DNA of 64,000 bases from Flavihumibacter cheonanensis (GTDB lineage: Bacteria; Bacteroidota; Bacteroidia; Chitinophagales; Chitinophagaceae), in NCBI RefSeq assembly GCF_022352215.1, contig NZ_JAKRWF010000001.1, positions 1,054,001 through 1,118,000 of the forward strand. Direction: 5' to 3'. Both the position numbers and the translations under genes were made by a program. Positions 1 to 64,000 of the stretch are shown in pieces. Each line of letters begins with the position of its first letter. The first letter of the stretch is position 1. The notes beneath the pieces are model-generated. The model searched no databases. It was not told the origin of the DNA and was given only the letters and a program-made list of their open reading frames with translations.

Positions 1-2
1 CA

Positions 3-407
3 CTGGAAGATGGGAAGGGATTTGTTATTATGATCAATGGCGATAACTATGCTATTATCTCAGAGTTAACGAACAGCATTGCACAGGTATACAACTGGGC
101 TGGATTTTTTAATCCGGAATTTAGAAAAAAAATTAAGCTACCACTTGATAGTGCTGCTCTTTATGTGGGTAATTATAAACTGAATTCGGATACGATTTCC
201 CTGAAACTATCTGGCGGCACATTAATTATTCAGCAAAATGGTCAGCCAGCAGGTGGATATACTACAATTTTCAGTGACCTTAATTCATTTACGCTGGAAG
301 AAGTTCCGGGTGCAAATTTTAAGGTAATCCGAAACGCGAACGGAGAAATAATTTCACTGGAATTGAAACAGGGTGGTGGAACTTTTGTACTACCCCGGAT
401 AAGGTAA
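3..407 (+). CDS. C-terminal end of a serine hydrolase (beta-lactamase/CubicO family), cut by the window start
   Basis: The reading frame is already open at base 3 and runs to a TAA at 405-407, so only about the last 134 residues are present. The first visible residues (GKGFVIMINGDN) resemble the end of the class C beta-lactamase fold in Bacteroidota serine hydrolases, where GxGxVVMTN(S/G)DN is followed by a helix ending near a YxW motif (VYNW here). After that comes a short beta-rich tail of the kind often appended to these enzymes. The catalytic SxxK and YxN motifs would lie upstream of the window, so activity cannot be judged. The family call rests on the C-terminal pattern only; substrate unknown. 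Confidence 0.6.
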   Translation: MEDGKGFVIMINGDNYAIISELTNSIAQVYNWAGFFNPEFRKKIKLPLDSAALYVGNYKLNSDTISLKLSGGTLIIQQNGQPAGGYTTIFSDLNSFTLEEVPGANFKVIRNANGEIISLELKQGGGTFVLPRIR

Positions 408-580
408 GCTGCCCTCAAACTGGGTTTATATCCTCTTTTTATTCTGCCCGGTATGCTGCTTACTTTTTATACGCTTGTTCTGAAAACGATCTTAGTCATT
501 TTCAACAGACTATTTTATTAAAATCTAACTGATCGCACCTAGGTGCTCCAATAAGCAACAAGAATTGAAATAATCCGAAT

Positions 581-608
581 AAAAAAGCCCCTCAATATTG
601 AGGGGCTT
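581..608 (-). terminator. Intrinsic terminator downstream of tRNA-Lys
   Basis: A perfect 11-bp inverted repeat at 585-608 (arms AAGCCCCTCAA and TTGAGGGGCTT, 2-nt loop) is followed on the minus strand by a run of six T. It lies 5 nt past the 3' end of the tRNA-Lys gene and fits its terminator. Confidence 0.85.
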
Positions 609-612
609 CCAG

Positions 613-685
613 TGATCCCGCTGGGACTCGAACCCAGGACCCATACATTAAAAGTGTATTGCTCTACCAACTGAGCTACAGGATC
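613..685 (-). tRNA. tRNA-Lys (anticodon TTT)
   Basis: Read on the minus strand, the 73-nt sequence folds into a complete cloverleaf. The acceptor stem is GATCCTG with CGGGATC (one G-U pair), the D arm contains AGCTCAGTTGGTAGAGC, the anticodon loop is CTTTTAA and the T arm contains GGTTCGAGTCC. The anticodon TTT decodes lysine. The discriminator is A and CCA is not encoded. A hairpin with a U run follows directly. Confidence 0.95.
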
Positions 686-845
686 TTACCCGTTTTAACA
701 ACTGTATTGTTTGTTTTGGGAGTGCAAAAATAGGGATTAATCGTTTCGCCCCAAATTTTTTTTATTTTTTTTCCGTTCTTTTTTCTTTGGCTAACAAATT
801 GGCTGCAAACCAATTGCCGCTTATTCAAAGGTGCTTTTTTTTAGA

Positions 846-853
846 TAGGTTTG
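846..853 (+). promoter_or_regulatory. Bacteroidota -7 element (TAGGTTTG) before the SDR gene
   Basis: TAGGTTTG matches TAnnTTTG exactly and ends 18 nt before the ATG at 872. A TTG at 851 that could extend the gene lies inside this element, which favours the ATG start. No convincing -33 TTG is seen at the usual distance. Confidence 0.5.
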
Positions 854-871
854 CAAAAGATAGTGAACAAC

Positions 872-1681
872 ATGCGTGATTTTTTTACCAATAAAGTGAT
901 TGCCATCACCGGTGGCAGTGAAGGAATCGGAAAAGCCCTGATCGATCAACTCATCCCCCTCGGAGCTAAAGTTGCTACCTGCGGACGCAGTTATGATAAA
1001 CTGTATAACCTGCAGATGGAATACACCAATGTGATGCTCCACACTGTAGTGGCGGATGTCAGCAAAGAAGAAGACTGTAAAAAATTCATCCAGTCTACCC
1101 TCGACACCTTCGGCAAAATTGATATCCTTATCAATAATGCCGGTATCTCTATGCGCGCCCTTTTTAAAGATGCCGACCTGAATGTATTCCGCCAGGTTAT
1201 GGAGATCAATTTCTTTGGATCCGTCTATTGCACCAAATACGCACTGCCCAGCATCATCCAAAACCAGGGTATGATCCTCGGCATCTCCAGCATCGCCGGG
1301 TACCGAGGACTGCCAGGCAGAAGTGCTTACTCCGCTTCCAAGTTTGCCCTGCAGGGCTGGCTCGAAGCATTGCGCACCGAAATGCTGGATCATAATGTAC
1401 ACGTGATGTGGATCGCACCGGGATTCACGGCCAGCAATATCCGAAACGCCGCCCTCAATGCGGAGGCTAAATCACAGGGCTCCTCTCCTATGGATGAAAG
1501 CAAACTGATGACCGCCGATGAATGTGCCCAGCATATCCTGGATGCCATGGAAAAAAAGAAACGTACGCTTGTTCTAACGTACACGGGTAAACGCGCGGTA
1601 TTCATGAACCGGTTCTTCCCTTCACTGGCAGATAAACTGACTCATAAGTTTTTTTTCAAAGAAGGCAAACTGGTGAAGTAG
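872..1681 (+). CDS. SDR family NAD(P)-dependent oxidoreductase
   Basis: This is a classical short-chain dehydrogenase/reductase of 269 residues. Visible are the cofactor motif TGGSEGIG (residues 13-20), NNAG near residue 88, and the catalytic YSASK with Tyr153 and Lys157. The first strand is followed by GRS rather than an acidic residue, which points to NADP(H) as cofactor (inference). The C-terminal part, with a basic TGKRAVFMNRFFP stretch, resembles the DHRS7B-like group of membrane-associated SDRs. I chose the ATG at 872; a TTG start seven codons earlier overlaps the promoter element. It lies just upstream of the SAM hydrolase gene on the same strand with an 18-nt gap. Substrate unknown. 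Confidence 0.85.
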   Translation: MRDFFTNKVIAITGGSEGIGKALIDQLIPLGAKVATCGRSYDKLYNLQMEYTNVMLHTVVADVSKEEDCKKFIQSTLDTFGKIDILINNAGISMRALFKDADLNVFRQVMEINFFGSVYCTKYALPSIIQNQGMILGISSIAGYRGLPGRSAYSASKFALQGWLEALRTEMLDHNVHVMWIAPGFTASNIRNAALNAEAKSQGSSPMDESKLMTADECAQHILDAMEKKKRTLVLTYTGKRAVFMNRFFPSLADKLTHKFFFKEGKLVK

Positions 1682-1699
1682 TACCTTCGCAAACTGTTC

Positions 1700-2521
1700 A
1701 TGGCGGTACTCACACTTACATCCGATTTTGGCACCCAGGATTACCTGGCAGGCGCAGTCAAGGGGTTGCTCCTGAGGATCGATCCTTCTTTCAACCTGGT
1801 GGATATCAGTCATGGTATTCGACCTTTCAACTATCCGCAGGCAGCTTATATCTGCAGAAATGCCATCCGTCATTTTCCTGAATTGTCGTACCACTTAATA
1901 CTGGTCAATCTTTTTGAGCGCAGGAACAGTCACCTTTTGCTGGCGTATCATAAGAACCAGTATTATCTCTGTGCCGACAATGGCCTGCTGCCCATGATCC
2001 TGGAAGAAAAACCGGAACTGGTGATCGGTCTGCCGATGGATCCACAGATACAGGGGCATACCCTGCATTGCATCGAAGTGTTTGGTAAAGCCATCGCGGC
2101 ACTGAACCGGGGCGAACGAATTACGGATATCGGAGAACCTGATTTTCCTTACCTGGAGAAGAATCCACTCAAGCCCCTGCTACAGGAAAACACTATTGAG
2201 GGACAAATTATCTATATTGATCAGTTCGAAAATGTGGTGGTCAATATCACCAGGGAGCAGTTTGAAGCCCAGAGAAAAGGAAGGGGATTCACGATTCTCT
2301 TCAAACGCAATGAAACCATCGAACGCCTCTCCAATAACTATGCAGATGTGCCAGAGGGAGAAAAGCTGGCGCATTTTAATGCGGCGGGTTACCTGGAGAT
2401 ATCTATCAATAAAGGCAATGCAGCCGGGCTCTTTGGTTTGCAGGGCTATGGTGAGCAAAGCCAGAATACCTACCTGCAAAACCGCCTTTTTTACCAGACA
2501 GTCAGGATTTTCTTCCAATAA
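1700..2521 (+). CDS. SAM hydroxide adenosyltransferase (DUF62 / SAM-dependent chlorinase-fluorinase family)
   Basis: The 273-residue protein starts MAVLTLTSDFGTQD, the hallmark N-terminus of the DUF62 family; Asp9 corresponds to the conserved Asp of TSDFG. The N-terminal domain (about 1-160) contains VDISHGI and a C-terminal beta-barrel domain starts near residue 175 (YIDQFENVVVNIT). Most bacterial members hydrolyse S-adenosylmethionine to adenosine and methionine; halogenases are rare members with a characteristic extra loop, which I do not recognise here. Hydrolase is therefore the better call (family knowledge). It is full length and may be cotranscribed with the SDR upstream. Physiological role unclear. 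Confidence 0.85.
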   Translation: MAVLTLTSDFGTQDYLAGAVKGLLLRIDPSFNLVDISHGIRPFNYPQAAYICRNAIRHFPELSYHLILVNLFERRNSHLLLAYHKNQYYLCADNGLLPMILEEKPELVIGLPMDPQIQGHTLHCIEVFGKAIAALNRGERITDIGEPDFPYLEKNPLKPLLQENTIEGQIIYIDQFENVVVNITREQFEAQRKGRGFTILFKRNETIERLSNNYADVPEGEKLAHFNAAGYLEISINKGNAAGLFGLQGYGEQSQNTYLQNRLFYQTVRIFFQ

Positions 2522-2606
2522 CAACTATTTTCACAAATTTTTGGGCCGTGGCGGCTTTTAAAAGCATTTACTTTAATTTGCCACGCCTTGTATAAACCAA
2601 TGCTGT

Positions 2607-5600
2607 ATGAATTTTAAGAAAGTGAACAACCTTGCCGGCTGGGTCATCTGCGCAATTGCCTGCACCGTGTACCTGCTGACAATGGAAGCCACCGCCAGTT
2701 TATGGGATACCGGTGAATTTATTTCGAGCGTTTATAAGTTACAGATCCCGCACCCGCCCGGAGCTCCCCTCTTTGTATTGTTGGGTCGCATTTTCGTTGT
2801 GATCTTTGGCGGCAGTAATCCTGCCATTGCGGTAAACATCATGAGTGCCCTGGCCAGTGGATTTACCATTCTCTTTCTTTTCTGGACCATTACCCATTTT
2901 GCGCGCAAACTGGTGGTAACCAACAACGCTGAACCTACCGGTCAGCAGATCTTTGCCATCATCAGTGCCGGTGCTGTAGGTGCCCTGGCTTACACTTTTT
3001 CTGATTCTTTCTGGTACAGCGCCGTGGAAGGGGAAGTATATGCCCTCTCCTCCCTGTTCACTGCCCTGGTATTCTGGGCCATCCTGAAATGGGAACACAG
3101 TGCCGATCAACCAGGTTCAGATAAATGGATTGTATTCATCTTTTTCATGATGGGTCTCTCTATTGGCGTACACCTGCTAAACCTCCTCACCATTCCTGCG
3201 ATTGTGATGGTGTATTATTTCAAGCGCTATCAGCCAACTGCCTGGGGAACATTCTGGGCCTTTATAGTAGGCTGTCTGATCACCGGTTTTGTACAGGTGG
3301 TAGTAATTCAGTGGTCGGTGAAAGCTGCCGGCTGGTTTGATATCCAGTTTGTAAACGGACTGGGAATGCCCTTCTTCTCTGGTTTTATAGCCTTCTTTAT
3401 ACTGTTGAGTGTATTATTCTATTATGGTCTGTACACCGCAAAGAAGAACCATTGGAACTTCCTGCGCCTTGGTATCTGGTGTGCGATCTTCATGTTGCTG
3501 GGTTACAGCAGTTATGTAACTACCATGATTCGCTCCAATGCCAACCCTGCAGTGGATATGTACAATGTGGACAACCCGCATTCACTGGTAGGTTACCTGG
3601 GTCGTGATCAATATGGTGATTTTCCTCTTTTATATGGACAAATGTTCACCGCTTCTCCAAAGGATTACGCGGAGACCAAGAAAAAATATTCCAAAGGGAA
3701 AGACAAATACGAATTCATTGGATATGATATCAAACCGGTATATGCCAATGAAGACAAGATGTTGTTCCCGCGTGTGTGGGATGCAAGTAACGACCAGGGA
3801 CATGCGGATTTCTACCGCGACTGGCTGGGACTGGCAGATGGTGAAAAACCCAATATGGCCGACAACGTCAGCTTCTTTATGGGTTACCAGATGAACTGGA
3901 TGTACTGGCGGTATTTCATGTGGAATTTTGCCGGTAAACAAAATGATGTACAGGGCTTCACTCCAACCAATGTGCGTGATGGTAACTGGATTTCGGGTGT
4001 GTCCTTTATTGATAACTGGCGCCTTGGCAACCAGGATGCCATGCCCGAAGCCTTGAAAAACAACAAAGCCAATAACAAACTTTACTTCCTTCCCCTGATC
4101 CTCGGCATCATGGGATTGATCTACCAGTATTTCGCCAACCGCAGAGATTTCATTGTGGTGGGATTGCTGTTCTTCTTTACCGGCATCGCCATTGTGCTCT
4201 ACCTGAACCAGGCGGGCAACCAGCCAAGGGAGCGGGATTATGCTTATGTGGGATCCTTCTATGCCTTTGCGATCTGGATTGGTTTAGGCGTATTGCAGGT
4301 GCGTGAGTGGCTGATGAAAAAATCAGGTGAGCGCATTGCAAATATGAGTGCTGCCCTGGTATGTTTGCTGGCAGTACCAGTACTGATGGGCTTCCAGGAG
4401 TGGGATGACCATGATCGTAGCAAAAAAGTATTGGCCCGCGACCTGGCGAAGGATTACCTGGAAAGCTGTCCGCCTAACGCGATACTCTTCACTTATGGCG
4501 ATAACGATACCTATCCTCTCTGGTATGCCCAGGAAGTCGAAGGCATTCGTCCGGATATCAGGGTAATCAACAACAGCCTGTTGGGCATCGACTGGTATAT
4601 CAACCAGCTTCGCTATAAAGTGAATGAAAGTGATCCGATTGATGTAATCTGGTCAGAAGATCAGATCAGAGGCCGCAATCGTGATTATGTGATCTATAAT
4701 CCACGTCCCGATGTAAACCAGGAGCGCTTCTACGACCTGTATGATGTAATGAAGAACGTGGTAGGAAGTGAGGATCCTGCATTCAAAGTAGCCCTTACCG
4801 GCGGAGAAAACATCAACTACCTGCCTGCCAAGAAATATGTATTGCCGGTGGATGAGCAGGTGGTGCGTTCCAATGGAACCGTGAATCCTGGCGACAGCGT
4901 GGTAACAGCAGTACCGGTGATTATTCCCGAGAACAAGAATACCCTGCTGAAAAATGACCTCGCGATCCTGAATATTATTGCAGCCAACAAATGGAAGCGC
5001 CCGATCTGCTTTACAGCACCGTATACCGCTTCTGAACTGGGCTTCGGTAATTTCATGCGCAAGGATGGATTGACCTATCGCCTGGTGCCAATCTCCAACA
5101 ATACCGGTTTCAATACCGACTGGATGGTAGACAAGTTGAAGAACAAGTTTGGATTTGGAAGCGCTGATATTGCCGGGGTGTATTTTGATGAAGAAAACCG
5201 TCGCCATTTGAATACCATCCGTGCTGCATATGCAGACGGAGCAGGTGCATTGGCAGATGCGAACCGCAAAGACGAAGCCAAGCAGTTGCTGGATATGGCG
5301 GATAAGGGAATCCTGCAGGAAAATATGCCCTATGCTATGCCAAGCAGAAGCAATCAGCACAACTATTTCACCTTCCGATTCCTGGAAGCTGCTTACAAAG
5401 CCGGACATACAGCACTTGCTGATAAAGTATCCAAGGCGCTGCACAGGGATTTCGATCAGCAGTTGAAATACTATGCGCAATTGCCGGATCGCAAGCAGGA
5501 AGGCATGCGTAATGAGATTGCCGGTGCACAGCAACTGGTTCAAATGCTGCAGATGCTGGAGAACAATTACAAACAGGGATCTACTGTTCAGCCATCCATT

Positions 5601-5645
5601 GAATCTGGTGGTACTATTGGGCAGCCGCAGGACAGTTCAAAGTAA
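2607..5645 (+). CDS. DUF2723 / GT117-type multi-spanning membrane glycosyltransferase
   Basis: A 1012-residue protein whose N-terminal half carries about ten to twelve hydrophobic helices. It opens with the DUF2723 signature: a TM helix, then ETTASLWDTGEF-like ATASLWDTGEF and HPPGAP. In the GT-C fold the acidic residues of the first extracytoplasmic loop are catalytic, and the Asp/Glu of WDTGEF fit that role. The family is distantly related to protein O-mannosyltransferases and is thought to move sugars from a lipid carrier to proteins or lipids outside the inner membrane (family knowledge; acceptor here unknown). The soluble C-terminal half (from about residue 590) begins with a segment containing FTYGDNDTYPLWYAQE and ends in a helical, possibly TPR-like region. 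A terminator follows the gene. Its product could glycosylate secreted proteins. Confidence 0.85.
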   Translation: MNFKKVNNLAGWVICAIACTVYLLTMEATASLWDTGEFISSVYKLQIPHPPGAPLFVLLGRIFVVIFGGSNPAIAVNIMSALASGFTILFLFWTITHFARKLVVTNNAEPTGQQIFAIISAGAVGALAYTFSDSFWYSAVEGEVYALSSLFTALVFWAILKWEHSADQPGSDKWIVFIFFMMGLSIGVHLLNLLTIPAIVMVYYFKRYQPTAWGTFWAFIVGCLITGFVQVVVIQWSVKAAGWFDIQFVNGLGMPFFSGFIAFFILLSVLFYYGLYTAKKNHWNFLRLGIWCAIFMLLGYSSYVTTMIRSNANPAVDMYNVDNPHSLVGYLGRDQYGDFPLLYGQMFTASPKDYAETKKKYSKGKDKYEFIGYDIKPVYANEDKMLFPRVWDASNDQGHADFYRDWLGLADGEKPNMADNVSFFMGYQMNWMYWRYFMWNFAGKQNDVQGFTPTNVRDGNWISGVSFIDNWRLGNQDAMPEALKNNKANNKLYFLPLILGIMGLIYQYFANRRDFIVVGLLFFFTGIAIVLYLNQAGNQPRERDYAYVGSFYAFAIWIGLGVLQVREWLMKKSGERIANMSAALVCLLAVPVLMGFQEWDDHDRSKKVLARDLAKDYLESCPPNAILFTYGDNDTYPLWYAQEVEGIRPDIRVINNSLLGIDWYINQLRYKVNESDPIDVIWSEDQIRGRNRDYVIYNPRPDVNQERFYDLYDVMKNVVGSEDPAFKVALTGGENINYLPAKKYVLPVDEQVVRSNGTVNPGDSVVTAVPVIIPENKNTLLKNDLAILNIIAANKWKRPICFTAPYTASELGFGNFMRKDGLTYRLVPISNNTGFNTDWMVDKLKNKFGFGSADIAGVYFDEENRRHLNTIRAAYADGAGALADANRKDEAKQLLDMADKGILQENMPYAMPSRSNQHNYFTFRFLEAAYKAGHTALADKVSKALHRDFDQQLKYYAQLPDRKQEGMRNEIAGAQQLVQMLQMLENNYKQGSTVQPSIESGGTIGQPQDSSK

Positions 5646-5655
5646 TACATACAAC

Positions 5656-5663
5656 TATCTTTG
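5656..5663 (+). promoter_or_regulatory. TAnnTTTG element (TATCTTTG) just before a terminator hairpin
   Basis: TATCTTTG matches the Bacteroidota -7 consensus exactly and lies 7 nt before the hairpin at 5671. If used, transcription would start at the hairpin and either end as a very short RNA or read into the VWA gene at 5766. No -33 TTG is visible, so it may be chance. Confidence 0.3.
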
Positions 5664-5670
5664 CATACGA

Positions 5671-5702
5671 AGGCCGCCTGGAATTGGGCGGTCTTCTTTT
5701 TT
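5671..5702 (+). terminator. Intrinsic terminator after the DUF2723 gene
   Basis: Arms AGGCCGCC (5671-5678) and GGCGGTCT (5687-5694) pair over 8 bp with one G-U and an 8-nt loop, followed by TCTTTTTT. It separates the DUF2723 gene from the VWA gene. Confidence 0.85.
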
Positions 5703-5765
5703 AGGCGGCATTGCTAACTTTTTAGGTTATAAGTTGTAATTTATACTGGAGGAGATCAGATAACT

Positions 5766-6863
5766 ATGAAAGGATTCAAGTTTAGTGGGTTCCGACCTGA
5801 CGAACAAGGCAAAACTACCTTCGACACACTCTTAAAATTATTTCTGGAGCTGCTGACCTATACCAGTGGTGATGTAGGAGAAGCCTTGCAATGGCTCAAT
5901 CAACTCGACCGGCAATACGAACTTACAAGTGAAGAATATGGGATGGGTGATTTTATTGAGGACCTGAAAGCGAAAGGATATATCGATGAAGACCCCGCAA
6001 ATGGCAATATCAAAATCACGCCTAAAACAGAACAGGGGATTCGAAAGAAATCACTGGAAGAAATCTTTGGTAAGCTGAAGAAAACCCGCCAGGGCAATCA
6101 CAACAGTTTCAAAACCGGTGCAGGAGATGAGGTGAGTCCGGATACCCGCCCCTTCCAGTTTGGCGATATGCTGGAGCAAATCGATTTTACGGAAAGCATC
6201 CGCAATGCCCAGATCAATCACGGGGTGGAATCTTTCCAAATGAGGGAAGATGATCTGCAGATCCGGGAAACGGATTTCAAAACACAGACCTCTACGGTGC
6301 TGATGATTGATATCTCCCACTCGATGATATTGTATGGTGAGGATCGCATTACGCCTGCTAAAAAAGTGGCGATGGCACTCAGTGAGCTCATCACTACGAG
6401 ATATCCCAAAGACACCCTGGATATTGTGGTGTTTGGAAATGATGCCTGGCCGGTTGAGATCAAAGACCTGCCCTATTTGCAGGTAGGCCCCTATCATACC
6501 AATACAGTAGCCGGATTGGAACTGGCGATGGATATATTGAGGCGTAGGAGAAATCCGAATAAGCAGATCTTTATGATCACAGATGGCAAGCCTACCTGTT
6601 TGAAGGTGGGTAGGCGTTATTATAAGAACAGCTTTGGGTTGGATAGAAAGATTACAACTCGCTGTCTGAACCTGGCTGCGCAGTGTAAGAAGTTGAAAAT
6701 TCCGATCACCACTTTTATGATTGCATCGGATCCTTATCTGCAGCGCTTTGTAAATGAGTTTACAGAAACCAACCAGGGGAAAGCGTTTTTTGCTTCGCTG
6801 GATCATTTGGGAGCGTTTTTATTTAAGGATTTTGAGAGTGGGAAGAGAAGCATTCTGAAGTGA
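5766..6863 (+). CDS. VWA domain protein, partner of the downstream AAA+ ATPase (ChlD/CoxE-like)
   Basis: A 365-residue soluble protein. Residues 1-170 are helical and charged with no recognised domain. Residues about 175-350 form a von Willebrand A domain with an intact metal-ion-dependent adhesion site: D182-x-S184-x-S186 (IDISHSM), a following Thr/Asp (ITDGKPT near 267) and an Asp-containing strand (VVFGNDAWP). The AAA+ gene starts 63 nt downstream on the same strand, as in MoxR/VWA, ChlI/ChlD, NorQ/NorD and RavA/ViaA pairs, where ATPase and VWA protein together remodel a client or insert a metal. No chelatase large subunit or tetrapyrrole gene is in the window, so the client is unknown. 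Its stop codon lies in the first unit of a 7-bp repeat. Confidence 0.8.
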   Translation: MKGFKFSGFRPDEQGKTTFDTLLKLFLELLTYTSGDVGEALQWLNQLDRQYELTSEEYGMGDFIEDLKAKGYIDEDPANGNIKITPKTEQGIRKKSLEEIFGKLKKTRQGNHNSFKTGAGDEVSPDTRPFQFGDMLEQIDFTESIRNAQINHGVESFQMREDDLQIRETDFKTQTSTVLMIDISHSMILYGEDRITPAKKVAMALSELITTRYPKDTLDIVVFGNDAWPVEIKDLPYLQVGPYHTNTVAGLELAMDILRRRRNPNKQIFMITDGKPTCLKVGRRYYKNSFGLDRKITTRCLNLAAQCKKLKIPITTFMIASDPYLQRFVNEFTETNQGKAFFASLDHLGAFLFKDFESGKRSILK

Positions 6864-6894
6864 GAAGTATGAAGTGAGAATTTAGAAGTAAAAC
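6860..6894. repeat. Degenerate 7-bp repeat (GTGARAN), five units
   Basis: Consecutive 7-mers read GTGAGAA, GTATGAA, GTGAGAA, TTTAGAA, GTAAAAC. The TGA stop of the VWA gene (6861-6863) is inside the first unit. The same unit recurs at 19635-19683 and 60085-60186. Confidence 0.6.
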
Positions 6895-6926
6895 AAAAGC
6901 AATTAAGAACATTGAATTAAGGAAAG

Positions 6927-8465
6927 ATGAAAAATATTACAAGCATAGCAACATTAGGAGAATTGAGGAAGTCGGGGTATAAGGCGAGGTCGGTGAAGGA
7001 GGAGATCAGGGAGAACCTGATCAAACATATCCAGGCGGGCACACAGCCATTTGAAGGCATTATCGGGTATGAGGATACGGTGATACCGGACACAGAGAGA
7101 GCCTTGTTGAGCAGGCATAATATATTGTTCCTCGGCTTACGCGGACAGGCCAAGACCCGGATGGCGCGGCAGATGGTGAACCTGCTGGATGAATACATCC
7201 CCACCATTGCGGGATCTGAAATCAATGATGATCCCTACGCGCCCATCTCCAAACATGCAAAAGATCTGATCGCGCAGCATGGAGAGGAAACCCCGATTCA
7301 CTGGGTGCATCGCTCCGAGCGGTATGGTGAGAAACTGGCTACGCCGGATGTGAGTGTGGCTGATCTGATTGGAGATATTGATCCGATTAAAGCTGCTAAC
7401 CTGCGACTCAATTTCGCAGATGAACAAGTGATCCATTATGGTATCATTCCCAGGAGCAACCGGGGCATATTTGTGATCAATGAAATCCCGGATTTACAGG
7501 CGAGAATCCAGGTGGCACTTTTCAATATTTTGGAAGAAGGAGATATCCAGATACGTGGATTTAAACTGCGCATGCCACTGGATATCGTGTTTGTATTCAC
7601 AGCTAACCCCGAGGACTATACGAACAGGGGATCTATTGTAACCCCCTTGAAAGACCGGATTGAAAGCCAGATCCTGACCCACTATCCGAAATCCATCGAA
7701 ACTTCTATGGCCATTACAGAGCAGGAAGCGGACGTGAAAGAAGAGCAACTGAAGAAAGTGGAGATCAGTGATATGGTAAAGCGGATCATTGAGCAGGTGG
7801 CATTTGAAGCAAGGAATAATGAGTATGTAGATAAGAAAAGCGGGGTGTCAGCCCGCCTCACCATAAGCGCCTTTGAAAATGCGATCAGTGCTGCTGAGTT
7901 AAGAGCCCTGGTAAACCAGGAGAAAAAGACACAGGTCTGGATGAGTGATCTGCTGGGAATCATTCCCTCGCTCACCGGAAAAATCGAACTGGTGTATGAA
8001 GGAGAGCAGGAAGGTCCTTTCCAGGTGGCAATGAACTTATTGGATAAATCCATCCGTACCCTATTTGTTCAGTATTTCCCTAACCCGGAAACAATGAAGA
8101 AGAGAAGGAATACTGGCAAGGAATCCATGAAAGAGGAAGAAAATCCGTATAAAGCTATCACTCGCTGGTTTGATAATGGCAACCAGCTGGATCTGTTTTT
8201 CCAACAGAAAGATGCAGACAAACTGTTACGGTTATACGCAGTAGACGGGCTGCATGCACTGGTGAAAAAATTCTATCCCAAGGCCAATGAAAAAGAAAGC
8301 GCCTTGCTGATGGAATTTGTCTTACACGGATTATCTGCTTACTCCCTCATCAGCAAAAAGATCATTGAAAACAAAATTGAATTCAAGGATCTGATTGGTT
8401 CCATGGTGAACCTGGGAAGTAGTTCTTACCGCGATGATGAACTGGACAGTGAAGATTTTTCCTGA
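6927..8465 (+). CDS. AAA+ ATPase of the magnesium-chelatase ChlI/MoxR type
   Basis: A 512-residue AAA+ protein with Walker A GLRGQAKT (residues 70-77), Walker B IFVINE (181-186) and a sensor-1 strand FVFTANPEDY. The insert VSVADLIGDIDP and the arginine-rich RGSIVTPLKDRIESQ are typical of ChlI/BchI. ChlI is about 340 residues; this protein has an extra helical C-terminal region of roughly 170 residues of unknown role. Automated pipelines often call such proteins magnesium chelatase, but no photosynthetic pigment genes are seen. It most likely works with the VWA protein upstream. Its 3' end overlaps the convergent gene at 8426 by 40 nt. Confidence 0.85.
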   Translation: MKNITSIATLGELRKSGYKARSVKEEIRENLIKHIQAGTQPFEGIIGYEDTVIPDTERALLSRHNILFLGLRGQAKTRMARQMVNLLDEYIPTIAGSEINDDPYAPISKHAKDLIAQHGEETPIHWVHRSERYGEKLATPDVSVADLIGDIDPIKAANLRLNFADEQVIHYGIIPRSNRGIFVINEIPDLQARIQVALFNILEEGDIQIRGFKLRMPLDIVFVFTANPEDYTNRGSIVTPLKDRIESQILTHYPKSIETSMAITEQEADVKEEQLKKVEISDMVKRIIEQVAFEARNNEYVDKKSGVSARLTISAFENAISAAELRALVNQEKKTQVWMSDLLGIIPSLTGKIELVYEGEQEGPFQVAMNLLDKSIRTLFVQYFPNPETMKKRRNTGKESMKEEENPYKAITRWFDNGNQLDLFFQQKDADKLLRLYAVDGLHALVKKFYPKANEKESALLMEFVLHGLSAYSLISKKIIENKIEFKDLIGSMVNLGSSSYRDDELDSEDFS

Positions 8466-9337
8466 CCTAATAAGATACCAATCCGGAACCCGGTGTTGAG
8501 TGCCAATGCCGGGGCTTTTCCAAGCTTGATATTGGTATAATGGTACGCAGCATATTCATCTGCGTAGGAGTTGTAGCTGCCGTTGTCATTGACATTGTCA
8601 AACCCATAACCAACACCAAAAAACATATCCAGCACAACCCGGTCAGCAACTACCCACTGTTTGCCAAATTCCATCATCAAGGTGCCATAAACAAGTGTGC
8701 GGCGATCTTTTTCAACACTGTTGTTTTTCTGGACAATAATGTTTTCACTGTATGTTCCGAGATAGGCAACCGGTTTGAAATAGGAACCCTGAAGAATATG
8801 CGCGTAGCGAATGTTACGGTTGAGGAAATCCGGAGTTTTGATGAATTTGTAACCAAATCCGACTGCAGCACCAACTGCACCGCGACGGTATTCCATACTT
8901 AGACCGGTAACAGGATCATAGTAATAATCATCGAAGGAAATATTTTTACCAAGACCAATTAAAGACAAACTCATTTCAATGGAGCGTCCAGGTGCCTGGC
9001 TTTTTTCATAGGTCAGTAAAGTGTGACCAAAAAGCGGGGAGAGAAAATTCAGTTTGAGGGCGGATTTTTTCTGATCAGCGTAGAGGGATGGATCTTTCAA
9101 TTGCTGGTGATAGGTTTCTACTCTGCCATTGGCGAATACAATCTTTATCAGCTGGATTTTTTCGATGGCATAAACCGGTCCGGTTGGGTCTTCCTGCAAC
9201 AGGTATTTGACTTCGTCTACACCTACTTCCGTTACTTTAGCGGCAATAATCTGACCATCTTTTTTGAAAATGCGATCCTGGGCTTGCAGGGCAAGGCTTC
9301 CAAGTAAAAAAGCGAAAAGGATAAGGCAGGTTCTCAT
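8426..9337 (-). CDS. Secreted hypothetical protein, possible outer-membrane beta-barrel
   Basis: The 303-residue protein starts with a signal peptide (MRTCLILFAFLLGSLALQAQ). A short domain follows (about 20-80) in the pattern DRIFKKDGQIIAAKVTEVG...VKY, seen in many Bacteroidota secreted proteins before barrel or TPR regions. Residues 90-300 contain alternating aromatic/hydrophobic strands (GAAVGFGYKF, LDMFFGVGYGF, LALNTGFRIGI), suggesting an outer-membrane barrel. The reading frame can be opened at a TTG at 9358, but the ATG at 9337 starts directly at the signal peptide. The tail after the last strand is a serine-rich SSLSSSSSR overlapping the convergent AAA+ gene. Function not recognised. 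Confidence 0.65.
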   Translation of the reverse strand: MRTCLILFAFLLGSLALQAQDRIFKKDGQIIAAKVTEVGVDEVKYLLQEDPTGPVYAIEKIQLIKIVFANGRVETYHQQLKDPSLYADQKKSALKLNFLSPLFGHTLLTYEKSQAPGRSIEMSLSLIGLGKNISFDDYYYDPVTGLSMEYRRGAVGAAVGFGYKFIKTPDFLNRNIRYAHILQGSYFKPVAYLGTYSENIIVQKNNSVEKDRRTLVYGTLMMEFGKQWVVADRVVLDMFFGVGYGFDNVNDNGSYNSYADEYAAYHYTNIKLGKAPALALNTGFRIGILLGQEKSSLSSSSSR

Positions 9338-9385
9338 CGTTTTTCTTTGCTTGACCAAAGAACCTGTTTGACTGCTGCATCTGCT

Positions 9386-10411
9386 TTAAATAATATTTAC
9401 TTCTCTCTCCAGGATAACACCGAATTTGAACTCCACACTTTCCAGGATTTCCTGGCTGAGGTTAAAGATCTCATCTCCTTTGGCAGCGCCATGGTTTACC
9501 AGCACCAGTGCCTGCTTATCATGACAACCGGCATCGCCTTTGCGATAGCCTTTCCAGCCGCATTGTTCAATCAGCCAGCCGGCCGCCAGTTTTACAAAAC
9601 CCTCTTTAGCGGGATAGGAAACGATTTGAGGGTAATGGCCTCTCAACACTTCAAATTTTTCCTGGCTGATCACAGGATTTTTAAAGAAGGAACCTGCATT
9701 ACCAATCTGTGCCGGATCAGGTAATTTGGAACGCCGGATATTCATAACGGCCTGGGCTACGCGCTGAATGGTAATTTCGTGAACGCCCATTTTTTCCAGT
9801 TCCTGTTTGATGGCACCATATTCCAGGTGAAAGATGGGGTGTTTGCGTAAGCGAAAGGTAACAGAAAGTATGATAAACTGATCGCGGTAGCGGTTTTTAA
9901 ATACACTGTCGCGATACCCAAATTCACAATCCAATGCGGTGAAGGTATGTACTGCTTTATCCTGTTTGTGATAGGCTTCGAGGTCCCAAAACACATCTCT
10001 TAACTCTACGCCATAAGCACCAATATTCTGCATGGGAGAAGCCCCCACTTTACCTGGAATGAGGGAGAGGTTTTCCAGTCCCGCCCAGCCTTTGTTAATG
10101 CAATACTGCGTAAACTCGTGCCAGTTCTCCCCTGCTCCTGCTTTGATATAGACATATTCTGCATCTTCGTGTACTTCCTCAATGCCGCGGATCTCATTGC
10201 GCAGTACCCAGCCCGGCCAGTTGTGGGTGAAGAGGATATTACTGCCACCTCCCAATACCAATACGGCCTGTTGCGAGAGCGGAGTTTGTTGAACCTCATA
10301 GAGGATTTCTTCCAGGCTTTCGGTATCTTCAAAGGCCGCGAGCCACCGGGCGCTGGCATCGATTCCGAAGGTATTGTATGGTTTCAGCGAACTATTTTCC
10401 AGGACTTTCAT
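9386..10411 (-). CDS. murB: UDP-N-acetylmuramate dehydrogenase MurB
   Basis: MurB reduces UDP-GlcNAc-enolpyruvate to UDP-MurNAc with NADPH and FAD in the cytoplasmic stage of peptidoglycan synthesis. The 341-residue protein opens with SLKPYNTFGI, the family N-terminus. It contains an FAD-binding PP-loop region (LVLGGGSNILF and IPGKVGASPMQNIGAYG), the catalytic-serine motif GNAGSFFKNP and a C-terminal MurB_C domain ending GVILEREVNII. Length and domain order match the E. coli-type (type I) enzyme with YRDSVFK present. A TTG start six codons upstream (10429) is possible, but the ATG at 10411 gives the normal N-terminus. It is divergent from the gene at 10434 with only 22 nt between starts. Confidence 0.95.
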   Translation of the reverse strand: MKVLENSSLKPYNTFGIDASARWLAAFEDTESLEEILYEVQQTPLSQQAVLVLGGGSNILFTHNWPGWVLRNEIRGIEEVHEDAEYVYIKAGAGENWHEFTQYCINKGWAGLENLSLIPGKVGASPMQNIGAYGVELRDVFWDLEAYHKQDKAVHTFTALDCEFGYRDSVFKNRYRDQFIILSVTFRLRKHPIFHLEYGAIKQELEKMGVHEITIQRVAQAVMNIRRSKLPDPAQIGNAGSFFKNPVISQEKFEVLRGHYPQIVSYPAKEGFVKLAAGWLIEQCGWKGYRKGDAGCHDKQALVLVNHGAAKGDEIFNLSQEILESVEFKFGVILEREVNII

Positions 10412-10433
10412 ATAACAATAATACACCAAAGGT

Positions 10434-11117
10434 ATGAGCAGAAAAGCCTGTTTGTTAGGAGCAACCGGATTAATTGGTCAACATCTTTTGCAACTCCTCC
10501 TGGAGGATATTTATTATTCGGAAGTGCATGTGCTGGTGCGCCGATCGCTGAACCAGCAGCATCCCAAACTGGTGGAGCATGTGATCGATTTCAGTGTGGT
10601 GTCGGAGTACCGGCCTGCCATCCAGGGAGCCGAGACCCTCTTTTGTGCGGTGGGAACTACCCTGAAAAAAGTGAAAGGAGATCGGGAGGCATATCGTAAA
10701 GTAGATTATGATATCCCTGTGACGGCGGCTACTGTGGCTGCGGAATCGGGCGTGTATGGATTCATCCTGGTTTCTTCTATAGGGGCCGATGCCAATAACA
10801 ACAATAATTTTTACCTCAAGTTAAAGGGAGTGGTAGAGGAAGCTGTTTCCAGGCTGATGATTCCCCAGGTACATATCTTCCGGCCCTCTTTGCTATTGGG
10901 CCAACGAAAGGAGAACAGACTTGGGGAAAAAATAGCGCAGGTGTTGGCGCCGGTATATTCTCTTTTTATGGTAGGAAGCTGGAAGAAATACAAGCCCATC
11001 AATGCATCGGTAGTGGCGTTGGCTATGTTAGAGTCGGCCAAGTCTGGTGGTAAGGGAATATTCATTCACGAATATGAAAGCATCCTGAACTTTACAAAGG
11101 ATCTACATCCGGAATAA
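10434..11117 (+). CDS. NAD(P)H-binding oxidoreductase (atypical SDR, HTATIP2-like)
   Basis: A 227-residue Rossmann protein with the atypical SDR nucleotide motif GATGLIG (residues 9-15) and LVRRS after the second strand, suggesting NADP(H). VSSIGAD replaces the usual catalytic serine strand and there is no canonical YxxxK; this is typical of NAD(P)-binding regulatory or reductase homologues related to HTATIP2/TIP30 and YwnB. The region LRPS-like IFRPSLLLGQR and the final LAMLESA helix support the family. The 3' end overlaps the convergent priA by 26 nt. Substrate unknown. Confidence 0.75.
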   Translation: MSRKACLLGATGLIGQHLLQLLLEDIYYSEVHVLVRRSLNQQHPKLVEHVIDFSVVSEYRPAIQGAETLFCAVGTTLKKVKGDREAYRKVDYDIPVTAATVAAESGVYGFILVSSIGADANNNNNFYLKLKGVVEEAVSRLMIPQVHIFRPSLLLGQRKENRLGEKIAQVLAPVYSLFMVGSWKKYKPINASVVALAMLESAKSGGKGIFIHEYESILNFTKDLHPE

Positions 11118-13584
11118 CGGTAACCGATTTAAACGGAGGCTGCTGGTGCAGGTGTGCAGTTAAGAGTTCAATCTGTTCCTTGCAGTGTTGCAGCAATCCC
11201 GCTTCCTTGGGTAATTTGATCACCAGTTCCATGCGATATTGATTGCGTACACGGTTTACAACCGGGGCAGCAGGGCCAACGAGGTACTGTCCAAAATGAG
11301 GGTTGAGCCAGTTGGCCATTTGGTGGGCAGCCTGTCTGACTGTATTTTGATCTTTGTGCCGGAAGCTGAGCTGGATCATGCGACTGAAAGGCGGGTATCC
11401 AAACTGATGGCGGTTGTTCAGTTCAAATTCTGCAAAGGCTTTGTAATCGTGTTGCTGAACCAGCAATAAAACAGGATGCTGCAGGTTACGTACCTGGATC
11501 AGCACCAAACCCTGCGCGCCCTTTCTGCCAGCTCTCCCACTCACCTGTTCCATTAACTGGAAACCTCTTTCATTCACGCGGAAATCAGCAAAACCCAGGA
11601 TGGCGTCTGCATCCAGGATACCAACAAGGGCTACTTTGTCGAAGTCGAGACCTTTTACCACCATTTGGGTACCTACCAGGATATCAAGCCGGTGTTGCTC
11701 AAAAAGCTGGATGAGCGCATCATGTGCATGTTTGCCCTTGACGGCGTCCACATCCATACGGGCAATTCTCGCTTTGGGAAAGATTTCCTGCAGGGTTTCT
11801 TCAATGCGTTCGGTACCAAAATTCTGTTGGGTGAACTGGTGGTTGCCACAGGCTTCGCAAACTGAAACCATTGGATAGGAAGTACCGCAATAGTGGCAGA
11901 CCAGTTTGTTCTGAATTTTATGAAAGGTTAGGGATACATCGCAGTTTTTACAATGGGGAATCCAGCCACAGGTTTGGCAAACCTGGTAGGGAGAATACCC
12001 TCTTCTGTTTTGGAAGAGAATGACCTGTTTGTTTTGCTGGATGGCCAGTTCGATGGCTTCCTGCAATTGGGGTGTGATAATCGGTTTGGAGCGATCAGGC
12101 GTATAGACCAGTTTGGTATCCACCAGTTGGATTTCTGGTAGCTGGATATCACCGTAGCGCTGGGAAAGTTCTACGAGTCCGTATTTCCCATGCATGGCAT
12201 TGTAATACGATTCAAGAGAAGGTGTGGCAGAACCCAATACCACCCGGGCATTAAAAAGGGAGGCAAGATAAATAGCCGCGTCTCTTGCATTGTAGCGAGG
12301 GGCAGGATCCTGTTGTTTGTAAGAAGGATCATGTTCTTCATCACAGATAACGAGTCCCAGTTCCCGGAAAGGCAGGAAGATGGCGGAGCGTGCCCCCAGG
12401 ATAATCCTGGCTTCTCCTGATTTCACTTTGTTCCAGAGTTCAAGTCGTTCACTGGAATTGAACTTACTGTGATAGATCACAATATAACCGCCGAAATAAC
12501 TTTGGAGTCTGCGTATGACCTGGGCCGTTAGTGCGATCTCCGGCAGCATGTACAGTACCTGTTTGCCCTGAAGCAGCATCTCTTCCATCAGTTTGGTGTA
12601 GAGCAGGGTTTTACCGCTGGAAGTTATGCCTCTTAACAGGCAGACCTGTTTATGATTGAACTGTTCGCGTATGGAATGCAGGGCGGTTTCCTGTTGTTCG
12701 CTAAGGGTAAAAGGAATCTGGATGTTCTTAGGAAGAGTTGCGAGTCTGTCTACGGACCGGCTTTCTGTCCAGAGCACGTTTTTTTCAATGAGTCCCTTTA
12801 GCTGTGCACTGCTGGCTCCGGATTTTTTCAGGAGTTCCGATTGCTTCACCTCTCCTTCAGTTTTGAGCAGGTGGAGATAAGCGAGCAGGAGTTCCAGTTG
12901 TTTGGGAGCGCGGCTCCAGGAATTCATCAGTTCAGCCAGTTGTTCTTCCTGCTGGAATTGAGGCTGCAGGTGAACATAAGTTTCTTTCTTTTCCTTGTAG
13001 GTATGTTTGAGTTCTTCCCAAACAAAACAGACCTGTTTTTCGAGCAGGCGTTTGATGACGGGATACACATGAGTGGCATCCAGAATTTGCTGAACTTCCA
13101 GCAGTTTTAATTCCTTGCGCAGCAGCAGGGCTTCGGCTACGAGGAATTCTTCATCGTCTAGATCCAGGTGGGAGAAATCTTCTCCTATGGTTTCATTAAA
13201 GAGCAGGATGGTTTCACTGCTGAGTTTAAAATGCGTAGGAAGGGCAGCCTGCATCACTTCTCCTTCTGAACACATATAGTAATCGGCAATCCATTCCCAG
13301 AAAGCCAGTTCCTGGAGAAAAACAATAGGGGCATCATCCAGTACATTCAGGATGGGTTTGGGGTCAAAGGAGGCAGGCGCTTCCTGGTGAACCCTTTTTA
13401 CAATGCCGGCGTATTTTTTATTCTTTCCAAATACCACTTCAACCCGCACACCGGGTTGTACAGCGGCAACCAGTTCCGGGGGCACTTTCCAGGTAAAGTT
13501 TTTGGGAAGGGCAAGCGGAATCAGCACCTCTACGAAGTGCGTGGGTGTGGAGGAAGGATCTATGTCTGTGAAAAGAGAATCCAC
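11092..13584 (-). CDS. priA: Primosomal protein N' (replication restart helicase PriA)
   Basis: PriA recognises stalled forks and reloads the replicative helicase. The 830-residue protein has the N-terminal DNA-binding domain (FVEVLIPLALPKNFTW), Walker A GITSSGKT (319-326), Walker B DEEH (415-418), and a zinc-binding module with eight cysteines in CxxC pairs between the helicase lobes (beginning CQTCGW...CKNC, then CHYC and CEAC). The second lobe includes GTQMVVKGLDF and the QVSGRAGR motif. The start is a GTG that overlaps the plsC stop by one base (TAGTG), which suggests translational coupling; no ATG is close. The 3' end overlaps the gene on the other strand. Confidence 0.95.
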   Translation of the reverse strand: MDSLFTDIDPSSTPTHFVEVLIPLALPKNFTWKVPPELVAAVQPGVRVEVVFGKNKKYAGIVKRVHQEAPASFDPKPILNVLDDAPIVFLQELAFWEWIADYYMCSEGEVMQAALPTHFKLSSETILLFNETIGEDFSHLDLDDEEFLVAEALLLRKELKLLEVQQILDATHVYPVIKRLLEKQVCFVWEELKHTYKEKKETYVHLQPQFQQEEQLAELMNSWSRAPKQLELLLAYLHLLKTEGEVKQSELLKKSGASSAQLKGLIEKNVLWTESRSVDRLATLPKNIQIPFTLSEQQETALHSIREQFNHKQVCLLRGITSSGKTLLYTKLMEEMLLQGKQVLYMLPEIALTAQVIRRLQSYFGGYIVIYHSKFNSSERLELWNKVKSGEARIILGARSAIFLPFRELGLVICDEEHDPSYKQQDPAPRYNARDAAIYLASLFNARVVLGSATPSLESYYNAMHGKYGLVELSQRYGDIQLPEIQLVDTKLVYTPDRSKPIITPQLQEAIELAIQQNKQVILFQNRRGYSPYQVCQTCGWIPHCKNCDVSLTFHKIQNKLVCHYCGTSYPMVSVCEACGNHQFTQQNFGTERIEETLQEIFPKARIARMDVDAVKGKHAHDALIQLFEQHRLDILVGTQMVVKGLDFDKVALVGILDADAILGFADFRVNERGFQLMEQVSGRAGRKGAQGLVLIQVRNLQHPVLLLVQQHDYKAFAEFELNNRHQFGYPPFSRMIQLSFRHKDQNTVRQAAHQMANWLNPHFGQYLVGPAAPVVNRVRNQYRMELVIKLPKEAGLLQHCKEQIELLTAHLHQQPPFKSVTVIPDVDPL

Positions 13585-14333
13585 TAGCTAGCATTATTGG
13601 TATAGCGAAGCAAACCTGCTTCCATCTGGTTGTACACAGCCTGCTTCAACGCTTCCTGGTCTTGTTGTGAGTAGGCACTTACATCAACCATGGGCAAATA
13701 TACAGCGCGGCATTTACCCGGACTCAGGGAAAACACCGACTTATGATGCAGTCTTTTCACGGTATCGGGAAAGATAATGGGCTGGATAGGTGTATTGGTT
13801 TCCAGGGCAATCCGGAATGCGCCATCGTAAAAGGATTTGAGTGGCGCATCTGATTCATTAAACGTGCCTTCGGGAAAAATAAAAATGGAGATGCCTTGTC
13901 GAAGTACTGCTTTTAAGCGGTTCACAGATTTTTGTCTTTGTTCCGGATTTTTTCGGTTAACCATGACTACCGCATTTCGATACACGAAACCGAAAATTGG
14001 AATGCCTGCCATCTCCTGTTTGCCCAATACCCGGATGGGTTCCCGGAGGATTTTTACAATCATCGGGATATCCATATAGGAAATATGATTGGCCACAAAA
14101 ATGCAGGGGCGTATTTCTGATTGTTGTTGTTCATGAATGATTTTGGTATGAATACCGATGAGGAAAAGCCAGGCATCGGCCCACCAGCTGCAGACTTTAT
14201 AAATCATATTCCCGCCCTTGATCTCTCCCAAAAGGGAAGCAATAAAAAACAGGGGCAGCAACAAGAGCAGGAGGATAACAAAAAGCAAAAAACCGTAGAC
14301 ACTATAAATGGTTTGCAGGATCTTTTTAAGCAT
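13584..14333 (-). CDS. plsC: 1-acyl-sn-glycerol-3-phosphate acyltransferase (PlsC family)
   Basis: The 249-residue protein starts with a long hydrophobic N-terminal helix and has the acyltransferase block I NHISYMD (NHx4D), block II VYRNAVVMVNR, and block III FPEGTF. These identify an LPLAT-fold enzyme that adds the second acyl chain to lysophosphatidate at the inner membrane. An ornithine-lipid O-acyltransferase of the same fold cannot be excluded. The stop codon overlaps the GTG start of priA, and the DUF4258 gene lies 12 nt upstream on the same strand, so the three probably form an operon. Confidence 0.85.
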   Translation of the reverse strand: MLKKILQTIYSVYGFLLFVILLLLLLPLFFIASLLGEIKGGNMIYKVCSWWADAWLFLIGIHTKIIHEQQQSEIRPCIFVANHISYMDIPMIVKILREPIRVLGKQEMAGIPIFGFVYRNAVVMVNRKNPEQRQKSVNRLKAVLRQGISIFIFPEGTFNESDAPLKSFYDGAFRIALETNTPIQPIIFPDTVKRLHHKSVFSLSPGKCRAVYLPMVDVSAYSQQDQEALKQAVYNQMEAGLLRYTNNAS

Positions 14334-14345
14334 GGGGTTCAGGCA

Positions 14346-14729
14346 TTAATAACAGGAACAGCGGTGATCTTTATCCAGGTCGATGCAGGTAACCAGCTTG
14401 AGCGCAGACTGACAATCGGCCACTACTACGCGGATATGTTGGTTATCCTGGCTGGAATAGCCTTCAATGGCATAGGTGGGACAGGGTTTATCAGCCGGGT
14501 CGGATTTCTGCTGGTTGATCCTGCCCTGGAGGATGATTTCCTTCACTTCAGCCTCTGTGATCTGGCGGCAATCCATCCGGCAACGGCCATGTTTGGTATA
14601 AACGAGTTTGGTGATTTTATTCGCAAATCGGTTATTTTCAGTGGGTTGTGAATTGTTAGTCCGGGTTAAAAACCAGCCGGCCAAGAGCAGCAGCGCAAGA
14701 AGGAAATAAAGGATCGGGGCTTTCCGCAT
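14346..14729 (-). CDS. Membrane-anchored DUF4258 domain protein
   Basis: A 127-residue protein with one N-terminal transmembrane or signal-anchor helix (residues 4-21), a polar linker, then a DUF4258-like fold: TKHGRCRMDCRQITEAEV, a pattern in which an early His and Arg precede a helix with Thr-x-x-Glu. It is rich in cysteine (seven, including GRCRMDC and a C-terminal HRCSC), unusual for the domain and consistent with metal binding or disulfides in the periplasm (inference). DUF4258 resembles toxin-like RelE/BrnT-type folds, but no antitoxin gene is adjacent and the anchor argues against a toxin. It lies at the head of the plsC-priA operon, divergent from mtaB. Confidence 0.65.
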   Translation of the reverse strand: MRKAPILYFLLALLLLAGWFLTRTNNSQPTENNRFANKITKLVYTKHGRCRMDCRQITEAEVKEIILQGRINQQKSDPADKPCPTYAIEGYSSQDNQHIRVVVADCQSALKLVTCIDLDKDHRCSCY

Positions 14730-14744
14730 GGGGCCAAATCTACG

Positions 14745-14752
14745 TATCTTTG
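14745..14752 (+). promoter_or_regulatory. TATCTTTG promoter element directly before mtaB
   Basis: An exact TAnnTTTG match ends 7 nt before the mtaB ATG. With the normal distance to the start site, the mRNA would have almost no leader. A -33 element is not obvious. Confidence 0.55.
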
Positions 14753-14759
14753 CGGCCCT

Positions 14760-16034
14760 ATGGCCGAAAAAAGATCAGTGGCATTTCATACACTCGGGTG
14801 TAAACTTAATTTTTCAGAGACCTCAGCGATCAGCCGGTTGATGGAGAAGGAAGGCTTTGTCAAAAAAAACTTTGATGAAGCAGCCGACGTGTATGTAATC
14901 AATACCTGTTCGGTAACGGATAATGCGGATAAGGAATGCCGGCAATTGGTGCGCCGGATCCAACGCCGGGCACCTGAAAGCATGGTAGTGATCACGGGCT
15001 GTTATGCGCAGTTAAAGCCCAAAGAGATTGCTCAGATTCCGGGGGTGGATTTGGTGTTGGGAGCTGCTGAGAAATTCAATATTGCGCAACACCTGGAGGC
15101 GCTGACCAAATCGGACCAGGCTAAAATCTGCAGTTGTGATATAGAGGAAGTAAGTGGATTCAATGCCTCCTGGTCGGTCAATGATCGCACGAGGACCTTT
15201 TTGAAAGTGCAGGATGGATGTGATTACAGTTGTTCCTTCTGCACCATACCTATGGCAAGAGGAAAGAGCCGGAGTGATTCGATTCAGAATGTATTGGAAA
15301 ATGCAAAGAAGATTGCATCGGAAGGAGTGAAAGAAATCGTGTTAACAGGTGTGAACCTGGGTGATTTTGGAAAGGGGCCGGATGGAAATAAAAAGCACGA
15401 AGAAAGTTTTTATGAACTGGTTCGTGTGCTGGATGAAGTAGAAAGAATTGAACGGTACAGAATCTCTTCCATAGAACCGAATCTGCTGACCAATGAGATC
15501 ATTGAATTTGTGGCAGGCAGTAAAAAGTTTATGCCGCATTTTCATATACCATTGCAAAGCGGAAGCAATACACTACTGGCGCTTATGCGTAGGCGTTATA
15601 AAAGAGAATTGTATGCAGACCGGGTGCAGCGGATCAAGACATTAATGCCGCATGCTTCTATTGGAGTGGATGTAATTGTCGGATTTCCTGGAGAAACAGA
15701 AAAGGAGTTCCAGGAAACATTTGATTTTTTGCATGAACTGGAAGTGAGTTACCTGCATGTGTTTACCTATTCTGAAAGGCCGAATACGCATGCATTGGAG
15801 ATAAAACCGGTGGTGCCTGTGCAGGTGCGCAATGAGCGGAATAAAACCCTGCGCAACCTGAGTTACATGAAGCAGCAGTATTTTCAACAACAACATAGTG
15901 GACAAAAAAGAAAAGTATTGTTTGAGGGGCATGCAAAAAACGGGATGATGGAAGGATATACAGATAATTATATCCGAGTAGCAACACCGTATCGGGAGGA
16001 ATGGGTGAATCAATTGGTGGAATGGTCGCTTTGA
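14760..16034 (+). CDS. mtaB: tRNA N6-threonylcarbamoyladenosine (t6A37) methylthiotransferase MtaB
   Basis: This radical-SAM enzyme adds a methylthio group to t6A37 of ANN-decoding tRNAs. The 424-residue protein has the N-terminal UPF0004 domain with three cluster-binding cysteines (TLGCKLN, NTCSVT, GCYAQ) and the radical-SAM motif Cys154-x3-Cys158-x2-Cys161 (DGCDYSCSFCTIP). TGVNLGDFG and a C-terminal TRAM-like segment (KVLFEG...GYTDNYIRV) follow. The LNFSETSAI opening and TGVNLG, rather than GQNV, fit MtaB better than MiaB or RimO. The transcript is probably nearly leaderless. Confidence 0.92.
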   Translation: MAEKRSVAFHTLGCKLNFSETSAISRLMEKEGFVKKNFDEAADVYVINTCSVTDNADKECRQLVRRIQRRAPESMVVITGCYAQLKPKEIAQIPGVDLVLGAAEKFNIAQHLEALTKSDQAKICSCDIEEVSGFNASWSVNDRTRTFLKVQDGCDYSCSFCTIPMARGKSRSDSIQNVLENAKKIASEGVKEIVLTGVNLGDFGKGPDGNKKHEESFYELVRVLDEVERIERYRISSIEPNLLTNEIIEFVAGSKKFMPHFHIPLQSGSNTLLALMRRRYKRELYADRVQRIKTLMPHASIGVDVIVGFPGETEKEFQETFDFLHELEVSYLHVFTYSERPNTHALEIKPVVPVQVRNERNKTLRNLSYMKQQYFQQQHSGQKRKVLFEGHAKNGMMEGYTDNYIRVATPYREEWVNQLVEWSL

Positions 16035-16058
16035 TTTTATAAAAACTGCGAAAAAAAT

Positions 16059-16088
16059 TTTGCGGAAATCATTCAGCCCTTATCTTTG
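16059..16088 (+). promoter_or_regulatory. Promoter of the tRNA-Val pair
   Basis: TTTG (16059-16062), an 18-nt spacer, then TATCTTTG (16081-16088): a near-ideal Bacteroidota sigma-ABfr promoter. It lies 35 nt before the first tRNA-Val; the leader contains a small hairpin, CCCGT/ACGGG. Confidence 0.75.
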
Positions 16089-16123
16089 CAATCCCGTTAA
16101 ACGACGGGTTGATCTTTTCAGAA

Positions 16124-16198
16124 GGAAGCATAGCTCAGCTGGTTCAGAGCATCTGCCTTACAAGCAGAGGGTCCGCGGTTCGAATCCGTGTGCTTCCA
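16124..16198 (+). tRNA. tRNA-Val (anticodon TAC), first copy
   Basis: A 75-nt cloverleaf with acceptor stem GGAAGCA/TGCTTCC, D arm GCTCAGCTGGTTCAGAGC, anticodon arm TCTGC-CTTACAA-GCAGA and T arm around GGTTCGAATCC. Anticodon TAC reads valine GUN codons. CCA is not encoded (ACA follows). Identical to the second copy except for the A3:T70 acceptor pair. Confidence 0.95.
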
Positions 16199-16208
16199 CA
16201 TCCCTTTC

Positions 16209-16283
16209 GGGAGCATAGCTCAGCTGGTTCAGAGCATCTGCCTTACAAGCAGAGGGTCCGCGGTTCGAATCCGTGTGCTCCCA
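16209..16283 (+). tRNA. tRNA-Val (anticodon TAC), second copy
   Basis: The same 75-nt tRNA, 10 nt after the first copy, with acceptor stem GGGAGCA/TGCTCCC. Positions 3 and 70 have changed together (A:T to G:C), so both copies keep a fully paired stem. A terminator follows, so the two are probably one transcript. Confidence 0.95.
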
Positions 16284-16289
16284 CAAAAG

Positions 16290-16318
16290 AAGCCTCGCAT
16301 TTTTGCGGGGCTTTTTTA
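16290..16318 (+). terminator. Intrinsic terminator after the tRNA-Val pair
   Basis: Arms AAGCCTCGCA and TGCGGGGCTT pair over 10 bp (one G-U) around a TTTT loop and are followed by a T tract. Confidence 0.9.
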
Positions 16319-16341
16319 TTTTTACAGTAAAGAATCGATCT

Positions 16342-16641
16342 ATGTTCAATTACAAAGAAGGTCAGGAGCATGAATTCAAGGTGGAGGTGGATGTACTAAC
16401 AGATACCGGAACGCCCTACCAGCTGATTGTATGGAACGATGAAGTAAACACCTTCGACTGGGTGATTGAAACCCTTATTTCGGTATGCGGACATACACCT
16501 GAGCAGGCCGAACAGTGTGCCCTTTTTATTCATACCAAAGGCAAATACGCAGTGAAAAATGGTGAATACGAAGAATTGAAAACCATGTGTGATGCCATTA
16601 CTGAAAGAGGCATTGGTGCTACTGTAGAAATCACAGCCTGA
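16342..16641 (+). CDS. clpS: ATP-dependent Clp protease adaptor ClpS
   Basis: ClpS recognises N-terminal destabilising residues and hands the substrates to ClpAP or ClpCP. The 99-residue protein has an unstructured N-terminal tail and the conserved core YQLIVWNDEVNTFDWVIETL; the Asn-Asp pair at its start lies in the N-degron pocket region of the family. It continues with a HxxGKA-like HTKGKYAV and ends VEITA. I used the ATG at 16342; an in-frame upstream ATG lies inside the second tRNA-Val. Only 1 nt separates it from aat, which makes an N-degron operon: Aat adds Leu or Phe, ClpS delivers. Confidence 0.93.
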   Translation: MFNYKEGQEHEFKVEVDVLTDTGTPYQLIVWNDEVNTFDWVIETLISVCGHTPEQAEQCALFIHTKGKYAVKNGEYEELKTMCDAITERGIGATVEITA

Positions 16642-16642
16642 T

Positions 16643-17293
16643 ATGCCTGTTTTCCTGCTGGAAGAAGCACTGCTATTTCCCCCTGTGGAGTTGGCAAATG
16701 AAGATGGCCTGTTGGCGGTTGGGGGTGATTTATCAGTAGAACGATTGCTGCTCGCCTATCGTTCCGGCATCTTTCCATGGTATGATGAAGGCCCAATCCT
16801 GTGGTGGAGTCCGGATCCCCGATTTGTATTATTTCCTGCTGAATTAAGGATTCAGAAAAGCATGCGGCCCTACCTGAACCAGCCCAAATATGACTATCGG
16901 TACAATACTGCTTTTCGCCGGGTAATTGAATCCTGCGGGAAAGTGCCACGCAGGGACCAACCGGGAACCTGGATCCAGCCTGAATTAATTGAAGCGTATA
17001 CGCGACTGCACGAACTGGGTTTTGTAATAAGTGCGGAAGCCTGGGAGCAGGGAGAGCTCGTAGGTGGCCTGTATGGCCTGCGGTTGGGGCCTTTTTTCTT
17101 TGGCGAAAGCATGTTTTCATTGAAACCTAATGCCAGCAAATTTGCCTTTATCAAACTGGTGCAGCAATTGGCAACGGAAGGCATAGAGCTGATCGATTGC
17201 CAGGTGTATACGGAACACCTGGAGTCGTTAGGTGCACGAATGATTCCCCGGGCTGAATTTATTCAACTGCTGAACCGGGGACTCTCTTCCTGA
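16643..17293 (+). CDS. aat: Leucyl/phenylalanyl-tRNA--protein transferase
   Basis: Aat transfers Leu or Phe from aminoacyl-tRNA to proteins with N-terminal Lys or Arg, creating an N-degron. The 216-residue protein contains the family blocks FPP-like LLFPPVELANEDGLLAVGGDL, the strongly conserved YRSGIFPWY, ILWWSPDPRF near residue 55, HELGF, EAWEQGELVGGLYGL and FFFGESMFS. It is full length. It follows clpS by 1 nt and the two are surely cotranscribed. Confidence 0.95.
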   Translation: MPVFLLEEALLFPPVELANEDGLLAVGGDLSVERLLLAYRSGIFPWYDEGPILWWSPDPRFVLFPAELRIQKSMRPYLNQPKYDYRYNTAFRRVIESCGKVPRRDQPGTWIQPELIEAYTRLHELGFVISAEAWEQGELVGGLYGLRLGPFFFGESMFSLKPNASKFAFIKLVQQLATEGIELIDCQVYTEHLESLGARMIPRAEFIQLLNRGLSS

Positions 17294-17294
17294 A

Positions 17295-18026
17295 TTAAAA
17301 CCGCGTACCCAGGTAATGGGGTAACATCTTGCGCCAGGTAGGCCAGTCGTGGGTCATGTCTGATCCCCAGATATCCAGTTCATACCAGATACCCTTATTA
17401 TAAAGGATGGAAGCCATGCTACGAGCTGCATCAGGCGCTTCATGTGCTCCACTGCCGGAGAGCAGGTGGATATGATGACTGGCGCGGATCTGTTCCAGGA
17501 TGGCATGATCGGTGAGGTTGGGCATATAATGAGCCGGACTGTTATAATAAACATCTTCATCAAAATAGCCCTTGGTGTATTCCGTCAGGTCGTACACCCC
17601 GCTCATAGCAATAATGCCATTGATAAGATCGGGCCGCTTGAAAAAGAGGTTGGCGCTGTGCAGGGCGCCAAAGGAAGCGCCACAAGCGATAATGGGGGTA
17701 TCAAAAGAAGTGTTCATCTTAATAAAAGGAACCACTTCATTGTAGACATAATCATTCCATTGCTGGTGGCGGATGGATTTATGGCGGGGATCCATCTCGT
17801 TATTCATCCAGCTTTCGCGGTTGATACTATCGATGGAAAAAACTTTCACTTTACCTGATTCAATAAAAGGGGCGATAGCATCAATCAGTTGGAAACGTTC
17901 GTACTCGAGGTAATCGGCTGCCGCAGTGGGAATCAGCAACAAGGCAAAACCGTAATGGCCATAACTGGCGATGGGCATTTCTTTTTGAAGCGCCGGACTG
18001 TACCAGGAGCTGAGCTCTCGTTTCAT
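17295..18026 (-). CDS. Alpha/beta-hydrolase fold esterase (esterase D-like family)
   Basis: A 243-residue cytoplasmic protein (no signal peptide) of the putative esterase family related to YbbA/Fes-type and EstA-like hydrolases. The nucleophile elbow is GASFG near residue 117 (ACGASFGAL). A possible catalytic His lies in SDMTHDWPTWR near the C-terminus and an acidic partner probably in LSGSGAHEAPD. Many homologues in this family have unknown substrates and some are suspected to be inactive; here the Ser and His are both present. It is convergent with aat (1-nt gap) and divergent from the small ORF at 18210. Confidence 0.75.
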   Translation of the reverse strand: MKRELSSWYSPALQKEMPIASYGHYGFALLLIPTAAADYLEYERFQLIDAIAPFIESGKVKVFSIDSINRESWMNNEMDPRHKSIRHQQWNDYVYNEVVPFIKMNTSFDTPIIACGASFGALHSANLFFKRPDLINGIIAMSGVYDLTEYTKGYFDEDVYYNSPAHYMPNLTDHAILEQIRASHHIHLLSGSGAHEAPDAARSMASILYNKGIWYELDIWGSDMTHDWPTWRKMLPHYLGTRF

Positions 18027-18089
18027 AAAGTCTGTTGTTTAAATGAAAATAAGCTAAAAATTTTCCGCCTGGATGGGGTAACACAAAAA

Positions 18090-18120
18090 TTGGTTAAATC
18101 TGTTTAATTTATTATATTTA
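18090..18120 (+). promoter_or_regulatory. Candidate promoter of the 36-residue membrane peptide
   Basis: TTG (18090-18092), 20-nt spacer, TATATTTA (18113-18120), which differs from TAnnTTTG in the last base. The start codon of the small ORF is about 90 nt downstream. Confidence 0.45.
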
Positions 18121-18209
18121 AAGGTCGCAATTAATTAAGCGATGCTTACCCCGGCCCGTTGAAACCTGAATCCACATCTAACATTTTTTGAAGGACTAAA
18201 CGGTTAATT

Positions 18210-18320
18210 ATGAAACGATTGTTCGATTTGTCACAGGCAAGCACTGCTAAACTGGTGGTAATCGTTCTTGCTCTTTACGCAGCCATAGCAGTGGTTACTT
18301 TTGTGGTTTGGAGCAGCTAA
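18210..18320 (+). CDS. Small single-pass membrane protein (36 residues)
   Basis: An ATG-to-TAA frame encodes 36 residues: a short polar N-terminus (MKRLFDLSQASTAK), then an uninterrupted hydrophobic helix of about 20 residues (LVVIVLALYAAIAVVTFVVW) and SS. The layout, with positive residues ahead of one helix, is that of a small inner-membrane protein. A credible promoter lies upstream. The ORF ends 3 nt before the stop of the convergent nuclease gene, and the segment has no other explanation. No known family is recognised. A respiratory-complex accessory peptide or a small regulator are both possible guesses. Confidence 0.5.
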   Translation: MKRLFDLSQASTAKLVVIVLALYAAIAVVTFVVWSS

Positions 18321-18323
18321 TAA

Positions 18324-19634
18324 TCACTCTTCCAACGGGATACTGATTCGCGATCCGGAAGAGAGCGACTGATAGAGTAGCCCCCTGATAAAGTCATTAT
18401 CAGGAGAGGGGGAGATCTTTTCCTTAAAGGAATCCAACCGGTTTCCAAGTGCATAGGGATCTTCCAGGTAACCCATTCCCCAAAATTTTCCTTTTTCCAG
18501 CAGGTATACCGCGTAGCGTTTGGTGAAATAATGATCTTTTTCAACCAGGGCAACGGTGGGGAATTGTTGCTGGTATTCTTCTATGGCACGCGTCAGGTAT
18601 TGATTGTATAGAACGGGCTCCTGTAATTCCAGGTTGCCTTCCTGTTCCACTTTTTCTTTTACGCGGCGAATAAATTGGTGCCCTTCCTGCAACCAGTTGA
18701 AGGTGTGCAGGGCCGGTAAATTGGTTCGCTTTTTTTCAATCACCAGTTGCATGAGGCCATGCCTGTTTTCATAACAATAGAGTCCATACCGATGGTGATA
18801 TTTTTTCTGGCTCCGGTTGAAAGGAGGCCAGAGCTGCCGGATTTCCTGGCTTTCCAGGATCAGTGCCATGAGTTCACTGGCACAGGTCGTGAACCGGATA
18901 TGATGCACCTGGCGCATCATATCCTGCTTTCGTTTGCCTTTATCGTTGTTCGAAAAATGCGTGCGTACTCTTTTGTTCAGGTTCACGGCCTTGCCTACAT
19001 AGAGCACCTGCTTTTTGGCTGATTCAAAATAATAGACACCAGGTCCCTGCGGCAATTGGTCCAGTTCTTCCACCGGTAAATTGGGAGGTAAAAACTGTTC
19101 CGCATTTTTTCCCTTAGTCATAGCCGTTAGGATCTTTCCTTCATCGGCTTCTACCATGCGTGCAAAGAGAATACTGGTGGCAGCAGCATCTCCTTCTGCC
19201 CTATGCCGGTTTTCAATCGGGATAGACAAGGACCTGCAGAGATTGCCTAAACTATAACTGGCGAGACCAGGAAACACCTGTCTGGCCAGTCTAACAGTGC
19301 AGAGTTTTTTTGATCGCAACGGGAAGCCGGCTTCAGCTAGGTGGCTTTGCACAAAGGAATAATCAAAGTTCACATGATGCGCCACGAAAATCCGGTTCTG
19401 CAGCAGGTTGTGAATATGTGGCGCAATGCTGTCAAAAGAAGGTGCATTGATCACCATTTCATCTGATATGCCGGTAAGTGCTGTGATGGCACGGGGAATT
19501 GGCCGGCCGGGATTAATCAGGGTACTATACCTTCCCTCCTCTTCCCTGCCATTGTGCAGGATGATGGCAATTTCGGTGATGGCATTGCTGGAGGCAAAGC
19601 CGCCGGTGGTTTCTATGTCGACGATGGCGAACAT
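18324..19634 (-). CDS. DEDDh 3'-5' exonuclease fused to a GIY-YIG nuclease domain
   Basis: The 436-residue protein combines an N-terminal DnaQ-like exonuclease (Asp6 and Glu8 in VDIETT, Asp91 in HVNFDYSF, His144 and Asp149 in HRAEGD) with a GIY-YIG domain starting near 197 (G199-V-Y, then Y-V-G 212-214, followed by KAVNLNKRVRTHF), similar to the UvrC/Cho N-terminal nuclease. The last 170 residues are of the type found after the GIY-YIG domain in these fusions. The role is probably DNA repair; the exonuclease resembles PolC/DnaQ epsilon but the gene is not the replicative proofreader by structure. The frame extends 45 codons upstream, but those codons translate the 7-bp repeat, so I start at ATG 19634. 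Confidence 0.85.
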   Translation of the reverse strand: MFAIVDIETTGGFASSNAITEIAIILHNGREEEGRYSTLINPGRPIPRAITALTGISDEMVINAPSFDSIAPHIHNLLQNRIFVAHHVNFDYSFVQSHLAEAGFPLRSKKLCTVRLARQVFPGLASYSLGNLCRSLSIPIENRHRAEGDAAATSILFARMVEADEGKILTAMTKGKNAEQFLPPNLPVEELDQLPQGPGVYYFESAKKQVLYVGKAVNLNKRVRTHFSNNDKGKRKQDMMRQVHHIRFTTCASELMALILESQEIRQLWPPFNRSQKKYHHRYGLYCYENRHGLMQLVIEKKRTNLPALHTFNWLQEGHQFIRRVKEKVEQEGNLELQEPVLYNQYLTRAIEEYQQQFPTVALVEKDHYFTKRYAVYLLEKGKFWGMGYLEDPYALGNRLDSFKEKISPSPDNDFIRGLLYQSLSSGSRISIPLEE

Positions 19635-19683
19635 GTGAGATGTGAGATGTGAGACGTCAAACGTGAGACGTGAGACGTCAAAT
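19635..19683. repeat. 7-bp tandem repeat, seven units (GTGAGAY/GTCAAAY)
   Basis: The 49 bases divide exactly into GTGAGAT, GTGAGAT, GTGAGAC, GTCAAAC, GTGAGAC, GTGAGAC, GTCAAAT. The block lies between the divergent nuclease gene and valS, touching the nuclease start codon. It is the most regular of three such loci. Confidence 0.85.
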
Positions 19684-19782
19684 GAACACTCAAATTTAGT
19701 ATGGACACCAAACATAAACAAATTAAATACTAAAAATTTTAGTAGCGTAAAGGAGGGCTTAGGTAGCACGGGTAGCTTTTCT

Positions 19783-19790
19783 TATTTTTG
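19783..19790 (+). promoter_or_regulatory. valS promoter element TATTTTTG
   Basis: An exact TAnnTTTG match, 28 nt before the valS ATG at 19819. It implies a short leader; no T-box-like leader is visible. Confidence 0.55.
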
Positions 19791-19818
19791 CGACCCTGCA
19801 CGAAAGCAAGGCAAGCAT

Positions 19819-22521
19819 ATGGAATTGACTAAGAATTTTATGACCGCGGAAGCGGAGGCCAAGTGGACCCAAATTTGGAAGGATAAGGCGTATTTCACCA
19901 GCAAACCGGATGAGCGTCCGGCCTTTACGGTGGTCATCCCCCCTCCCAATGTAACGGGAGTATTACACATGGGTCATACGCTGAATGAAACGGTGCAGGA
20001 TATCCTGGTTCGCAAAGCCCGGATGAGTGGTTTCAATGCCTGCTGGGTGCCTGGTAGCGATCATGCTTCCATCGCCACTGAAGCCAAAGTGGTACAGATG
20101 CTCGAAAAAGAAAAAGGCATCAAAAAGGCAGATCTGAGCCGGGAGGAATTCCTTCGTTATGCTTTTGAATGGAAAGAAAAATATGGTGGTATCATCTATA
20201 ACCAGATCGAGCGACTGGGATGCAGTGTGGATTGGAACCGGGTGAGCTTCACCATGGATGATCATTATTATAAAGCTGTAATTGAAGTATTTGTTGATCT
20301 CTATAAAAAGGGACTTATCTATCGTGGTGCGCGTATGATCAACTGGGATCCATCTGCCAAAACAGCGTTAAGTGACGAGGAAGTAGAATACAAGGATATC
20401 CAGGGCAAATTGTATCATGTTTGTTACCGGCTGGAAGCTGCAGATGGTCAGCCTTTGGAAACTTTTGCCGGCAAAGGAATTGTTATCGCAACACAAAGAC
20501 CCGAAACCATTATGGGAGATACGGCGATTTGTGTGAACCCTAACGATGAACGTTATGCGCACTTGAAAGGAGCTTTTGCTTATGTGCCCCTCATCAACCG
20601 GAGAATACCCATCATCTTTGATGAATACGTAGATACAGCCTTTGGAACCGGTGCACTGAAAGTGACGCCGGCACATGACATCAATGATTACAACCTGGGA
20701 TTGAAACACCAGTTGGAAGTGGTTGACACCCTGAATGCAGATGGCACTTTAAGTGAAGCTGCACAGATTCATATAGGTGTGGATCGCTTCAAGGCGCGTA
20801 AACTGGTAGTGGAAGCATTGCGTGAAAACGGGCAGTTGGTGAAGGAAGAAGAATACAGTACCAGGCTGGGTTACAGTCAGCGTACAGGTGTGGTAGTGGA
20901 ACCGCGGATCTCTACCCAATGGTTTGTACGCATGAAAGAACTCGCTGAACCTGCTTTGAATGCAGTAGTAAGTGGTGATATCAGAATACATCCGGGCGAT
21001 AAGTTTTTAGCTACCTATAAATACTGGCTGGAAAATGTGAAGGATTGGTGTATCAGTCGCCAGTTGTGGTGGGGACAACAAATCCCGGCTTTCTATGCGC
21101 CCGATGGAAGTTTCCAGGTGGCAGCAACAAGAGAGGAAGCCTACCAGGCATTTGTACAATCCAATGGTGCTGTAAGTTTCAGTGCGGAAGATTTGAAACA
21201 GGACGAAGACGTACTGGATACCTGGTTCTCATCCTGGTTGTGGCCAATTGAAGTTTTCAATGGAATTACGGAACCCGGTAATAAAGAAATCCGATATTAC
21301 TATCCGACATCTGTGTTAGTAACCGGCCAGGATATTATTTTCTTCTGGGTAGCGCGCATGGTGATGGCAGGTATGGAATACGAGAAACAGATTCCTTTCC
21401 GCGATGTGTATTTCACCGGCATGGTTCGTGACAAGCAGGGACGTAAGATGAGTAAGAGTCTGGGTAACTCACCAGATCTGCTGGAGCTGATTGATAAGTA
21501 TGGAGCAGATGCCGTTCGATTTGGAATTATGATCTCCTCTCCTGCCGGAAATGATTTGCTCTTTGATGAAGCGGCGCTGGAGCAGGGAAGGAATTTCAAC
21601 AACAAAATGTGGAATGCGCTCAAACTGATCACGATGTGGAAAGATCGGGAGAGCTTCCATCCGGATAAACAAACTGAGCAGTTTGCGAGTATGAACTGGC
21701 CCAATGCCTGGTTCCGCAGCCGGTTAAACCAGGTGCGTGCAGAGGTGGATCAGTTGATGCAGCAGTTCCGCCTGAGTGAAGCATTGAAAACCATTTACTC
21801 CCTGGTATGGGATGATTATTGCAGCTGGTACCTGGAATGGATCAAACCAGGAGTGGATGAGCCGGTGAATGCATGGCACCTGCAACAGGCCATTGCATTT
21901 TATGAAGAGCTGGTGCAGTTGTTGCATCCCTATATGCCATTCATTACGGAAGAAATTTATCATTTGCTGGCGGATCGGAAAGAGGGAGATGAACTTTGTG
22001 TGCGACAGTTTCTTCCGTTAGACGCATTGCCAACAGCAGCAGCAACTAAATCGGAGGTAAGTTTCCTGGCGGAAGGCGAATTGCTAAAGCAGGTAATCAG
22101 TGGCATTCGGGATCAGCGGAATAAGGCACAGCTCAAGCCAAAGGAAAGCATTCGCTTGTTTGTGAATACGACCCAGACGGAATTGTTTAATACGATACAG
22201 TCGATCTTATTGAAGCAGGTAAATGCTGCATCCATTGGTTATGTTTCGGAAGCGGTACCACAAACCATTGCTGCGGTAATTGGGAAGGATCAGTTTTATA
22301 TTGAATCAGAAAAGCCAGTGGATACAGGCTTGCAGAAAGAAGATTTGCAGAAAGAACTGGATTACCTGAAAGGATTTGTAGCCAGTTGCGATAAGAAACT
22401 GACCAATGAACGCTTTGTGCAGAATGCGAAACCTGAAGTAGTTGAAATGGAGAAGAAGAAAAGAGCCGACGCGGTTGCCAAGATTGAAGTATTGGAAACC
22501 AGTCTGGCGAATTTAACTTAG
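19819..22521 (+). CDS. valS: Valine--tRNA ligase
   Basis: ValRS charges tRNA-Val. The 900-residue protein carries the class I signatures: HIGH-type LHMGH in PPPNVTGVLHMGHT near residue 48, and KMSKS at 543-547 (GRKMSKSLGN). The CP1 editing domain (ATQRPETIMGDTA) lies near 235 and the C-terminal coiled coil typical of ValRS is at about 835-900 (KELDYLKGF...KKRADAVAKIE). The frame is open for 59 more codons upstream, but these encode the repeat and the promoter; the ATG at 19819 gives the usual N-terminus MELTKNF. The next gene follows after 3 nt. Confidence 0.95.
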   Translation: MELTKNFMTAEAEAKWTQIWKDKAYFTSKPDERPAFTVVIPPPNVTGVLHMGHTLNETVQDILVRKARMSGFNACWVPGSDHASIATEAKVVQMLEKEKGIKKADLSREEFLRYAFEWKEKYGGIIYNQIERLGCSVDWNRVSFTMDDHYYKAVIEVFVDLYKKGLIYRGARMINWDPSAKTALSDEEVEYKDIQGKLYHVCYRLEAADGQPLETFAGKGIVIATQRPETIMGDTAICVNPNDERYAHLKGAFAYVPLINRRIPIIFDEYVDTAFGTGALKVTPAHDINDYNLGLKHQLEVVDTLNADGTLSEAAQIHIGVDRFKARKLVVEALRENGQLVKEEEYSTRLGYSQRTGVVVEPRISTQWFVRMKELAEPALNAVVSGDIRIHPGDKFLATYKYWLENVKDWCISRQLWWGQQIPAFYAPDGSFQVAATREEAYQAFVQSNGAVSFSAEDLKQDEDVLDTWFSSWLWPIEVFNGITEPGNKEIRYYYPTSVLVTGQDIIFFWVARMVMAGMEYEKQIPFRDVYFTGMVRDKQGRKMSKSLGNSPDLLELIDKYGADAVRFGIMISSPAGNDLLFDEAALEQGRNFNNKMWNALKLITMWKDRESFHPDKQTEQFASMNWPNAWFRSRLNQVRAEVDQLMQQFRLSEALKTIYSLVWDDYCSWYLEWIKPGVDEPVNAWHLQQAIAFYEELVQLLHPYMPFITEEIYHLLADRKEGDELCVRQFLPLDALPTAAATKSEVSFLAEGELLKQVISGIRDQRNKAQLKPKESIRLFVNTTQTELFNTIQSILLKQVNAASIGYVSEAVPQTIAAVIGKDQFYIESEKPVDTGLQKEDLQKELDYLKGFVASCDKKLTNERFVQNAKPEVVEMEKKKRADAVAKIEVLETSLANLT

Positions 22522-22524
22522 TGT

Positions 22525-23160
22525 ATGAATAATCGTATTTGGAAACAGGTAGTGTTGCAACTGGGTTGCTGGCTACCTGTTTGTCTTTTTGCCCAGGCTC
22601 CTGCATTTGATCGCTCAACATTAGTGGAGCTGGCGGAGCATCGAAGGCATGAACCGCTGGAATTCCAGCAATTTATTTCCAACAGCACCAACTGGATCAG
22701 TTTGGGAGTACCGGCGGGATTGTTGATAGGCGGACAACTTTCCGGAAACAAAGACATGAAATTAGCTGTCTGGAATGTGGGCAAAACAATTGTGATTTCA
22801 ACCGGGATTACAGCTGCTTTGAAATTTTCTGTGAATCGAAACCGACCCTTTAATGAGTATCCTGCAGATATTCCAAAAGCGGGGGCAGGTGGCAGTCCCT
22901 CTTTTCCATCCGGACATACCTCCCAGGCATTTGCAACTGCTACAGCACTCTACCTGGAGTATCCCAAATGGTATGTGGCGGTTCCAGCCTTCGGTTGGGC
23001 ATCCGCGGTAGGTTATTCGAGGATGTATTTAGGTGTGCATTATCCTACAGATGTGCTGGCAGGTGCCCTGGTGGGCAGTGGATCTGCATTGCTCAATCGG
23101 CAGATCAATCACTGGATTCACAAGAAGCCGCAACACACGGAACATGTGGTTCATTTTTAA
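22525..23160 (+). CDS. PAP2 superfamily phosphatase, exported
   Basis: A 211-residue protein with an N-terminal signal sequence ending LFAQA, and all three PAP2 motifs: KFSVNRNRP (Kx6RP), SFPSGH, and SRMYLGVHYPTD (SRx5Hx3D). It should be an acid phosphatase or lipid phosphatase acting on the periplasmic side, for example on undecaprenyl or phosphatidyl phosphates (family knowledge; exact substrate not determinable). It follows valS by 3 nt and is probably cotranscribed. It ends 2 nt before the convergent GH9 gene. Confidence 0.85.
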   Translation: MNNRIWKQVVLQLGCWLPVCLFAQAPAFDRSTLVELAEHRRHEPLEFQQFISNSTNWISLGVPAGLLIGGQLSGNKDMKLAVWNVGKTIVISTGITAALKFSVNRNRPFNEYPADIPKAGAGGSPSFPSGHTSQAFATATALYLEYPKWYVAVPAFGWASAVGYSRMYLGVHYPTDVLAGALVGSGSALLNRQINHWIHKKPQHTEHVVHF

Positions 23161-23162
23161 GT

Positions 23163-24932
23163 TCAGGGCTTTGCGAACTTCAACTGCGATTCAAGCGCAG
23201 CTAACAAATAGATAAGAGATGCTGTTCCATCCATGGTAGGTTCATTGGTGGAGTAATCACCATAATCATCATGATACACTACCAGGGAACTTTGGAAAGG
23301 CGCATATTCATCCTCGTTAAATAATTTGATACCGATAAGGTTACCATAGATGGAACCATAAACAGGTCCGTCTACCAGTCCGCCATCTATGGGATAATTT
23401 TTCAGATGTGTAAAAGCGGAATGCGGATCCACGGGTGTATCACCCCAGGAAGGCAATCCATACACCATGCTGGTGCCCCAGGGATTCATGCCAAAGAGCC
23501 AGTCGATATTGGCTTGCGTGAGTGCATCGTATTTGGCATCACCGGTCAGTTGTTTGTACCAGATACCCTGGATGGCGAGTGAAGTAGTCAGGTTATTACT
23601 GCACCAGATAAAAGGTACGCCCCGGTGGAAAGCGTTTTGTTTTGCTTTCTGCCAAACCGATTCGAGTCCCTGTTGGTAATAAGATAATACAGTTGCGCGC
23701 TCTGTCCCGGTTGCTCTTTTGGCCAGTTCAAAATGTCCCAGGTTGATAAAAGGATACCACTGGTAATGATGCGCGGTATCTTTTCCCAGCCAGGGAGTGA
23801 TGGGTTCCTGTTGCGCATAGGATAACGCATCAGAAAGTTTATTGAGTTGGGCGGCTGCCAGTTCCATATCATCAACCCAATTATCTTCTGCATAGATATA
23901 AGGAGCTTTTACAGAAGCAGTTTGTGTAACCCCAGGTTTGATCAGCGCGTATTGGTAGGCGGTAGTAGCTTTTTCAGTCAGCAGCTTACTGTAGGATAGG
24001 TTGTTATGCTGAAACAGGGTTGCTCCCAATGAAAAAGCAGAAGAAAGTTTGGCGGCGGTGGAAGAAGTGCCTTTTGTATTATTCAGGAATTTTCCTCTTT
24101 GTTGTGGTTCACCATTGATAAAATATACCGGGCGTTCATAACCTCGGCCATACTGGCTGTCAAGAGCTGGCATTCTTAATGAGATATGATCACGGTCATC
24201 GGCGATCTGGTTGAACATCCAGTCTGGCCGCGGGTGCATTTTAAGCAACCAGTCTAATCCCCATTTGGCTTCATCCATCACATCCGCAATTCCATTTTTG
24301 CCATCGAGTCCGTTTGCCTGTTTGGAATCAGTGAAGGCAGTTGGAAAATCGCGATAAGCCATCAGGAGATGATAGGTAGCATTGGCGGAGGTGGTGGCAT
24401 ATTGCAGGTAATCCGTGGCATCATGCCAACCACCAACAACATCAATATGGGTGCTGTCGGGCATGGGACCATACAGCGTATAACCATCCCTGGTATGGCA
24501 ACTGTCTTTCAGGAAGGGATTGAAACCGGTACGTTGCTGGCGCATGTAACGCAGGCAAAAATCAGCGCTTCCTTTATACGCCGTATCGGAAATTACAAAT
24601 TCCGGTGAGCGGGCCTGCCCTGCTTCCAGGTAATAACGGCCTGGTTTTTTAAAAGCAGAAAAGTTCAGGCGATAGGATTGTTGAAAGGGACCATAGGCAC
24701 CGAATGCAGTGCCGGCTTTACCGGTAAAGACTTTTTTTCCGGTAGCCACATCCACCAGTTGAAAAGTGGAGATCGATTGATTTTCTTTGGATGCCCATAC
24801 AGCAGCCTTGGTACCCTGGGGAAGATAACCGAGTTGGTTGATCCGGATCCAGCTGGTTGGATTGGACTGTTGGGTGGCCATCCAGCCAATAAAAAGCAGT
24901 GCAAGGGGCAAAAGAAAAAGCAATCGTTTCAT
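23163..24932 (-). CDS. Glycoside hydrolase family 9 protein with N-terminal Ig-like domain
   Basis: The 589-residue exported protein begins with a hydrophobic signal or anchor (residues 3-19), then an Ig-like CelD_N domain (IRINQLGYLPQGTKAAV, about 28-112), then the (alpha/alpha)6 GH9 catalytic domain. The catalytic aspartates fit GGWHDATDY (Asp171 and Asp174, usually DAGD) and the acid Glu564 lies in STNEPTMDGTA. LFGMNPWGTSMVYG is also typical. Family members are endoglucanases or exo-acting glucosidases/glucosaminidases. The DATD variant and Bacteroidota context mean cellulose should not be assumed. No SusC/SusD pair is nearby, so this is not a PUL. Confidence 0.88.
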   Translation of the reverse strand: MKRLLFLLPLALLFIGWMATQQSNPTSWIRINQLGYLPQGTKAAVWASKENQSISTFQLVDVATGKKVFTGKAGTAFGAYGPFQQSYRLNFSAFKKPGRYYLEAGQARSPEFVISDTAYKGSADFCLRYMRQQRTGFNPFLKDSCHTRDGYTLYGPMPDSTHIDVVGGWHDATDYLQYATTSANATYHLLMAYRDFPTAFTDSKQANGLDGKNGIADVMDEAKWGLDWLLKMHPRPDWMFNQIADDRDHISLRMPALDSQYGRGYERPVYFINGEPQQRGKFLNNTKGTSSTAAKLSSAFSLGATLFQHNNLSYSKLLTEKATTAYQYALIKPGVTQTASVKAPYIYAEDNWVDDMELAAAQLNKLSDALSYAQQEPITPWLGKDTAHHYQWYPFINLGHFELAKRATGTERATVLSYYQQGLESVWQKAKQNAFHRGVPFIWCSNNLTTSLAIQGIWYKQLTGDAKYDALTQANIDWLFGMNPWGTSMVYGLPSWGDTPVDPHSAFTHLKNYPIDGGLVDGPVYGSIYGNLIGIKLFNEDEYAPFQSSLVVYHDDYGDYSTNEPTMDGTASLIYLLAALESQLKFAKP

Positions 24933-24966
24933 ACTGGAAGCTTTGGGGGATTGGGCAAAAGAAAGA

Positions 24967-27768
24967 CTAAAATACTGAAAATTGCTTCTTTTTCTCCTGT
25001 ACTGATTTGCCTGCCCCGGATGGGATCAGGTTAATAGGCAGAATAAACTGCCAGCGATTGGAGCCCATACCACCCATGCGATCGGGATCTAACAGGTAGG
25101 CATAGCGAATACCAAAGCTAACAGGTAACTGGTTCCACCACCGGGTATCAAAATAACATTCGAGTCCGGTTGATCTAAAATTAATCCAACCGGATTGCCT
25201 GAACAGTTGCGGATCTTTTGCCCTGGCCCAGTCGAAGTAAGCAGCTGCCCGCACGCGAAGCAGGTAGACAATTTGTGCGAGTCCGGCATCCGGATAAGCA
25301 ATCGGGAAATGGTAACTGATTCCACTGCGCTGCATGCGGAACAGGTTGAGGGTTTCATATCCCCGTGCAAAAGGGAAATTATTGCTGAATCGAATACCTG
25401 GCAGACTATCGCGACCACCAATTGCCCAACCCAGCACCAGGCTGTGATTGCGTGCGAATCCCGGGAAATACTGATTACCGGCAGCTAACCATTGCCGTGA
25501 GGAGTACCGATTAATGGCATTTCTGAATTGTATGCGAATGGTACCGGCCCACTTGGGAAAGATCTGCTGTCGGGCTTGCTGTGATTGAATAGCAAAAACC
25601 AACTGGTTATTCAGGTAGGAATAGGAACGATTGCCCAGGGAATCTTTTTCCGGTAACCGGAACCAGGGTTGATTGAAAACAAAATCGGATGAAACAATAA
25701 GGGAACTGAACTGCCTGCCGCTGCTCAGGTTCAGGGGCAATTGTAAACCGGCAGTTAGTTCCAGTTCATTCCAGCGGATGGTTCGATTGCGAAAAAGGGC
25801 CTGCCGGTTGAAGGTGTAATCGAAACCTGCCCGGATATAAGGAAAGAAACCACCAAAGACCGACTGGACGCCCAACCTGGTAAAGCCTTCATTTCGGTTG
25901 TAGGTGGCAGATAGATTGGTCTGGAAATTATTCAACAAGTTTTGGGAGTGGGCAGTCAGACTGAATTCAGGTTCCTCGTACCAGGGTGTCCAGCTATGAA
26001 AATTTAAAAAACCACTGATATTTTTATAAGGTTTGATTTTCAGGGATGTATCTGTTTGATAACTTAGAAAGGATATAGGTGCCTCATTATATTGAGAACC
26101 TTCCTGCTGAATCATGGGCAGGGCCAGGACTTGTTCTGCAGGAATCCATTCCTTTACTGTAACAGGATTTGTATTTAGCTTATAGCCATGCGCTGTAAAC
26201 TGCATGCTGGTGAAGGCCTGATTAAGTACAGTTGGCTGGTAGTTGCCCGTAAGCCGGTTGACGGTTTCCAGCAAAGCCAGTTTGTCATCATGGTAGAGTA
26301 CTGTCTGATCGCGGTTATTGACCGACATGGTGAAGAAAACCGAGTCGCCTACCGGCATAGGATAACCGATAATATGGTTGGACCAGTTAAAGAGAGCTTT
26401 GTGTTCACTGGTTACCAGGTCAATAGAATGAATGGTCATTTCTCCTTTTCGGTTCCTGCTGGCCGTTAGTACTGTGTTTTTAGCAAATCGGGGAAAGGAA
26501 TAGATATAACCTGAATCATTCGGAAATTCTTTCAGCAGTTTCCCATCGGCAGTCAATAAATGAAGGGAGGATTTACCGGTCGCATCCTGCAGAACGGCAA
26601 TAATGGAATCTCCGCTTGAGGAAAGCGCTGGCGTGAAATAAGTGGCGTGGGTGGTAATACGATCCTGTTTGCCGGATTGAATATCCAGCAATTTCAAATC
26701 TGAATAATCTCTCCATCCCCAGCGGGTATCAGGCTGGTATGCCGCATAGAGGATCTTACCATTGGCATAGGAAAAATAGGAATCCAGGCTTTGATCGCGC
26801 ACGCGGATCTTTTTCTCCTCACCTGTTTTTAACCTCAAATAAAATGCAGGTAATTCAGCATAACTAGAGCGTAGATACAGCAAGTCGCCATTTTCTGTGT
26901 ACACCGGATTTTCTTCATTGACAACCGGCTGAAACTTTCCGGTGTCCTGATTCAGTTCCAAGGCTTTCTTCCGAAACTCTTTGAATGTTATACCGCTATA
27001 TTGATTAACCGCTTTTTGAAAAGGATAAAATACACCTTTCATGGCGGCAGCATCATTGCTTACTTTATCCCAGAAAAAAAGTCCGTATTGTTGTTGGCCA
27101 TATTGAAGCAACAGGTAACCCAACTGGTAATGATTGGGGGTAAAATCGCGCAGGGATCCATTGCGCAGTTTCTGATACGAATACTGTTTGCCTGCTTCCT
27201 GAAGTGCATTCCAGGCATTGAAGAAAGAAGGCATACGCCCCCTGCCCTGCTCACTTAACAGGGTTTCCTGAAACACGGCATCCCCTTCAAAAAACCAGTC
27301 GGGGATGGTAATAGCATTCGCGAGTGCCTGTCCCTGTTGCCCTAACAGGAATCTGAAAACTTTTGCACCACCCCGGTTAAACCGAAGGTATTGTTGAAAA
27401 TGTCGCTGCTCGTGCAGAGCCAGTTGTTCCGGCCAGTTCAGACTGCCCAACTCAAACCCATTGATGGGGGCAGTCATATACCATTCACTGCGCAGAGGTG
27501 CCAAAGCCACATACCCGTTTGATTGGGTGGTATGGTGTTGAAGTAGAACGGGGACTCTCCTGGTTAATGGAAAAGCAGCAGCACTGTCAATCTTATCCAT
27601 GATAGAGGCCACGCGCAAGGCGGTGGAATCCCATCCGGTTGGGAAGATGACCTGGGTACGGGGCGACTTAATCTGTAACCAGCGCTGGTTAAGGGGATGG
27701 CCACCGAATTGCTGGGCATCAGCAGTTAAGAACATAAATCCGAATAAAAAAAGCAGTAGCCCTCGCAT
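24967..27768 (-). CDS. Large secreted protein: gluzincin-like peptidase domain, beta-propeller and beta-barrel
   Basis: The 933-residue protein has a signal peptide (MRGLLLFLFGFMFLTADAQ). Around residues 110-165 it shows HEQRH (H119-E120-x-x-H123) followed by WFFEGDAVFQE with Glu161, the arrangement of an HExxH zinc site with a distal Glu (peptidase MA-like fold). Residues about 280-520 look like TolB/WD-type blades (repeated YSF/SxDG/LxLLDIQSGK patterns). From about 590 to the end, alternating aromatic strands (FPYIRAGFDYTF, LNLFRMQRSGISYHF) and a final FILPINLIPSG suggest an outer-membrane barrel. I do not know a characterised protein of this architecture. Proteolytic activity is inference. 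Confidence 0.65.
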   Translation of the reverse strand: MRGLLLFLFGFMFLTADAQQFGGHPLNQRWLQIKSPRTQVIFPTGWDSTALRVASIMDKIDSAAAFPLTRRVPVLLQHHTTQSNGYVALAPLRSEWYMTAPINGFELGSLNWPEQLALHEQRHFQQYLRFNRGGAKVFRFLLGQQGQALANAITIPDWFFEGDAVFQETLLSEQGRGRMPSFFNAWNALQEAGKQYSYQKLRNGSLRDFTPNHYQLGYLLLQYGQQQYGLFFWDKVSNDAAAMKGVFYPFQKAVNQYSGITFKEFRKKALELNQDTGKFQPVVNEENPVYTENGDLLYLRSSYAELPAFYLRLKTGEEKKIRVRDQSLDSYFSYANGKILYAAYQPDTRWGWRDYSDLKLLDIQSGKQDRITTHATYFTPALSSSGDSIIAVLQDATGKSSLHLLTADGKLLKEFPNDSGYIYSFPRFAKNTVLTASRNRKGEMTIHSIDLVTSEHKALFNWSNHIIGYPMPVGDSVFFTMSVNNRDQTVLYHDDKLALLETVNRLTGNYQPTVLNQAFTSMQFTAHGYKLNTNPVTVKEWIPAEQVLALPMIQQEGSQYNEAPISFLSYQTDTSLKIKPYKNISGFLNFHSWTPWYEEPEFSLTAHSQNLLNNFQTNLSATYNRNEGFTRLGVQSVFGGFFPYIRAGFDYTFNRQALFRNRTIRWNELELTAGLQLPLNLSSGRQFSSLIVSSDFVFNQPWFRLPEKDSLGNRSYSYLNNQLVFAIQSQQARQQIFPKWAGTIRIQFRNAINRYSSRQWLAAGNQYFPGFARNHSLVLGWAIGGRDSLPGIRFSNNFPFARGYETLNLFRMQRSGISYHFPIAYPDAGLAQIVYLLRVRAAAYFDWARAKDPQLFRQSGWINFRSTGLECYFDTRWWNQLPVSFGIRYAYLLDPDRMGGMGSNRWQFILPINLIPSGAGKSVQEKKKQFSVF

Positions 27769-27784
27769 GTTGTAAATTCTATCT

Positions 27785-27816
27785 CAATATTAATTCACTA
27801 ATTTCAGCAGAGCAAA
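27785..27816 (-). promoter_or_regulatory. Candidate promoter of the peptidase/propeller/barrel gene
   Basis: On the minus strand, TTTG (27816-27813), a 20-nt spacer and TAATATTG (27792-27785, one mismatch to TAnnTTTG) precede the ATG at 27768 by 16 nt. Confidence 0.45.
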
Positions 27817-27824
27817 CCTCTTCT

Positions 27825-28532
27825 ATGGAATTGTTGGCCCTTGCATTGGCTCCCGGTATCGCGATCATGTGGTTTATTTATTCAGCAGATAAACTGGAAA
27901 AGGAACCACTGAAAGCGTTGATTATTTCATTTTTATTAGGGATGCTGGCAATATTGCCCACTTTGCTGGCTGAAACTGCCGGGGTTCACCTGCTGGATCA
28001 GCTTCTGCCCAAAGAGGGATGGCTTTATTACAGTTTACTCGCTTTTGTAGTGGTGGCTTTTACAGAAGAACTGATGAAGTGGCTGATGGTTCGTGTGTAT
28101 GCCTACAAGCGCGCTTTTTTCAATGAACCCTTTGATGGCATCGTGTATGGCGTGATGGTTTCTATGGGATTTGCCACGCTTGAAAATATCGGTTATGTAT
28201 TACAGTTTGGCTGGCAAACCGGTTTGATGCGAATGGTATTGGCGGTTCCGGCCCATGCCACCTTTGGTGTATTGATGGGGTATTATTTTGGGCTGGCGCG
28301 ATTCGTGGGAAAGGAAAGGGAATGGGGCCTCAAGATCAGGGGACTTCTCTTAGCTGTTCTATTTCATGGCCTGTACGATCTGTTTCTGTTGGTTCAGCAG
28401 GACAATACGATCACCGCCAGGGTCTCCTCCGGCCTGCTTTTTGGAACAGCGGTACTTTCCTTTTTGGTGGCAGTAAAACTTTCCTGGCAAGCCATTAAAT
28501 TGCATCAGGAAATTGCGTTAAAAAATGAGTGA
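27825..28532 (+). CDS. PrsW family intramembrane metalloprotease
   Basis: A 235-residue integral membrane protein with about seven to eight helices. It has the PrsW motifs EELMK (EExxK, in VAFTEELMKW), HATFG, and FHGLYD, which together form the zinc site of this CAAX/ABI-related family. PrsW in Bacillus starts cleavage of the anti-sigma factor RsiW; the target here is not known and no sigma/anti-sigma pair is in the window. The stop overlaps the start of the GNAT gene by 8 nt, so the two are translated from one mRNA. Confidence 0.85.
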   Translation: MELLALALAPGIAIMWFIYSADKLEKEPLKALIISFLLGMLAILPTLLAETAGVHLLDQLLPKEGWLYYSLLAFVVVAFTEELMKWLMVRVYAYKRAFFNEPFDGIVYGVMVSMGFATLENIGYVLQFGWQTGLMRMVLAVPAHATFGVLMGYYFGLARFVGKEREWGLKIRGLLLAVLFHGLYDLFLLVQQDNTITARVSSGLLFGTAVLSFLVAVKLSWQAIKLHQEIALKNE

Positions 28533-29025
28533 AGCATTAGTTATTAGAAGTGCGGACGAGGATGATATTCCAACCATCGGTTACCTGGCACATACCATCT
28601 GGCCGGAAGTATACAGTTCCATTATTCCACAAGAGCAGATTCAGTATATGCTTAAGCTGATGTATAGTCCGGATTCGCTGGAGCAGCAGATGGGAACCCA
28701 GGAACACCAGTTTATCATTGCTGAAATTGAAGGCCAGGAAGTTGGCTTTGCAGCCTATAGTAAATTGAAGGACGCAACCTGGAAATTACACAAGCTCTAT
28801 GTACTGCCCTCCATGCATGGGAAAGGAATTGGTCGCGCTTTACTGGATATGGTAGAAGAAGAAGTGCGCACCCATCAGGGCGCGCACCTGGTTCTGAATG
28901 TGAACAAACAAAACAAAGCTGTTCGGTTTTATACTTCCATGGGCTTCGAAATTGAAGAGGAAGTTGTCCTTGATATTGGTAATGGGTTCGTCATGGATGA
29001 TTATATCATGGGGAAGGATGTTTAG
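28525..29025 (+). CDS. GNAT family N-acetyltransferase
   Basis: A 166-residue single-domain GCN5-related acetyltransferase. The acetyl-CoA binding motif A is LYVLPSMHGKGIGRALLD (Q/RxxGxG/A as HGKGIG), followed by LNVNKQNKAVRFYTSMGFEIEEE, the usual motif B. It is full length and has no signal peptide. The 8-nt overlap with the PrsW-family gene suggests coupled expression. The acceptor, whether protein or small molecule, cannot be told from sequence. Confidence 0.88.
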   Translation: MSEALVIRSADEDDIPTIGYLAHTIWPEVYSSIIPQEQIQYMLKLMYSPDSLEQQMGTQEHQFIIAEIEGQEVGFAAYSKLKDATWKLHKLYVLPSMHGKGIGRALLDMVEEEVRTHQGAHLVLNVNKQNKAVRFYTSMGFEIEEEVVLDIGNGFVMDDYIMGKDV

Positions 29026-31364
29026 TTTCCTCTGCGTTCTGGTCGGGAGTTTCCTCCTGGATTCCTTTGTCCACCACCACCATTCGGCCGGCCCTGGTTA
29101 CCACCAGATGGACGAGATGGTGCTTCTCTTCTAATTTCCGGCCTGCGTTGTTGAGGTTCATTTCGGCTGATCTGCGGGCGACCTGAACGTTCCATTCTCT
29201 CCGGACCACTAGGCCGGGTGATTGGAGCTCGTTGTCCCGGTTGATTCTGTGGCCGGTTTCCTGTATTACCCTGGTTCCCCTGGTTACCCGGACGATAAGT
29301 TCTGTCGGGCCGGTTGGTATTGCCATAACTATTATTGCGGTTGGGATTCACCCGGCCAGGTTCTGTAGTTCTGTTAGGAGTATTGTTCCGGTTATTGTAT
29401 TCGCGATCTCTGTTGCTACCATAATAATTCCGGTTGGGCCTTACACCTGGATTGGAGTTACCATTGTAGCGATCATTGTTGTTCCTGTTATTGTAATTAC
29501 CGGAATAATTACCACCGTAATATCTGCGGTTATCCCTGGTAGTTATAGCAGGCCTCGAATGATAGACATTGTTGTACCGGTAGTTACGATAATTGTTTCC
29601 GTAATAATAATTGTTTACAATCAGGGTGTTGTTTCGGTATCCATAATAGCCATAGTGACGATAGCGGGGTGCGCAATAAGCGGGGCGATATACTGAAGGA
29701 CCCCACCAGCCACCATGCCAGTGATTCCAGGGGCGATGGTAACCATATCCCACATTAAACCAGCCGGTACGATAGCCAAAACCGATTGACCAGCCATACC
29801 AGGGGGTATAGTGCATATTGAAACCCCAGGTAAAAGGTCTTGGATAATAATAGCGGCGGAACCAGGGACGATAATAAAATCCGGTACCATATACTACGGT
29901 AGGACCATAAACAAAAGTATTCAGGTAACCCGGGGTATATCCCATATAGATGTAATCCGGATGCACATCATAGATATACACATATTTGACAGGATAAACC
30001 GGGTAACGGGCAGGGATCAGATCCACTTCATCCGGACGAACAGTACTCACTACCCAGGGACCATTAGGAGCTCCTGACTGGAACCATACTCCATTGTCTA
30101 CCAGGTAATACCTGCGTTTATAGCGAATTACAGTTGCGTTTGTATTGACTGCATAATCCATGCGGGTACCTTCAATGGATTGAAATTCCGGATCACCATC
30201 ATAGTCAACCGAAGCGGTAGCAGTTCTTCGGTCAACCTTGGCCGTTTGAGGAAGCTCGGCATCCATCAGCGCATTGCGGGATGCAGGGGTATTCGGCACA
30301 CTGGCTAATACATTGTCTTTAGGAGAACCTACGGGAATATTGGCAAAATCCTGTGGCAACTGTTCGGCAGGAATATATTGCCAGTTTCCTTTTAAAGATG
30401 CAGAACGATACCATCTTCCAGAAAGGAGAACATAATATTGTTGTGAATTCACATCCATGAACAATTCATTCGGTGAATTCTCTACGTATAATAGATTGGT
30501 ATTGGAGATAGGACTAAAGTCAGCTTCTCCCCTGCTTTGAATCAGTTCAGCAGGTTCGGTACTTACGAGCACTTCTGCAACCGGACCTTTGTATTCATCT
30601 TCATCAAACTCTGAATCAAATTCTGGTTTTTCAGCAGTCTCCTGGCTCTTTTCAGCGTTTGCTTTAACATCCGCAGCAATGCGATCCAGGTTAGAAGGTG
30701 GATTGGCAGTATAGGTAAAGGACTGATCCAGCCGGTTGGCTGAATACCAGTAATTGCCTCCGTAGATATGGATTTTCCCATTGCTTTTCACAATGGTATT
30801 GGGTGAGTTCACCACTGCTTCAACGCCCCAGTTCTCATTCTTTTGCCAGATGGGATTGCCATCTACGATTACCAGCAAACTGGGTTTATCCCGATAGATG
30901 AGTTTGGGAGGTTTGTTATTGAAATCGCCGGCCAGTTTTTCTTTTTGCTGTTGCAATTCCAATCCCTTTTTCAGCTGGTCTTTGGAAAACAGGACGCGCT
31001 GTTCAGGAATAGCCTGCTCGAGATCCCTGGAGAGACGGCCTGTTGTAGCTTCGTCTATTTCGGCTGGAAATTTCAAAGCCGAGACCGTCATCCGCATAAA
31101 ACGCTCATAAGAACCTTGTTCCTGGGTGTAGGCAGTTGCCCATAAGGTCCCAAAAACCGGTTCGCCGGATTCATTGCGATAGTAGGCTACCGCAGATTGA
31201 AAGACCAGTTCACCGGAGTTGTGCCTGGTGGGCTGAGGTTCATACACTTTAAGGCGATCGCCCCCTGAAAGGTCAAAGCTGACCGGCCAGGATTGGGCAA
31301 AACTTCCGGTTGCAGTCACGAGGAAGGCAAACAGGAAACCGGAAAATAGGTAAAGCTGGCGCAT
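29022..31364 (-). CDS. Exported hypothetical protein with Tyr/Trp-rich and Asn/Arg/Gly-rich low-complexity C-terminus
   Basis: A 780-residue protein with a signal peptide ending GSFAQ. Residues about 25-430 are ordinary in composition and contain two or three short repeats built around a tyrosine-rich strand pair (QQYYVLLSGRWYRS, KRRYYLVDNGVWFQS) followed by GxW. Residues about 440-560 are dominated by Tyr, Trp, Pro and Gly (FYYRPWFRRYYYPRPF). The last 220 residues are Asn/Arg/Gly/Pro-rich with almost no hydrophobic residues and look disordered. The family is not recognised. The repeats may bind carbohydrate or the cell surface; this is a guess. The 3' end overlaps the GNAT gene by 4 nt. Confidence 0.7.
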   Translation of the reverse strand: MRQLYLFSGFLFAFLVTATGSFAQSWPVSFDLSGGDRLKVYEPQPTRHNSGELVFQSAVAYYRNESGEPVFGTLWATAYTQEQGSYERFMRMTVSALKFPAEIDEATTGRLSRDLEQAIPEQRVLFSKDQLKKGLELQQQKEKLAGDFNNKPPKLIYRDKPSLLVIVDGNPIWQKNENWGVEAVVNSPNTIVKSNGKIHIYGGNYWYSANRLDQSFTYTANPPSNLDRIAADVKANAEKSQETAEKPEFDSEFDEDEYKGPVAEVLVSTEPAELIQSRGEADFSPISNTNLLYVENSPNELFMDVNSQQYYVLLSGRWYRSASLKGNWQYIPAEQLPQDFANIPVGSPKDNVLASVPNTPASRNALMDAELPQTAKVDRRTATASVDYDGDPEFQSIEGTRMDYAVNTNATVIRYKRRYYLVDNGVWFQSGAPNGPWVVSTVRPDEVDLIPARYPVYPVKYVYIYDVHPDYIYMGYTPGYLNTFVYGPTVVYGTGFYYRPWFRRYYYPRPFTWGFNMHYTPWYGWSIGFGYRTGWFNVGYGYHRPWNHWHGGWWGPSVYRPAYCAPRYRHYGYYGYRNNTLIVNNYYYGNNYRNYRYNNVYHSRPAITTRDNRRYYGGNYSGNYNNRNNNDRYNGNSNPGVRPNRNYYGSNRDREYNNRNNTPNRTTEPGRVNPNRNNSYGNTNRPDRTYRPGNQGNQGNTGNRPQNQPGQRAPITRPSGPERMERSGRPQISRNEPQQRRPEIRREAPSRPSGGNQGRPNGGGGQRNPGGNSRPERRGN

Positions 31365-31451
31365 AATTGAAGCTTTAGGTTAACCAATGTACTTCAATAG
31401 ACCATCATTGATGGCCAGCGTTTAAGAGCAAATGACGCTTTAACGTAGATT

Positions 31452-32225
31452 TTACAAACCCAGGGCGGCCTGCTTCATGCTGGCAGCTCTTTCCCTACCG
31501 AGATACCGTTCAATCAGGTAATGAATAAGGTAAATCAGCGGCGTGCAAAGAATAGCGATGGTGAACTTGTAGGTGTAGCCAACCATCGCGATAGCGGTGA
31601 CTCTGGGAAAACTGAAACCCAACGAAAAATACAGGTAGATATAAGATACAACAACAGTATCAATGAGTTGAGAAAAGAGAGTGGAGACCGTAGCGCGCAT
31701 CCAGATTCTTTTTTCTCCCGTGAATCGTTTGATCTGGCGAAAAACAGTAGCGTCGGTTAATTGTCCCACCAGGAAAGCTGTTAAAGACGCGATGATAATA
31801 TTCATGCCCTGGCCCAGGATCTGGGTATAGGCAGCCTGCATATCGGGTACGCCTTTATCGGTTTGAGACACCTGCCACCAATCAGCGGGCGCCATGGAAA
31901 TGGAGAAATAAAAAACAAAAAAGGCAAAGCTGATGAGTCCGGCTGTAAGCACAGAGAGAAACCGAACTCCCCTGACTCCATAATATTCATTAATAATATC
32001 GGTCATGATAAACACCACCGGCCAGGGCAGCACTCCCACTGAAAGATCAAACGCAAGGCCGGATTCCCCCAGCAGTGTGAAATTGGCTTTTTCAATACCC
32101 AGGGTGGATTCTAGTGAAAAGATTTTCACCCCGATAATTTCAGCAATCACGGCATTGGCAATGAAGAAGCCTGCCAGGATGATGAACAATCGGGAAGATT
32201 TATCTTTAACGATGTGGTGGATCAT
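31452..32225 (-). CDS. Queuosine precursor transporter (YhhQ/VUT family, COG1738)
   Basis: A 257-residue membrane protein with about six to seven helices. Its pattern is that of the YhhQ family: an early helix with AxxIGVKIF, then PWPVVFIMTDIINEYYG and a conserved GQLTDATVFRQIK, ending with PLIYLIHYLIERYLG. Family members import queuine or preQ0/preQ1 for tRNA queuosine (family knowledge). I moved the start to ATG 32225; the longer frame to 32501 antisenses other sequence and lacks homology-like content. The ATG overlaps the stop of the small membrane protein upstream by 4 nt (ATGA). Confidence 0.85.
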   Translation of the reverse strand: MIHHIVKDKSSRLFIILAGFFIANAVIAEIIGVKIFSLESTLGIEKANFTLLGESGLAFDLSVGVLPWPVVFIMTDIINEYYGVRGVRFLSVLTAGLISFAFFVFYFSISMAPADWWQVSQTDKGVPDMQAAYTQILGQGMNIIIASLTAFLVGQLTDATVFRQIKRFTGEKRIWMRATVSTLFSQLIDTVVVSYIYLYFSLGFSFPRVTAIAMVGYTYKFTIAILCTPLIYLIHYLIERYLGRERAASMKQAALGL

Positions 32226-32494
32226 ACAAGGAGTAAATACAATTGAACTAAAATAACGATTACATTCAGTATGCTGATTATGTTTATTTCGGGACGGGAT
32301 TTCTTTACCAGTCCCAGATAAACAAAACTGGCCATCCAGGCGAGATTGAGTGCGACAGAAACAACCAATCCGGTTATCAGGATCATTGATTCGGTTACAC
32401 TTCCCTGTAAGAGGGGGAAATAGCGCATCAGGAAGGAGATCAGGAAAGCCAGGTTGCCAATCGCCGCTAATTTGTTCAATTGAGAAAAAGCCAT
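32222..32494 (-). CDS. Small integral membrane protein (90 residues), coupled to the queuosine precursor transporter
   Basis: The product has three predicted transmembrane helices (about 11-31, 36-61 and 72-90) and a short basic loop (LVKKSRPE) between the second and third. The stop codon shares an ATGA overlap with the transporter start, so the gene is real and translationally coupled. No known family is recognised; it might be an accessory subunit of the transporter or simply a cotranscribed gene. It starts 29 nt from the divergent GT2 gene at 32524. Confidence 0.65.
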   Translation of the reverse strand: MAFSQLNKLAAIGNLAFLISFLMRYFPLLQGSVTESMILITGLVVSVALNLAWMASFVYLGLVKKSRPEINIISILNVIVILVQLYLLLV

Positions 32495-32523
32495 ACGGCA
32501 AAAATCAGTTTAATTTGTGTTTC

Positions 32524-33441
32524 ATGTTGGGATTCAGCATAATAATTATAACGTATAACCGTCCGGGTGATACCCTGGAGCTGTTGGACAGCCTGCTGCG
32601 GCTGGATCAACGGGAACGATATTTATCAGATGTTGTTTTGCTGAACAATGCATCCACAGAAGATTACGGTTTAGTGCACAGGTATTTGCAGGTACATCCG
32701 GAACTGCCGGTTCAGTTTATAGATGCACCGGGGAATTTGGGTGTGGCGGGAGGACGAAATTTTGCAGTGCCGCATAGCAAAGCAGAATGGATGTTGTTCC
32801 TGGACGATGATGTGGTGGTTGAAGATCCGCAGTTCCTGGTTAAACTTTGGGAAGCAGTGAACCAACCCTTTGCGGCAGATCGTGCATTGGGAGCCATGGG
32901 TTGTAAAGTGCGGTATTATGATAACCGCGAAATACAGGTAACTGCCTTTCCACATAAGAATTTTGAAAAGTATAAAGACAGGGATCGGTTTTTAACAGCC
33001 TACTATGTAGGCTGCGCACATGTCATAAAAAAGGAAGCCTGGCGTGCGGCGGGTGATTATCCCACTGATTTTTTTTACGGGATGGAAGAATATGATTTGA
33101 GTTACCGGATCCTGGATGCAGGTTATTGCATCGGTTATGATGGGCGCGCAGAGTTGTTTCACAAGGAATCACCACTTGGCCGGAAACCCAGGCCGGTACA
33201 GTTATCCATGATGTGGGTGAACAAATCCAAAGTGGCCTGGAAATACCTGCCGGTAGGTTATTTTATCACAACAGCTTTTTTATGGTCTGGATTTTACCTT
33301 CGGAAATCCGGCTTTGATTTCAGGTTTTTCTTTTCGAGTATCGCGGCTATTTTAAAAATACCCTTCCGGATAAAGAAAACACCCGTGAGCCGGTTGGTCA
33401 GGAACTATCTCAAAGCTGTGGAAGCGCGGTTATGGTTCTGA
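32524..33441 (+). CDS. Glycosyltransferase family 2 (GT-A fold)
   Basis: A 305-residue GT2 enzyme. The N-terminus FSIIIITYNRPGDTLELLDSL is the nucleotide-sugar-binding strand. The DxD-type metal site is LDDDVV near residue 98, with APGNLGVAGGRN just before it. A C-terminal hydrophobic stretch (PVGYFITTAFLWSGFYL) suggests membrane association, as in rhamnosyltransferase-like proteins of this group. The frame can be extended to 32350, but that part is antisense to the small membrane protein. The sugar donor is unknown. It precedes the YfhO gene by 41 nt. Confidence 0.85.
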   Translation: MLGFSIIIITYNRPGDTLELLDSLLRLDQRERYLSDVVLLNNASTEDYGLVHRYLQVHPELPVQFIDAPGNLGVAGGRNFAVPHSKAEWMLFLDDDVVVEDPQFLVKLWEAVNQPFAADRALGAMGCKVRYYDNREIQVTAFPHKNFEKYKDRDRFLTAYYVGCAHVIKKEAWRAAGDYPTDFFYGMEEYDLSYRILDAGYCIGYDGRAELFHKESPLGRKPRPVQLSMMWVNKSKVAWKYLPVGYFITTAFLWSGFYLRKSGFDFRFFFSSIAAILKIPFRIKKTPVSRLVRNYLKAVEARLWF

Positions 33442-33482
33442 AAATATGTCTTATTTTGCCGGCTTAAAACTGAAAAGCTCGT

Positions 33483-36026
33483 ATGAATTCAGCCTGGTTT
33501 AAAAAAGCCGCCCCACATCTGTATGCTGTCCTTGCCTTTCTTGTAATTGCTATCATCTATTGTCAGCCTGCCCTGATGGGAAAGGTAGTAGAGCAGCATG
33601 ATACCCTGGGATGGAGGGGTATGGCACAACAGTCGTTTGAATTCAAAGAGAAATATGGATATTTTCCCTTGTGGACTAATAGTATGTTTGGTGGAATGCC
33701 GGCCTTTGCAATTGCATTTGAAGGCACAGTAATCCAAACCATTTATTTACAGAACTTGCTAACACTCTGGATGCCGGTGCCGGTAAGTTTTTTCTTCCTC
33801 GCCTGTATCAGTTTTTATTTCATGGGGATTGTTTTCAGGCTAAAGCCACTGATCGCAGCAATGGCAGCCATCGCATTTGCGTGGGCGACCTATGATCCGG
33901 TGATCATTGCGGTGGGACATAATACTAAAATGTGGGCGATTGCCTATATGCCTGCAGTGATCGCCTCCCTGGTGCTGATTTTCCAGGGCAGGTATTTGCT
34001 GGGTGCGGGATTGCTGGCTTTGTTTTTCGGCTTGCAAACCAGTACACAGCACGTCCAGGTGGTGTATTATACAGCGATCATCATGGCTTGTATGAGTGTA
34101 GCGTATCTCGTGCATTCCATACGCACGAAGAATGTTAAGCCAGTAATCATAAGCGGACTGGTAGCACTGGGGGCAGGATTGCTGGGGATTGCATCGTATG
34201 CGATCAGCTGGTATCCCCTGCAGGATTATGCGAAGGAAACCATGCGTGGCGGAAGGTCCGAGATCACCATTGGAAAAGATTCAACCAACCTTACAAAAGG
34301 AGGGCTTGATAAGGATTATGCATTTGGCTGGAGTTATGGGATCAGTGAAACCATGACCTTTATGGTGCCGAGAGTATACGGAGGCAGTTCCTCCACTGTG
34401 GTAGCAGGGAAACCGCGCAGTGAATTTGGGGAAGACACCAAAGTATCGCAAGTGATACAGGAGAAAACCGGTATGTCGGAGGATCAGGCGGATGGATTTG
34501 CTCAACAGCTACCTGCTTATTGGGGAGATCAGCCTGGCACATCGGGACCAGTATATTTGGGTGCGATCATCTGCGCGTTGTTTATATTGGGTTTGATCAA
34601 TGTAAAATCCTGGCATAAAGGATGGATCATAGCCGCAACGATAATTGGGATCTTCTTAGCCTGGGGAAAGAATTTTTCCAGCCTGAATTATTTTCTGTTT
34701 GATTATTTGCCCTTGTATAACAAGTTCAGGGCTCCCTCCATGGCACTGATCATACCGCAGTTGACTTTCCCATTGCTGGCGGGACTTGGTTTACAGCAAT
34801 TTATTGAAGCCAAAGAAGCAGGAACACTTGACTGGAAGAAGTTGAAACTGGCAGGCTATATATTGGGTGGCGTACTGGTGCTTTTCATAGGTTTTTATGT
34901 GATGGCTGATTTCACCTCCCCTAATGATAGCCAGTTGAAACAGCAGCTGACCGGCATGATGGCGCAAGGCCAACAGAGTCCGGAAATACAGCAACAGGCT
35001 CAATCCTTTGCGCAATCGGTGGTATCAGCCTTGCAGGATGACAGGCAAACAATTTATGGCAAGGATTTGCTACGCGCGCTTGCCTTGATATTATTAGCGG
35101 TTGGCTTGTTGTATTATTATGCGAAAGGCAGTATCAAGTTATCTTTTGTGTTGCTTGCACTTGTGGCTTTATCTTCCCTGGACCTGATTACTGTTGGTCG
35201 CAGGTATTTGAATGCTGATAATTTTGTAGACAAGGAAGAGTTTGAAGCAGGATTGAGTCCGAATGCTGCGGATCTGCAGATCCTGCAGGACACCAAACAG
35301 CCTTATCGGGTATTTGACCGGGCAACAGGTGGTAGTCCATTTGAATCTGCACGCGCTTCCTATTTCCATAATTCTATTGGAGGTTATAGTCCGGCTAAAC
35401 TGGGACTGTACCAGGATCTGATCGAGCATCAGCTGAGCAAGGGTAATATGGAAGTGTACAATATGCTCAATACCCGGTATTTCATTATGCAAAATCCGGC
35501 GGATGGACAGCCGGTGGTGCAAATGAACCCGAATGCATACGGACCGGTTTGGCTGGTGAAGCAGTTGCAGTTTGTGGCAGATGGAAATGCGGAGATCCAG
35601 GCGCTTGACAGTACCAATTTAAGAGAGGTTGCGGTGGTGCAGGAGAAATTTAAAGAAGCAGCAGGCGCGGCTCCTGTATACGATTCAACAGCAACGATCA
35701 CCTGGGTTGAAAACAAGAACGATGTGGTAGTCTACAAGAGCTCAGCCGCGAGTCCGCAGTTCGCCGTATTCAGTGAGATCTATTATGACAAAGGTTGGAA
35801 CGCTTACCTGGATGGCCAACTGGTTCCGCATGTGAAAACGAATTATCTGTTGAGGGGGATGGCAATCCCGGCTGGTCAGCATACCATCGAATTCAAATTT
35901 GAACCCAAGGCGGTAGCGTTGAGTAAAACAATTACAACTGTGAGTACGATTCTCTTATTCCTCTTGCTGGTAGCAGGCGCAGTTGTTGAAAACCGGAAGA
36001 AGAAGGAAACACCCGCAGTGTCATAG
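33483..36026 (+). CDS. YfhO family membrane protein (GT-C-like)
   Basis: An 847-residue protein with about twelve to thirteen transmembrane helices and a large soluble segment (about 570-815), ending in a last helix and a charged tail. The N-terminus, with GKVVEQHDTLGWRGMAQQ and PLWTNSMFGGMPAF, and the C-terminal ILSEIYYDKGWNAYLDG-like segment (FSEIYYDKGWNAYLDGQ) are typical of YfhO. Bacillus and Listeria YfhO members act in glycosylation of lipoteichoic or wall teichoic acid using lipid-linked sugars, so a periplasmic glycosyltransferase role is likely (family inference). It stands next to GT2 genes and converges with the polysaccharide operon by a 6-nt overlap. Confidence 0.85.
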   Translation: MNSAWFKKAAPHLYAVLAFLVIAIIYCQPALMGKVVEQHDTLGWRGMAQQSFEFKEKYGYFPLWTNSMFGGMPAFAIAFEGTVIQTIYLQNLLTLWMPVPVSFFFLACISFYFMGIVFRLKPLIAAMAAIAFAWATYDPVIIAVGHNTKMWAIAYMPAVIASLVLIFQGRYLLGAGLLALFFGLQTSTQHVQVVYYTAIIMACMSVAYLVHSIRTKNVKPVIISGLVALGAGLLGIASYAISWYPLQDYAKETMRGGRSEITIGKDSTNLTKGGLDKDYAFGWSYGISETMTFMVPRVYGGSSSTVVAGKPRSEFGEDTKVSQVIQEKTGMSEDQADGFAQQLPAYWGDQPGTSGPVYLGAIICALFILGLINVKSWHKGWIIAATIIGIFLAWGKNFSSLNYFLFDYLPLYNKFRAPSMALIIPQLTFPLLAGLGLQQFIEAKEAGTLDWKKLKLAGYILGGVLVLFIGFYVMADFTSPNDSQLKQQLTGMMAQGQQSPEIQQQAQSFAQSVVSALQDDRQTIYGKDLLRALALILLAVGLLYYYAKGSIKLSFVLLALVALSSLDLITVGRRYLNADNFVDKEEFEAGLSPNAADLQILQDTKQPYRVFDRATGGSPFESARASYFHNSIGGYSPAKLGLYQDLIEHQLSKGNMEVYNMLNTRYFIMQNPADGQPVVQMNPNAYGPVWLVKQLQFVADGNAEIQALDSTNLREVAVVQEKFKEAAGAAPVYDSTATITWVENKNDVVVYKSSAASPQFAVFSEIYYDKGWNAYLDGQLVPHVKTNYLLRGMAIPAGQHTIEFKFEPKAVALSKTITTVSTILLFLLLVAGAVVENRKKKETPAVS

Positions 36027-37019
36027 CACTTTGTAAAACCAGGGTTGATTCCGGATCATTTTCGGACTGAGTTTGTAAAGGCTGGCCAGGTTTTTACGAT
36101 AACCGGCGACAAGTCCTTTTGGATAAGGGTTACGTCCCAGAATTAAGCGAACTGCATTGGATATGTATAATAAAGGCAACTCCAATGAGTAAACTGCAAG
36201 GTGAATCAGAAACCAGGTTATTCCATATTGTTTTCTGATCCGCAGGAAATTGGAGACCATAATCTGGAGTCCTTTTTTGTCGTAGAGATTGTAATAACCT
36301 TTACCGGAAGATTGGAAAGCTTCGTTTGCTGATGCACTTTCGAGATGAATAACTTTATGTTGGCCAAAAATGGCGAGCTTGCCATGTTGCCGGATTCTTG
36401 AACACCATTCGATTTCTTCGGCGTATAAAAAGAAATCTTCATCCAGCAGGCCTGCTTTAGCGATCACCTCTTTTTTGACCAGGATAAACGCACCATTGAT
36501 CCAGTCAACATCTACCAATGAATTGGAATCGGGTAAATTGGTTTTTTTGGCATTGAAAAGAAGTGCCGTTTTTTTGAGCAGTTGACCCAGAATTGGTAAA
36601 GGCAGAAAGTGGTTGAGGCCTCCCCTAACAAAATAATTTCCACTGATTTGAGGTGTTTTGTCTTCGTTCAGGAGCTGGGCACCTGCGGCAACATAGGTGG
36701 AGTTGCTAAAGTCGTGGAAAATTTCATCCAGCACCTTGTTGGGCAATAAAGTATCCGGGTTCAATAACAGCAAATTTGTTGCAGAAGCATTGGAAATGCC
36801 AATATTGTTTGCTCTGGCGAAACCGGCATTGTATCCTGCATTAATATATCGGATTGCAGGAAACTCCTGCAGAAGCTGAATGAATTTTTCTTCTGAGGCG
36901 GAGTTATCTACAATAATGATTTCCAGATCAAGTTGAGTGGTATGGATATAGGATAAAATGCTGGATTTTATGTAAGCTTCACTATGGTAGTTGACATATA
37001 TGATACTCAATTGTTTCAT
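36021..37019 (-). CDS. Glycosyltransferase family 2, rhamnosyltransferase (WbbL)-like
   Basis: A 332-residue GT2 protein at the end of the sugar operon. The start LSIIYVNYHSEAY and the motifs INAGYNAGFARANNIGI and LLLLNPDT (metal-binding Asp) are those of WbbL-type rhamnosyltransferases. VDWINGAFILVKKEVI, EEIEWCSRIR and a C-terminal hydrophobic stretch follow. The donor could be the deoxysugar made by the upstream genes (inference). The start overlaps the stop of the previous gene by 4 nt. Confidence 0.85.
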   Translation of the reverse strand: MKQLSIIYVNYHSEAYIKSSILSYIHTTQLDLEIIIVDNSASEEKFIQLLQEFPAIRYINAGYNAGFARANNIGISNASATNLLLLNPDTLLPNKVLDEIFHDFSNSTYVAAGAQLLNEDKTPQISGNYFVRGGLNHFLPLPILGQLLKKTALLFNAKKTNLPDSNSLVDVDWINGAFILVKKEVIAKAGLLDEDFFLYAEEIEWCSRIRQHGKLAIFGQHKVIHLESASANEAFQSSGKGYYNLYDKKGLQIMVSNFLRIRKQYGITWFLIHLAVYSLELPLLYISNAVRLILGRNPYPKGLVAGYRKNLASLYKLSPKMIRNQPWFYKVL

Positions 37020-37921
37020 ATTGCTTTTTTCAATTTACAATATAGGTAACAGAGCGTCATCATGCTTTTTGAAATAATTCCCGAGGCAAGAAGAGCTGGC
37101 GGTAGTTTATTTTGGAACCTGATCATTGGGTCCAGGTAGGGAACGTTGAGACCAGCGGGATTTATTTCCTGCGCGTTTTTTATAGATGCATTTCTGATTT
37201 GTCGCCATAGAAAATCAAAATTGGCAACTGACTCTAGGAAATGCCGGTTTTGGGAATTGTAACGTATGATTTCTGGAATTAATCCATATTTTATAAAATT
37301 CTGATCTGGTTTTGAACTGGTATTGCCTTCGGTAAACCGTGCAATAAGTACATCGATAAAATGTGTTCGGATTATTGGAGTGGTAAAGCATTTCAGGTTG
37401 AAGTCCCAGTCTGCATGCAGTTTGTATTCCAGGTTATACCCGCCCAACTGCTGAAAAATGGTACGTTTATAGAAAATTGCCTGGTGGGAAATGTTTTTGG
37501 TAAGCAGTTTTGCAAAGTTGAAAGCTCCATCATAGCGTTGGCCGGATTTTGACATGAGCACATTACCATAAATAAGATCAGCCGGGTGCCGGTTGATGGA
37601 ATCAGCCACTTGTTGTAATACATTTTCATTGAAAAGGGTGTCATCTGATCCTAGGAAATAGAGGTATTCTCCTTTTGCCGCCGCAATACCTTTATTCATG
37701 GCATCATAGATACCGTGGTCTGGTTCAGAGCTGAAGAAGTGGATTTTATTACTATAACTTTTTATTATGGAAGTAGTATTATCCTTGGAGCCGCCATCAA
37801 TAATAACCAGTTCAAAATTTGTAAATACTTGAGCCAGCACACTGTCTATAGCTGATGAAATTGTTTTTGCACCATTGTATACAACGATAATTATTGAAAA
37901 AAAAGGTTCAGTACGATCCAT
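37016..37921 (-). CDS. Glycosyltransferase family 2 (WcaE-like)
   Basis: A 301-residue GT2 enzyme: FSIIIVVYNGAKTI at the N-terminus, VIIDGGSKDNT, SEPDHGIYDAMNKGI and LGSDDTLF, where SDD is the metal-binding motif near residue 93. SEPDHGIYDAMNKGI is characteristic of the colanic-acid WcaE-like group. It lies in the nine-gene operon, 8 nt after the next upstream gene's stop. Donor and acceptor unknown. Confidence 0.85.
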   Translation of the reverse strand: MDRTEPFFSIIIVVYNGAKTISSAIDSVLAQVFTNFELVIIDGGSKDNTTSIIKSYSNKIHFFSSEPDHGIYDAMNKGIAAAKGEYLYFLGSDDTLFNENVLQQVADSINRHPADLIYGNVLMSKSGQRYDGAFNFAKLLTKNISHQAIFYKRTIFQQLGGYNLEYKLHADWDFNLKCFTTPIIRTHFIDVLIARFTEGNTSSKPDQNFIKYGLIPEIIRYNSQNRHFLESVANFDFLWRQIRNASIKNAQEINPAGLNVPYLDPMIRFQNKLPPALLASGIISKSMMTLCYLYCKLKKAI

Positions 37922-37929
37922 ATTATATA

Positions 37930-38970
37930 TTATTTGGGAAGTACAACCTTTTTGAATTGAACAGCCAACTTAAAAAGCTCAGGATATTTTACACCAATTT
38001 TATACTTCATATGCCATTTGCGCATTATGGACCAGCTATAAATGTTACGAATGCTGTTGGTAAAACTTTCATTGGTAGTATTGGATAAATCCAGAACTCG
38101 TTTTAAAAATATAAAATAGGTGGTAAGCGTTTGTCCAATATATTTATTCAAAACTCCCATATCTTCTGAATTTGATTGCAGCTTTAGCTCTCGAACAATA
38201 AATTCATGAAAGGCTCTGGGTGCAATTTCAAGATAAGAATAGTTGCTATTTGCATAACTATAATTGGAACCATGAATGGTTTGACAGCCAACTGCCGTAT
38301 TTGTAAAAACTGCCCCATTTTGACTTCCTGCCAGGATCAGGTAAGCAGCATCAGAAAGAAAGGGCGTTCCATAATCAGGCACACCACCCATTGCTTGTGC
38401 AATTTCTCGTTTTACCATACCAGCTGACCAAAGTATTCCCCCTCCAAAATCAGCCGTACAAAATTCCCTTAAAAAAGTATCGGCACTAAATTCCCTGACG
38501 GCACCCATTTCCAGATTTGCTAACCCTGAATATATACCGGGTGAACGATTGGCCAGTTGGGAGAGCCAGAGTTTTTCATAATAGGTATCATGACTACCCA
38601 TGTACATTCCATATCCGGGATGTTGGCGTTCCAAATCCAGTAATGTTTCCAGCATTTCAGGATAAACGGGATCGTCATCTGTCAGCATAACAACAAATCT
38701 ACCATTTGCATGGGCGAGGCTTCTGTTAAAGCTTTTGACCATTCCCAGATTTTCATAATTGCTCAGGTAACGGAATCTGCTGTCTTCAAAAGATTCAACT
38801 ACCTGTTTTGCACTGTGATTTTCTGCATCATTGTCCGATACAATAACTTCCCAGTCGGGTATAGTTTGTTGACGAATCGCCTCCAATTGTTTTTGCAGGT
38901 AATCTGTTCTTTTGTATGTAGAAATACAAAAGGATACGGCAGGTTGCGAAGTAGAGATTTCCTGAAGCAT
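37930..38970 (-). CDS. Glycosyltransferase family 2
   Basis: A 346-residue GT2 enzyme with VSFCISTYKRTDYLQKQLEAI, WEVIVSDNDAEN, YENLGMVKSFNRS and the metal site TDDDPVYPEM near residue 97. The C-terminal third is helical and not diagnostic. It is 5 nt after the CmcI-type gene in the same operon. The conserved SDND and TDDD motifs suggest an active enzyme; donor unknown. Confidence 0.85.
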   Translation of the reverse strand: MLQEISTSQPAVSFCISTYKRTDYLQKQLEAIRQQTIPDWEVIVSDNDAENHSAKQVVESFEDSRFRYLSNYENLGMVKSFNRSLAHANGRFVVMLTDDDPVYPEMLETLLDLERQHPGYGMYMGSHDTYYEKLWLSQLANRSPGIYSGLANLEMGAVREFSADTFLREFCTADFGGGILWSAGMVKREIAQAMGGVPDYGTPFLSDAAYLILAGSQNGAVFTNTAVGCQTIHGSNYSYANSNYSYLEIAPRAFHEFIVRELKLQSNSEDMGVLNKYIGQTLTTYFIFLKRVLDLSNTTNESFTNSIRNIYSWSIMRKWHMKYKIGVKYPELFKLAVQFKKVVLPK

Positions 38971-38975
38971 TCCAA

Positions 38976-39710
38976 TTATTTCACACGTTTCAAATATCCC
39001 TCTGGAGCTACGCTGATCAGAAGTTTATTATCAATACTGTGGTCAATTTCAAACTCAGGATGCTCTTTCACAAAATCCCATACCGCTGTTTTTGGATTGT
39101 CCCCTTTTTTCCAGGGTCTGCCAGGAAGGTAATTATCTGGCATGTCTTCAACAATAGTATCGAAAACAACCAGGTATGAATCTTTCGTTACAAATGGTGC
39201 ATATAACTTCAGTTCATTCAGCACATGCTCATGTGTATGATTAGAATCAAGGCAGACCATGATGGTTTGCTTTCCTGCAGCATAAGCTTTCACTTTATCA
39301 ACCGTATCGGAAGCAATGGATGAGCCTTCGATCATTGTGATTCTCTTGAACATTGGGTGAGCTTCAATAGCAGCTTTATTATGTGCCCTTATATCGATAT
39401 CAATACCCAGTACATCCCCTTTTCCAATTAATTCCAACAGTGATGCATAATAAATCAGCGAACCACCATGTGCAATACCCGTTTCTATGATCAGATCTGG
39501 TTTAATATCCCAAATCAACTCCTGCATGGCGATCATATCTTGTGGATATTGAATAATGGGGCGCCCCATCCAGGAAAAATTATAGGAATACTGACTTTTG
39601 TTGGATTCCAGGTTAAATTGTTCAGCAGCCTGTTTGAGTGGGGAATTGCTTCCGTTCGACTCAATTCTCTGCTCGCGCTCTTTTAAGAATTCCGCAATTG
39701 GGTTATTCAT
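38976..39710 (-). CDS. CmcI/rhamnosyl O-methyltransferase-type SAM methyltransferase
   Basis: A 244-residue protein of the cephalosporin hydroxylase (RMNT_CmcI) family. Visible are GRPIIQYPQDMIAMQELIW, the SAM-binding strand IIETGIAHGGS, GIDIDIRAHNK, MIEGSS and CLDSNHTHEHVL, where acidic and His residues may bind a metal. The family name comes from CmcI, but its members are class I SAM methyltransferases and include sugar O-methyltransferases. In a sugar operon, O-methylation of a glycan residue is the best guess. The start overlaps the upstream gene by 8 nt. Confidence 0.8.
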   Translation of the reverse strand: MNNPIAEFLKEREQRIESNGSNSPLKQAAEQFNLESNKSQYSYNFSWMGRPIIQYPQDMIAMQELIWDIKPDLIIETGIAHGGSLIYYASLLELIGKGDVLGIDIDIRAHNKAAIEAHPMFKRITMIEGSSIASDTVDKVKAYAAGKQTIMVCLDSNHTHEHVLNELKLYAPFVTKDSYLVVFDTIVEDMPDNYLPGRPWKKGDNPKTAVWDFVKEHPEFEIDHSIDNKLLISVAPEGYLKRVK

Positions 39711-40569
39711 TGGTAATTATTTTAGATAGTTTAGAATTGTTCCCCCAGAAATACATTGCTTCGTGCTCTGAATAAGGAAATACCCCGGTATTTAATTGTA
39801 AGGATGAATTGTGTTGTTTGATAATAGTCTCAACAAATGATTTTACTGTAATGGGACGGCCACTACAAATATTAATTATACCCGTAATATTGTTTTGTAC
39901 GGCTACTTTCATAATGAATGAAGCCATCTCCTGTATAGAAAGGTAATCTCTGATTTGGTCACCTTTGCTCATATTAAAGTATTCCTTTCTTTCTTTAATG
40001 GCTTCCATCAATTGTCCATACAGAGAATTTTTGTGTTGCCCTTCTCCATACATATAAAACAATCGAAGCCATTTTAAATCAAAATCAAATTGATTTTTTA
40101 GCGCATGCAGGCAGTTAAGCAAATTAACCTTTCCAATTGCATAAGCATTCGACGGATTGGAGGGCATGTCTTCATATAATTCCCCATTTACTTTACCATA
40201 TTCCATACAGGTACCGGCAATTGTCAGGTCCTTTAAACCATGGTGAATTAAATTTTTACAAAAAAAATAATTAGCCATCATGTTGGTTTCAATATGATGC
40301 GAAGAAGCATAATTGGGAAGTCCCTCCCAGGCTAAATGAATCAACAGATCCGGCTGGTTAAAATGGTTGTAAAGATTGATACTGGCTGGATTATTTTCGA
40401 TCGTCCAGGAGATATATTCCACTTGTTTAAACCAAGGTTGAGTTTTAGCTTTTTCAATATCCCTGGAACTGGCAACAACGGCATACCCATTTTCCAATAA
40501 AATCGGAATCAAATTAGTGCCTATAAACCCGGTAGCACCCGTAATCAGTATTTTTTGTGATTTAATCAT
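39703..40569 (-). CDS. NAD-dependent epimerase/dehydratase (NDP-sugar reductase type)
   Basis: A 288-residue extended SDR: nucleotide motif GATGFIG (residues 10-16), HLAWEG, the serine/threonine strand IAGTCMEYG and catalytic NAYAIGK (Tyr and Lys). The C-terminal sugar-binding part includes NICSGRPITVKSF. Within the CDP-sugar operon it is a good candidate for the 4-ketoreductase that finishes the branched sugar (inference from context). It overlaps both neighbours by 8 nt. Confidence 0.82.
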   Translation of the reverse strand: MIKSQKILITGATGFIGTNLIPILLENGYAVVASSRDIEKAKTQPWFKQVEYISWTIENNPASINLYNHFNQPDLLIHLAWEGLPNYASSHHIETNMMANYFFCKNLIHHGLKDLTIAGTCMEYGKVNGELYEDMPSNPSNAYAIGKVNLLNCLHALKNQFDFDLKWLRLFYMYGEGQHKNSLYGQLMEAIKERKEYFNMSKGDQIRDYLSIQEMASFIMKVAVQNNITGIINICSGRPITVKSFVETIIKQHNSSLQLNTGVFPYSEHEAMYFWGNNSKLSKIITNE

Positions 40570-41794
40570 TTAGAATTTCAAGTCGGGGTATTGGAACAAC
40601 AAATTTCCCATTCCACTCAGCAATGTATTTCAGTTGCTCAGTTATTTCTGATTTCAGATTCCAAGGAAGTATAAGTACATAGTCGGGCCGGGATTGCTTT
40701 AGATGAATTTCATCCACAACAGGAATATGACTGCCGGGTAGATATAAATGTTGTTTATTTGGATTCCGGTCTACCACAAAATCAATCATATCTGATTTGA
40801 TACCACAATAATTCAGTAATGTATTTCCTTTTGCGGCCGCACCATATGCAGCAACTTTTTTTCCGCTAGATTTGCACTTAAGCAGGAAATCCAGTAAGTC
40901 AATTTTTATAGTTAAGGCCTGCTGTTTGAAATTGAAATAGGTATCCATTTTAGTTAGTCCCCATTCCAGTTCTTCCTTTATGAGGGCCTCCACCCTATCC
41001 GAAATTTCTTTACTTGAATCGTCGCTGTGCTTTGCATAAATCCTGATTGATCCACCGTGCGTTGAAAGTTTGTCGACGTCAAAAATGTCCAGATCAAGGG
41101 ATTTGAAAATGTTTCTTACGGTATAAAAAGACAGGTAGGAAAAATGTTCATGGTAAATGGTATCGAACTGGTTATTCCGGATAAGTTCCATTAAATGAGG
41201 AAACTCCATGGTAATGATGCCGGATGGATTGAGAACGATTTTGAGTCCCCCAACAAAGTCAATTATATCCGGAACATGAGCCAGCACATTATTTCCCAAA
41301 ACCAGATCAGCAGATTTACCTTCCTCTTTCAATTGCCGGGCAAGCTGGCGACCAAAAAAAGCAACCATAGTTGGTATACCTTTTTCAATGGCCACTTTAG
41401 CAGTATTGGCAGTAGGTTCAATTCCCAATACCGGAATGTCCAATTCTTTAAAATATTGCAGAAGATAGCCATCATTGGAGGCGATCTCAATCACTTTTGA
41501 ATTCTTATCTAAATGAAATCTTTCCACCATCATCCTCGTATACGCTTTGGAATGCTCCAGCCAGGTTTTTGAAAAGGATGAAAAATATACATATTCATTA
41601 TTGAATATGGAATCAGACTTCTTGTACTCATCAATCTGAACGAGAAAGCACTTGTTACAGATAAATACTTTTAACGGATAAAATACTTCCGGTTCATTTA
41701 ACTGCTCTCTGGTAAGGAATGAGTTGGATGCCGGCGAATTAAACAGGTCAATTAATATATCGGAAAGTTGATTTTTACAAAATCTGCAATTCAT
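40562..41794 (-). CDS. NDP-hexose C-methyltransferase (TylCIII type)
   Basis: A 410-residue protein with the three-part build of sugar C-methyltransferases. There is an N-terminal zinc-binding domain (C3-x2-C6 in NCRFC and C51-x2-C54 in ICNKC), a SAM-binding domain (VIEIASNDGYLL, LGIEPTAN) and a C-terminal Rossmann domain (VAAYGAAAKGNTLLN). The motifs YHEHFSYLS and LSTHGGSIRIY contain the catalytic Tyr/His/His-type residues of this family. TylC3 homologues methylate C3 of a 4-keto-6-deoxy sugar nucleotide. Adjacent CDP-glucose genes suggest the substrate is CDP-linked. It lies 7 nt after the epimerase gene. Confidence 0.87.
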   Translation of the reverse strand: MNCRFCKNQLSDILIDLFNSPASNSFLTREQLNEPEVFYPLKVFICNKCFLVQIDEYKKSDSIFNNEYVYFSSFSKTWLEHSKAYTRMMVERFHLDKNSKVIEIASNDGYLLQYFKELDIPVLGIEPTANTAKVAIEKGIPTMVAFFGRQLARQLKEEGKSADLVLGNNVLAHVPDIIDFVGGLKIVLNPSGIITMEFPHLMELIRNNQFDTIYHEHFSYLSFYTVRNIFKSLDLDIFDVDKLSTHGGSIRIYAKHSDDSSKEISDRVEALIKEELEWGLTKMDTYFNFKQQALTIKIDLLDFLLKCKSSGKKVAAYGAAAKGNTLLNYCGIKSDMIDFVVDRNPNKQHLYLPGSHIPVVDEIHLKQSRPDYVLILPWNLKSEITEQLKYIAEWNGKFVVPIPRLEILND

Positions 41795-41801
41795 CTTTAC
41801 A

Positions 41802-42335
41802 TTATTTTTCTTGGAAATCCGGAAAATTCAAGTCCCTCTCTGAAATATTGGTTATCTCCAATGGCCAGTTGATACTAATGGCAGGATCATTATACCTTAT
41901 TCCAGATTCAAATTCCGGGTTATAATAATTGGAATGAAGGTAAATTAATTCAGTGTTATCCTCCAGTGTTTGAAAGCCATGTGCAAAACCTTCCGGAATG
42001 TAGATCATGTGTTTATTTTGGGCAGAGAGTTCAAATGCTGCATGTTGTTTATAAGTTGGAGATTCCGGTCTGAGGTCTATAATAACATCTGCTATTTTAC
42101 CCGCTATACATCTTACAAGTTTTATTTCGCTGAGTGGTTGTCTCTGAAAATGCATACCACGCACGGTGCCTTTTGCTGATGTGAATGAATGATTCATCTG
42201 CACCCATTCTTTATTGTGGCCGATGGTTTTGAATAATTCCTTACAGAAAAAACGAGCGAACCAGCCTCTTGAATCAGATTTTGGTTCTGGCATGATTAGA
42301 AAAGCGCCGTTTAATGATGTTTTTATAAATTCCAT
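41802..42335 (-). CDS. RmlC-like NDP-4-keto-6-deoxyhexose 3/5-epimerase
   Basis: A 177-residue cupin of the dTDP-4-dehydrorhamnose 3,5-epimerase family. It has the catalytic His in GTVRGMHFQ near residue 63, DVIIDLRPESPTY, YIPEGFAHGFQTLED, and ESGIRYNDPAISINWP. No RmlA or RmlB (dTDP-glucose) genes are nearby; the neighbours make CDP-4-keto-6-deoxyglucose, so the likely substrate is the CDP-linked (and possibly C-methylated) ketosugar. Whether C3, C5 or both are epimerised cannot be seen. The start overlaps the rfbG stop by 13 nt. Confidence 0.85.
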   Translation of the reverse strand: MEFIKTSLNGAFLIMPEPKSDSRGWFARFFCKELFKTIGHNKEWVQMNHSFTSAKGTVRGMHFQRQPLSEIKLVRCIAGKIADVIIDLRPESPTYKQHAAFELSAQNKHMIYIPEGFAHGFQTLEDNTELIYLHSNYYNPEFESGIRYNDPAISINWPLEITNISERDLNFPDFQEK

Positions 42336-43423
42336 AATCCGGTATAGTCCTGAATTTGCTTTTTCGTAAGGTTAAGTTTTTCATTGGCGGGAGCCTTATA
42401 CCAATCCACTGTCCATTCTACTGCAGTCTTTCCTGATAAACGAGGCCTCCAATTCAACCTGGACTTGGCCTTTGAAATATCCAGCTGAAGCAGTGATGCT
42501 TCATGTTTTTGATGATCATTACTGATATTGGTCCATTTTCCCTGCCCCCATGCGTCCACAAATAATTGCGTGAGTTCGCCAACTGTAAAATGATCGCTTT
42601 TTTCCGGACCAAAATTAAATTCATCAGAATACTCCAGAGGTGACTCATAAAGTAATTGTCCCAAGATAAGGTAACCGGAAATCGGCTCGAGTACATGCTG
42701 CCAGGGCCGTACTGAATCAGGGTTTCTCAACTTGATTTCTTTATTTTCCTGGAGAGCTTTTACAATATCAGGCACAAGGCGATCTTCACTCCAGTCGCCA
42801 CCCCCGAAAACATTTCCTGCTCTTGCTGTTGCTATTGATTTAGTATGAGCAGCATAATTAACCGGATTGTAAAAAGAACTTCTGAAAGACTCTGTAACAA
42901 TTTCCGTACAAGCTTTGCTGGAACTGTAAGGGTCATACCCGCCTAGCGGATCGGATTCTTTATATAATCTTCCATCTTCACTATTCTTGTATACTTTATC
43001 AGTTGTAATCACAACACAAGCACATTTGGAATGTACAGATTTGATGCTTTTTAACAAGTTGGCAGTACCCAGTACATTGGTCTCAATTGTTTCTATTGGA
43101 TTATCGTAAGATGCCCGCACCAATGGTTGTGCCGCCAAATGAAAAATGATATCTGGCTGAAAGGAATAAATGGATTTTTCAAGCGATTCAGCGTTTCTTA
43201 TATCATTTATTTCAGAATCCTGAAACAGTTCGGATGGCAAATAATTAAATAATCCATGATCATATCGAGGTTGCAGTGAATATCCTTTAATGATAGCTCC
43301 TGCTTGTGAGAGCCACATGGATAACCATGCGCCTTTAAAGCCGGTATGACCAGTAATAAACACCTTTTTTGATGAATAAAACCGCATGAGGTCCCTGAAG
43401 TTAGTTATCACCATCTCTTCCAT
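42323..43423 (-). CDS. rfbG: CDP-glucose 4,6-dehydratase
   Basis: The 366-residue extended SDR converts CDP-glucose to CDP-4-keto-6-deoxyglucose. It has TGHTGFKGAWL at residues 21-31 (the GxxGxxG motif with the KG typical of RfbG), HLAAQPLVRASY, TTDKVYKN, and catalytic YDPYSSSK (Tyr and Lys). ARAGNVFGGGDWS and VRPWQHVLEP are also signatures of this enzyme. The start overlaps the rfbF stop by 16 nt, so both are expressed together. It does not resemble dTDP-glucose dehydratase (RmlB) in the KG and GGDW motifs. Confidence 0.93.
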   Translation of the reverse strand: MEEMVITNFRDLMRFYSSKKVFITGHTGFKGAWLSMWLSQAGAIIKGYSLQPRYDHGLFNYLPSELFQDSEINDIRNAESLEKSIYSFQPDIIFHLAAQPLVRASYDNPIETIETNVLGTANLLKSIKSVHSKCACVVITTDKVYKNSEDGRLYKESDPLGGYDPYSSSKACTEIVTESFRSSFYNPVNYAAHTKSIATARAGNVFGGGDWSEDRLVPDIVKALQENKEIKLRNPDSVRPWQHVLEPISGYLILGQLLYESPLEYSDEFNFGPEKSDHFTVGELTQLFVDAWGQGKWTNISNDHQKHEASLLQLDISKAKSRLNWRPRLSGKTAVEWTVDWYKAPANEKLNLTKKQIQDYTGLWNL

Positions 43424-44184
43424 AAGGCATTATTACTTTCCCAAAGATTTTCCAGTTCAATTTTATCTCTCAAAGCATCCATGCATTTCCAGAAACCAGT
43501 ATGGCGATAAGCAACCAGTTCGCCATCTTTTGTGAGATTTTCCATTGGTGCATCTTCCCACATCACATTATCCATATCATCTGCCAGGTATTCAAAAACA
43601 GACGGCTTTAGAACAAAAAAACCACCGTTGATCCATTTGCCATCACCTGTTGGTTTTTCTTTAAAATTCATTACTACACCGGCAGGATCAATAGTCATAC
43701 CACCAAACCTGGCCTCCGGCTGAACAGCTGTTACTGTAGCTATTTTATTATGGGATTTATGGAAGTCTACCAGTTTCAAAAGGTCAACATCAGCAACTCC
43801 ATCACCATAAGTAAGCAGGAAGTCCTCATTATCCAGGTATTGTCTGATTCTTTTTAGTCGTCCTGCAGTTTTGGTATTCAAACCAGTATCTACCAACGTG
43901 ACCTTAAACGACTCCGCATTGGTAAAGTGAACATCTACCTTGTTATTTTTCAACTCAATGGTAATATCTGAATTATGCAAGTAATAGTGCATAAAGTACT
44001 CTTTAATTACATACCCCTTATATCCCAGACAAATGATGAATTCATTGAAACCGTTGCTTTCATAGATCTTCATAATATGCCAAAGAATAGGACGACCACC
44101 AATTTCCACCATCGGCTTTGGTCGCGTTTCCGTTTCTTCAGATATCCTGGTTCCAAGACCACCTGCAAAAATCACAACTTTCAT
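43408..44184 (-). CDS. rfbF: Glucose-1-phosphate cytidylyltransferase
   Basis: First gene of the operon, 258 residues. It makes CDP-glucose from CTP and glucose-1-phosphate. The N-terminal signature is FAGGLGTRISEETETRPKP, with MVEIGGRPILWHIMKIY just after. Also seen are CLGYKGYVIKEYF, LLTYGDGVADVD (metal-binding Asp) and NGGFFVLKP. These match RfbF rather than RmlA. The 214-nt AT-rich gap to the divergent flippase gene must hold its promoter, but I could not pick out a clear consensus. Confidence 0.93.
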   Translation of the reverse strand: MKVVIFAGGLGTRISEETETRPKPMVEIGGRPILWHIMKIYESNGFNEFIICLGYKGYVIKEYFMHYYLHNSDITIELKNNKVDVHFTNAESFKVTLVDTGLNTKTAGRLKRIRQYLDNEDFLLTYGDGVADVDLLKLVDFHKSHNKIATVTAVQPEARFGGMTIDPAGVVMNFKEKPTGDGKWINGGFFVLKPSVFEYLADDMDNVMWEDAPMENLTKDGELVAYRHTGFWKCMDALRDKIELENLWESNNALWKRW

Positions 44185-44398
44185 TAAATATAAAATTAAT
44201 ATATACGGCTAATTCGTTTACAAGATTACGTGTGTTATTAGAATTTACGTTACCAGTCTTTGAAATAAATTTCAACTCTACAACTTATTTAATTTCAATG
44301 TAATATAGATTCAATTTGCTAATATTATATTTCGAATCCAGTCAGTTTGACTTATTACATTACTTTAGAGGATTTTAATAGCATTTAAGTTCTATTGA

Positions 44399-45886
44399 AT
44401 GGGTTTAATCAAACAGCAAAGCATCAAGTCATCTATCCTAATCTACATTGGATTCGCATTTGGTGCTGTAAATATGTTGATTTTAGGCCCAAAGATACTG
44501 GGACCGGAACTTTTAGGACTAACCAGGATCATTACCGATGCCGGTATTACACTTGCTACACTTTCAACTTTTGGCACTATTCCGGTTATTTATAAGTTTT
44601 TCCCGTTTTATAACGATTATCTCAGTTCCAAAAAAAGTGATTTACCAGCTATTACCGGATTCATCTGCCTGAGTGGCTTTATTTTGGTATGTATTATTGG
44701 ATATTTTAGTCAGGATATCATTGTTAGGAAATACTCAGAAAAGTCTCCCTTATTTGTAGAATATAGTTATCTGGTTTACCCGTTCAGTTTTTTTATGTTA
44801 GCATTTATGTGGCTGGAAAGTTTTGGCTGGTCATTCAGGTTAAGTGTTCTTACGAATGGCTTAAGGGAGATCCTTCCAAGAATATTTTTTACCATTCTTA
44901 CTCTACTGCTGTCCGTTTCCTTTTTGTCTGAGCAACAATACCTTCTCTTCTTTTCTTTTTCCTATTTGTTATCGGGTGTTTTATTGTATCGTTTTTTGAG
45001 GAAATCAGGCAAGTTTGCCTTTACTTTTAAATTAAGTAATGTAACAAGAAGGCTTAAACCCAGAATGGTAAATTTTGGGTTGTTTATTTTTGGCGCTCAT
45101 TTTTTAAATCTGCTAGCAAGAACTATTGACACGTTTATTCTCGCTTCCGTAAGTAAAGGGGGCCTTGCAGATGCAGCCATTTTTACAATTGCTACCTATG
45201 TAGTTACTTTAATGGAAGTGCCTCAGCGAAGTCTGAATTCTGTTACCATTCCTATTTTGGCCGATGCCTGGAAGAACAGGGATTTGCCCAAAATTTCAAG
45301 TATTTACAATAAAAGTGTCAGTAATTTGTTGGTCATTGGATTGGCAATGCTGATTCTATTTGTATTGAATAGCGGTAATCTTGAACAATTCCTGGGAGAT
45401 AAATTTTACGGTGTCAGTTTCGCAATTCTGATCATTGGAATTGGAAAATTGATTGATCTCGGAACCGGCGCTAATACGCAAATACTGGGAACTTCCAGTT
45501 ACTGGAAAGTTGACTTCACAACTACAGCGATTTATACACTACTTGCACTGCCTTTGAACTACGTTTTAATAAGTAAATATGGTATTAAAGGAGCGGCTTA
45601 CTCTTCCCTGATCTCAATTTGTTTTTATAACCTAATGAGATTCGGATTTTTATATTATAAATTTAAACTCCAGCCCTATACTTTAAAAAATTTATTGGTG
45701 GTTGTAATAGCTTTTGTTTGTGGGCTTTGCGCTTATTTGCTGCCATTTATGCTGAATATTTATATTGATTCCATTATCAGATCTGTTCTATTCATCCTTT
45801 TGTTCATTCCTGTCATTTATCGTTTTAACATCTCGGAAGAGATTAATACATCTATTACCTCGATGCTGAAGAGAGTAAAAAAATAA
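44399..45886 (+). CDS. Wzx-like polysaccharide flippase (MOP superfamily)
   Basis: A 495-residue integral membrane protein with about twelve to fourteen helices and few charged stretches, of the oligosaccharide flippase type. The N-terminus has NMLILGPKILGPELLGLTRII, and mid-protein LLARTIDTFILASVSKGGLADAAIF and MEVPQRSLNSVTIPIL are typical. It should flip lipid-linked oligosaccharide made by the adjacent operon. It is divergent from rfbF. No wzy or wzz gene is seen. A bidirectional terminator follows. Confidence 0.88.
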   Translation: MGLIKQQSIKSSILIYIGFAFGAVNMLILGPKILGPELLGLTRIITDAGITLATLSTFGTIPVIYKFFPFYNDYLSSKKSDLPAITGFICLSGFILVCIIGYFSQDIIVRKYSEKSPLFVEYSYLVYPFSFFMLAFMWLESFGWSFRLSVLTNGLREILPRIFFTILTLLLSVSFLSEQQYLLFFSFSYLLSGVLLYRFLRKSGKFAFTFKLSNVTRRLKPRMVNFGLFIFGAHFLNLLARTIDTFILASVSKGGLADAAIFTIATYVVTLMEVPQRSLNSVTIPILADAWKNRDLPKISSIYNKSVSNLLVIGLAMLILFVLNSGNLEQFLGDKFYGVSFAILIIGIGKLIDLGTGANTQILGTSSYWKVDFTTTAIYTLLALPLNYVLISKYGIKGAAYSSLISICFYNLMRFGFLYYKFKLQPYTLKNLLVVVIAFVCGLCAYLLPFMLNIYIDSIIRSVLFILLFIPVIYRFNISEEINTSITSMLKRVKK

Positions 45887-45918
45887 ACTCCGGCAACTTC
45901 TGAGCTACCGGAGTTTTT
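45885..45918. terminator. Bidirectional terminator between the flippase and LamG genes
   Basis: Arms AACTCCGG (45886-45893) and CCGGAGTT (45908-45915) enclose a 14-nt loop. A T run follows on the plus strand and an A-rich stretch precedes it, which gives a T run for the minus strand too. Confidence 0.8.
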
Positions 45919-45938
45919 GAAATTATATGAGTACCAGC

Positions 45939-47159
45939 TTAGTTTTTGGGTATCATCTCACCATATGTGCCATATGGTATATCATAGAAAACATATTGAT
46001 CTTCAGTAAGCGTAATAATGGTCGATGCATGTACCTGACCATTTTCAACAGATCTCACTTTTGTTTCATTTTCTATAAAGCTCCAGGTACCTGTTTGTGT
46101 AATCCCATTCAAGTCAACTCTTGAGAATGTTCCATTACTTCTGAAATTTATGTAATCACCCGACAGGTTGAGGGCATTATTTGCCATACCTCTTTTATAC
46201 AGTAGTCTTGCGAATTGGCTACCAACCTGATCATAGTATTCGTTGTAAATCCAGGTTTTTGATGTCAGAAGGTCGGTTTTGGTCTTCTCAACATAAGTTG
46301 GAGATTTATCACAACTACTCAGGTAATTCATTTCCTTAGCGCTAAGCACTCTTGAATAAATCCGAATATTATCCATTTTACCATTAAATGACTGCTTGTC
46401 ACCATTCCACCAGGAGCCAAGGATAAACTCTCCATTATTGCAGAAATTAAGATTTTGAGCTGTATGTGTAATGGAATCTACCACAACACCATTTATATAA
46501 AGCTTCATCTTCTTATTTTCATGAGTAATTCCAATATGGTACCACTGATAATAATTCAGGACTCCATTCTGCTTGGCCTTAAAGCTTCCTGATGGCTCTG
46601 CATTACATATGTCTGCTTGATTCTGAGTAACTGAAAAGCGCATTTTATCACCGTCAATTACAGCATCATAACCTACATTGAAAGTTGCTCCATTAGCTGT
46701 GGCATAATCCTGTTTACCAAACATCAAACCTTTGTAATCTTTGGTTAGAACATAAAAAGAAACAGAGAAATTCTGACTGTTGAACTGCTCTCCTTCAGGG
46801 ATGGTTGCGTAACCATTAATTCCATCAAAATTAATTGCTCCTCCAGTTACGCCCCATCTATCATGCGACAAAGCAGCTCCATTCATCAGGTTTAGTTGTC
46901 TACCATTTCCGCTTGAATCAAATGTGGATCCATTGACTGGGAAGTATGCCCATAAGCCTTCATTAATCGTCCTCCTGATTTTTTCCAGTTCAGAAAGGAT
47001 GGTATCTCTAACAATAACAGTATCTCTTAAAGTGTCCGTAACTGTTACGGTATCCCGTATTATTTCGGTTTCTTTTGAGCAGGATGTAGTTGTAACTTGA
47101 TAACTAGTTAATACAAGGAATGTTAAGAAAGTGGATAAGGTTCCGAAAATTTTTTTCAT
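45939..47159 (-). CDS. LamG-domain surface protein, probable lipoprotein
   Basis: A 406-residue exported protein: a hydrophobic signal (residues 3-22) ends at Cys27 in TTTSCSKE, a loose lipobox. Next is a repetitive Asp/Thr/Val stalk (residues 28-57; IIRDTVTVTDTLRDTVIVRDT) and a short helix. A LamG/concanavalin-like fold follows at about 68-275 (INFDGINGYATIPEG, MLYINGV-type KLYINGVVVDS, GKMDNIRIYSRVLSAKE). The remaining 130 residues look like a lipocalin-like stress domain (TGTWSFIENETKVRS). It probably displays a carbohydrate- or protein-binding module on the cell surface. An ATG seven codons upstream also exists. Confidence 0.72.
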   Translation of the reverse strand: MKKIFGTLSTFLTFLVLTSYQVTTTSCSKETEIIRDTVTVTDTLRDTVIVRDTILSELEKIRRTINEGLWAYFPVNGSTFDSSGNGRQLNLMNGAALSHDRWGVTGGAINFDGINGYATIPEGEQFNSQNFSVSFYVLTKDYKGLMFGKQDYATANGATFNVGYDAVIDGDKMRFSVTQNQADICNAEPSGSFKAKQNGVLNYYQWYHIGITHENKKMKLYINGVVVDSITHTAQNLNFCNNGEFILGSWWNGDKQSFNGKMDNIRIYSRVLSAKEMNYLSSCDKSPTYVEKTKTDLLTSKTWIYNEYYDQVGSQFARLLYKRGMANNALNLSGDYINFRSNGTFSRVDLNGITQTGTWSFIENETKVRSVENGQVHASTIITLTEDQYVFYDIPYGTYGEMIPKN

Positions 47160-47177
47160 TAAAAGAGAATTTCCGGA

Positions 47178-47207
47178 CAAAATAGAAAAAAAAGATTACA
47201 ATCCAAA
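47178..47207 (-). promoter_or_regulatory. Promoter of the LamG gene
   Basis: On the minus strand, TTTG (47207-47204), a 19-nt spacer and TATTTTG (47184-47178) lie 18 nt before the LamG start; the -33 part is inside the 3' end of mqnA. The -7 element is one base shorter than TAnnTTTG. Confidence 0.5.
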
Positions 47208-47945
47208 TTGGCTTAGGTATTTTAAATACAGTTCCAGCCCCTCCATCTTCTTTGAATCCAGTTTGTAGTCAATATTTTCTTTATAGTAAGTAAATAAATC
47301 ATATGTTTTATAAGGATATTTTTCTACCACTTCTTCCAATCTATCTAACCCATACCGGTTGGCTTCATTGAATCCCTTTACAAATTCAGGTGCAATTTTT
47401 TTATTAGCTATCCAGGCCGCAAATACAAAGGGTAAACCGGTCATCTCTTTCCAGGCCTGCCCAAGATCAAATACATAGGCAGAATCTTTTCTTTGCTCCA
47501 ATGCCCTGTCTCCTATTACAATTCCGGCAGTGGTTCCTTTGATCTGTCCGCGAAAATCATCCCGGGTATCAATTATTTCCGGATCGATTTTCCAAAACTC
47601 TTTCATCAGTATACGCGCCAACCTTACGGATGTCCTGCTTTGATAATCCAGTAAAACAGTTGAGATTTCTTCCATAGGAACATCCGAAAACAAACCTACC
47701 GATGCCACTTCCCCATCACAGGCGATTCCATAATCACATACGATATGATATTCTTTCAATTTTGGAATGGTTGCAACAGGCACCAGTCCGATATCAACCT
47801 GATCTTCAATCAGCATTTTTGCAACATTGGCCGGATAATCCATTACCAGGTCCAGCTCCTCCTGCATCATTCCTTGCTGCAGGCCATAAATCAAGGGCTT
47901 TGTATTCAGGTATTGTACCGCTCCCACTCTGATTTTTCTGTCCAC
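47196..47945 (-). CDS. mqnA: Chorismate dehydratase MqnA (futalosine menaquinone pathway)
   Basis: The 249-residue protein has a periplasmic-binding-protein fold without a signal peptide. The start IRVGAVQYLNTKPLIYGL matches MqnA (VGxVxYLNTxPL). VDIGLVPVATI, DYQSRTSVRLARIL and AGIVIGDRAL follow. MqnA removes water from chorismate to give 3-[(1-carboxyvinyl)oxy]benzoate, the first step of the futalosine route. The related MqnD usually has a different N-terminal motif, so MqnA is preferred. The start is a GTG; no ATG is near. No other mqn genes are in the window. Confidence 0.9.
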   Translation of the reverse strand: MDRKIRVGAVQYLNTKPLIYGLQQGMMQEELDLVMDYPANVAKMLIEDQVDIGLVPVATIPKLKEYHIVCDYGIACDGEVASVGLFSDVPMEEISTVLLDYQSRTSVRLARILMKEFWKIDPEIIDTRDDFRGQIKGTTAGIVIGDRALEQRKDSAYVFDLGQAWKEMTGLPFVFAAWIANKKIAPEFVKGFNEANRYGLDRLEEVVEKYPYKTYDLFTYYKENIDYKLDSKKMEGLELYLKYLSQFGL

Positions 47946-48010
47946 TCGCTTTGATTTAATTTCGCAAATGTACTGCTAATTCCAGTTTGGAATGGCCAAG
48001 ATAAACAACC

Positions 48011-49354
48011 ATGGAACTTCAATCACTCACTGCCATCTCCCCCATTGATGGCCGCTATCGTAATCAGTTGCAGCAATTAGATGAATATTTTTCTGAATAT
48101 GCCCTGATCAAATACAGGGTCTGGATTGAAATCGAATACTTTCTCTTCCTGGCAGATGCCCGCCTTTTCAAATTGCCTGCTAAAGCAAGAGCCAGTGTAA
48201 AAGCCATTGCTGAAAATTTCAGCGTGGAAGATGCTGCTACTATCAAGGAAACAGAAAAAATCACCAACCACGATGTAAAAGCGGTTGAATATTTCATCAA
48301 ATCCAAACTGGAAACCCTGCAATTGCAAGACCTGAAAGAATGGGTTCACTTCGGACTCACATCCCAGGATATCAACAATACTTCTATTCCTCTTAGCTGG
48401 AAGCAGGCAATGGAATTTGAATACTTGCCTGCCCTGCTAAATCTGACTAATAACCTGCACTCCCTTGCAACCGAATGGAAAAACATTTCCCTGCTGGCGC
48501 GTACACATGGACAGCCTGCCAGTCCTACCAAATTAGGTAAGGAAATCATGGTTTTTGTAGAGCGACTCAAAAACCAGGTGGAACTACTGGTGCAGGTTCC
48601 CTATGCTGCAAAATTCGGCGGTGCTACTGGAAATTTCAATGCTCACTATATCGCCTACCCGAAGAAAAACTGGCTGCAGCTGGGTAACCAGTTTGTGGAA
48701 TCATTGGGATTACAGCGTCAGCAATTCACCACTCAAATTGAGCACTATGACAACCTCGCTGCTCATTTTGATGCTCTCAAACGAATCAATACCATCCTAA
48801 TTGATCTTTGTCGCGATATCTGGACCTATATCTCCATGGATTATTTCAAACAGAAAACCAAAAAAGGAGAAATCGGTTCTTCTGCAATGCCACATAAAGT
48901 AAATCCGATCGACTTTGAAAATGCAGAAGGCAACCTGGGTATGGCTTCCGCAATATTGGAGCATTTAGCTGGCAAACTTCCAATTAGCCGCTTGCAGCGC
49001 GACCTGACCGATTCAACCGTTTTGAGAAATATCGGTGTTCCTTTTGCTCATATCATACTAGCCATCCGATCCATTGAAAAAGGATTGGGTAAACTGGTTC
49101 TGAATGAAAAGAAAATACAGGACGATCTCGAAGCCAACTGGGCGGTAGTTGCTGAAGCCATTCAAACCATTCTGCGCAGGGAAAATTATCCCAACCCATA
49201 CGAAGCATTGAAAGAGCTCACAAGAGGTAAGGCGGCTATTGACAAAAAGGCGATTCACAGTTTTATCAGAAGCCTGAAAATAAGCTCAGAACTGAAAAAG
49301 GAATTACTGGCGATTACACCTTCCAACTATACAGGAAAAACGCCCGACTACTAA
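48011..49354 (+). CDS. purB: Adenylosuccinate lyase
   Basis: PurB acts twice in purine synthesis (SAICAR to AICAR, adenylosuccinate to AMP). The 447-residue protein opens LTAISPIDGRYRNQL, with an E. coli-type N-terminus. It has LARTHGQPASPTKLGKE (catalytic His region) and the fumarase-superfamily signature GSSAMPHKVNPIDFE near residue 290, with the catalytic serine in the GSS loop. It is full length. The gene is divergent from mqnA. Its 3' end runs into a strong hairpin shared with prfC. Confidence 0.95.
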   Translation: MELQSLTAISPIDGRYRNQLQQLDEYFSEYALIKYRVWIEIEYFLFLADARLFKLPAKARASVKAIAENFSVEDAATIKETEKITNHDVKAVEYFIKSKLETLQLQDLKEWVHFGLTSQDINNTSIPLSWKQAMEFEYLPALLNLTNNLHSLATEWKNISLLARTHGQPASPTKLGKEIMVFVERLKNQVELLVQVPYAAKFGGATGNFNAHYIAYPKKNWLQLGNQFVESLGLQRQQFTTQIEHYDNLAAHFDALKRINTILIDLCRDIWTYISMDYFKQKTKKGEIGSSAMPHKVNPIDFENAEGNLGMASAILEHLAGKLPISRLQRDLTDSTVLRNIGVPFAHIILAIRSIEKGLGKLVLNEKKIQDDLEANWAVVAEAIQTILRRENYPNPYEALKELTRGKAAIDKKAIHSFIRSLKISSELKKELLAITPSNYTGKTPDY

Positions 49355-49367
49355 GTAGACGGGCGTT
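49336..49367 (-). terminator. Terminator of prfC, overlapping the 3' end of purB
   Basis: Arms AACGCCCG (49339-49346) and CGGGCGTT (49360-49367), with inner CTACT/AGTAG pairing, make a long hairpin. On the minus strand it is followed by five T. On the plus strand there is only a weak T run. The first arm lies in the last codons of purB. Confidence 0.8.
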
Positions 49368-49371
49368 GCCT

Positions 49372-50964
49372 TTAATCTGTTTTATGGATTTCGGACGTGA
49401 AATGAAATTCGATATCCGGGTTATTGGTTCGCTCTGTATTCAGGAACCATTCACTCTGCGCTAAATAAACCAGGTGCCCATCTTTATCCTCGGCAATATT
49501 GGCTGATTTAAAGCGTGTGAATTCTTTCAGTTTTTCTGGGTTCTTACTGGTTATCCAGCAGGCTTTATAATAAGGCTGGGCGCGGAATTCAACCGATGCG
49601 CCATATTCCTGTAACAACCGGTATTGAATTACTTCAAACTGCAATTCTCCCACACATCCAATGATCTTCTTATTGCCACCGAACTGGGTAAACAGTTGCG
49701 CCACCCCTTCATCCGTCAATTGCAGCAGCCCTTTCTCCAGCTGTTTGGTCTTCATCGGATCCTTATTGATTACTTCCTTGAAGATTTCAGGAGAAAAGGA
49801 GGGAATCCCGGTAAAATAAAATTCTTCTCCTTCGGTTAGGGTATCACCAATTTTAAAGTTGCCGGTATCAAATAAACCTACCACATCACCTGGATAGGCT
49901 TCTTCAATTACATCCTTGCTGCGCGCCAAAAAACTGTACGGGTTATTAAAGCGTACATCCTTATCCAGCCGAACGTGATGGAAATATTTATTGCGTTCAA
50001 ACTTACCGGAGCAAACTCTTAAAAAGGCGATCCGGTCGCGGTGCTTGGGGTCCAGGTTGGCATGAATCTTAAAAATAAACCCACTGAATTTATCTTCGTC
50101 AACAGCCACAGGCCGTTTGGTGGTTTCCCTGTCGCGCGGGATGGGCGCAATCCGGATAAACGTATCCAGCATTTCTTTCACCCCGAAATTATTTACAGCA
50201 CTTCCGAAAAATACGGGAGCTACTTTCCCCTGCAGATAATCCTCCACTACCAGTTCTCCATGTACACCATCCACCAGTTCCACATCTTCCCGGAGGGTAG
50301 CAGCATCGCGTTCACCTAATTTTTCATCCAAGACCGGATCAGCAAGATCACTGATCTGAACAATATCACTCTCATCTGCCCTTGTATTGGCCGTGAATAA
50401 GCGAAGATTTTTTTCTGCCAGGTTATATACTCCTTTGAAATCCTTGCCACTATTGATGGGCCAGGTCATGGGATGCAGATGAATGGATAATTCTTTTTCG
50501 ATTTCTTCCAGCAGTTCAAACCGGTTTTTACCATCCCGGTCCATTTTATTAATGAACACAATAACAGGGGTATCCCGCATTCTGCAGACTTCCATCAGCC
50601 GGCGGGTCTGGTCTTCCACCCCATTCACACTATCCACCACCAGGATAACACTGTCCACAGCTGTCAGCGTACGATAGGTATCTTCCGCGAAATCCTTGTG
50701 GCCGGGAGTATCCAGCAGGTTGATCAGGATGCCTTTGTATTCAAAGGTCATAACCGAAGTGGCCACCGAGATACCTCTCTGACGTTCGATTTCCATGAAG
50801 TCGGAGGTCGCATGTTTTTTGATCTTATTGCTCTTAACCGCTCCTGCAGTCTGGATTGCACCACCAAATAACAGCAGTTTCTCTGTCAGGGTAGTTTTAC
50901 CGGCATCCGGGTGTGATATAATGGCGAAGGTTCTCCTTCTCTCAATCTCGGTCTGATATTTCAT
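49372..50964 (-). CDS. prfC: Peptide chain release factor 3
   Basis: RF3 is the GTPase that recycles RF1 and RF2 from the ribosome. The 530-residue protein has G1 [13 protein letters not shown] near residue 17-29, G2/switch with [13 protein letters not shown]3 DTPGHKDF, and G4 FINKMDRDG. The domain-II-III region contains [13 protein letters not shown], typical of PrfC. Length matches the E. coli protein (529). A TACCTTTG element lies 8 nt before the ATG, so the mRNA is probably almost leaderless. Confidence 0.95.
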
Positions 50965-50972
50965 AACGGGCG

Positions 50973-50980
50973 CAAAGGTA
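50973..50980 (-). promoter_or_regulatory. prfC promoter element TACCTTTG
   Basis: An exact TAnnTTTG match on the minus strand ends 8 nt before the prfC ATG. The layout is nearly the same as that of mtaB (7 nt). Confidence 0.55.
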
Positions 50981-51035
50981 CAATTATGGGTGCTTTATGC
51001 TGACATTTTATATATATTTAGACAAACTATTACGC

Positions 51036-51857
51036 ATGAAAACCTGGTTGTTACCCATCGATTTTTCCGAAACTTCCAAAAATGCAGCCCGTTATGCGGT
51101 TGCCCTTGCCAATGAAACCCCTGATGTGAAGCTGGTTCTTTACCATGTTTTCGGAAAAATTGCTGCCGGATCCGATGGCACCCCCCTGGACCTTTCCAAT
51201 ACCACCCGGAAAGACATAGCTGAGATCGCCATGAACAACCTGATCAGTGAACTCGCGCACAGTTCCCCTATTGAAGTAGTGGCAGAAGAAGGAGAATCCC
51301 TGACTGAGAACCTGGCGCGATATGTTCGCCATAATGGTGCCGACCTGGTGGTAATGGGACTCACAGGCGCCTCCCGCATTGAACAACTCCTGATGGGTAC
51401 CAATGCCCTGAACATGGCGCATGCTGCAGTTTGCCCTGTGCTGATTGTACCCCCGCAGGCCAGTTATAGCCCGGTTAAAAATATTCTGTTTGCCACAGAT
51501 ATGAAAAATGTAAAACAAACCACCCCCATCAAAGCCCTCCGCTCGGTGGTATCCATTTTCAATGCGAAGCTGCATGTCGTAAATGTGGATGCCGATCATT
51601 ATGTGGAACTGACCGAAGAATACAAGGCCGAACGTGCCAATATGGAGTCTATCCTGGATGGATTTAATCCCGATTATTATTTTGTCCGGATCAACGATTT
51701 CCTGGATGCCGTTCAAACCTTTGTGGAGGATAAAAAAATCGATGTCATCATTACGGTTCCCAGAAAGCACAGCTTCCTGTCCTCCTTATTCAAACCCAGC
51801 CATACGCGGAAACTGCTCTACCATACCCATGTTCCGCTGATCGCCATCCATGAATAA
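51036..51857 (+). CDS. Universal stress protein with two UspA domains
   Basis: A 273-residue tandem UspA protein. The first domain (about 1-145) begins TWLLPIDFSETSKNAARYA and has the ATP-binding type motif VVMGLTGASRIEQLLMGTNALNMAH (GxxGx9GS/T-like, with LMGTNA). The second (about 150-273) starts VKNILFATDMKNV and ends FKPSHTRKLLYHTHVPLIAIHE; its glycine loop is degenerate, so it may not bind ATP. The frame opens at an ATG at 50997, but the ATG at 51036 fits the domain start. It is divergent from prfC. Confidence 0.87.
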   Translation: MKTWLLPIDFSETSKNAARYAVALANETPDVKLVLYHVFGKIAAGSDGTPLDLSNTTRKDIAEIAMNNLISELAHSSPIEVVAEEGESLTENLARYVRHNGADLVVMGLTGASRIEQLLMGTNALNMAHAAVCPVLIVPPQASYSPVKNILFATDMKNVKQTTPIKALRSVVSIFNAKLHVVNVDADHYVELTEEYKAERANMESILDGFNPDYYFVRINDFLDAVQTFVEDKKIDVIITVPRKHSFLSSLFKPSHTRKLLYHTHVPLIAIHE

Positions 51858-51876
51858 GGATTCGTTTTAATTTCAT

Positions 51877-51884
51877 TACTTTTG
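51877..51884 (+). promoter_or_regulatory. TACTTTTG promoter element upstream of the arginine deiminase gene
   Basis: An exact TAnnTTTG match 123 nt before the deiminase ATG. A 23-codon frame (51891-51962, MFRKAAIPSF...) starts 7 nt after it, as at mtaB and prfC, so it might be translated. No -33 TTG is evident. Confidence 0.4.
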
Positions 51885-52006
51885 GCATTCATGTTTCGCA
51901 AAGCAGCCATACCATCCTTTGCCTCAATGGTATTACCGGTAAATTATTATATACCGGATTAGCGCCTCTGTTTGCTGTTTTGATTTCGTAATTAATTAAA
52001 CTATTT

Positions 52007-53452
52007 ATGCCTAAAGACATTGCATTTGCCAATGTAACCAGTGAAATTGGTACATTAAAACGTTTGTTGGTACATAGTCCGGATAGCGGCCTGGGAAAAG
52101 TGGTTCCCTCCAAAGCCCAGGACTGGCTTTTTGAAGACATTGTGCACCTGGATACCATTCGCCGGGACGAATATGATTATTATACCAAAATCCTCCTCTA
52201 TTTCCTTGATCCTCAAAAGGTAAAAGGAAGGATTTCGGAGATTGATGATCCCCAAAACACCCGTAATTTTTATAAACCCGGTCATCCTGATTTCCATCGC
52301 TCCGATAAAGTGATTGAACTTCAGTGGTTACTGGAAGAAATCCTGTACGATCGCGATATCCGCCTCAAACTGGTTGCCTCTGTTTGTGCCATTGAGGGTT
52401 GCTCTCATGCCAAACAAATGGAACTGCAGGAATACAATCCGACTGATCTTGCCAAGATTTTCATCAGTGGCACTGCCAACGACCAGACCATGCTCTTCCC
52501 TCCCATTCCCAACTTTATTTTTACGCGGGATATCGGGATCACCATTAACAATCACATTCTTTTAAATAAACCGGCAAAAAAAGCCCGCACCCGGGAAGCA
52601 CTGCTGGTTCGGTATATTTTCTTCCATCATCCGCTGTTCGCAGACCTCCGGGAAAACATAATCGAATTGCCAGATACACATCAGCACTTCCTGCTTCCCA
52701 AAGAGGGAGATGATAAAAAGGTTACCCTTGAAGGTGGGGATGTAATGGTGGTGAGTAAAGACCATGTCCTGATTGGTGTTTCTGAAAGAACCAGTCTGGA
52801 AGCAGCTCACCAGGCTGTTCACGCCTTGTTTGAGAAAAACGTAGTGAAAAAAGTATCCATTGTAAAAATCCCAAAGAAAAGGGACTATATGCACATTGAT
52901 ACTGTATTCACCCAGGTGAAGCGAAATGTATGGGTAATGCTGGGCAGCTTCTCCAAAAAAGCTATCAAAAAAGAAGATGCTGATATTGTTCAGCGGATTC
53001 TCGAAGGGAAAAAAACCGATAATAAAATCCAGGTGATTCAGTTTCGTAAAAAGGACCTGGACAACCCCGTTTATTTCGATAACCTGGAAGATCTCTTAAC
53101 GGATATCAGCCGGAATGACCTGGATTGTGATGAAAAGGTTCGTTTTATTTATTCCGGTAACAATGAGTTTCCTTTTGATGCCCGTGAACAATGGACAGAC
53201 TCCTGTAATGTGCTGGCACTAAAAGAAGGTGTTGTACTTGGTTATGATCGTAATGATAAAACTTCTATTGCCTTCCAGAAAGCCGGGTTCAGTGTGTTGC
53301 ATGTGAAGGAACTGCTGGAAGAGTTTGAAAATGGTACCAAATCTCCCGATTCATTAGAAAACTGCATCATCCTGATGCCCTCTGCAGAATTGTCCAGGGC
53401 AAGAGGTGGTTTCCATTGTATGAGTATGCCCTTGTTGCGGGAAGCGTATTAA
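52007..53452 (+). CDS. Arginine deiminase family protein
   Basis: A 481-residue amidinotransferase/deiminase-fold protein, expected to turn arginine into citrulline and ammonia. Visible are FTRDIGI (FxRD), EGGDVMVV (Glu242-Asp245), the catalytic His296 of HIDTVFT, and the nucleophile Cys471 in GGFHCMSMPL near the C-terminus. These match arginine deiminase more than agmatine deiminase. It is longer than most ADI (about 410), mainly through an extension before the N-terminal catalytic motifs. There is no signal peptide. The gene for CtlX follows after 17 nt, which suggests a joint arginine catabolic operon. Confidence 0.85.
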   Translation: MPKDIAFANVTSEIGTLKRLLVHSPDSGLGKVVPSKAQDWLFEDIVHLDTIRRDEYDYYTKILLYFLDPQKVKGRISEIDDPQNTRNFYKPGHPDFHRSDKVIELQWLLEEILYDRDIRLKLVASVCAIEGCSHAKQMELQEYNPTDLAKIFISGTANDQTMLFPPIPNFIFTRDIGITINNHILLNKPAKKARTREALLVRYIFFHHPLFADLRENIIELPDTHQHFLLPKEGDDKKVTLEGGDVMVVSKDHVLIGVSERTSLEAAHQAVHALFEKNVVKKVSIVKIPKKRDYMHIDTVFTQVKRNVWVMLGSFSKKAIKKEDADIVQRILEGKKTDNKIQVIQFRKKDLDNPVYFDNLEDLLTDISRNDLDCDEKVRFIYSGNNEFPFDAREQWTDSCNVLALKEGVVLGYDRNDKTSIAFQKAGFSVLHVKELLEEFENGTKSPDSLENCIILMPSAELSRARGGFHCMSMPLLREAY

Positions 53453-53469
53453 ATTAAACCAATCATTCT

Positions 53470-54387
53470 ATGCAGACTACCAATCATATCATGATGATTC
53501 GACCTGTCAATTTCAGCTTCAATGCTGAAACGGCGGTCAACAATGCCTTCCAGGTGGCAGGCGCGGCTGAGCAGGCACAGGAAAAAGCGCAACAGGAATT
53601 TGATCGCTTTGTGGCCCTGCTTCAGCAAAACGGAATTGATGTAACGGTAATTAATGATAGTCCGGAGCCTTATACCCCTGATTCCATTTTCCCCAATAAC
53701 TGGGTCAGTTTCCATGAAGATGGCCGGGTGGTTCTCTATCCCATGTTTGCTCCTAACAGACGTGCTGAAAGAAAACCAGGGGTACTAACGACTATCTTTA
53801 AACGCTTCTCACATTCCACGATCATTGATTTAACGGAAGCGGAAAAAGAAAATCGTTTCCTTGAGGGTACTGGCAGTATGGTACTGGACAGAGAAAATAA
53901 AATCACCTATGCCTGTTTATCGCCCCGTACAGAAAAAAACCTGGTAGAAGACTTTGCTGAAAAACTGGGTTATACAGCGGTTTGTTTCAGGTCGGTTGAC
54001 AAAAACGGCCAGGAAATTTATCATACCAACGTGATGATGTGCATTGCAGATCGCTATGCAGTTATTTGTATGGACTCGATTCCTGATGCCAGCGAAAAAC
54101 AACTGGTTGAAGATGCCATTAAAAACTCAAGCAAGCAACTGATCACCATTAGCCTTGATCAGATGAATTCCTTTGCCGGTAATATGCTCCAGGTGCGCAA
54201 TGCAGCCGGACAAACCTTTCTCGTGATGAGTTCACAGGCCTATCATTCGCTAACACCCGAACAAATCAGTCAACTGGAATCCTTCAATCCTATTCTGCAC
54301 TCGGATTTACGCACTATTGAAACCAATGGTGGTGGCAGTGCCCGATGTATGATGGCGGAAATATTTTTACCGGAATCAGCCAGCTAA
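53470..54387 (+). CDS. ctlX: Citrulline utilisation hydrolase CtlX (arginine-deiminase-like)
   Basis: The 305-residue protein starts with MMIRPVNFSFNAETAVNN and contains DSIFPNNWVSFHEDG and YPMFAPNRRAER, the typical CtlX block. LEGTGSMVLDR carries the Glu/Asp pair and YHTNVMMCI the catalytic His; the nucleophile Cys293 is in GGGSARCMMAEIF. In Francisella a homologue converts citrulline to ornithine. Together with the deiminase upstream this would take arginine to ornithine without carbamoyl phosphate or ATP gain (inference). No arcB or arcC is in the window. It overlaps the convergent SDR gene by 12 nt. Confidence 0.88.
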   Translation: MQTTNHIMMIRPVNFSFNAETAVNNAFQVAGAAEQAQEKAQQEFDRFVALLQQNGIDVTVINDSPEPYTPDSIFPNNWVSFHEDGRVVLYPMFAPNRRAERKPGVLTTIFKRFSHSTIIDLTEAEKENRFLEGTGSMVLDRENKITYACLSPRTEKNLVEDFAEKLGYTAVCFRSVDKNGQEIYHTNVMMCIADRYAVICMDSIPDASEKQLVEDAIKNSSKQLITISLDQMNSFAGNMLQVRNAAGQTFLVMSSQAYHSLTPEQISQLESFNPILHSDLRTIETNGGGSARCMMAEIFLPESAS

Positions 54388-55269
54388 TAACTGAGCTGCT
54401 ACCTGCGAAAAGGAACGGGGTTGATAACCCAGTTCCTTTTTTGCTTTCTGTATATCAAAGCCGGTTTTAGCCGGACGTTTTCCAGGTTGTGTAAAACTTG
54501 CAGCGGTGACTCTTTCCATCAGTCCGGCATCCCAGCCTCCCAGTTCTGCAATTGCCAGCCCCATTCGATACGGCGTAAATACCTCTTCACCGGAGATATG
54601 CCAGATGCCTGTTTTTCGTTGCTCCAATACCAATGCGATTCCTATTGCCAGGTCATTCACATAAGTGGGAGTTCGAAACTGGTCGTCCACTACTTTGCAA
54701 TGTCTACCGGCTTTCAGGTTATCCCGAAGCCAGCTGAAGATTGTCGAACGGCCATGACTATACGCATTTCCATACACCAGGCAGGTTCTGACAATCGCCC
54801 AGGGAACTTCGGCTGTTTGTACAATCGCCTCTGCTTCCAGCTTCGTTTGACCATACCAGCTGATCGGGTTCACTTCATCTTCTTCGGTATACATCCCTTT
54901 CTCTCCATCAAAAACGAAATCAGTTGATACAAACAGGAAAAAACAATTGTGTTCTTCTGCATCCAATACCAATCGGGCTGTAGCTTCCACATTGATATTG
55001 TGCGCTTCTTTTTGTTTCTTTTCACATTCATCCACCTGCGACATGGCAGCGCAATGAACAATAGCGGTCGGTTTTTCTGATTCAATGATGGCCTGTAATT
55101 CAAAAGGATGCGTGATATCAGCAGCAACATATCGTACTCCGTTTGTTTCTACTGCCAATCTAGTGGGGCCCTTGCCAGTAGCTATTACAGTATGCCCTCT
55201 TTGCGCCAATACCTGCACTAATTCCTGTCCTACAAACCCATTGGCACCTGTTACCAATATTTTTTCCAT
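54376..55269 (-). CDS. SDR family sugar-nucleotide reductase, RmlD-like
   Basis: A 297-residue extended SDR: GANGFVG (residues 8-14), HCAAMSQVDECE, STDFVFDG and catalytic YGQTK (Tyr and Lys). The DxCE motif and FVSTDFVFDG strand are those of RmlD (dTDP-4-dehydrorhamnose reductase) and the related MAT2B group. No other rhamnose genes are next to it, so the natural substrate is open. It follows the S9 peptidase gene by only 1 nt on the same strand and is probably cotranscribed with it. Confidence 0.8.
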   Translation of the reverse strand: MEKILVTGANGFVGQELVQVLAQRGHTVIATGKGPTRLAVETNGVRYVAADITHPFELQAIIESEKPTAIVHCAAMSQVDECEKKQKEAHNINVEATARLVLDAEEHNCFFLFVSTDFVFDGEKGMYTEEDEVNPISWYGQTKLEAEAIVQTAEVPWAIVRTCLVYGNAYSHGRSTIFSWLRDNLKAGRHCKVVDDQFRTPTYVNDLAIGIALVLEQRKTGIWHISGEEVFTPYRMGLAIAELGGWDAGLMERVTAASFTQPGKRPAKTGFDIQKAKKELGYQPRSFSQVAAQLLAG

Positions 55270-55270
55270 G

Positions 55271-57400
55271 CTATTTGCTGATTTGTTTGGGTCTTATTCC
55301 CATTTCATGGTAAATAAAAGAAAAAATATCTGCCGAGAGCTCAATGGATTTGGTAAGATTGCTGGCACCGTGACCAGATTTTGTATCAATCCGGATGATT
55401 ACTGGGTTTTTACCTTTATAGGCCGACTGCAAGGCAGCAGCATATTTAAAGGAATGAGCTGGCACTACGCGGTCGTCATGATCAGCAGTGGTAATCAGTG
55501 TGGATGGATACTTCAAATCACTACTGATATTATGCAGGGGAGAGTATTTGTATAAAAACCCAAACTGATCCGGTTTTTCGCTGGAACCATATTCTGCAAT
55601 CCAGTTCCAGCCGATGGTGAATTTCTGGTAGCGTAACATGTCCATTACACCTACCTGCGGGATAGCTACTTTAAATAGTTCAGGGCGCTGATTGATTACC
55701 GCCCCTACCAGCAATCCGCCATTGGATCCACCCTGGATGGCCAGATAAGAAGGCGAGGTATACTTATTTTTAATTAGGTGTTCAGCTGCCGCGATAAAAT
55801 CATCAAAGACATGCTGTTTTTTATCCAGCATGCCATCCTTATGCCAGGTTTCACCGAACTCCGATCCACCTCTCAAATTGGCTACTACATAAATGCCGCC
55901 TTGCTCGAGCCAGGTGAGATTCACAGCACTGAAGGAAGGAGTCAGACTGATATTAAATCCGCCATAACCATAGAGGATGGTTGGATTGTTTCCGTTAAGC
56001 GCCAATCCTTTCTTATGCGTGATGAACATCGGCACCTGGGTGCCATCTTTACTGGTATAAAAAACCTGTTTCGTTTCAAATAAATCAGCCTGGTAACCCG
56101 GAATTACAGGTGCCCGGAATACGGTGCTTTTTCCTAAAACAGGATCCAGTTGAAATATAGTAGGCGGATAGGTATAAGAACTAAACGTGTAGAAGATTTC
56201 ATCACTCTTTTTTTCGGTGCTGAAACCACTAGCATTCCCAATGCCCGGAAGCTTAATCTCGCGGATTCGTTTTCCATTGAGATCGTACTGGTAAACATGG
56301 CTGCTAACATTTTCCAGGTAGTTTATAAAGATGGAACCACCTGCTGTTGAAGCGCTTCTGATGGGAAACTTTGCTTCCGGAATCAGGGTCCGAGTACTGG
56401 AAACACTCCCATTTTTAAGATCCATTTCAATAATCCGGTAGTTGGGAGCTCCATCATCTGTAGAAACCAGGATCCGTTCGCCCACATTATCTATGAAATC
56501 ATAATTGGTGTTACTTACTTCCTTCACCAGAGGAATCCAGTTTTTAGAACCAGATTTAGTATCTCTGATCCATAGTGCATTGCCCAGAAAACCTTTGCCC
56601 CGATCACTGATAGTGAGTATGCTGAATCGCTCGTCTTTACTTGTTTGCAGTGTATGAAAACGCTGCGGATTGGCAGGATCCTCATAAATGAGTTCATCAC
56701 TGGACTGCGGGGTACCGATTCTATGATAAAAAACCTGGTGGTTTTCATTTTTGGTAGACAGTTCCTTCCCTTTTTCAGGAGCCGGATAGCGACTATAATA
56801 AAACCCATCCCCCTGCCAGGCAATGCCAGACACTTTCACCCAGGAAATAGTATCCTGTAAAAACTGGTTGGTCTGCATATCACGGACGAGGTAGGTCTGC
56901 CAGTCTGATCCCCCAAGGGAGAGTGCTACCACAGCATATTTTCCATCATTCGAAAGTGAAAAATTAGCCATCCGGGTAGTGCCGTCTGTAGAAAACCGGT
57001 TCGGATCCAATACCTTTTCCTCCTTTCCTTTGAGGCCCTTGGTACGATATAAAGCAGACTGATTTTGCAGGCCATCGTTTTTATAATAATAGTAGTACTC
57101 GCCCTTTTTGCCTGGTGCTGAATATTTCGCATAATTACTCACTTCCAGCATCCGGTCTTTCCATTGTTCCCGGAAAGGAATCTGTTCCAGGTAACCAAAA
57201 CTGACTTTGTTTTGTGCCTCCACCCAGGCCTTGGTTTCGACACTGTTATCATCTTCGAGCCAGCGATAGGGATCCGCTACCTGGGTTCCATGGTAATTGT
57301 CTACGGTTTCAACTTTTCGGGTGGTTGGATAAGATAATTGTGCAGCAGCTCCAATACTAACATTTGTAAGTATGACCAAACACAGATATTTATTCCACAT
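55271..57400 (-). CDS. Prolyl oligopeptidase family serine peptidase (S9A), exported
   Basis: A 709-residue protein with a signal peptide (MWNKYLCLVILTNVSIGAAAQ), a seven-bladed propeller domain (about 75-430) preceded by the DPYRWLED motif typical of S9A, and a C-terminal alpha/beta-hydrolase domain. The catalytic triad fits Ser in QGGSNGGLLVG, Asp in DHDDRVVPAH and His in SGHGASN. It cleaves short peptides after proline in the periplasm. The enzyme looks complete and active. Transcription starts near a palindrome shared with the divergent pfkA. Confidence 0.93.
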   Translation of the reverse strand: MWNKYLCLVILTNVSIGAAAQLSYPTTRKVETVDNYHGTQVADPYRWLEDDNSVETKAWVEAQNKVSFGYLEQIPFREQWKDRMLEVSNYAKYSAPGKKGEYYYYYKNDGLQNQSALYRTKGLKGKEEKVLDPNRFSTDGTTRMANFSLSNDGKYAVVALSLGGSDWQTYLVRDMQTNQFLQDTISWVKVSGIAWQGDGFYYSRYPAPEKGKELSTKNENHQVFYHRIGTPQSSDELIYEDPANPQRFHTLQTSKDERFSILTISDRGKGFLGNALWIRDTKSGSKNWIPLVKEVSNTNYDFIDNVGERILVSTDDGAPNYRIIEMDLKNGSVSSTRTLIPEAKFPIRSASTAGGSIFINYLENVSSHVYQYDLNGKRIREIKLPGIGNASGFSTEKKSDEIFYTFSSYTYPPTIFQLDPVLGKSTVFRAPVIPGYQADLFETKQVFYTSKDGTQVPMFITHKKGLALNGNNPTILYGYGGFNISLTPSFSAVNLTWLEQGGIYVVANLRGGSEFGETWHKDGMLDKKQHVFDDFIAAAEHLIKNKYTSPSYLAIQGGSNGGLLVGAVINQRPELFKVAIPQVGVMDMLRYQKFTIGWNWIAEYGSSEKPDQFGFLYKYSPLHNISSDLKYPSTLITTADHDDRVVPAHSFKYAAALQSAYKGKNPVIIRIDTKSGHGASNLTKSIELSADIFSFIYHEMGIRPKQISK

Positions 57401-57447
57401 ATGTGAATTGTTTATTGATTTTCAATGTTAAGCGGTGGTTGTAAGGG

Positions 57448-57464
57448 TATGTAGTGACTACATA
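57448..57464. promoter_or_regulatory. Perfect 7-3-7 palindrome, candidate operator before pfkA
   Basis: TATGTAG-TGA-CTACATA lies between the divergent S9 peptidase and pfkA genes. Its right arm ends 15 nt before a TATTTTTG element, so it covers the place expected for the -33 contact of the pfkA promoter. That is a normal location for a dimeric regulator; the regulator is unknown. Confidence 0.45.
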
Positions 57465-57479
57465 ATCAAGTCAAATCCT

Positions 57480-57487
57480 TATTTTTG
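57480..57487 (+). promoter_or_regulatory. pfkA promoter element TATTTTTG
   Basis: An exact TAnnTTTG match about 88 nt before the pfkA ATG, implying a leader of some 80 nt. No -33 TTG is present at 19-21 nt; the palindrome is there instead. Confidence 0.5.
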
Positions 57488-57575
57488 GCGCGCCTTATCA
57501 AACGACTGCCTAAAAATAGGAAAGCTTGTCATGTAATTTAGCATATGTAAAACCAAACTACCTTAATTTAATTCG

Positions 57576-58562
57576 ATGAGCGACAGCAAGGTTAAAAAAA
57601 TAGGAGTACTGACTTCCGGTGGCGATTCTCCAGGTATGAATGCCGCGGTAAGGGCAGTAGTCAGAACCGGACTTTATCATGGCTTGGAAATGTATGGAAT
57701 TATCAGAGGATATGCAGGCATGGTAGACGATGATATTTTCAAGATGGAATCACGTTCGGTGGCCAATATCATTCAGCGGGGTGGTACCATTCTTAAAACA
57801 GCCCGTTGTAAAGAATTTTTTGAATACGAAGGCCGTAAGAAAGCTTACGAAAATCTAAAGAAAAGAAATATTGATGGCTTGGTGGTGATTGGGGGCGATG
57901 GCAGTTTCAATGGTGCATTGAAATTCAGCCAGGAATTTGACATCCCCTGCATTGGTTTACCCGGCACCATTGATAAAGATATTGCAGGTACTGATTTCAC
58001 TATCGGTTTTGATACTGCAGTAAATACAGCAGTTGAAGCAATTGATAAAATCCGGGATACTGCAGATGCGCATGACCGTCTCTTTATAATTGAAGTGATG
58101 GGTCGTGATGCTGGTTATATCGCCCTGCATAGTGGCATTGCTACCGGAGCCGAACATATTCTGATCCCCGAAAAGAAAACCGATATCGACCAGGTGGTAA
58201 AAAGTCTGCAGGAAAAAGAAAAGCGCAGAAAACTGGTGAACCTGATTGTAGTTGCTGAAGGAGATGAATTTGGTGGAGCGGAAGAAGTTGCCAAACACGT
58301 TAAAGCAAAACTTCCCCATATTGATACCCGGGTTTGTATACTCGGACATATTCAACGGGGCGGATCACCCACCTGCCTGGATCGCCTTATTGCCAGTCGC
58401 ATGGGTTACCACGCGGTTGAAAGCCTGATGACTGGTCGTAATAATGTTATGGTGGGCATTCAGAATAATAAAATGCATTACACACCACTTGAAAATGCAG
58501 TGAAGGCAAAACAAAAAATCAATGAGGAATGGATGAAGATCGTGAAGATCCTCGCCTCCTGA
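57576..58562 (+). CDS. pfkA: ATP-dependent 6-phosphofructokinase
   Basis: The 328-residue enzyme phosphorylates fructose-6-phosphate in glycolysis. It has TSGGDSPGMNAAVRA (residues 13-27), GGDGSFNGA near 107, PGTIDKDIAGTDFTIGFDTA, MGRDAGYIAL and QRGGSPTCLDR. The Gly in GGDGS and in PGTID are the residues that mark ATP- rather than pyrophosphate-dependent enzymes. One oddity is Lys in TIDKD where most enzymes have Asn (TIDND). The pyk gene follows after 35 nt, forming a glycolytic operon. Confidence 0.94.
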   Translation: MSDSKVKKIGVLTSGGDSPGMNAAVRAVVRTGLYHGLEMYGIIRGYAGMVDDDIFKMESRSVANIIQRGGTILKTARCKEFFEYEGRKKAYENLKKRNIDGLVVIGGDGSFNGALKFSQEFDIPCIGLPGTIDKDIAGTDFTIGFDTAVNTAVEAIDKIRDTADAHDRLFIIEVMGRDAGYIALHSGIATGAEHILIPEKKTDIDQVVKSLQEKEKRRKLVNLIVVAEGDEFGGAEEVAKHVKAKLPHIDTRVCILGHIQRGGSPTCLDRLIASRMGYHAVESLMTGRNNVMVGIQNNKMHYTPLENAVKAKQKINEEWMKIVKILAS

Positions 58563-58597
58563 TCCAATCAAAAAAGCAAGCAACGAAAATCTAACAT

Positions 58598-60088
58598 ATG
58601 TCAAAACACGCCTCTAAATACCTGCACCAGGAAATGGATAAAGAAGCAGGCAGGCAACATGCTTTTAAAAGGACCAAGATTGTAGCCACTGTAGGTCCGG
58701 CTTGTGATACTTACGATAAACTCCTTGCCCTGGTTCGTGCCGGTGTGAATGTTTTCCGACTGAATTTCTCTCACGGATCACATGAAGATAAAGCTAAGAT
58801 CATTGAACATATCCGCCAGATCAATTCAACTGAACCCTATAATATTGCTATCCTGGGTGACCTGCAGGGGCCCAAACTTCGGGTGGGTGAAATTGAAAAC
58901 AACGGCATCCAGGTAAATGAAGGAGATATCCTGACTTTTACCAATACCAAATGCCTCGGCACCCTGGAAAAGATCTACGTTAGTTATCCTAACCTGCATG
59001 CCGATGTAGTGGTAGGAAACAGGATCTTTATTGATGATGGTAAAATTGAGGTTGAGGTTACTGAAATCACCGATGACAATGATGTAAAGGTGAGAGTAAC
59101 AGTTGGCGGGAAATTATCTTCCAAGAAAGGAATCAACCTTCCGGATACCAAGATCTCACTGCCAGCCTTAACCGAAAAAGACCTGCTTGATCTTGATTTT
59201 ATAATTGAACAAAAACTTGACTGGGTAGCGCTATCTTTTGTAAAAAGAGTAGAAGACCTTATCCAGTTAAGAACCATACTGAATCGTCACCAGAGCAAGA
59301 CCAAGGTGATTTCAAAAATTGAAATGCCGGAAGCCATCACTAATCTGCGGGATCTGATCCTCGAGAGTGATGGTGTTATGATTGCCCGTGGCGATCTCGG
59401 TATTGAAATCCCCATGGAGCAGGTTCCGCTGATTCAGAAAGATATCATCCGCAAATGTATGCACCGTGCGAAGCCGGTAATTGTTGCGACCCAGATGATG
59501 GAAAGCATGATCGACCGCGTGAAGCCCAATCGCTCTGAAGTAACCGATGTGGCCAATGCAGTAATGGAAGGTGCAGATGCAGTAATGTTAAGTGGTGAAA
59601 CAGCAACCGGTCAGTATCCGGTATTGGTTATTGAAACCATGAGTAAGATCATTCGCGAAATAGAAACCAAAGCCTATTATTACAACCGCGAAGAAGACCT
59701 GACTCCACAGCCCCACTCTCCTTCTTTCCTGAGTGATGCGATCTGTTACAATGCCTGTAAAATCGCCAAAGATGTAAATGCACATGCACTGATCGGCATG
59801 ACTCAGAGCGGTTATACCGGTTTTATGTTGTCCAGCTATCGTCCAAAATCTCCCCTTTATATTTTCACGAAAGAGCGTTCCCTCGTGAATCAGTTGAGTT
59901 TAAGCTGGGGCGTTCGTGCATTCTTCTATGAAGAAGAGGAAAGCCTGGATGATATCCACTCTGATCAGCATGAAATCCTGAAAGAGCGTGGCTTTATCCA
60001 GGTTGGAGATGTAGTGGTTAATACGGGAAGCACACCGGTGAAAGAACATTTGCCGACGAATATATTGAAGATATCAGTAGTGAAGTGA
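58598..60088 (+). CDS. pyk: Pyruvate kinase
   Basis: The last step of glycolysis. The 496-residue protein has the N-terminal RTKIVATVGPAC, FRLNFSHGSHEDK, GDLQGPKLRVG, the B domain (about 95-195), ISKIEMPEAITNL with the catalytic Lys and Glu, MIARGDLGIEIP, and ATQMMESMIDRVKPNRSEVTDVANA. The C-terminal regulatory domain (about 370-496) is complete. The stop codon is inside the first unit of a 7-bp repeat array. Confidence 0.95.
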   Translation: MSKHASKYLHQEMDKEAGRQHAFKRTKIVATVGPACDTYDKLLALVRAGVNVFRLNFSHGSHEDKAKIIEHIRQINSTEPYNIAILGDLQGPKLRVGEIENNGIQVNEGDILTFTNTKCLGTLEKIYVSYPNLHADVVVGNRIFIDDGKIEVEVTEITDDNDVKVRVTVGGKLSSKKGINLPDTKISLPALTEKDLLDLDFIIEQKLDWVALSFVKRVEDLIQLRTILNRHQSKTKVISKIEMPEAITNLRDLILESDGVMIARGDLGIEIPMEQVPLIQKDIIRKCMHRAKPVIVATQMMESMIDRVKPNRSEVTDVANAVMEGADAVMLSGETATGQYPVLVIETMSKIIREIETKAYYYNREEDLTPQPHSPSFLSDAICYNACKIAKDVNAHALIGMTQSGYTGFMLSSYRPKSPLYIFTKERSLVNQLSLSWGVRAFFYEEEESLDDIHSDQHEILKERGFIQVGDVVVNTGSTPVKEHLPTNILKISVVK

Positions 60089-60186
60089 AAGGTGAAAGGT
60101 GAGAAGTGAAATGTTGTGAAAGGTGAAACGTGAAACGTGAGAAGGAATCCCGTCTCTTATTTCACTTTTCACCTTTCACTTTTCAC
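60085..60186. repeat. Two 7-bp repeat arrays (GTGARAN) in inverted orientation
   Basis: On the plus strand eight units at 60085-60143: GTGAAAG twice, GTGAGAA, GTGAAAT, a 3-nt gap, GTGAAAG, GTGAAAC twice, GTGAGAA. On the minus strand four units at 60186-60159: GTGAAAA, GTGAAAG, GTGAAAA, GTGAAAT. The arms are complementary and could form a long imperfect hairpin with a 15-nt centre. The stop codons of pyk (60086-60088) and of cutC (60171-60169) both lie in repeat units. Confidence 0.8.
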
Positions 60187-60897
60187 ATTGCGTAGCAACT
60201 CCCTGATCTCCTCCGGATCTACTGTCCAGGTTTGAGCACCTTCGCTTAAAGATGGATTTTTATACTCCATATTGCCGGTTGTTAATTTGCGGGCAGAACT
60301 ATGGAATTCATTGAGTCCGGTTAATTGCTGCAATTGCGCAATATTGCCCGACCGGATGCCAGAGCCAGGTAAAATAATAATCCTCTCTTTCGCTGCTTTG
60401 ATACAGGCCAGTAAGGAACTCAATCCCTCCATCACCGTATTGGCCCCTCCGGAAGTTAAAATGCGCTGGCAGCCTGCGGCTATGATAACCTCCAATGCTT
60501 CCAGCTGATTGGGTACCTGGTCAAATGCCCGGTGAAAAGTAACATCCATTGGATAGGCCAGCTCTACCAGTTTGGCGGTGGTTTCATAATCCACCTGGCC
60601 ATCGGCCTCCAAACATCCAATAACCACTCCATCCATGCCCAGTTCTTTTGCCAGCTGGATGTCTTTTTTCATTACGTCAATTTCCTCCGGTGTATATAAA
60701 AAATCTCCACCCCTGGGACGAATAATAGGAAATACCGGGATCTGAACTGCTTCCCTTGCCGCACGCATCATGCCATAGGATACGGTTGTTCCTCCTTCAG
60801 GTGGATTGGCACATAATTCAATCCGGCCACCACCATTGGCTTCAATCAGTTTACAACTGTTGATGTCAAACGCTATTACTTCCAGTAAAATGGACAT
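60169..60897 (-). CDS. cutC: CutC family protein (copper homeostasis)
   Basis: A 242-residue TIM-barrel protein. Signatures are LEVIAFDINSCKLIEANGGGRIELCA, EGGTTVSYG, IRPRGGDFLY, GVVIGCLEADGQVD, and TFHRAFDQVPN, RILTSGGAN. CutC was named for copper tolerance in E. coli, but its biochemical activity is unclear. The start ATG overlaps the stop of the asparaginase gene by one base (TGATG). The last codons (NVKSER) are translated from the 7-bp repeat, so the natural C-terminus has probably been altered by the repeat. Confidence 0.92.
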   Translation of the reverse strand: MSILLEVIAFDINSCKLIEANGGGRIELCANPPEGGTTVSYGMMRAAREAVQIPVFPIIRPRGGDFLYTPEEIDVMKKDIQLAKELGMDGVVIGCLEADGQVDYETTAKLVELAYPMDVTFHRAFDQVPNQLEALEVIIAAGCQRILTSGGANTVMEGLSSLLACIKAAKERIIILPGSGIRSGNIAQLQQLTGLNEFHSSARKLTTGNMEYKNPSLSEGAQTWTVDPEEIRELLRNVKSER

Positions 60898-61925
60898 CAG
60901 ATCAAATATTTAGCATCTTTCGTATAGGCACCCTCGTTAGTCTGTACCGCGTAGTTAAACCCTTTGATTACGGAATAGGCTCCCACTTCTCCTTGTTTAT
61001 TAACTGCAATAAACCCGGCCTGCAGGTTTTTGGCTTTTTCTATCCCATTTCTTTTTACAATCCGCTCTACTGCTTTTTTACAGGCTTCTTCCGGCGACAA
61101 ACCATTGCGCATCATTTCCACAATGGTATGCGTACCACAAATGCGCACAATCTCTTCTCCCACGCCGGTTGCGGTGGCTGCTCCTACTTCGTTGTCTACA
61201 AACAAGCCGGCTCCAATAATAGGTGAATCTCCTACCCTGCCAGCCATTTTATATGCCATACCACTGGTGGAACAGGCGCCACTCAGATTACCCTTCATAT
61301 CCAATGCAAGCATACCGATGGTATCATGATTATCCTGCTGACCAGGCACCTGCTTTTTTTGTTTACGGTTTCTTTCTTCCAAATGTTCCACTGTAATCAT
61401 GGGATCGTATTTGGATGTTTTCAACCAGTTCTTCCAGGCTTTTTCTGCTTCCGGAGTTAGCAGGTTCACTTTCTCAAAACCTTCTGATAAAGCGAATTTC
61501 AAAGCTCCTTCTCCAACCAACTGAACATGGGGTGTTTTTTCCATTACCAGTCGGGCTACAGACACTGGGTGTAATATATGCTCCAGGCACATCACGGCTC
61601 CACAATTACCAAATTCATCCATTACGCAACTGTCAACGGTAACGCGACCATCACGGTCTGGCAAACCACCATAACCTACACTCTGGTCGGTTGGATCGGC
61701 TTCTGTTACATGAATTCCTTTCTCCAGCGCATCCAATGCTCTTCCATTGGCAGCGAGTATCTTCCAGGCTGCAGCATTGGCTTTTTGATTGGGCGCCCAG
61801 GTTGATATCACAACCGGCTTGCTTACTTTATTGGTTCCTGAAATACCCGAAAACCCTTGTTTGCCTACCAAAATTCCGAGTGATCCCAGAATGGAATGCT
61901 GTAAAAAACGTCTCCTTTCAAGCAT
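60897..61925 (-). CDS. N4-(beta-N-acetylglucosaminyl)-L-asparaginase (glycosylasparaginase), exported
   Basis: A 342-residue Ntn-hydrolase proenzyme with a Tat-like signal (ERRRFLQHSILGSLGILVG). The autocleavage site and nucleophile are Asp201-Thr202 in NHDTIGMLALD. GRVGDSPIIGAGLFVDNE and ATATGVGEEI form the substrate-binding part of the beta subunit. The enzyme cuts the GlcNAc-Asn bond of glycopeptides. Fold-internal alternatives such as isoaspartyl peptidase use a different HGT motif before the Thr. It precedes cutC with a one-base stop/start overlap. Confidence 0.9.
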   Translation of the reverse strand: MLERRRFLQHSILGSLGILVGKQGFSGISGTNKVSKPVVISTWAPNQKANAAAWKILAANGRALDALEKGIHVTEADPTDQSVGYGGLPDRDGRVTVDSCVMDEFGNCGAVMCLEHILHPVSVARLVMEKTPHVQLVGEGALKFALSEGFEKVNLLTPEAEKAWKNWLKTSKYDPMITVEHLEERNRKQKKQVPGQQDNHDTIGMLALDMKGNLSGACSTSGMAYKMAGRVGDSPIIGAGLFVDNEVGAATATGVGEEIVRICGTHTIVEMMRNGLSPEEACKKAVERIVKRNGIEKAKNLQAGFIAVNKQGEVGAYSVIKGFNYAVQTNEGAYTKDAKYLI

Positions 61926-62018
61926 ATTCGATTCAGATTAGAAATCAAAGTAAAACATTTAACCTGTTAAATGCTTATCCAATTCTGTACATTTATTCTT
62001 TAATTATCACGCTCTGAT

Positions 62019-63890
62019 ATGAAGCTGCTTTACTCCGCCCTGATATTGTTTTTTATTTCGATATCATCTGTTGCACAAACTCCTTTCAGCCAGGACTCTT
62101 CCTGGATCCGGGACCATTATAGTAAAATGGAAAATTATATCCCCATGCGGGATGGGGTGCGACTGTTTACATCTATTTACATGCCCAACGACAGTACTGA
62201 AAAACATCCCATATTGCTTTCCCGAACCCCTTATTCCTGTGCTCCTTATGGAATCGAAAATTGGCGTGCTTTCTGGGATACGCACCTCAAATACTACATG
62301 CGCGAAGGTTATATCATCGTGTTTCAGGATGTGCGTGGCCGTTGGATGAGTGAAGGCAGTTTTGAAGACGTACGTCCCTTCAAAAAAAATAAATCAGCCA
62401 CCGGTGAAATAGATGAAGCCAGCGATGCCTATGATGCAATTGACTGGCTGGTAAAAAATCTACCCAATAACAATGGCCGGGTTGGCGTGATGGGGATATC
62501 CTATCCAGGATTTTATACCACCATGGCTGCAGCCAGTGGTCACCCTGCTCTGAAAGCCGTGAGTCCGCAGGCACCTGTTACCGACTGGTATATGGGAGAT
62601 GATTTCCATCACAATGGTGCACTCGCCCTTATGGATGGTTTTCTTTTTTATGCAGGTGGATTCGGTTACCCCAGGCCGTTACCAACGCAAATTCCTCCAG
62701 TAAACAAGCTGAGTATTCCCCGCACGGATAATTATTCCACTTTTCTTTCCATAGGTCCGTTATCCAATTTTTTAAAACTTACCGGCGATTCAATCAAATT
62801 TTGGAATGACTTGTTTGCGCATCCCGATTATGATAATTTCTGGAAAGAGCGGGATGCCAGAACAGCTATGTTTGACATCCAGCCTGCTGTATTAACGGTT
62901 GGCGGTTTATACGATGCAGAAGATTGTTACGGTGCCTGGAACCTGTATAAAGCGATCGAAAAACAGAATCCGGGAATCAATAATAAGCTGGTCATGGGTC
63001 CCTGGTATCACGGCCAGTGGGCACGAGGTGATGGGGGTTCATTGGGCGCCATTCACTTTGGCAGTAAAACATCTGAATGGTACCAGAACCATATTGAACT
63101 TCCTTTTTTTCAATACCACCTCAAAGGCAAAGGAAGCCTGGACAACCTGGCGGAGGCAACTATCTTTTTTTCCGGTGAAAACAACTGGAAAAAACTGGAG
63201 CAGTGGCCACCCCGGGAAATGAACCCAACTCCACTTTATTTACAACCTAATGGAGGGCTCGACTGGTTGCCGGTGTTTGGGAAAAAAGCACCTACAGAAT
63301 ACATAAGCGATCCCAATAAACCGGTTCCGTATGCAGATGGTATTCATTTCAACAGAACAAGGGAGTATATGATCGACGACCAGCGTTTTGCGGATCGCAG
63401 ACCTGATGTGGTAAGTTTTGTGACACCTGAACTGGATAGCAACCTTACATTGGCCGGACCGGTAATTACCGATCTCCTGGTTTCCATCAGCAGCACAGAT
63501 GCCGACTTCGTAGTAAAACTCATTGATGTATTTCCGGATGATACAATTGCCTCATTAAGTGGCTTTCAACAATTGGTAAGAGGTGAAATTATAAGGGGCA
63601 AATACCGTAAGAGTTTTGAAGTACCGATTCCCTTCAAACCGAATAAACCGGAGCGCGTGAAGTTTGAGTTGCCGGATGTGGCGCATACCTTTAAAAAAGG
63701 ACACAAGTTGATGATCCAGATCCAAAGCAGCTGGTTCCCATTAATGGATCGCAATCCTCAGCAATTCATGAATATTTATGAAGCGAAGCCGGATGATTTT
63801 AAAAAAGCTACCATCCGGATCCACCATGATGGAGAACAGGCTTCCAATATTCTTTTACCGGTTGTTCCCGGGTCCTTTGGCAAGAACTGA
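62019..63890 (+). CDS. CocE/NonD family hydrolase (X-Pro dipeptidyl-peptidase-like), exported
   Basis: A 623-residue protein with a signal peptide ending SSVAQT. The S15-type alpha/beta-hydrolase domain starts at MRDGVRLFTSIYMP and has YIIVFQDVRGRWMSEG, the nucleophile elbow GISYPGFYT near residue 168, a probable Asp in VGGLYDAED and His in GPWYHGQW. The C-terminal jelly-roll domain (about 400-623) carries DFVVKLIDVFPD and ends SNILLPVVP. Members hydrolyse esters (cocaine esterase, glutaryl amides) or cleave dipeptides; the substrate here is unknown. Its 3' end overlaps the convergent haloperoxidase-like gene by 36 nt. Confidence 0.9.
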   Translation: MKLLYSALILFFISISSVAQTPFSQDSSWIRDHYSKMENYIPMRDGVRLFTSIYMPNDSTEKHPILLSRTPYSCAPYGIENWRAFWDTHLKYYMREGYIIVFQDVRGRWMSEGSFEDVRPFKKNKSATGEIDEASDAYDAIDWLVKNLPNNNGRVGVMGISYPGFYTTMAAASGHPALKAVSPQAPVTDWYMGDDFHHNGALALMDGFLFYAGGFGYPRPLPTQIPPVNKLSIPRTDNYSTFLSIGPLSNFLKLTGDSIKFWNDLFAHPDYDNFWKERDARTAMFDIQPAVLTVGGLYDAEDCYGAWNLYKAIEKQNPGINNKLVMGPWYHGQWARGDGGSLGAIHFGSKTSEWYQNHIELPFFQYHLKGKGSLDNLAEATIFFSGENNWKKLEQWPPREMNPTPLYLQPNGGLDWLPVFGKKAPTEYISDPNKPVPYADGIHFNRTREYMIDDQRFADRRPDVVSFVTPELDSNLTLAGPVITDLLVSISSTDADFVVKLIDVFPDDTIASLSGFQQLVRGEIIRGKYRKSFEVPIPFKPNKPERVKFELPDVAHTFKKGHKLMIQIQSSWFPLMDRNPQQFMNIYEAKPDDFKKATIRIHHDGEQASNILLPVVPGSFGKN

Positions 63891-64000
63891 GCCTTTTAAT
63901 TTTGTGACAATGATGGTACCGATTTCTTTTCCCTGGGTTACCCCATTTTCAATTGCATCCCTGAAATGAATGCCTCCGTAGAGTCTTGATATCGCAGCTT
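63855..64000 (-). CDS. C-terminal end of a vanadium haloperoxidase / PAP2-related protein, cut by the window end
   Basis: An open frame enters from the right edge (first full codon at 63998) and ends with TAA at 63857-63855, giving 47 residues. It opens with AISRLYGGIHFRDAIENGVTQG, very like the SRxYGGIHxxxA..EG..xG stretch near the end of vanadium-dependent haloperoxidase-type phosphatases in Bacteroidota. The Arg and His there are vanadate or phosphate ligands. Everything upstream lies outside the window. It is too short for an ORF of default length. Confidence 0.65.
   Translation of the reverse strand, partial: AAISRLYGGIHFRDAIENGVTQGKEIGTIIVTKLKGSVLAKGPGNNR

Follow-up and report, generated by a model that had tools for sequence, protein, structure and literature searches.

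The 64,000-nucleotide stretch of the Flavihumibacter cheonanensis genome analyzed here (the window) encodes a 933-residue protein predicted to be an outer-membrane protein in which a peptidase domain, a TolB-like propeller and a BamA-like barrel follow one another in a single chain (Table 1). The full-chain AlphaFold2 model, made with 29 sequences, has a pLDDT of 84 and a pTM of 0.83. A preliminary description had read an HExxH domain, a propeller and a barrel from sequence patterns. The model and the fold matches uphold that reading: the helix carrying the motif, the helix of E161, the propeller and the C-terminal barrel are all present in the predicted structure. Domain order, folds and the conserved catalytic set are supported by computation.

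Table 1. Features of the protein and its downstream neighbour, in window coordinates.
Feature	Residues	Window positions	Strand	Basis
Whole gene	1-933	24967..27768	-	ORF list, ATG to stop exact
Signal-peptide-like start	1-18	27715..27768	-	By eye, without lipobox Cys; pLDDT <50 at 1-19
Gluzincin-type peptidase domain	20-277	26938..27711	-	Fold match and profile link to sister family
HEQRH	119-123	27400..27414	-	H119, E120 and H123 in 55/55
WFFEGDA, with E161	158-164	27277..27297	-	E161 in 55/55
GRGR, family signature	175-178	27235..27246	-	G175, R176 and G177 in 55/55; R178 in 48/55
Y214, candidate transition-state tyrosine	214	27127..27129	-	55/55; aligns to Tyr607 of collagenase G
Six-bladed TolB-like propeller	280-541	26146..26931	-	DSSP, VIA and profile
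Linker (48 residues)	542-589	26002..26145	-	Model
16-strand BamA/Omp85-like barrel	590-911	25036..26001	-	Model, VIA and Foldseek
RGY, strand 11-12 loop	802-804	25357..25365	-	R802 and G803 at least 90% conserved
GH9-family gene, 34 bases downstream		23163..24932	-	PF00759, 9.2e-66

Sequence searches with the single protein assign it to no known family. It matched zero Pfam and NCBIfam families at the thresholds used and nothing in PADLOC (E up to 1) or PHROGs (E up to 0.01), and a PDB sequence search returned three rows, the best at E 0.2. Matches to the protein were found in 30 of the 59 genomes searched, the F. cheonanensis genome itself counted in. A genome of the same genus (G004) encodes a protein that is 95% identical across its length.

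The N-terminal domain was also modelled alone, from 55 sequences (pLDDT 88.8). Its top VIA match is lugdulysin of family M30 (Z 13.8, 219 residues aligned, rmsd 3.7); further matches include a Grimontia collagenase (Z 13.6), clostridial collagenase H (12.9) and E. coli aminopeptidase N (12.6). The best 50 rows (Z 13.8-11.4 over 209-223 residues) hold lugdulysin, collagenases, which we take to be M9, aminopeptidases, presumably M1-type, and one TFIID chain, and they place the domain in the gluzincin fold. Foldseek gave a best E of only 1.1e-3, with a TFIID chain in the top row. Because the Foldseek match is weak and ranks that chain first, we take the link to be one of shared fold and conserved active site, not of close kinship.

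Conservation was tabulated at 19 positions of the domain in 55 aligned sequences. H119, E120, H123, E161, G162, A164, E168, G175, R176, G177, Y214 and G217 are invariant, and HExxH is retained throughout at N-domain identities as low as 20%, so the HExxH motif with a distal Glu that marks gluzincins of clan MA(E) is found in every one of these sequences. Judged from this alignment, conservation of HExxH exceeds chance. HExxH is also present in all 80 loci of a second collection, which shares some genomes with the first (L127 is the contig of L002); since EGDA was itself a seed of that scan, only its HExRH count adds a test.

A PDB sequence search with the N-domain found collagenase G as its best match, at a non-significant E of 0.29. 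In that alignment H119, E120 and H123 fall on His523, Glu524 and His527, E161 on Glu555 and Y214 on Tyr607. According to excerpts of the respective papers, His523, His527 and Glu555 are the zinc ligands of collagenase G (PMC9304777) and Tyr607 is contacted by inhibitors in the active site (PMC9574867). Excerpted work on Grimontia collagenase also records that its active-site variant Y564A lacks activity; Tyr564 may or may not be the counterpart of Tyr607. In the window protein, H119 and H123 would be zinc ligands and E120 the catalytic residue, with E161 the likely third ligand. A cluster of H119, H123 and E161 at one site is plausible from the gluzincin fold match and the collagenase G alignment. 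The earlier suggestion of a zinc site made up of HEQRH and the distal Glu of WFFEGDA is supported as plausible. At E up to 10, 23 Pfam families are matched by the 55 N-domains; BSP, Peptidase_M9 and Peptidase_MA_2 are not among them.

Two sister families extend this picture. Scanning 29 genomes, F. cheonanensis included, with Peptidase_MA_2 gave no match above the cut-off and none at all in the F. cheonanensis genome, and yielded the proteins L109 and L122. L109, from a 1021-aa frame, has the same domain order and four PD40 stretches; it passes the Pfam cut-off for BSP (25.5 vs 23.8 bits), with Peptidase_M9 (2.2e-4) and Peptidase_MA_2 (2.9e-4) under their cut-offs. The N-domain profile scores 84 and 87 against two sister-type profiles (eight controls: 12.6-17.4), and four reversed or column-shuffled controls for the score of 84 gave 13-17. 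Both motifs are in register in the printed profile alignment, and at profile level the kinship of the N-domains between families is clear.

The third family, found by a search from L122, has lost the motif: HExxH is missing in all 15 members with residues aligned there. These propeller-and-barrel paralogues (L122, L237-L248, L250 and L253), which come from the same taxonomic family, order and class and have HExxH replaced, are apparent pseudopeptidases. The motif-less profile scored 56.8 (controls 20-22), a value given no weight here, since L252, among its 16 rows, is a wrong gene part and one of the four control scores duplicates the preceding one exactly and may be spurious. In a tree made by a quick method on the N-domain plus a portion of the propeller, with a midpoint root, the family of the window protein (17 rows) lies on one side of a branch with support 100. 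The 15 motif-less rows group together (support 100) within a 41-row group (support 94) that also holds 26 HExxH keepers. As all 15 fall together, HExxH was probably lost once, in the motif-less clade, and in no sampled member of the window protein's family. The F. cheonanensis genome has one motif-less paralogue (L267:1232-4802, contig C186) in overlapping frames of 405 and 805 aa, a split apparently due to a frameshift or assembly error. In relatives from two other genomes (G061 and G065) the open frame is 1530 aa, some 400 aa above most.

The propeller is of the six-bladed TolB type. DSSP assigns 24 strands to residues 283-543 of the model, that is, six blades of four; VIA aligns 232 residues with TolB (3iax, Z 21.8, 2.7 Å); and the propeller profile matches a TolB chain at E 2.4e-8. 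Of 29 members, 14 match TIGR02800 with an E of 0.01 or lower; the window protein is not one of these. TolB is a soluble protein with its own kind of N-terminal domain. The TolB of Tol-Pal was ruled out as the identity of the window protein, which has a gluzincin fold at its N-terminus and a barrel C-terminal to the propeller.

Sixteen strands were counted in the barrel model over residues 590-909, leaving out the short pieces 578-581 and 828-830. VIA matches it to BamA of Deinococcus (8xnb, Z 20.0, 294 residues aligned, rmsd 4.3 Å) and to the BAM of Flavobacterium johnsoniae (Z 19.9), with BamA, TamA and BAM rows at Z 18-20, and Foldseek matches it to chain A of a BAM complex (6.3e-8). As modelled, it is thus a 16-stranded barrel of the BamA type found in the Omp85 superfamily. 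An RG(F/Y) motif in loop 6 is an Omp85 hallmark, and the loop between strands 11 and 12 is the place of loop 6. R802-G803-Y804 lies there, aligned to the Omp85 motif through a weak hhalign match.

Sequence comparison of the barrel gives less. PF01103 matched none of 29 full-length and none of 53 barrel sequences, and a PDB search with the barrel profile returned no rows. Against an Omp85 profile made of six proteins from the F. cheonanensis genome, the barrel profile scored 25 (five controls: 8-12). It reached 12-24 with single Omp85 proteins of that genome, and comparison with the barrels of the two sister families gave 16 and 18. The sister barrels themselves score 71.5 and 67.7 against the same Omp85 profile. 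Given its low profile scores, the barrel is by sequence neither clearly Omp85 nor clearly homologous to the sister barrels; its Omp85 assignment rests on the modelled fold, the strand number and the RGY loop. The same genome has six PF01103 matches (L051-L056), one of them under the cut-off.

No POTRA domain appears in the model, where the gluzincin domain is followed by the propeller and then by the linker. A POTRA domain is larger than 48 residues, and the modelled linker is too short to house one. One published definition of the Omp85 superfamily includes at least one POTRA domain (PMC11116518, excerpt), and POTRA-less subfamilies have been accepted in another (PMC4104836, excerpt). With no POTRA domain, the window protein is not classed as a classical Omp85.

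Several known systems share parts of this build. Clostridial and Vibrio collagenases (M9) and lugdulysin (M30) have the gluzincin fold, and the His/His/Glu/Tyr positions of collagenase G align with those of the window protein, but the sequence match is non-significant (E 0.29) and we know of no barrel in these enzymes. In E. coli, BamA, BamB and BepA assemble outer-membrane proteins and control their quality. Between them they have a barrel, a propeller and a periplasmic zinc peptidase acting on outer-membrane proteins; there, however, these are separate proteins, and BepA, as a functional analogue (PMC8423444, excerpt), is likened by role. PlpD, the patatin-Omp85 protein of type Vd secretion, also has an enzyme N-terminal to a 16-strand Omp85 barrel (PMC11116518, excerpt), but the enzyme is a patatin lipase and a POTRA domain is present, where the window protein has a peptidase and a propeller. 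A type Vd autotransporter was rejected as the identity of the window protein, which has no Pfam match to patatin and a gluzincin fold instead. PF00149, which we take to be a phosphoesterase family, differs from the HExxH peptidase predicted here. It is the domain of the 'Metallo' Omp85 subfamily, termed a metalloprotease-Omp85 fusion in the excerpted text of PMC4104836. The WD40-Omp85 subfamily is described there as POTRA-less, with TolB as its nearest propeller, and is likened to a BamA-BamB fusion (Heinz and Lithgow, 2014). By fold, the window protein shares its N-terminal TolB-like propeller, its Omp85-type barrel and its lack of POTRA; the subfamily, compared by description, apparently differs in that the main text of that paper does not contain the word 'peptidase'.

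The preliminary description had called a protease tethered to its own barrel unusual, which was half right. The build is frequent among matches in the phylum, and the WD40-Omp85 subfamily was already published (PMC4104836, excerpt). What this analysis adds is a gluzincin-type domain at the N-terminus, the finding that it is fully conserved, and the clade of paralogues lacking the motif; the fusion of propeller and Omp85 was known. Among the literature matches listed, which covered few subscription papers, no title or abstract beginning names a protein joining an HExxH peptidase, a propeller and an Omp85 barrel.

From the sequence matches, the build of peptidase, propeller and barrel recurs across the phylum, in many Bacteroidota; the tallies of 143/198 and 142/148 take in matches that are partial or confined to the propeller, and do not measure how often the architecture occurs. 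No conserved partner gene emerged among the neighbour clusters of 100 loci, partly from the same genomes. The largest clusters, judged by eye, are DnaK-like, valyl-tRNA synthetase and other synteny, and look like housekeeping or lineage-specific synteny. The GH9-family neighbour was rejected as part of a system: of 20 relatives' loci, 5 have it and 15 lack it. Long ORFs resembling TamB by eye in L048 and L050 were rejected as a general feature (2 of 20 loci). On the other side of the gene, at 27825-28532 of the window, lies a divergent PrsW-family gene, and 12 of 20 relatives have a match to it in the vicinity of the peptidase gene. At 29022-31364 the window encodes a 780-aa protein; judged by eye, Asn, Arg, Tyr and Gly are abundant in its last third.

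In Omp85 proteins both ends of the barrel and the N-terminal domains lie in the periplasm; an even number of strands puts both barrel ends on the same side. The enzyme-Omp85 fusion PlpD was earlier taken to deliver its lipase to the surface (PMC4104836, excerpt). When its topology was tested the enzyme was found in the periplasm, and its homologue FplA is described in the same excerpt as undetected on the surface (PMC11116518). Because of Omp85 topology and the PlpD precedent, the periplasm is the default location for peptidase and propeller, and the peptidase probably faces it. Since the linker could in principle thread the barrel, a surface location keeps some probability. The words 'exposed' and 'surface device' in the preliminary description find no support in an Omp85-type fold, whose N-terminal domains are periplasmic, as is the PlpD enzyme (PMC11116518, excerpt).

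We propose, with moderate confidence, that the protein is a protease tethered to its barrel and facing the periplasm, where it would serve in the quality control or maturation of outer-membrane proteins. It would be secreted via Sec and its C-terminal Omp85-type barrel seated in the outer membrane, with the propeller and the gluzincin zinc peptidase hanging from the barrel into the periplasm. The propeller would present or recognise clients close to the barrel, and the peptidase would cut them; the likeliest clients would be outer-membrane proteins or lipoproteins that have misassembled, or else precursors awaiting maturation. A single chain would then unite what E. coli keeps apart as BamA (Omp85 barrel), BamB (propeller) and BepA (periplasmic metallopeptidase). 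Zinc binding, activity, periplasmic side and client class are what we infer.

It is for this likeness to BamA, BamB and BepA that we prefer quality control or maturation to a secretion factor, a surface protease or a dead scaffold. In the first of these the barrel would insert or export particular clients that the peptidase trims en route, which we consider doubtful. The BamA-like fold would suit such a role, as would the sister barrels' match to the Omp85 profile (71.5 and 67.7), but the window protein's own barrel profile scores just 25 against it, the 100 loci have no conserved client gene adjoining, and the POTRA domain, with which BamA binds its clients, is absent. A surface-displayed protease in the manner of type Vd, with the barrel or BAM passing peptidase and propeller outside to digest the polymers or proteins of others, seems unlikelier still. 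Secreted enzymes (lugdulysin, collagenases) are among the nearest solved folds and a GH9 gene adjoins in 5 of 20 relatives; against this, 15 of 20 have no adjoining GH9 gene, Omp85 N-terminal domains are periplasmic and PlpD was shown to be so (PMC11116518, excerpt). Least probable, in our judgment, is an N-domain that no longer cuts and now serves as a binding platform. The paralogous clade that lost HExxH (15 of 15 members with residues aligned there) gives a precedent, but the window protein's family is unlike that clade in keeping five catalytic positions in 55 of 55 sequences.

One published account presents a Bacteroidota BAM complex as a new paradigm (PMC12611786, excerpt), and another counts the metalloprotease and WD40-like members of Omp85 among those not yet well characterised (PMC11116518, excerpt). 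A more speculative extension, to which we give a low probability, is that Bacteroidota share a phylum-wide 'protease-in-one' Omp85 set that surveys outer-membrane protein assembly at the barrel and cuts failed clients, with the motif-less paralogues as chaperone-like counterparts. Should the peptidase prove active and located in the periplasm, an Omp85 scaffold would bear a quality-control protease of its own, and paralogues with and without the motif would offer a ready-made test of what proteolysis contributes.
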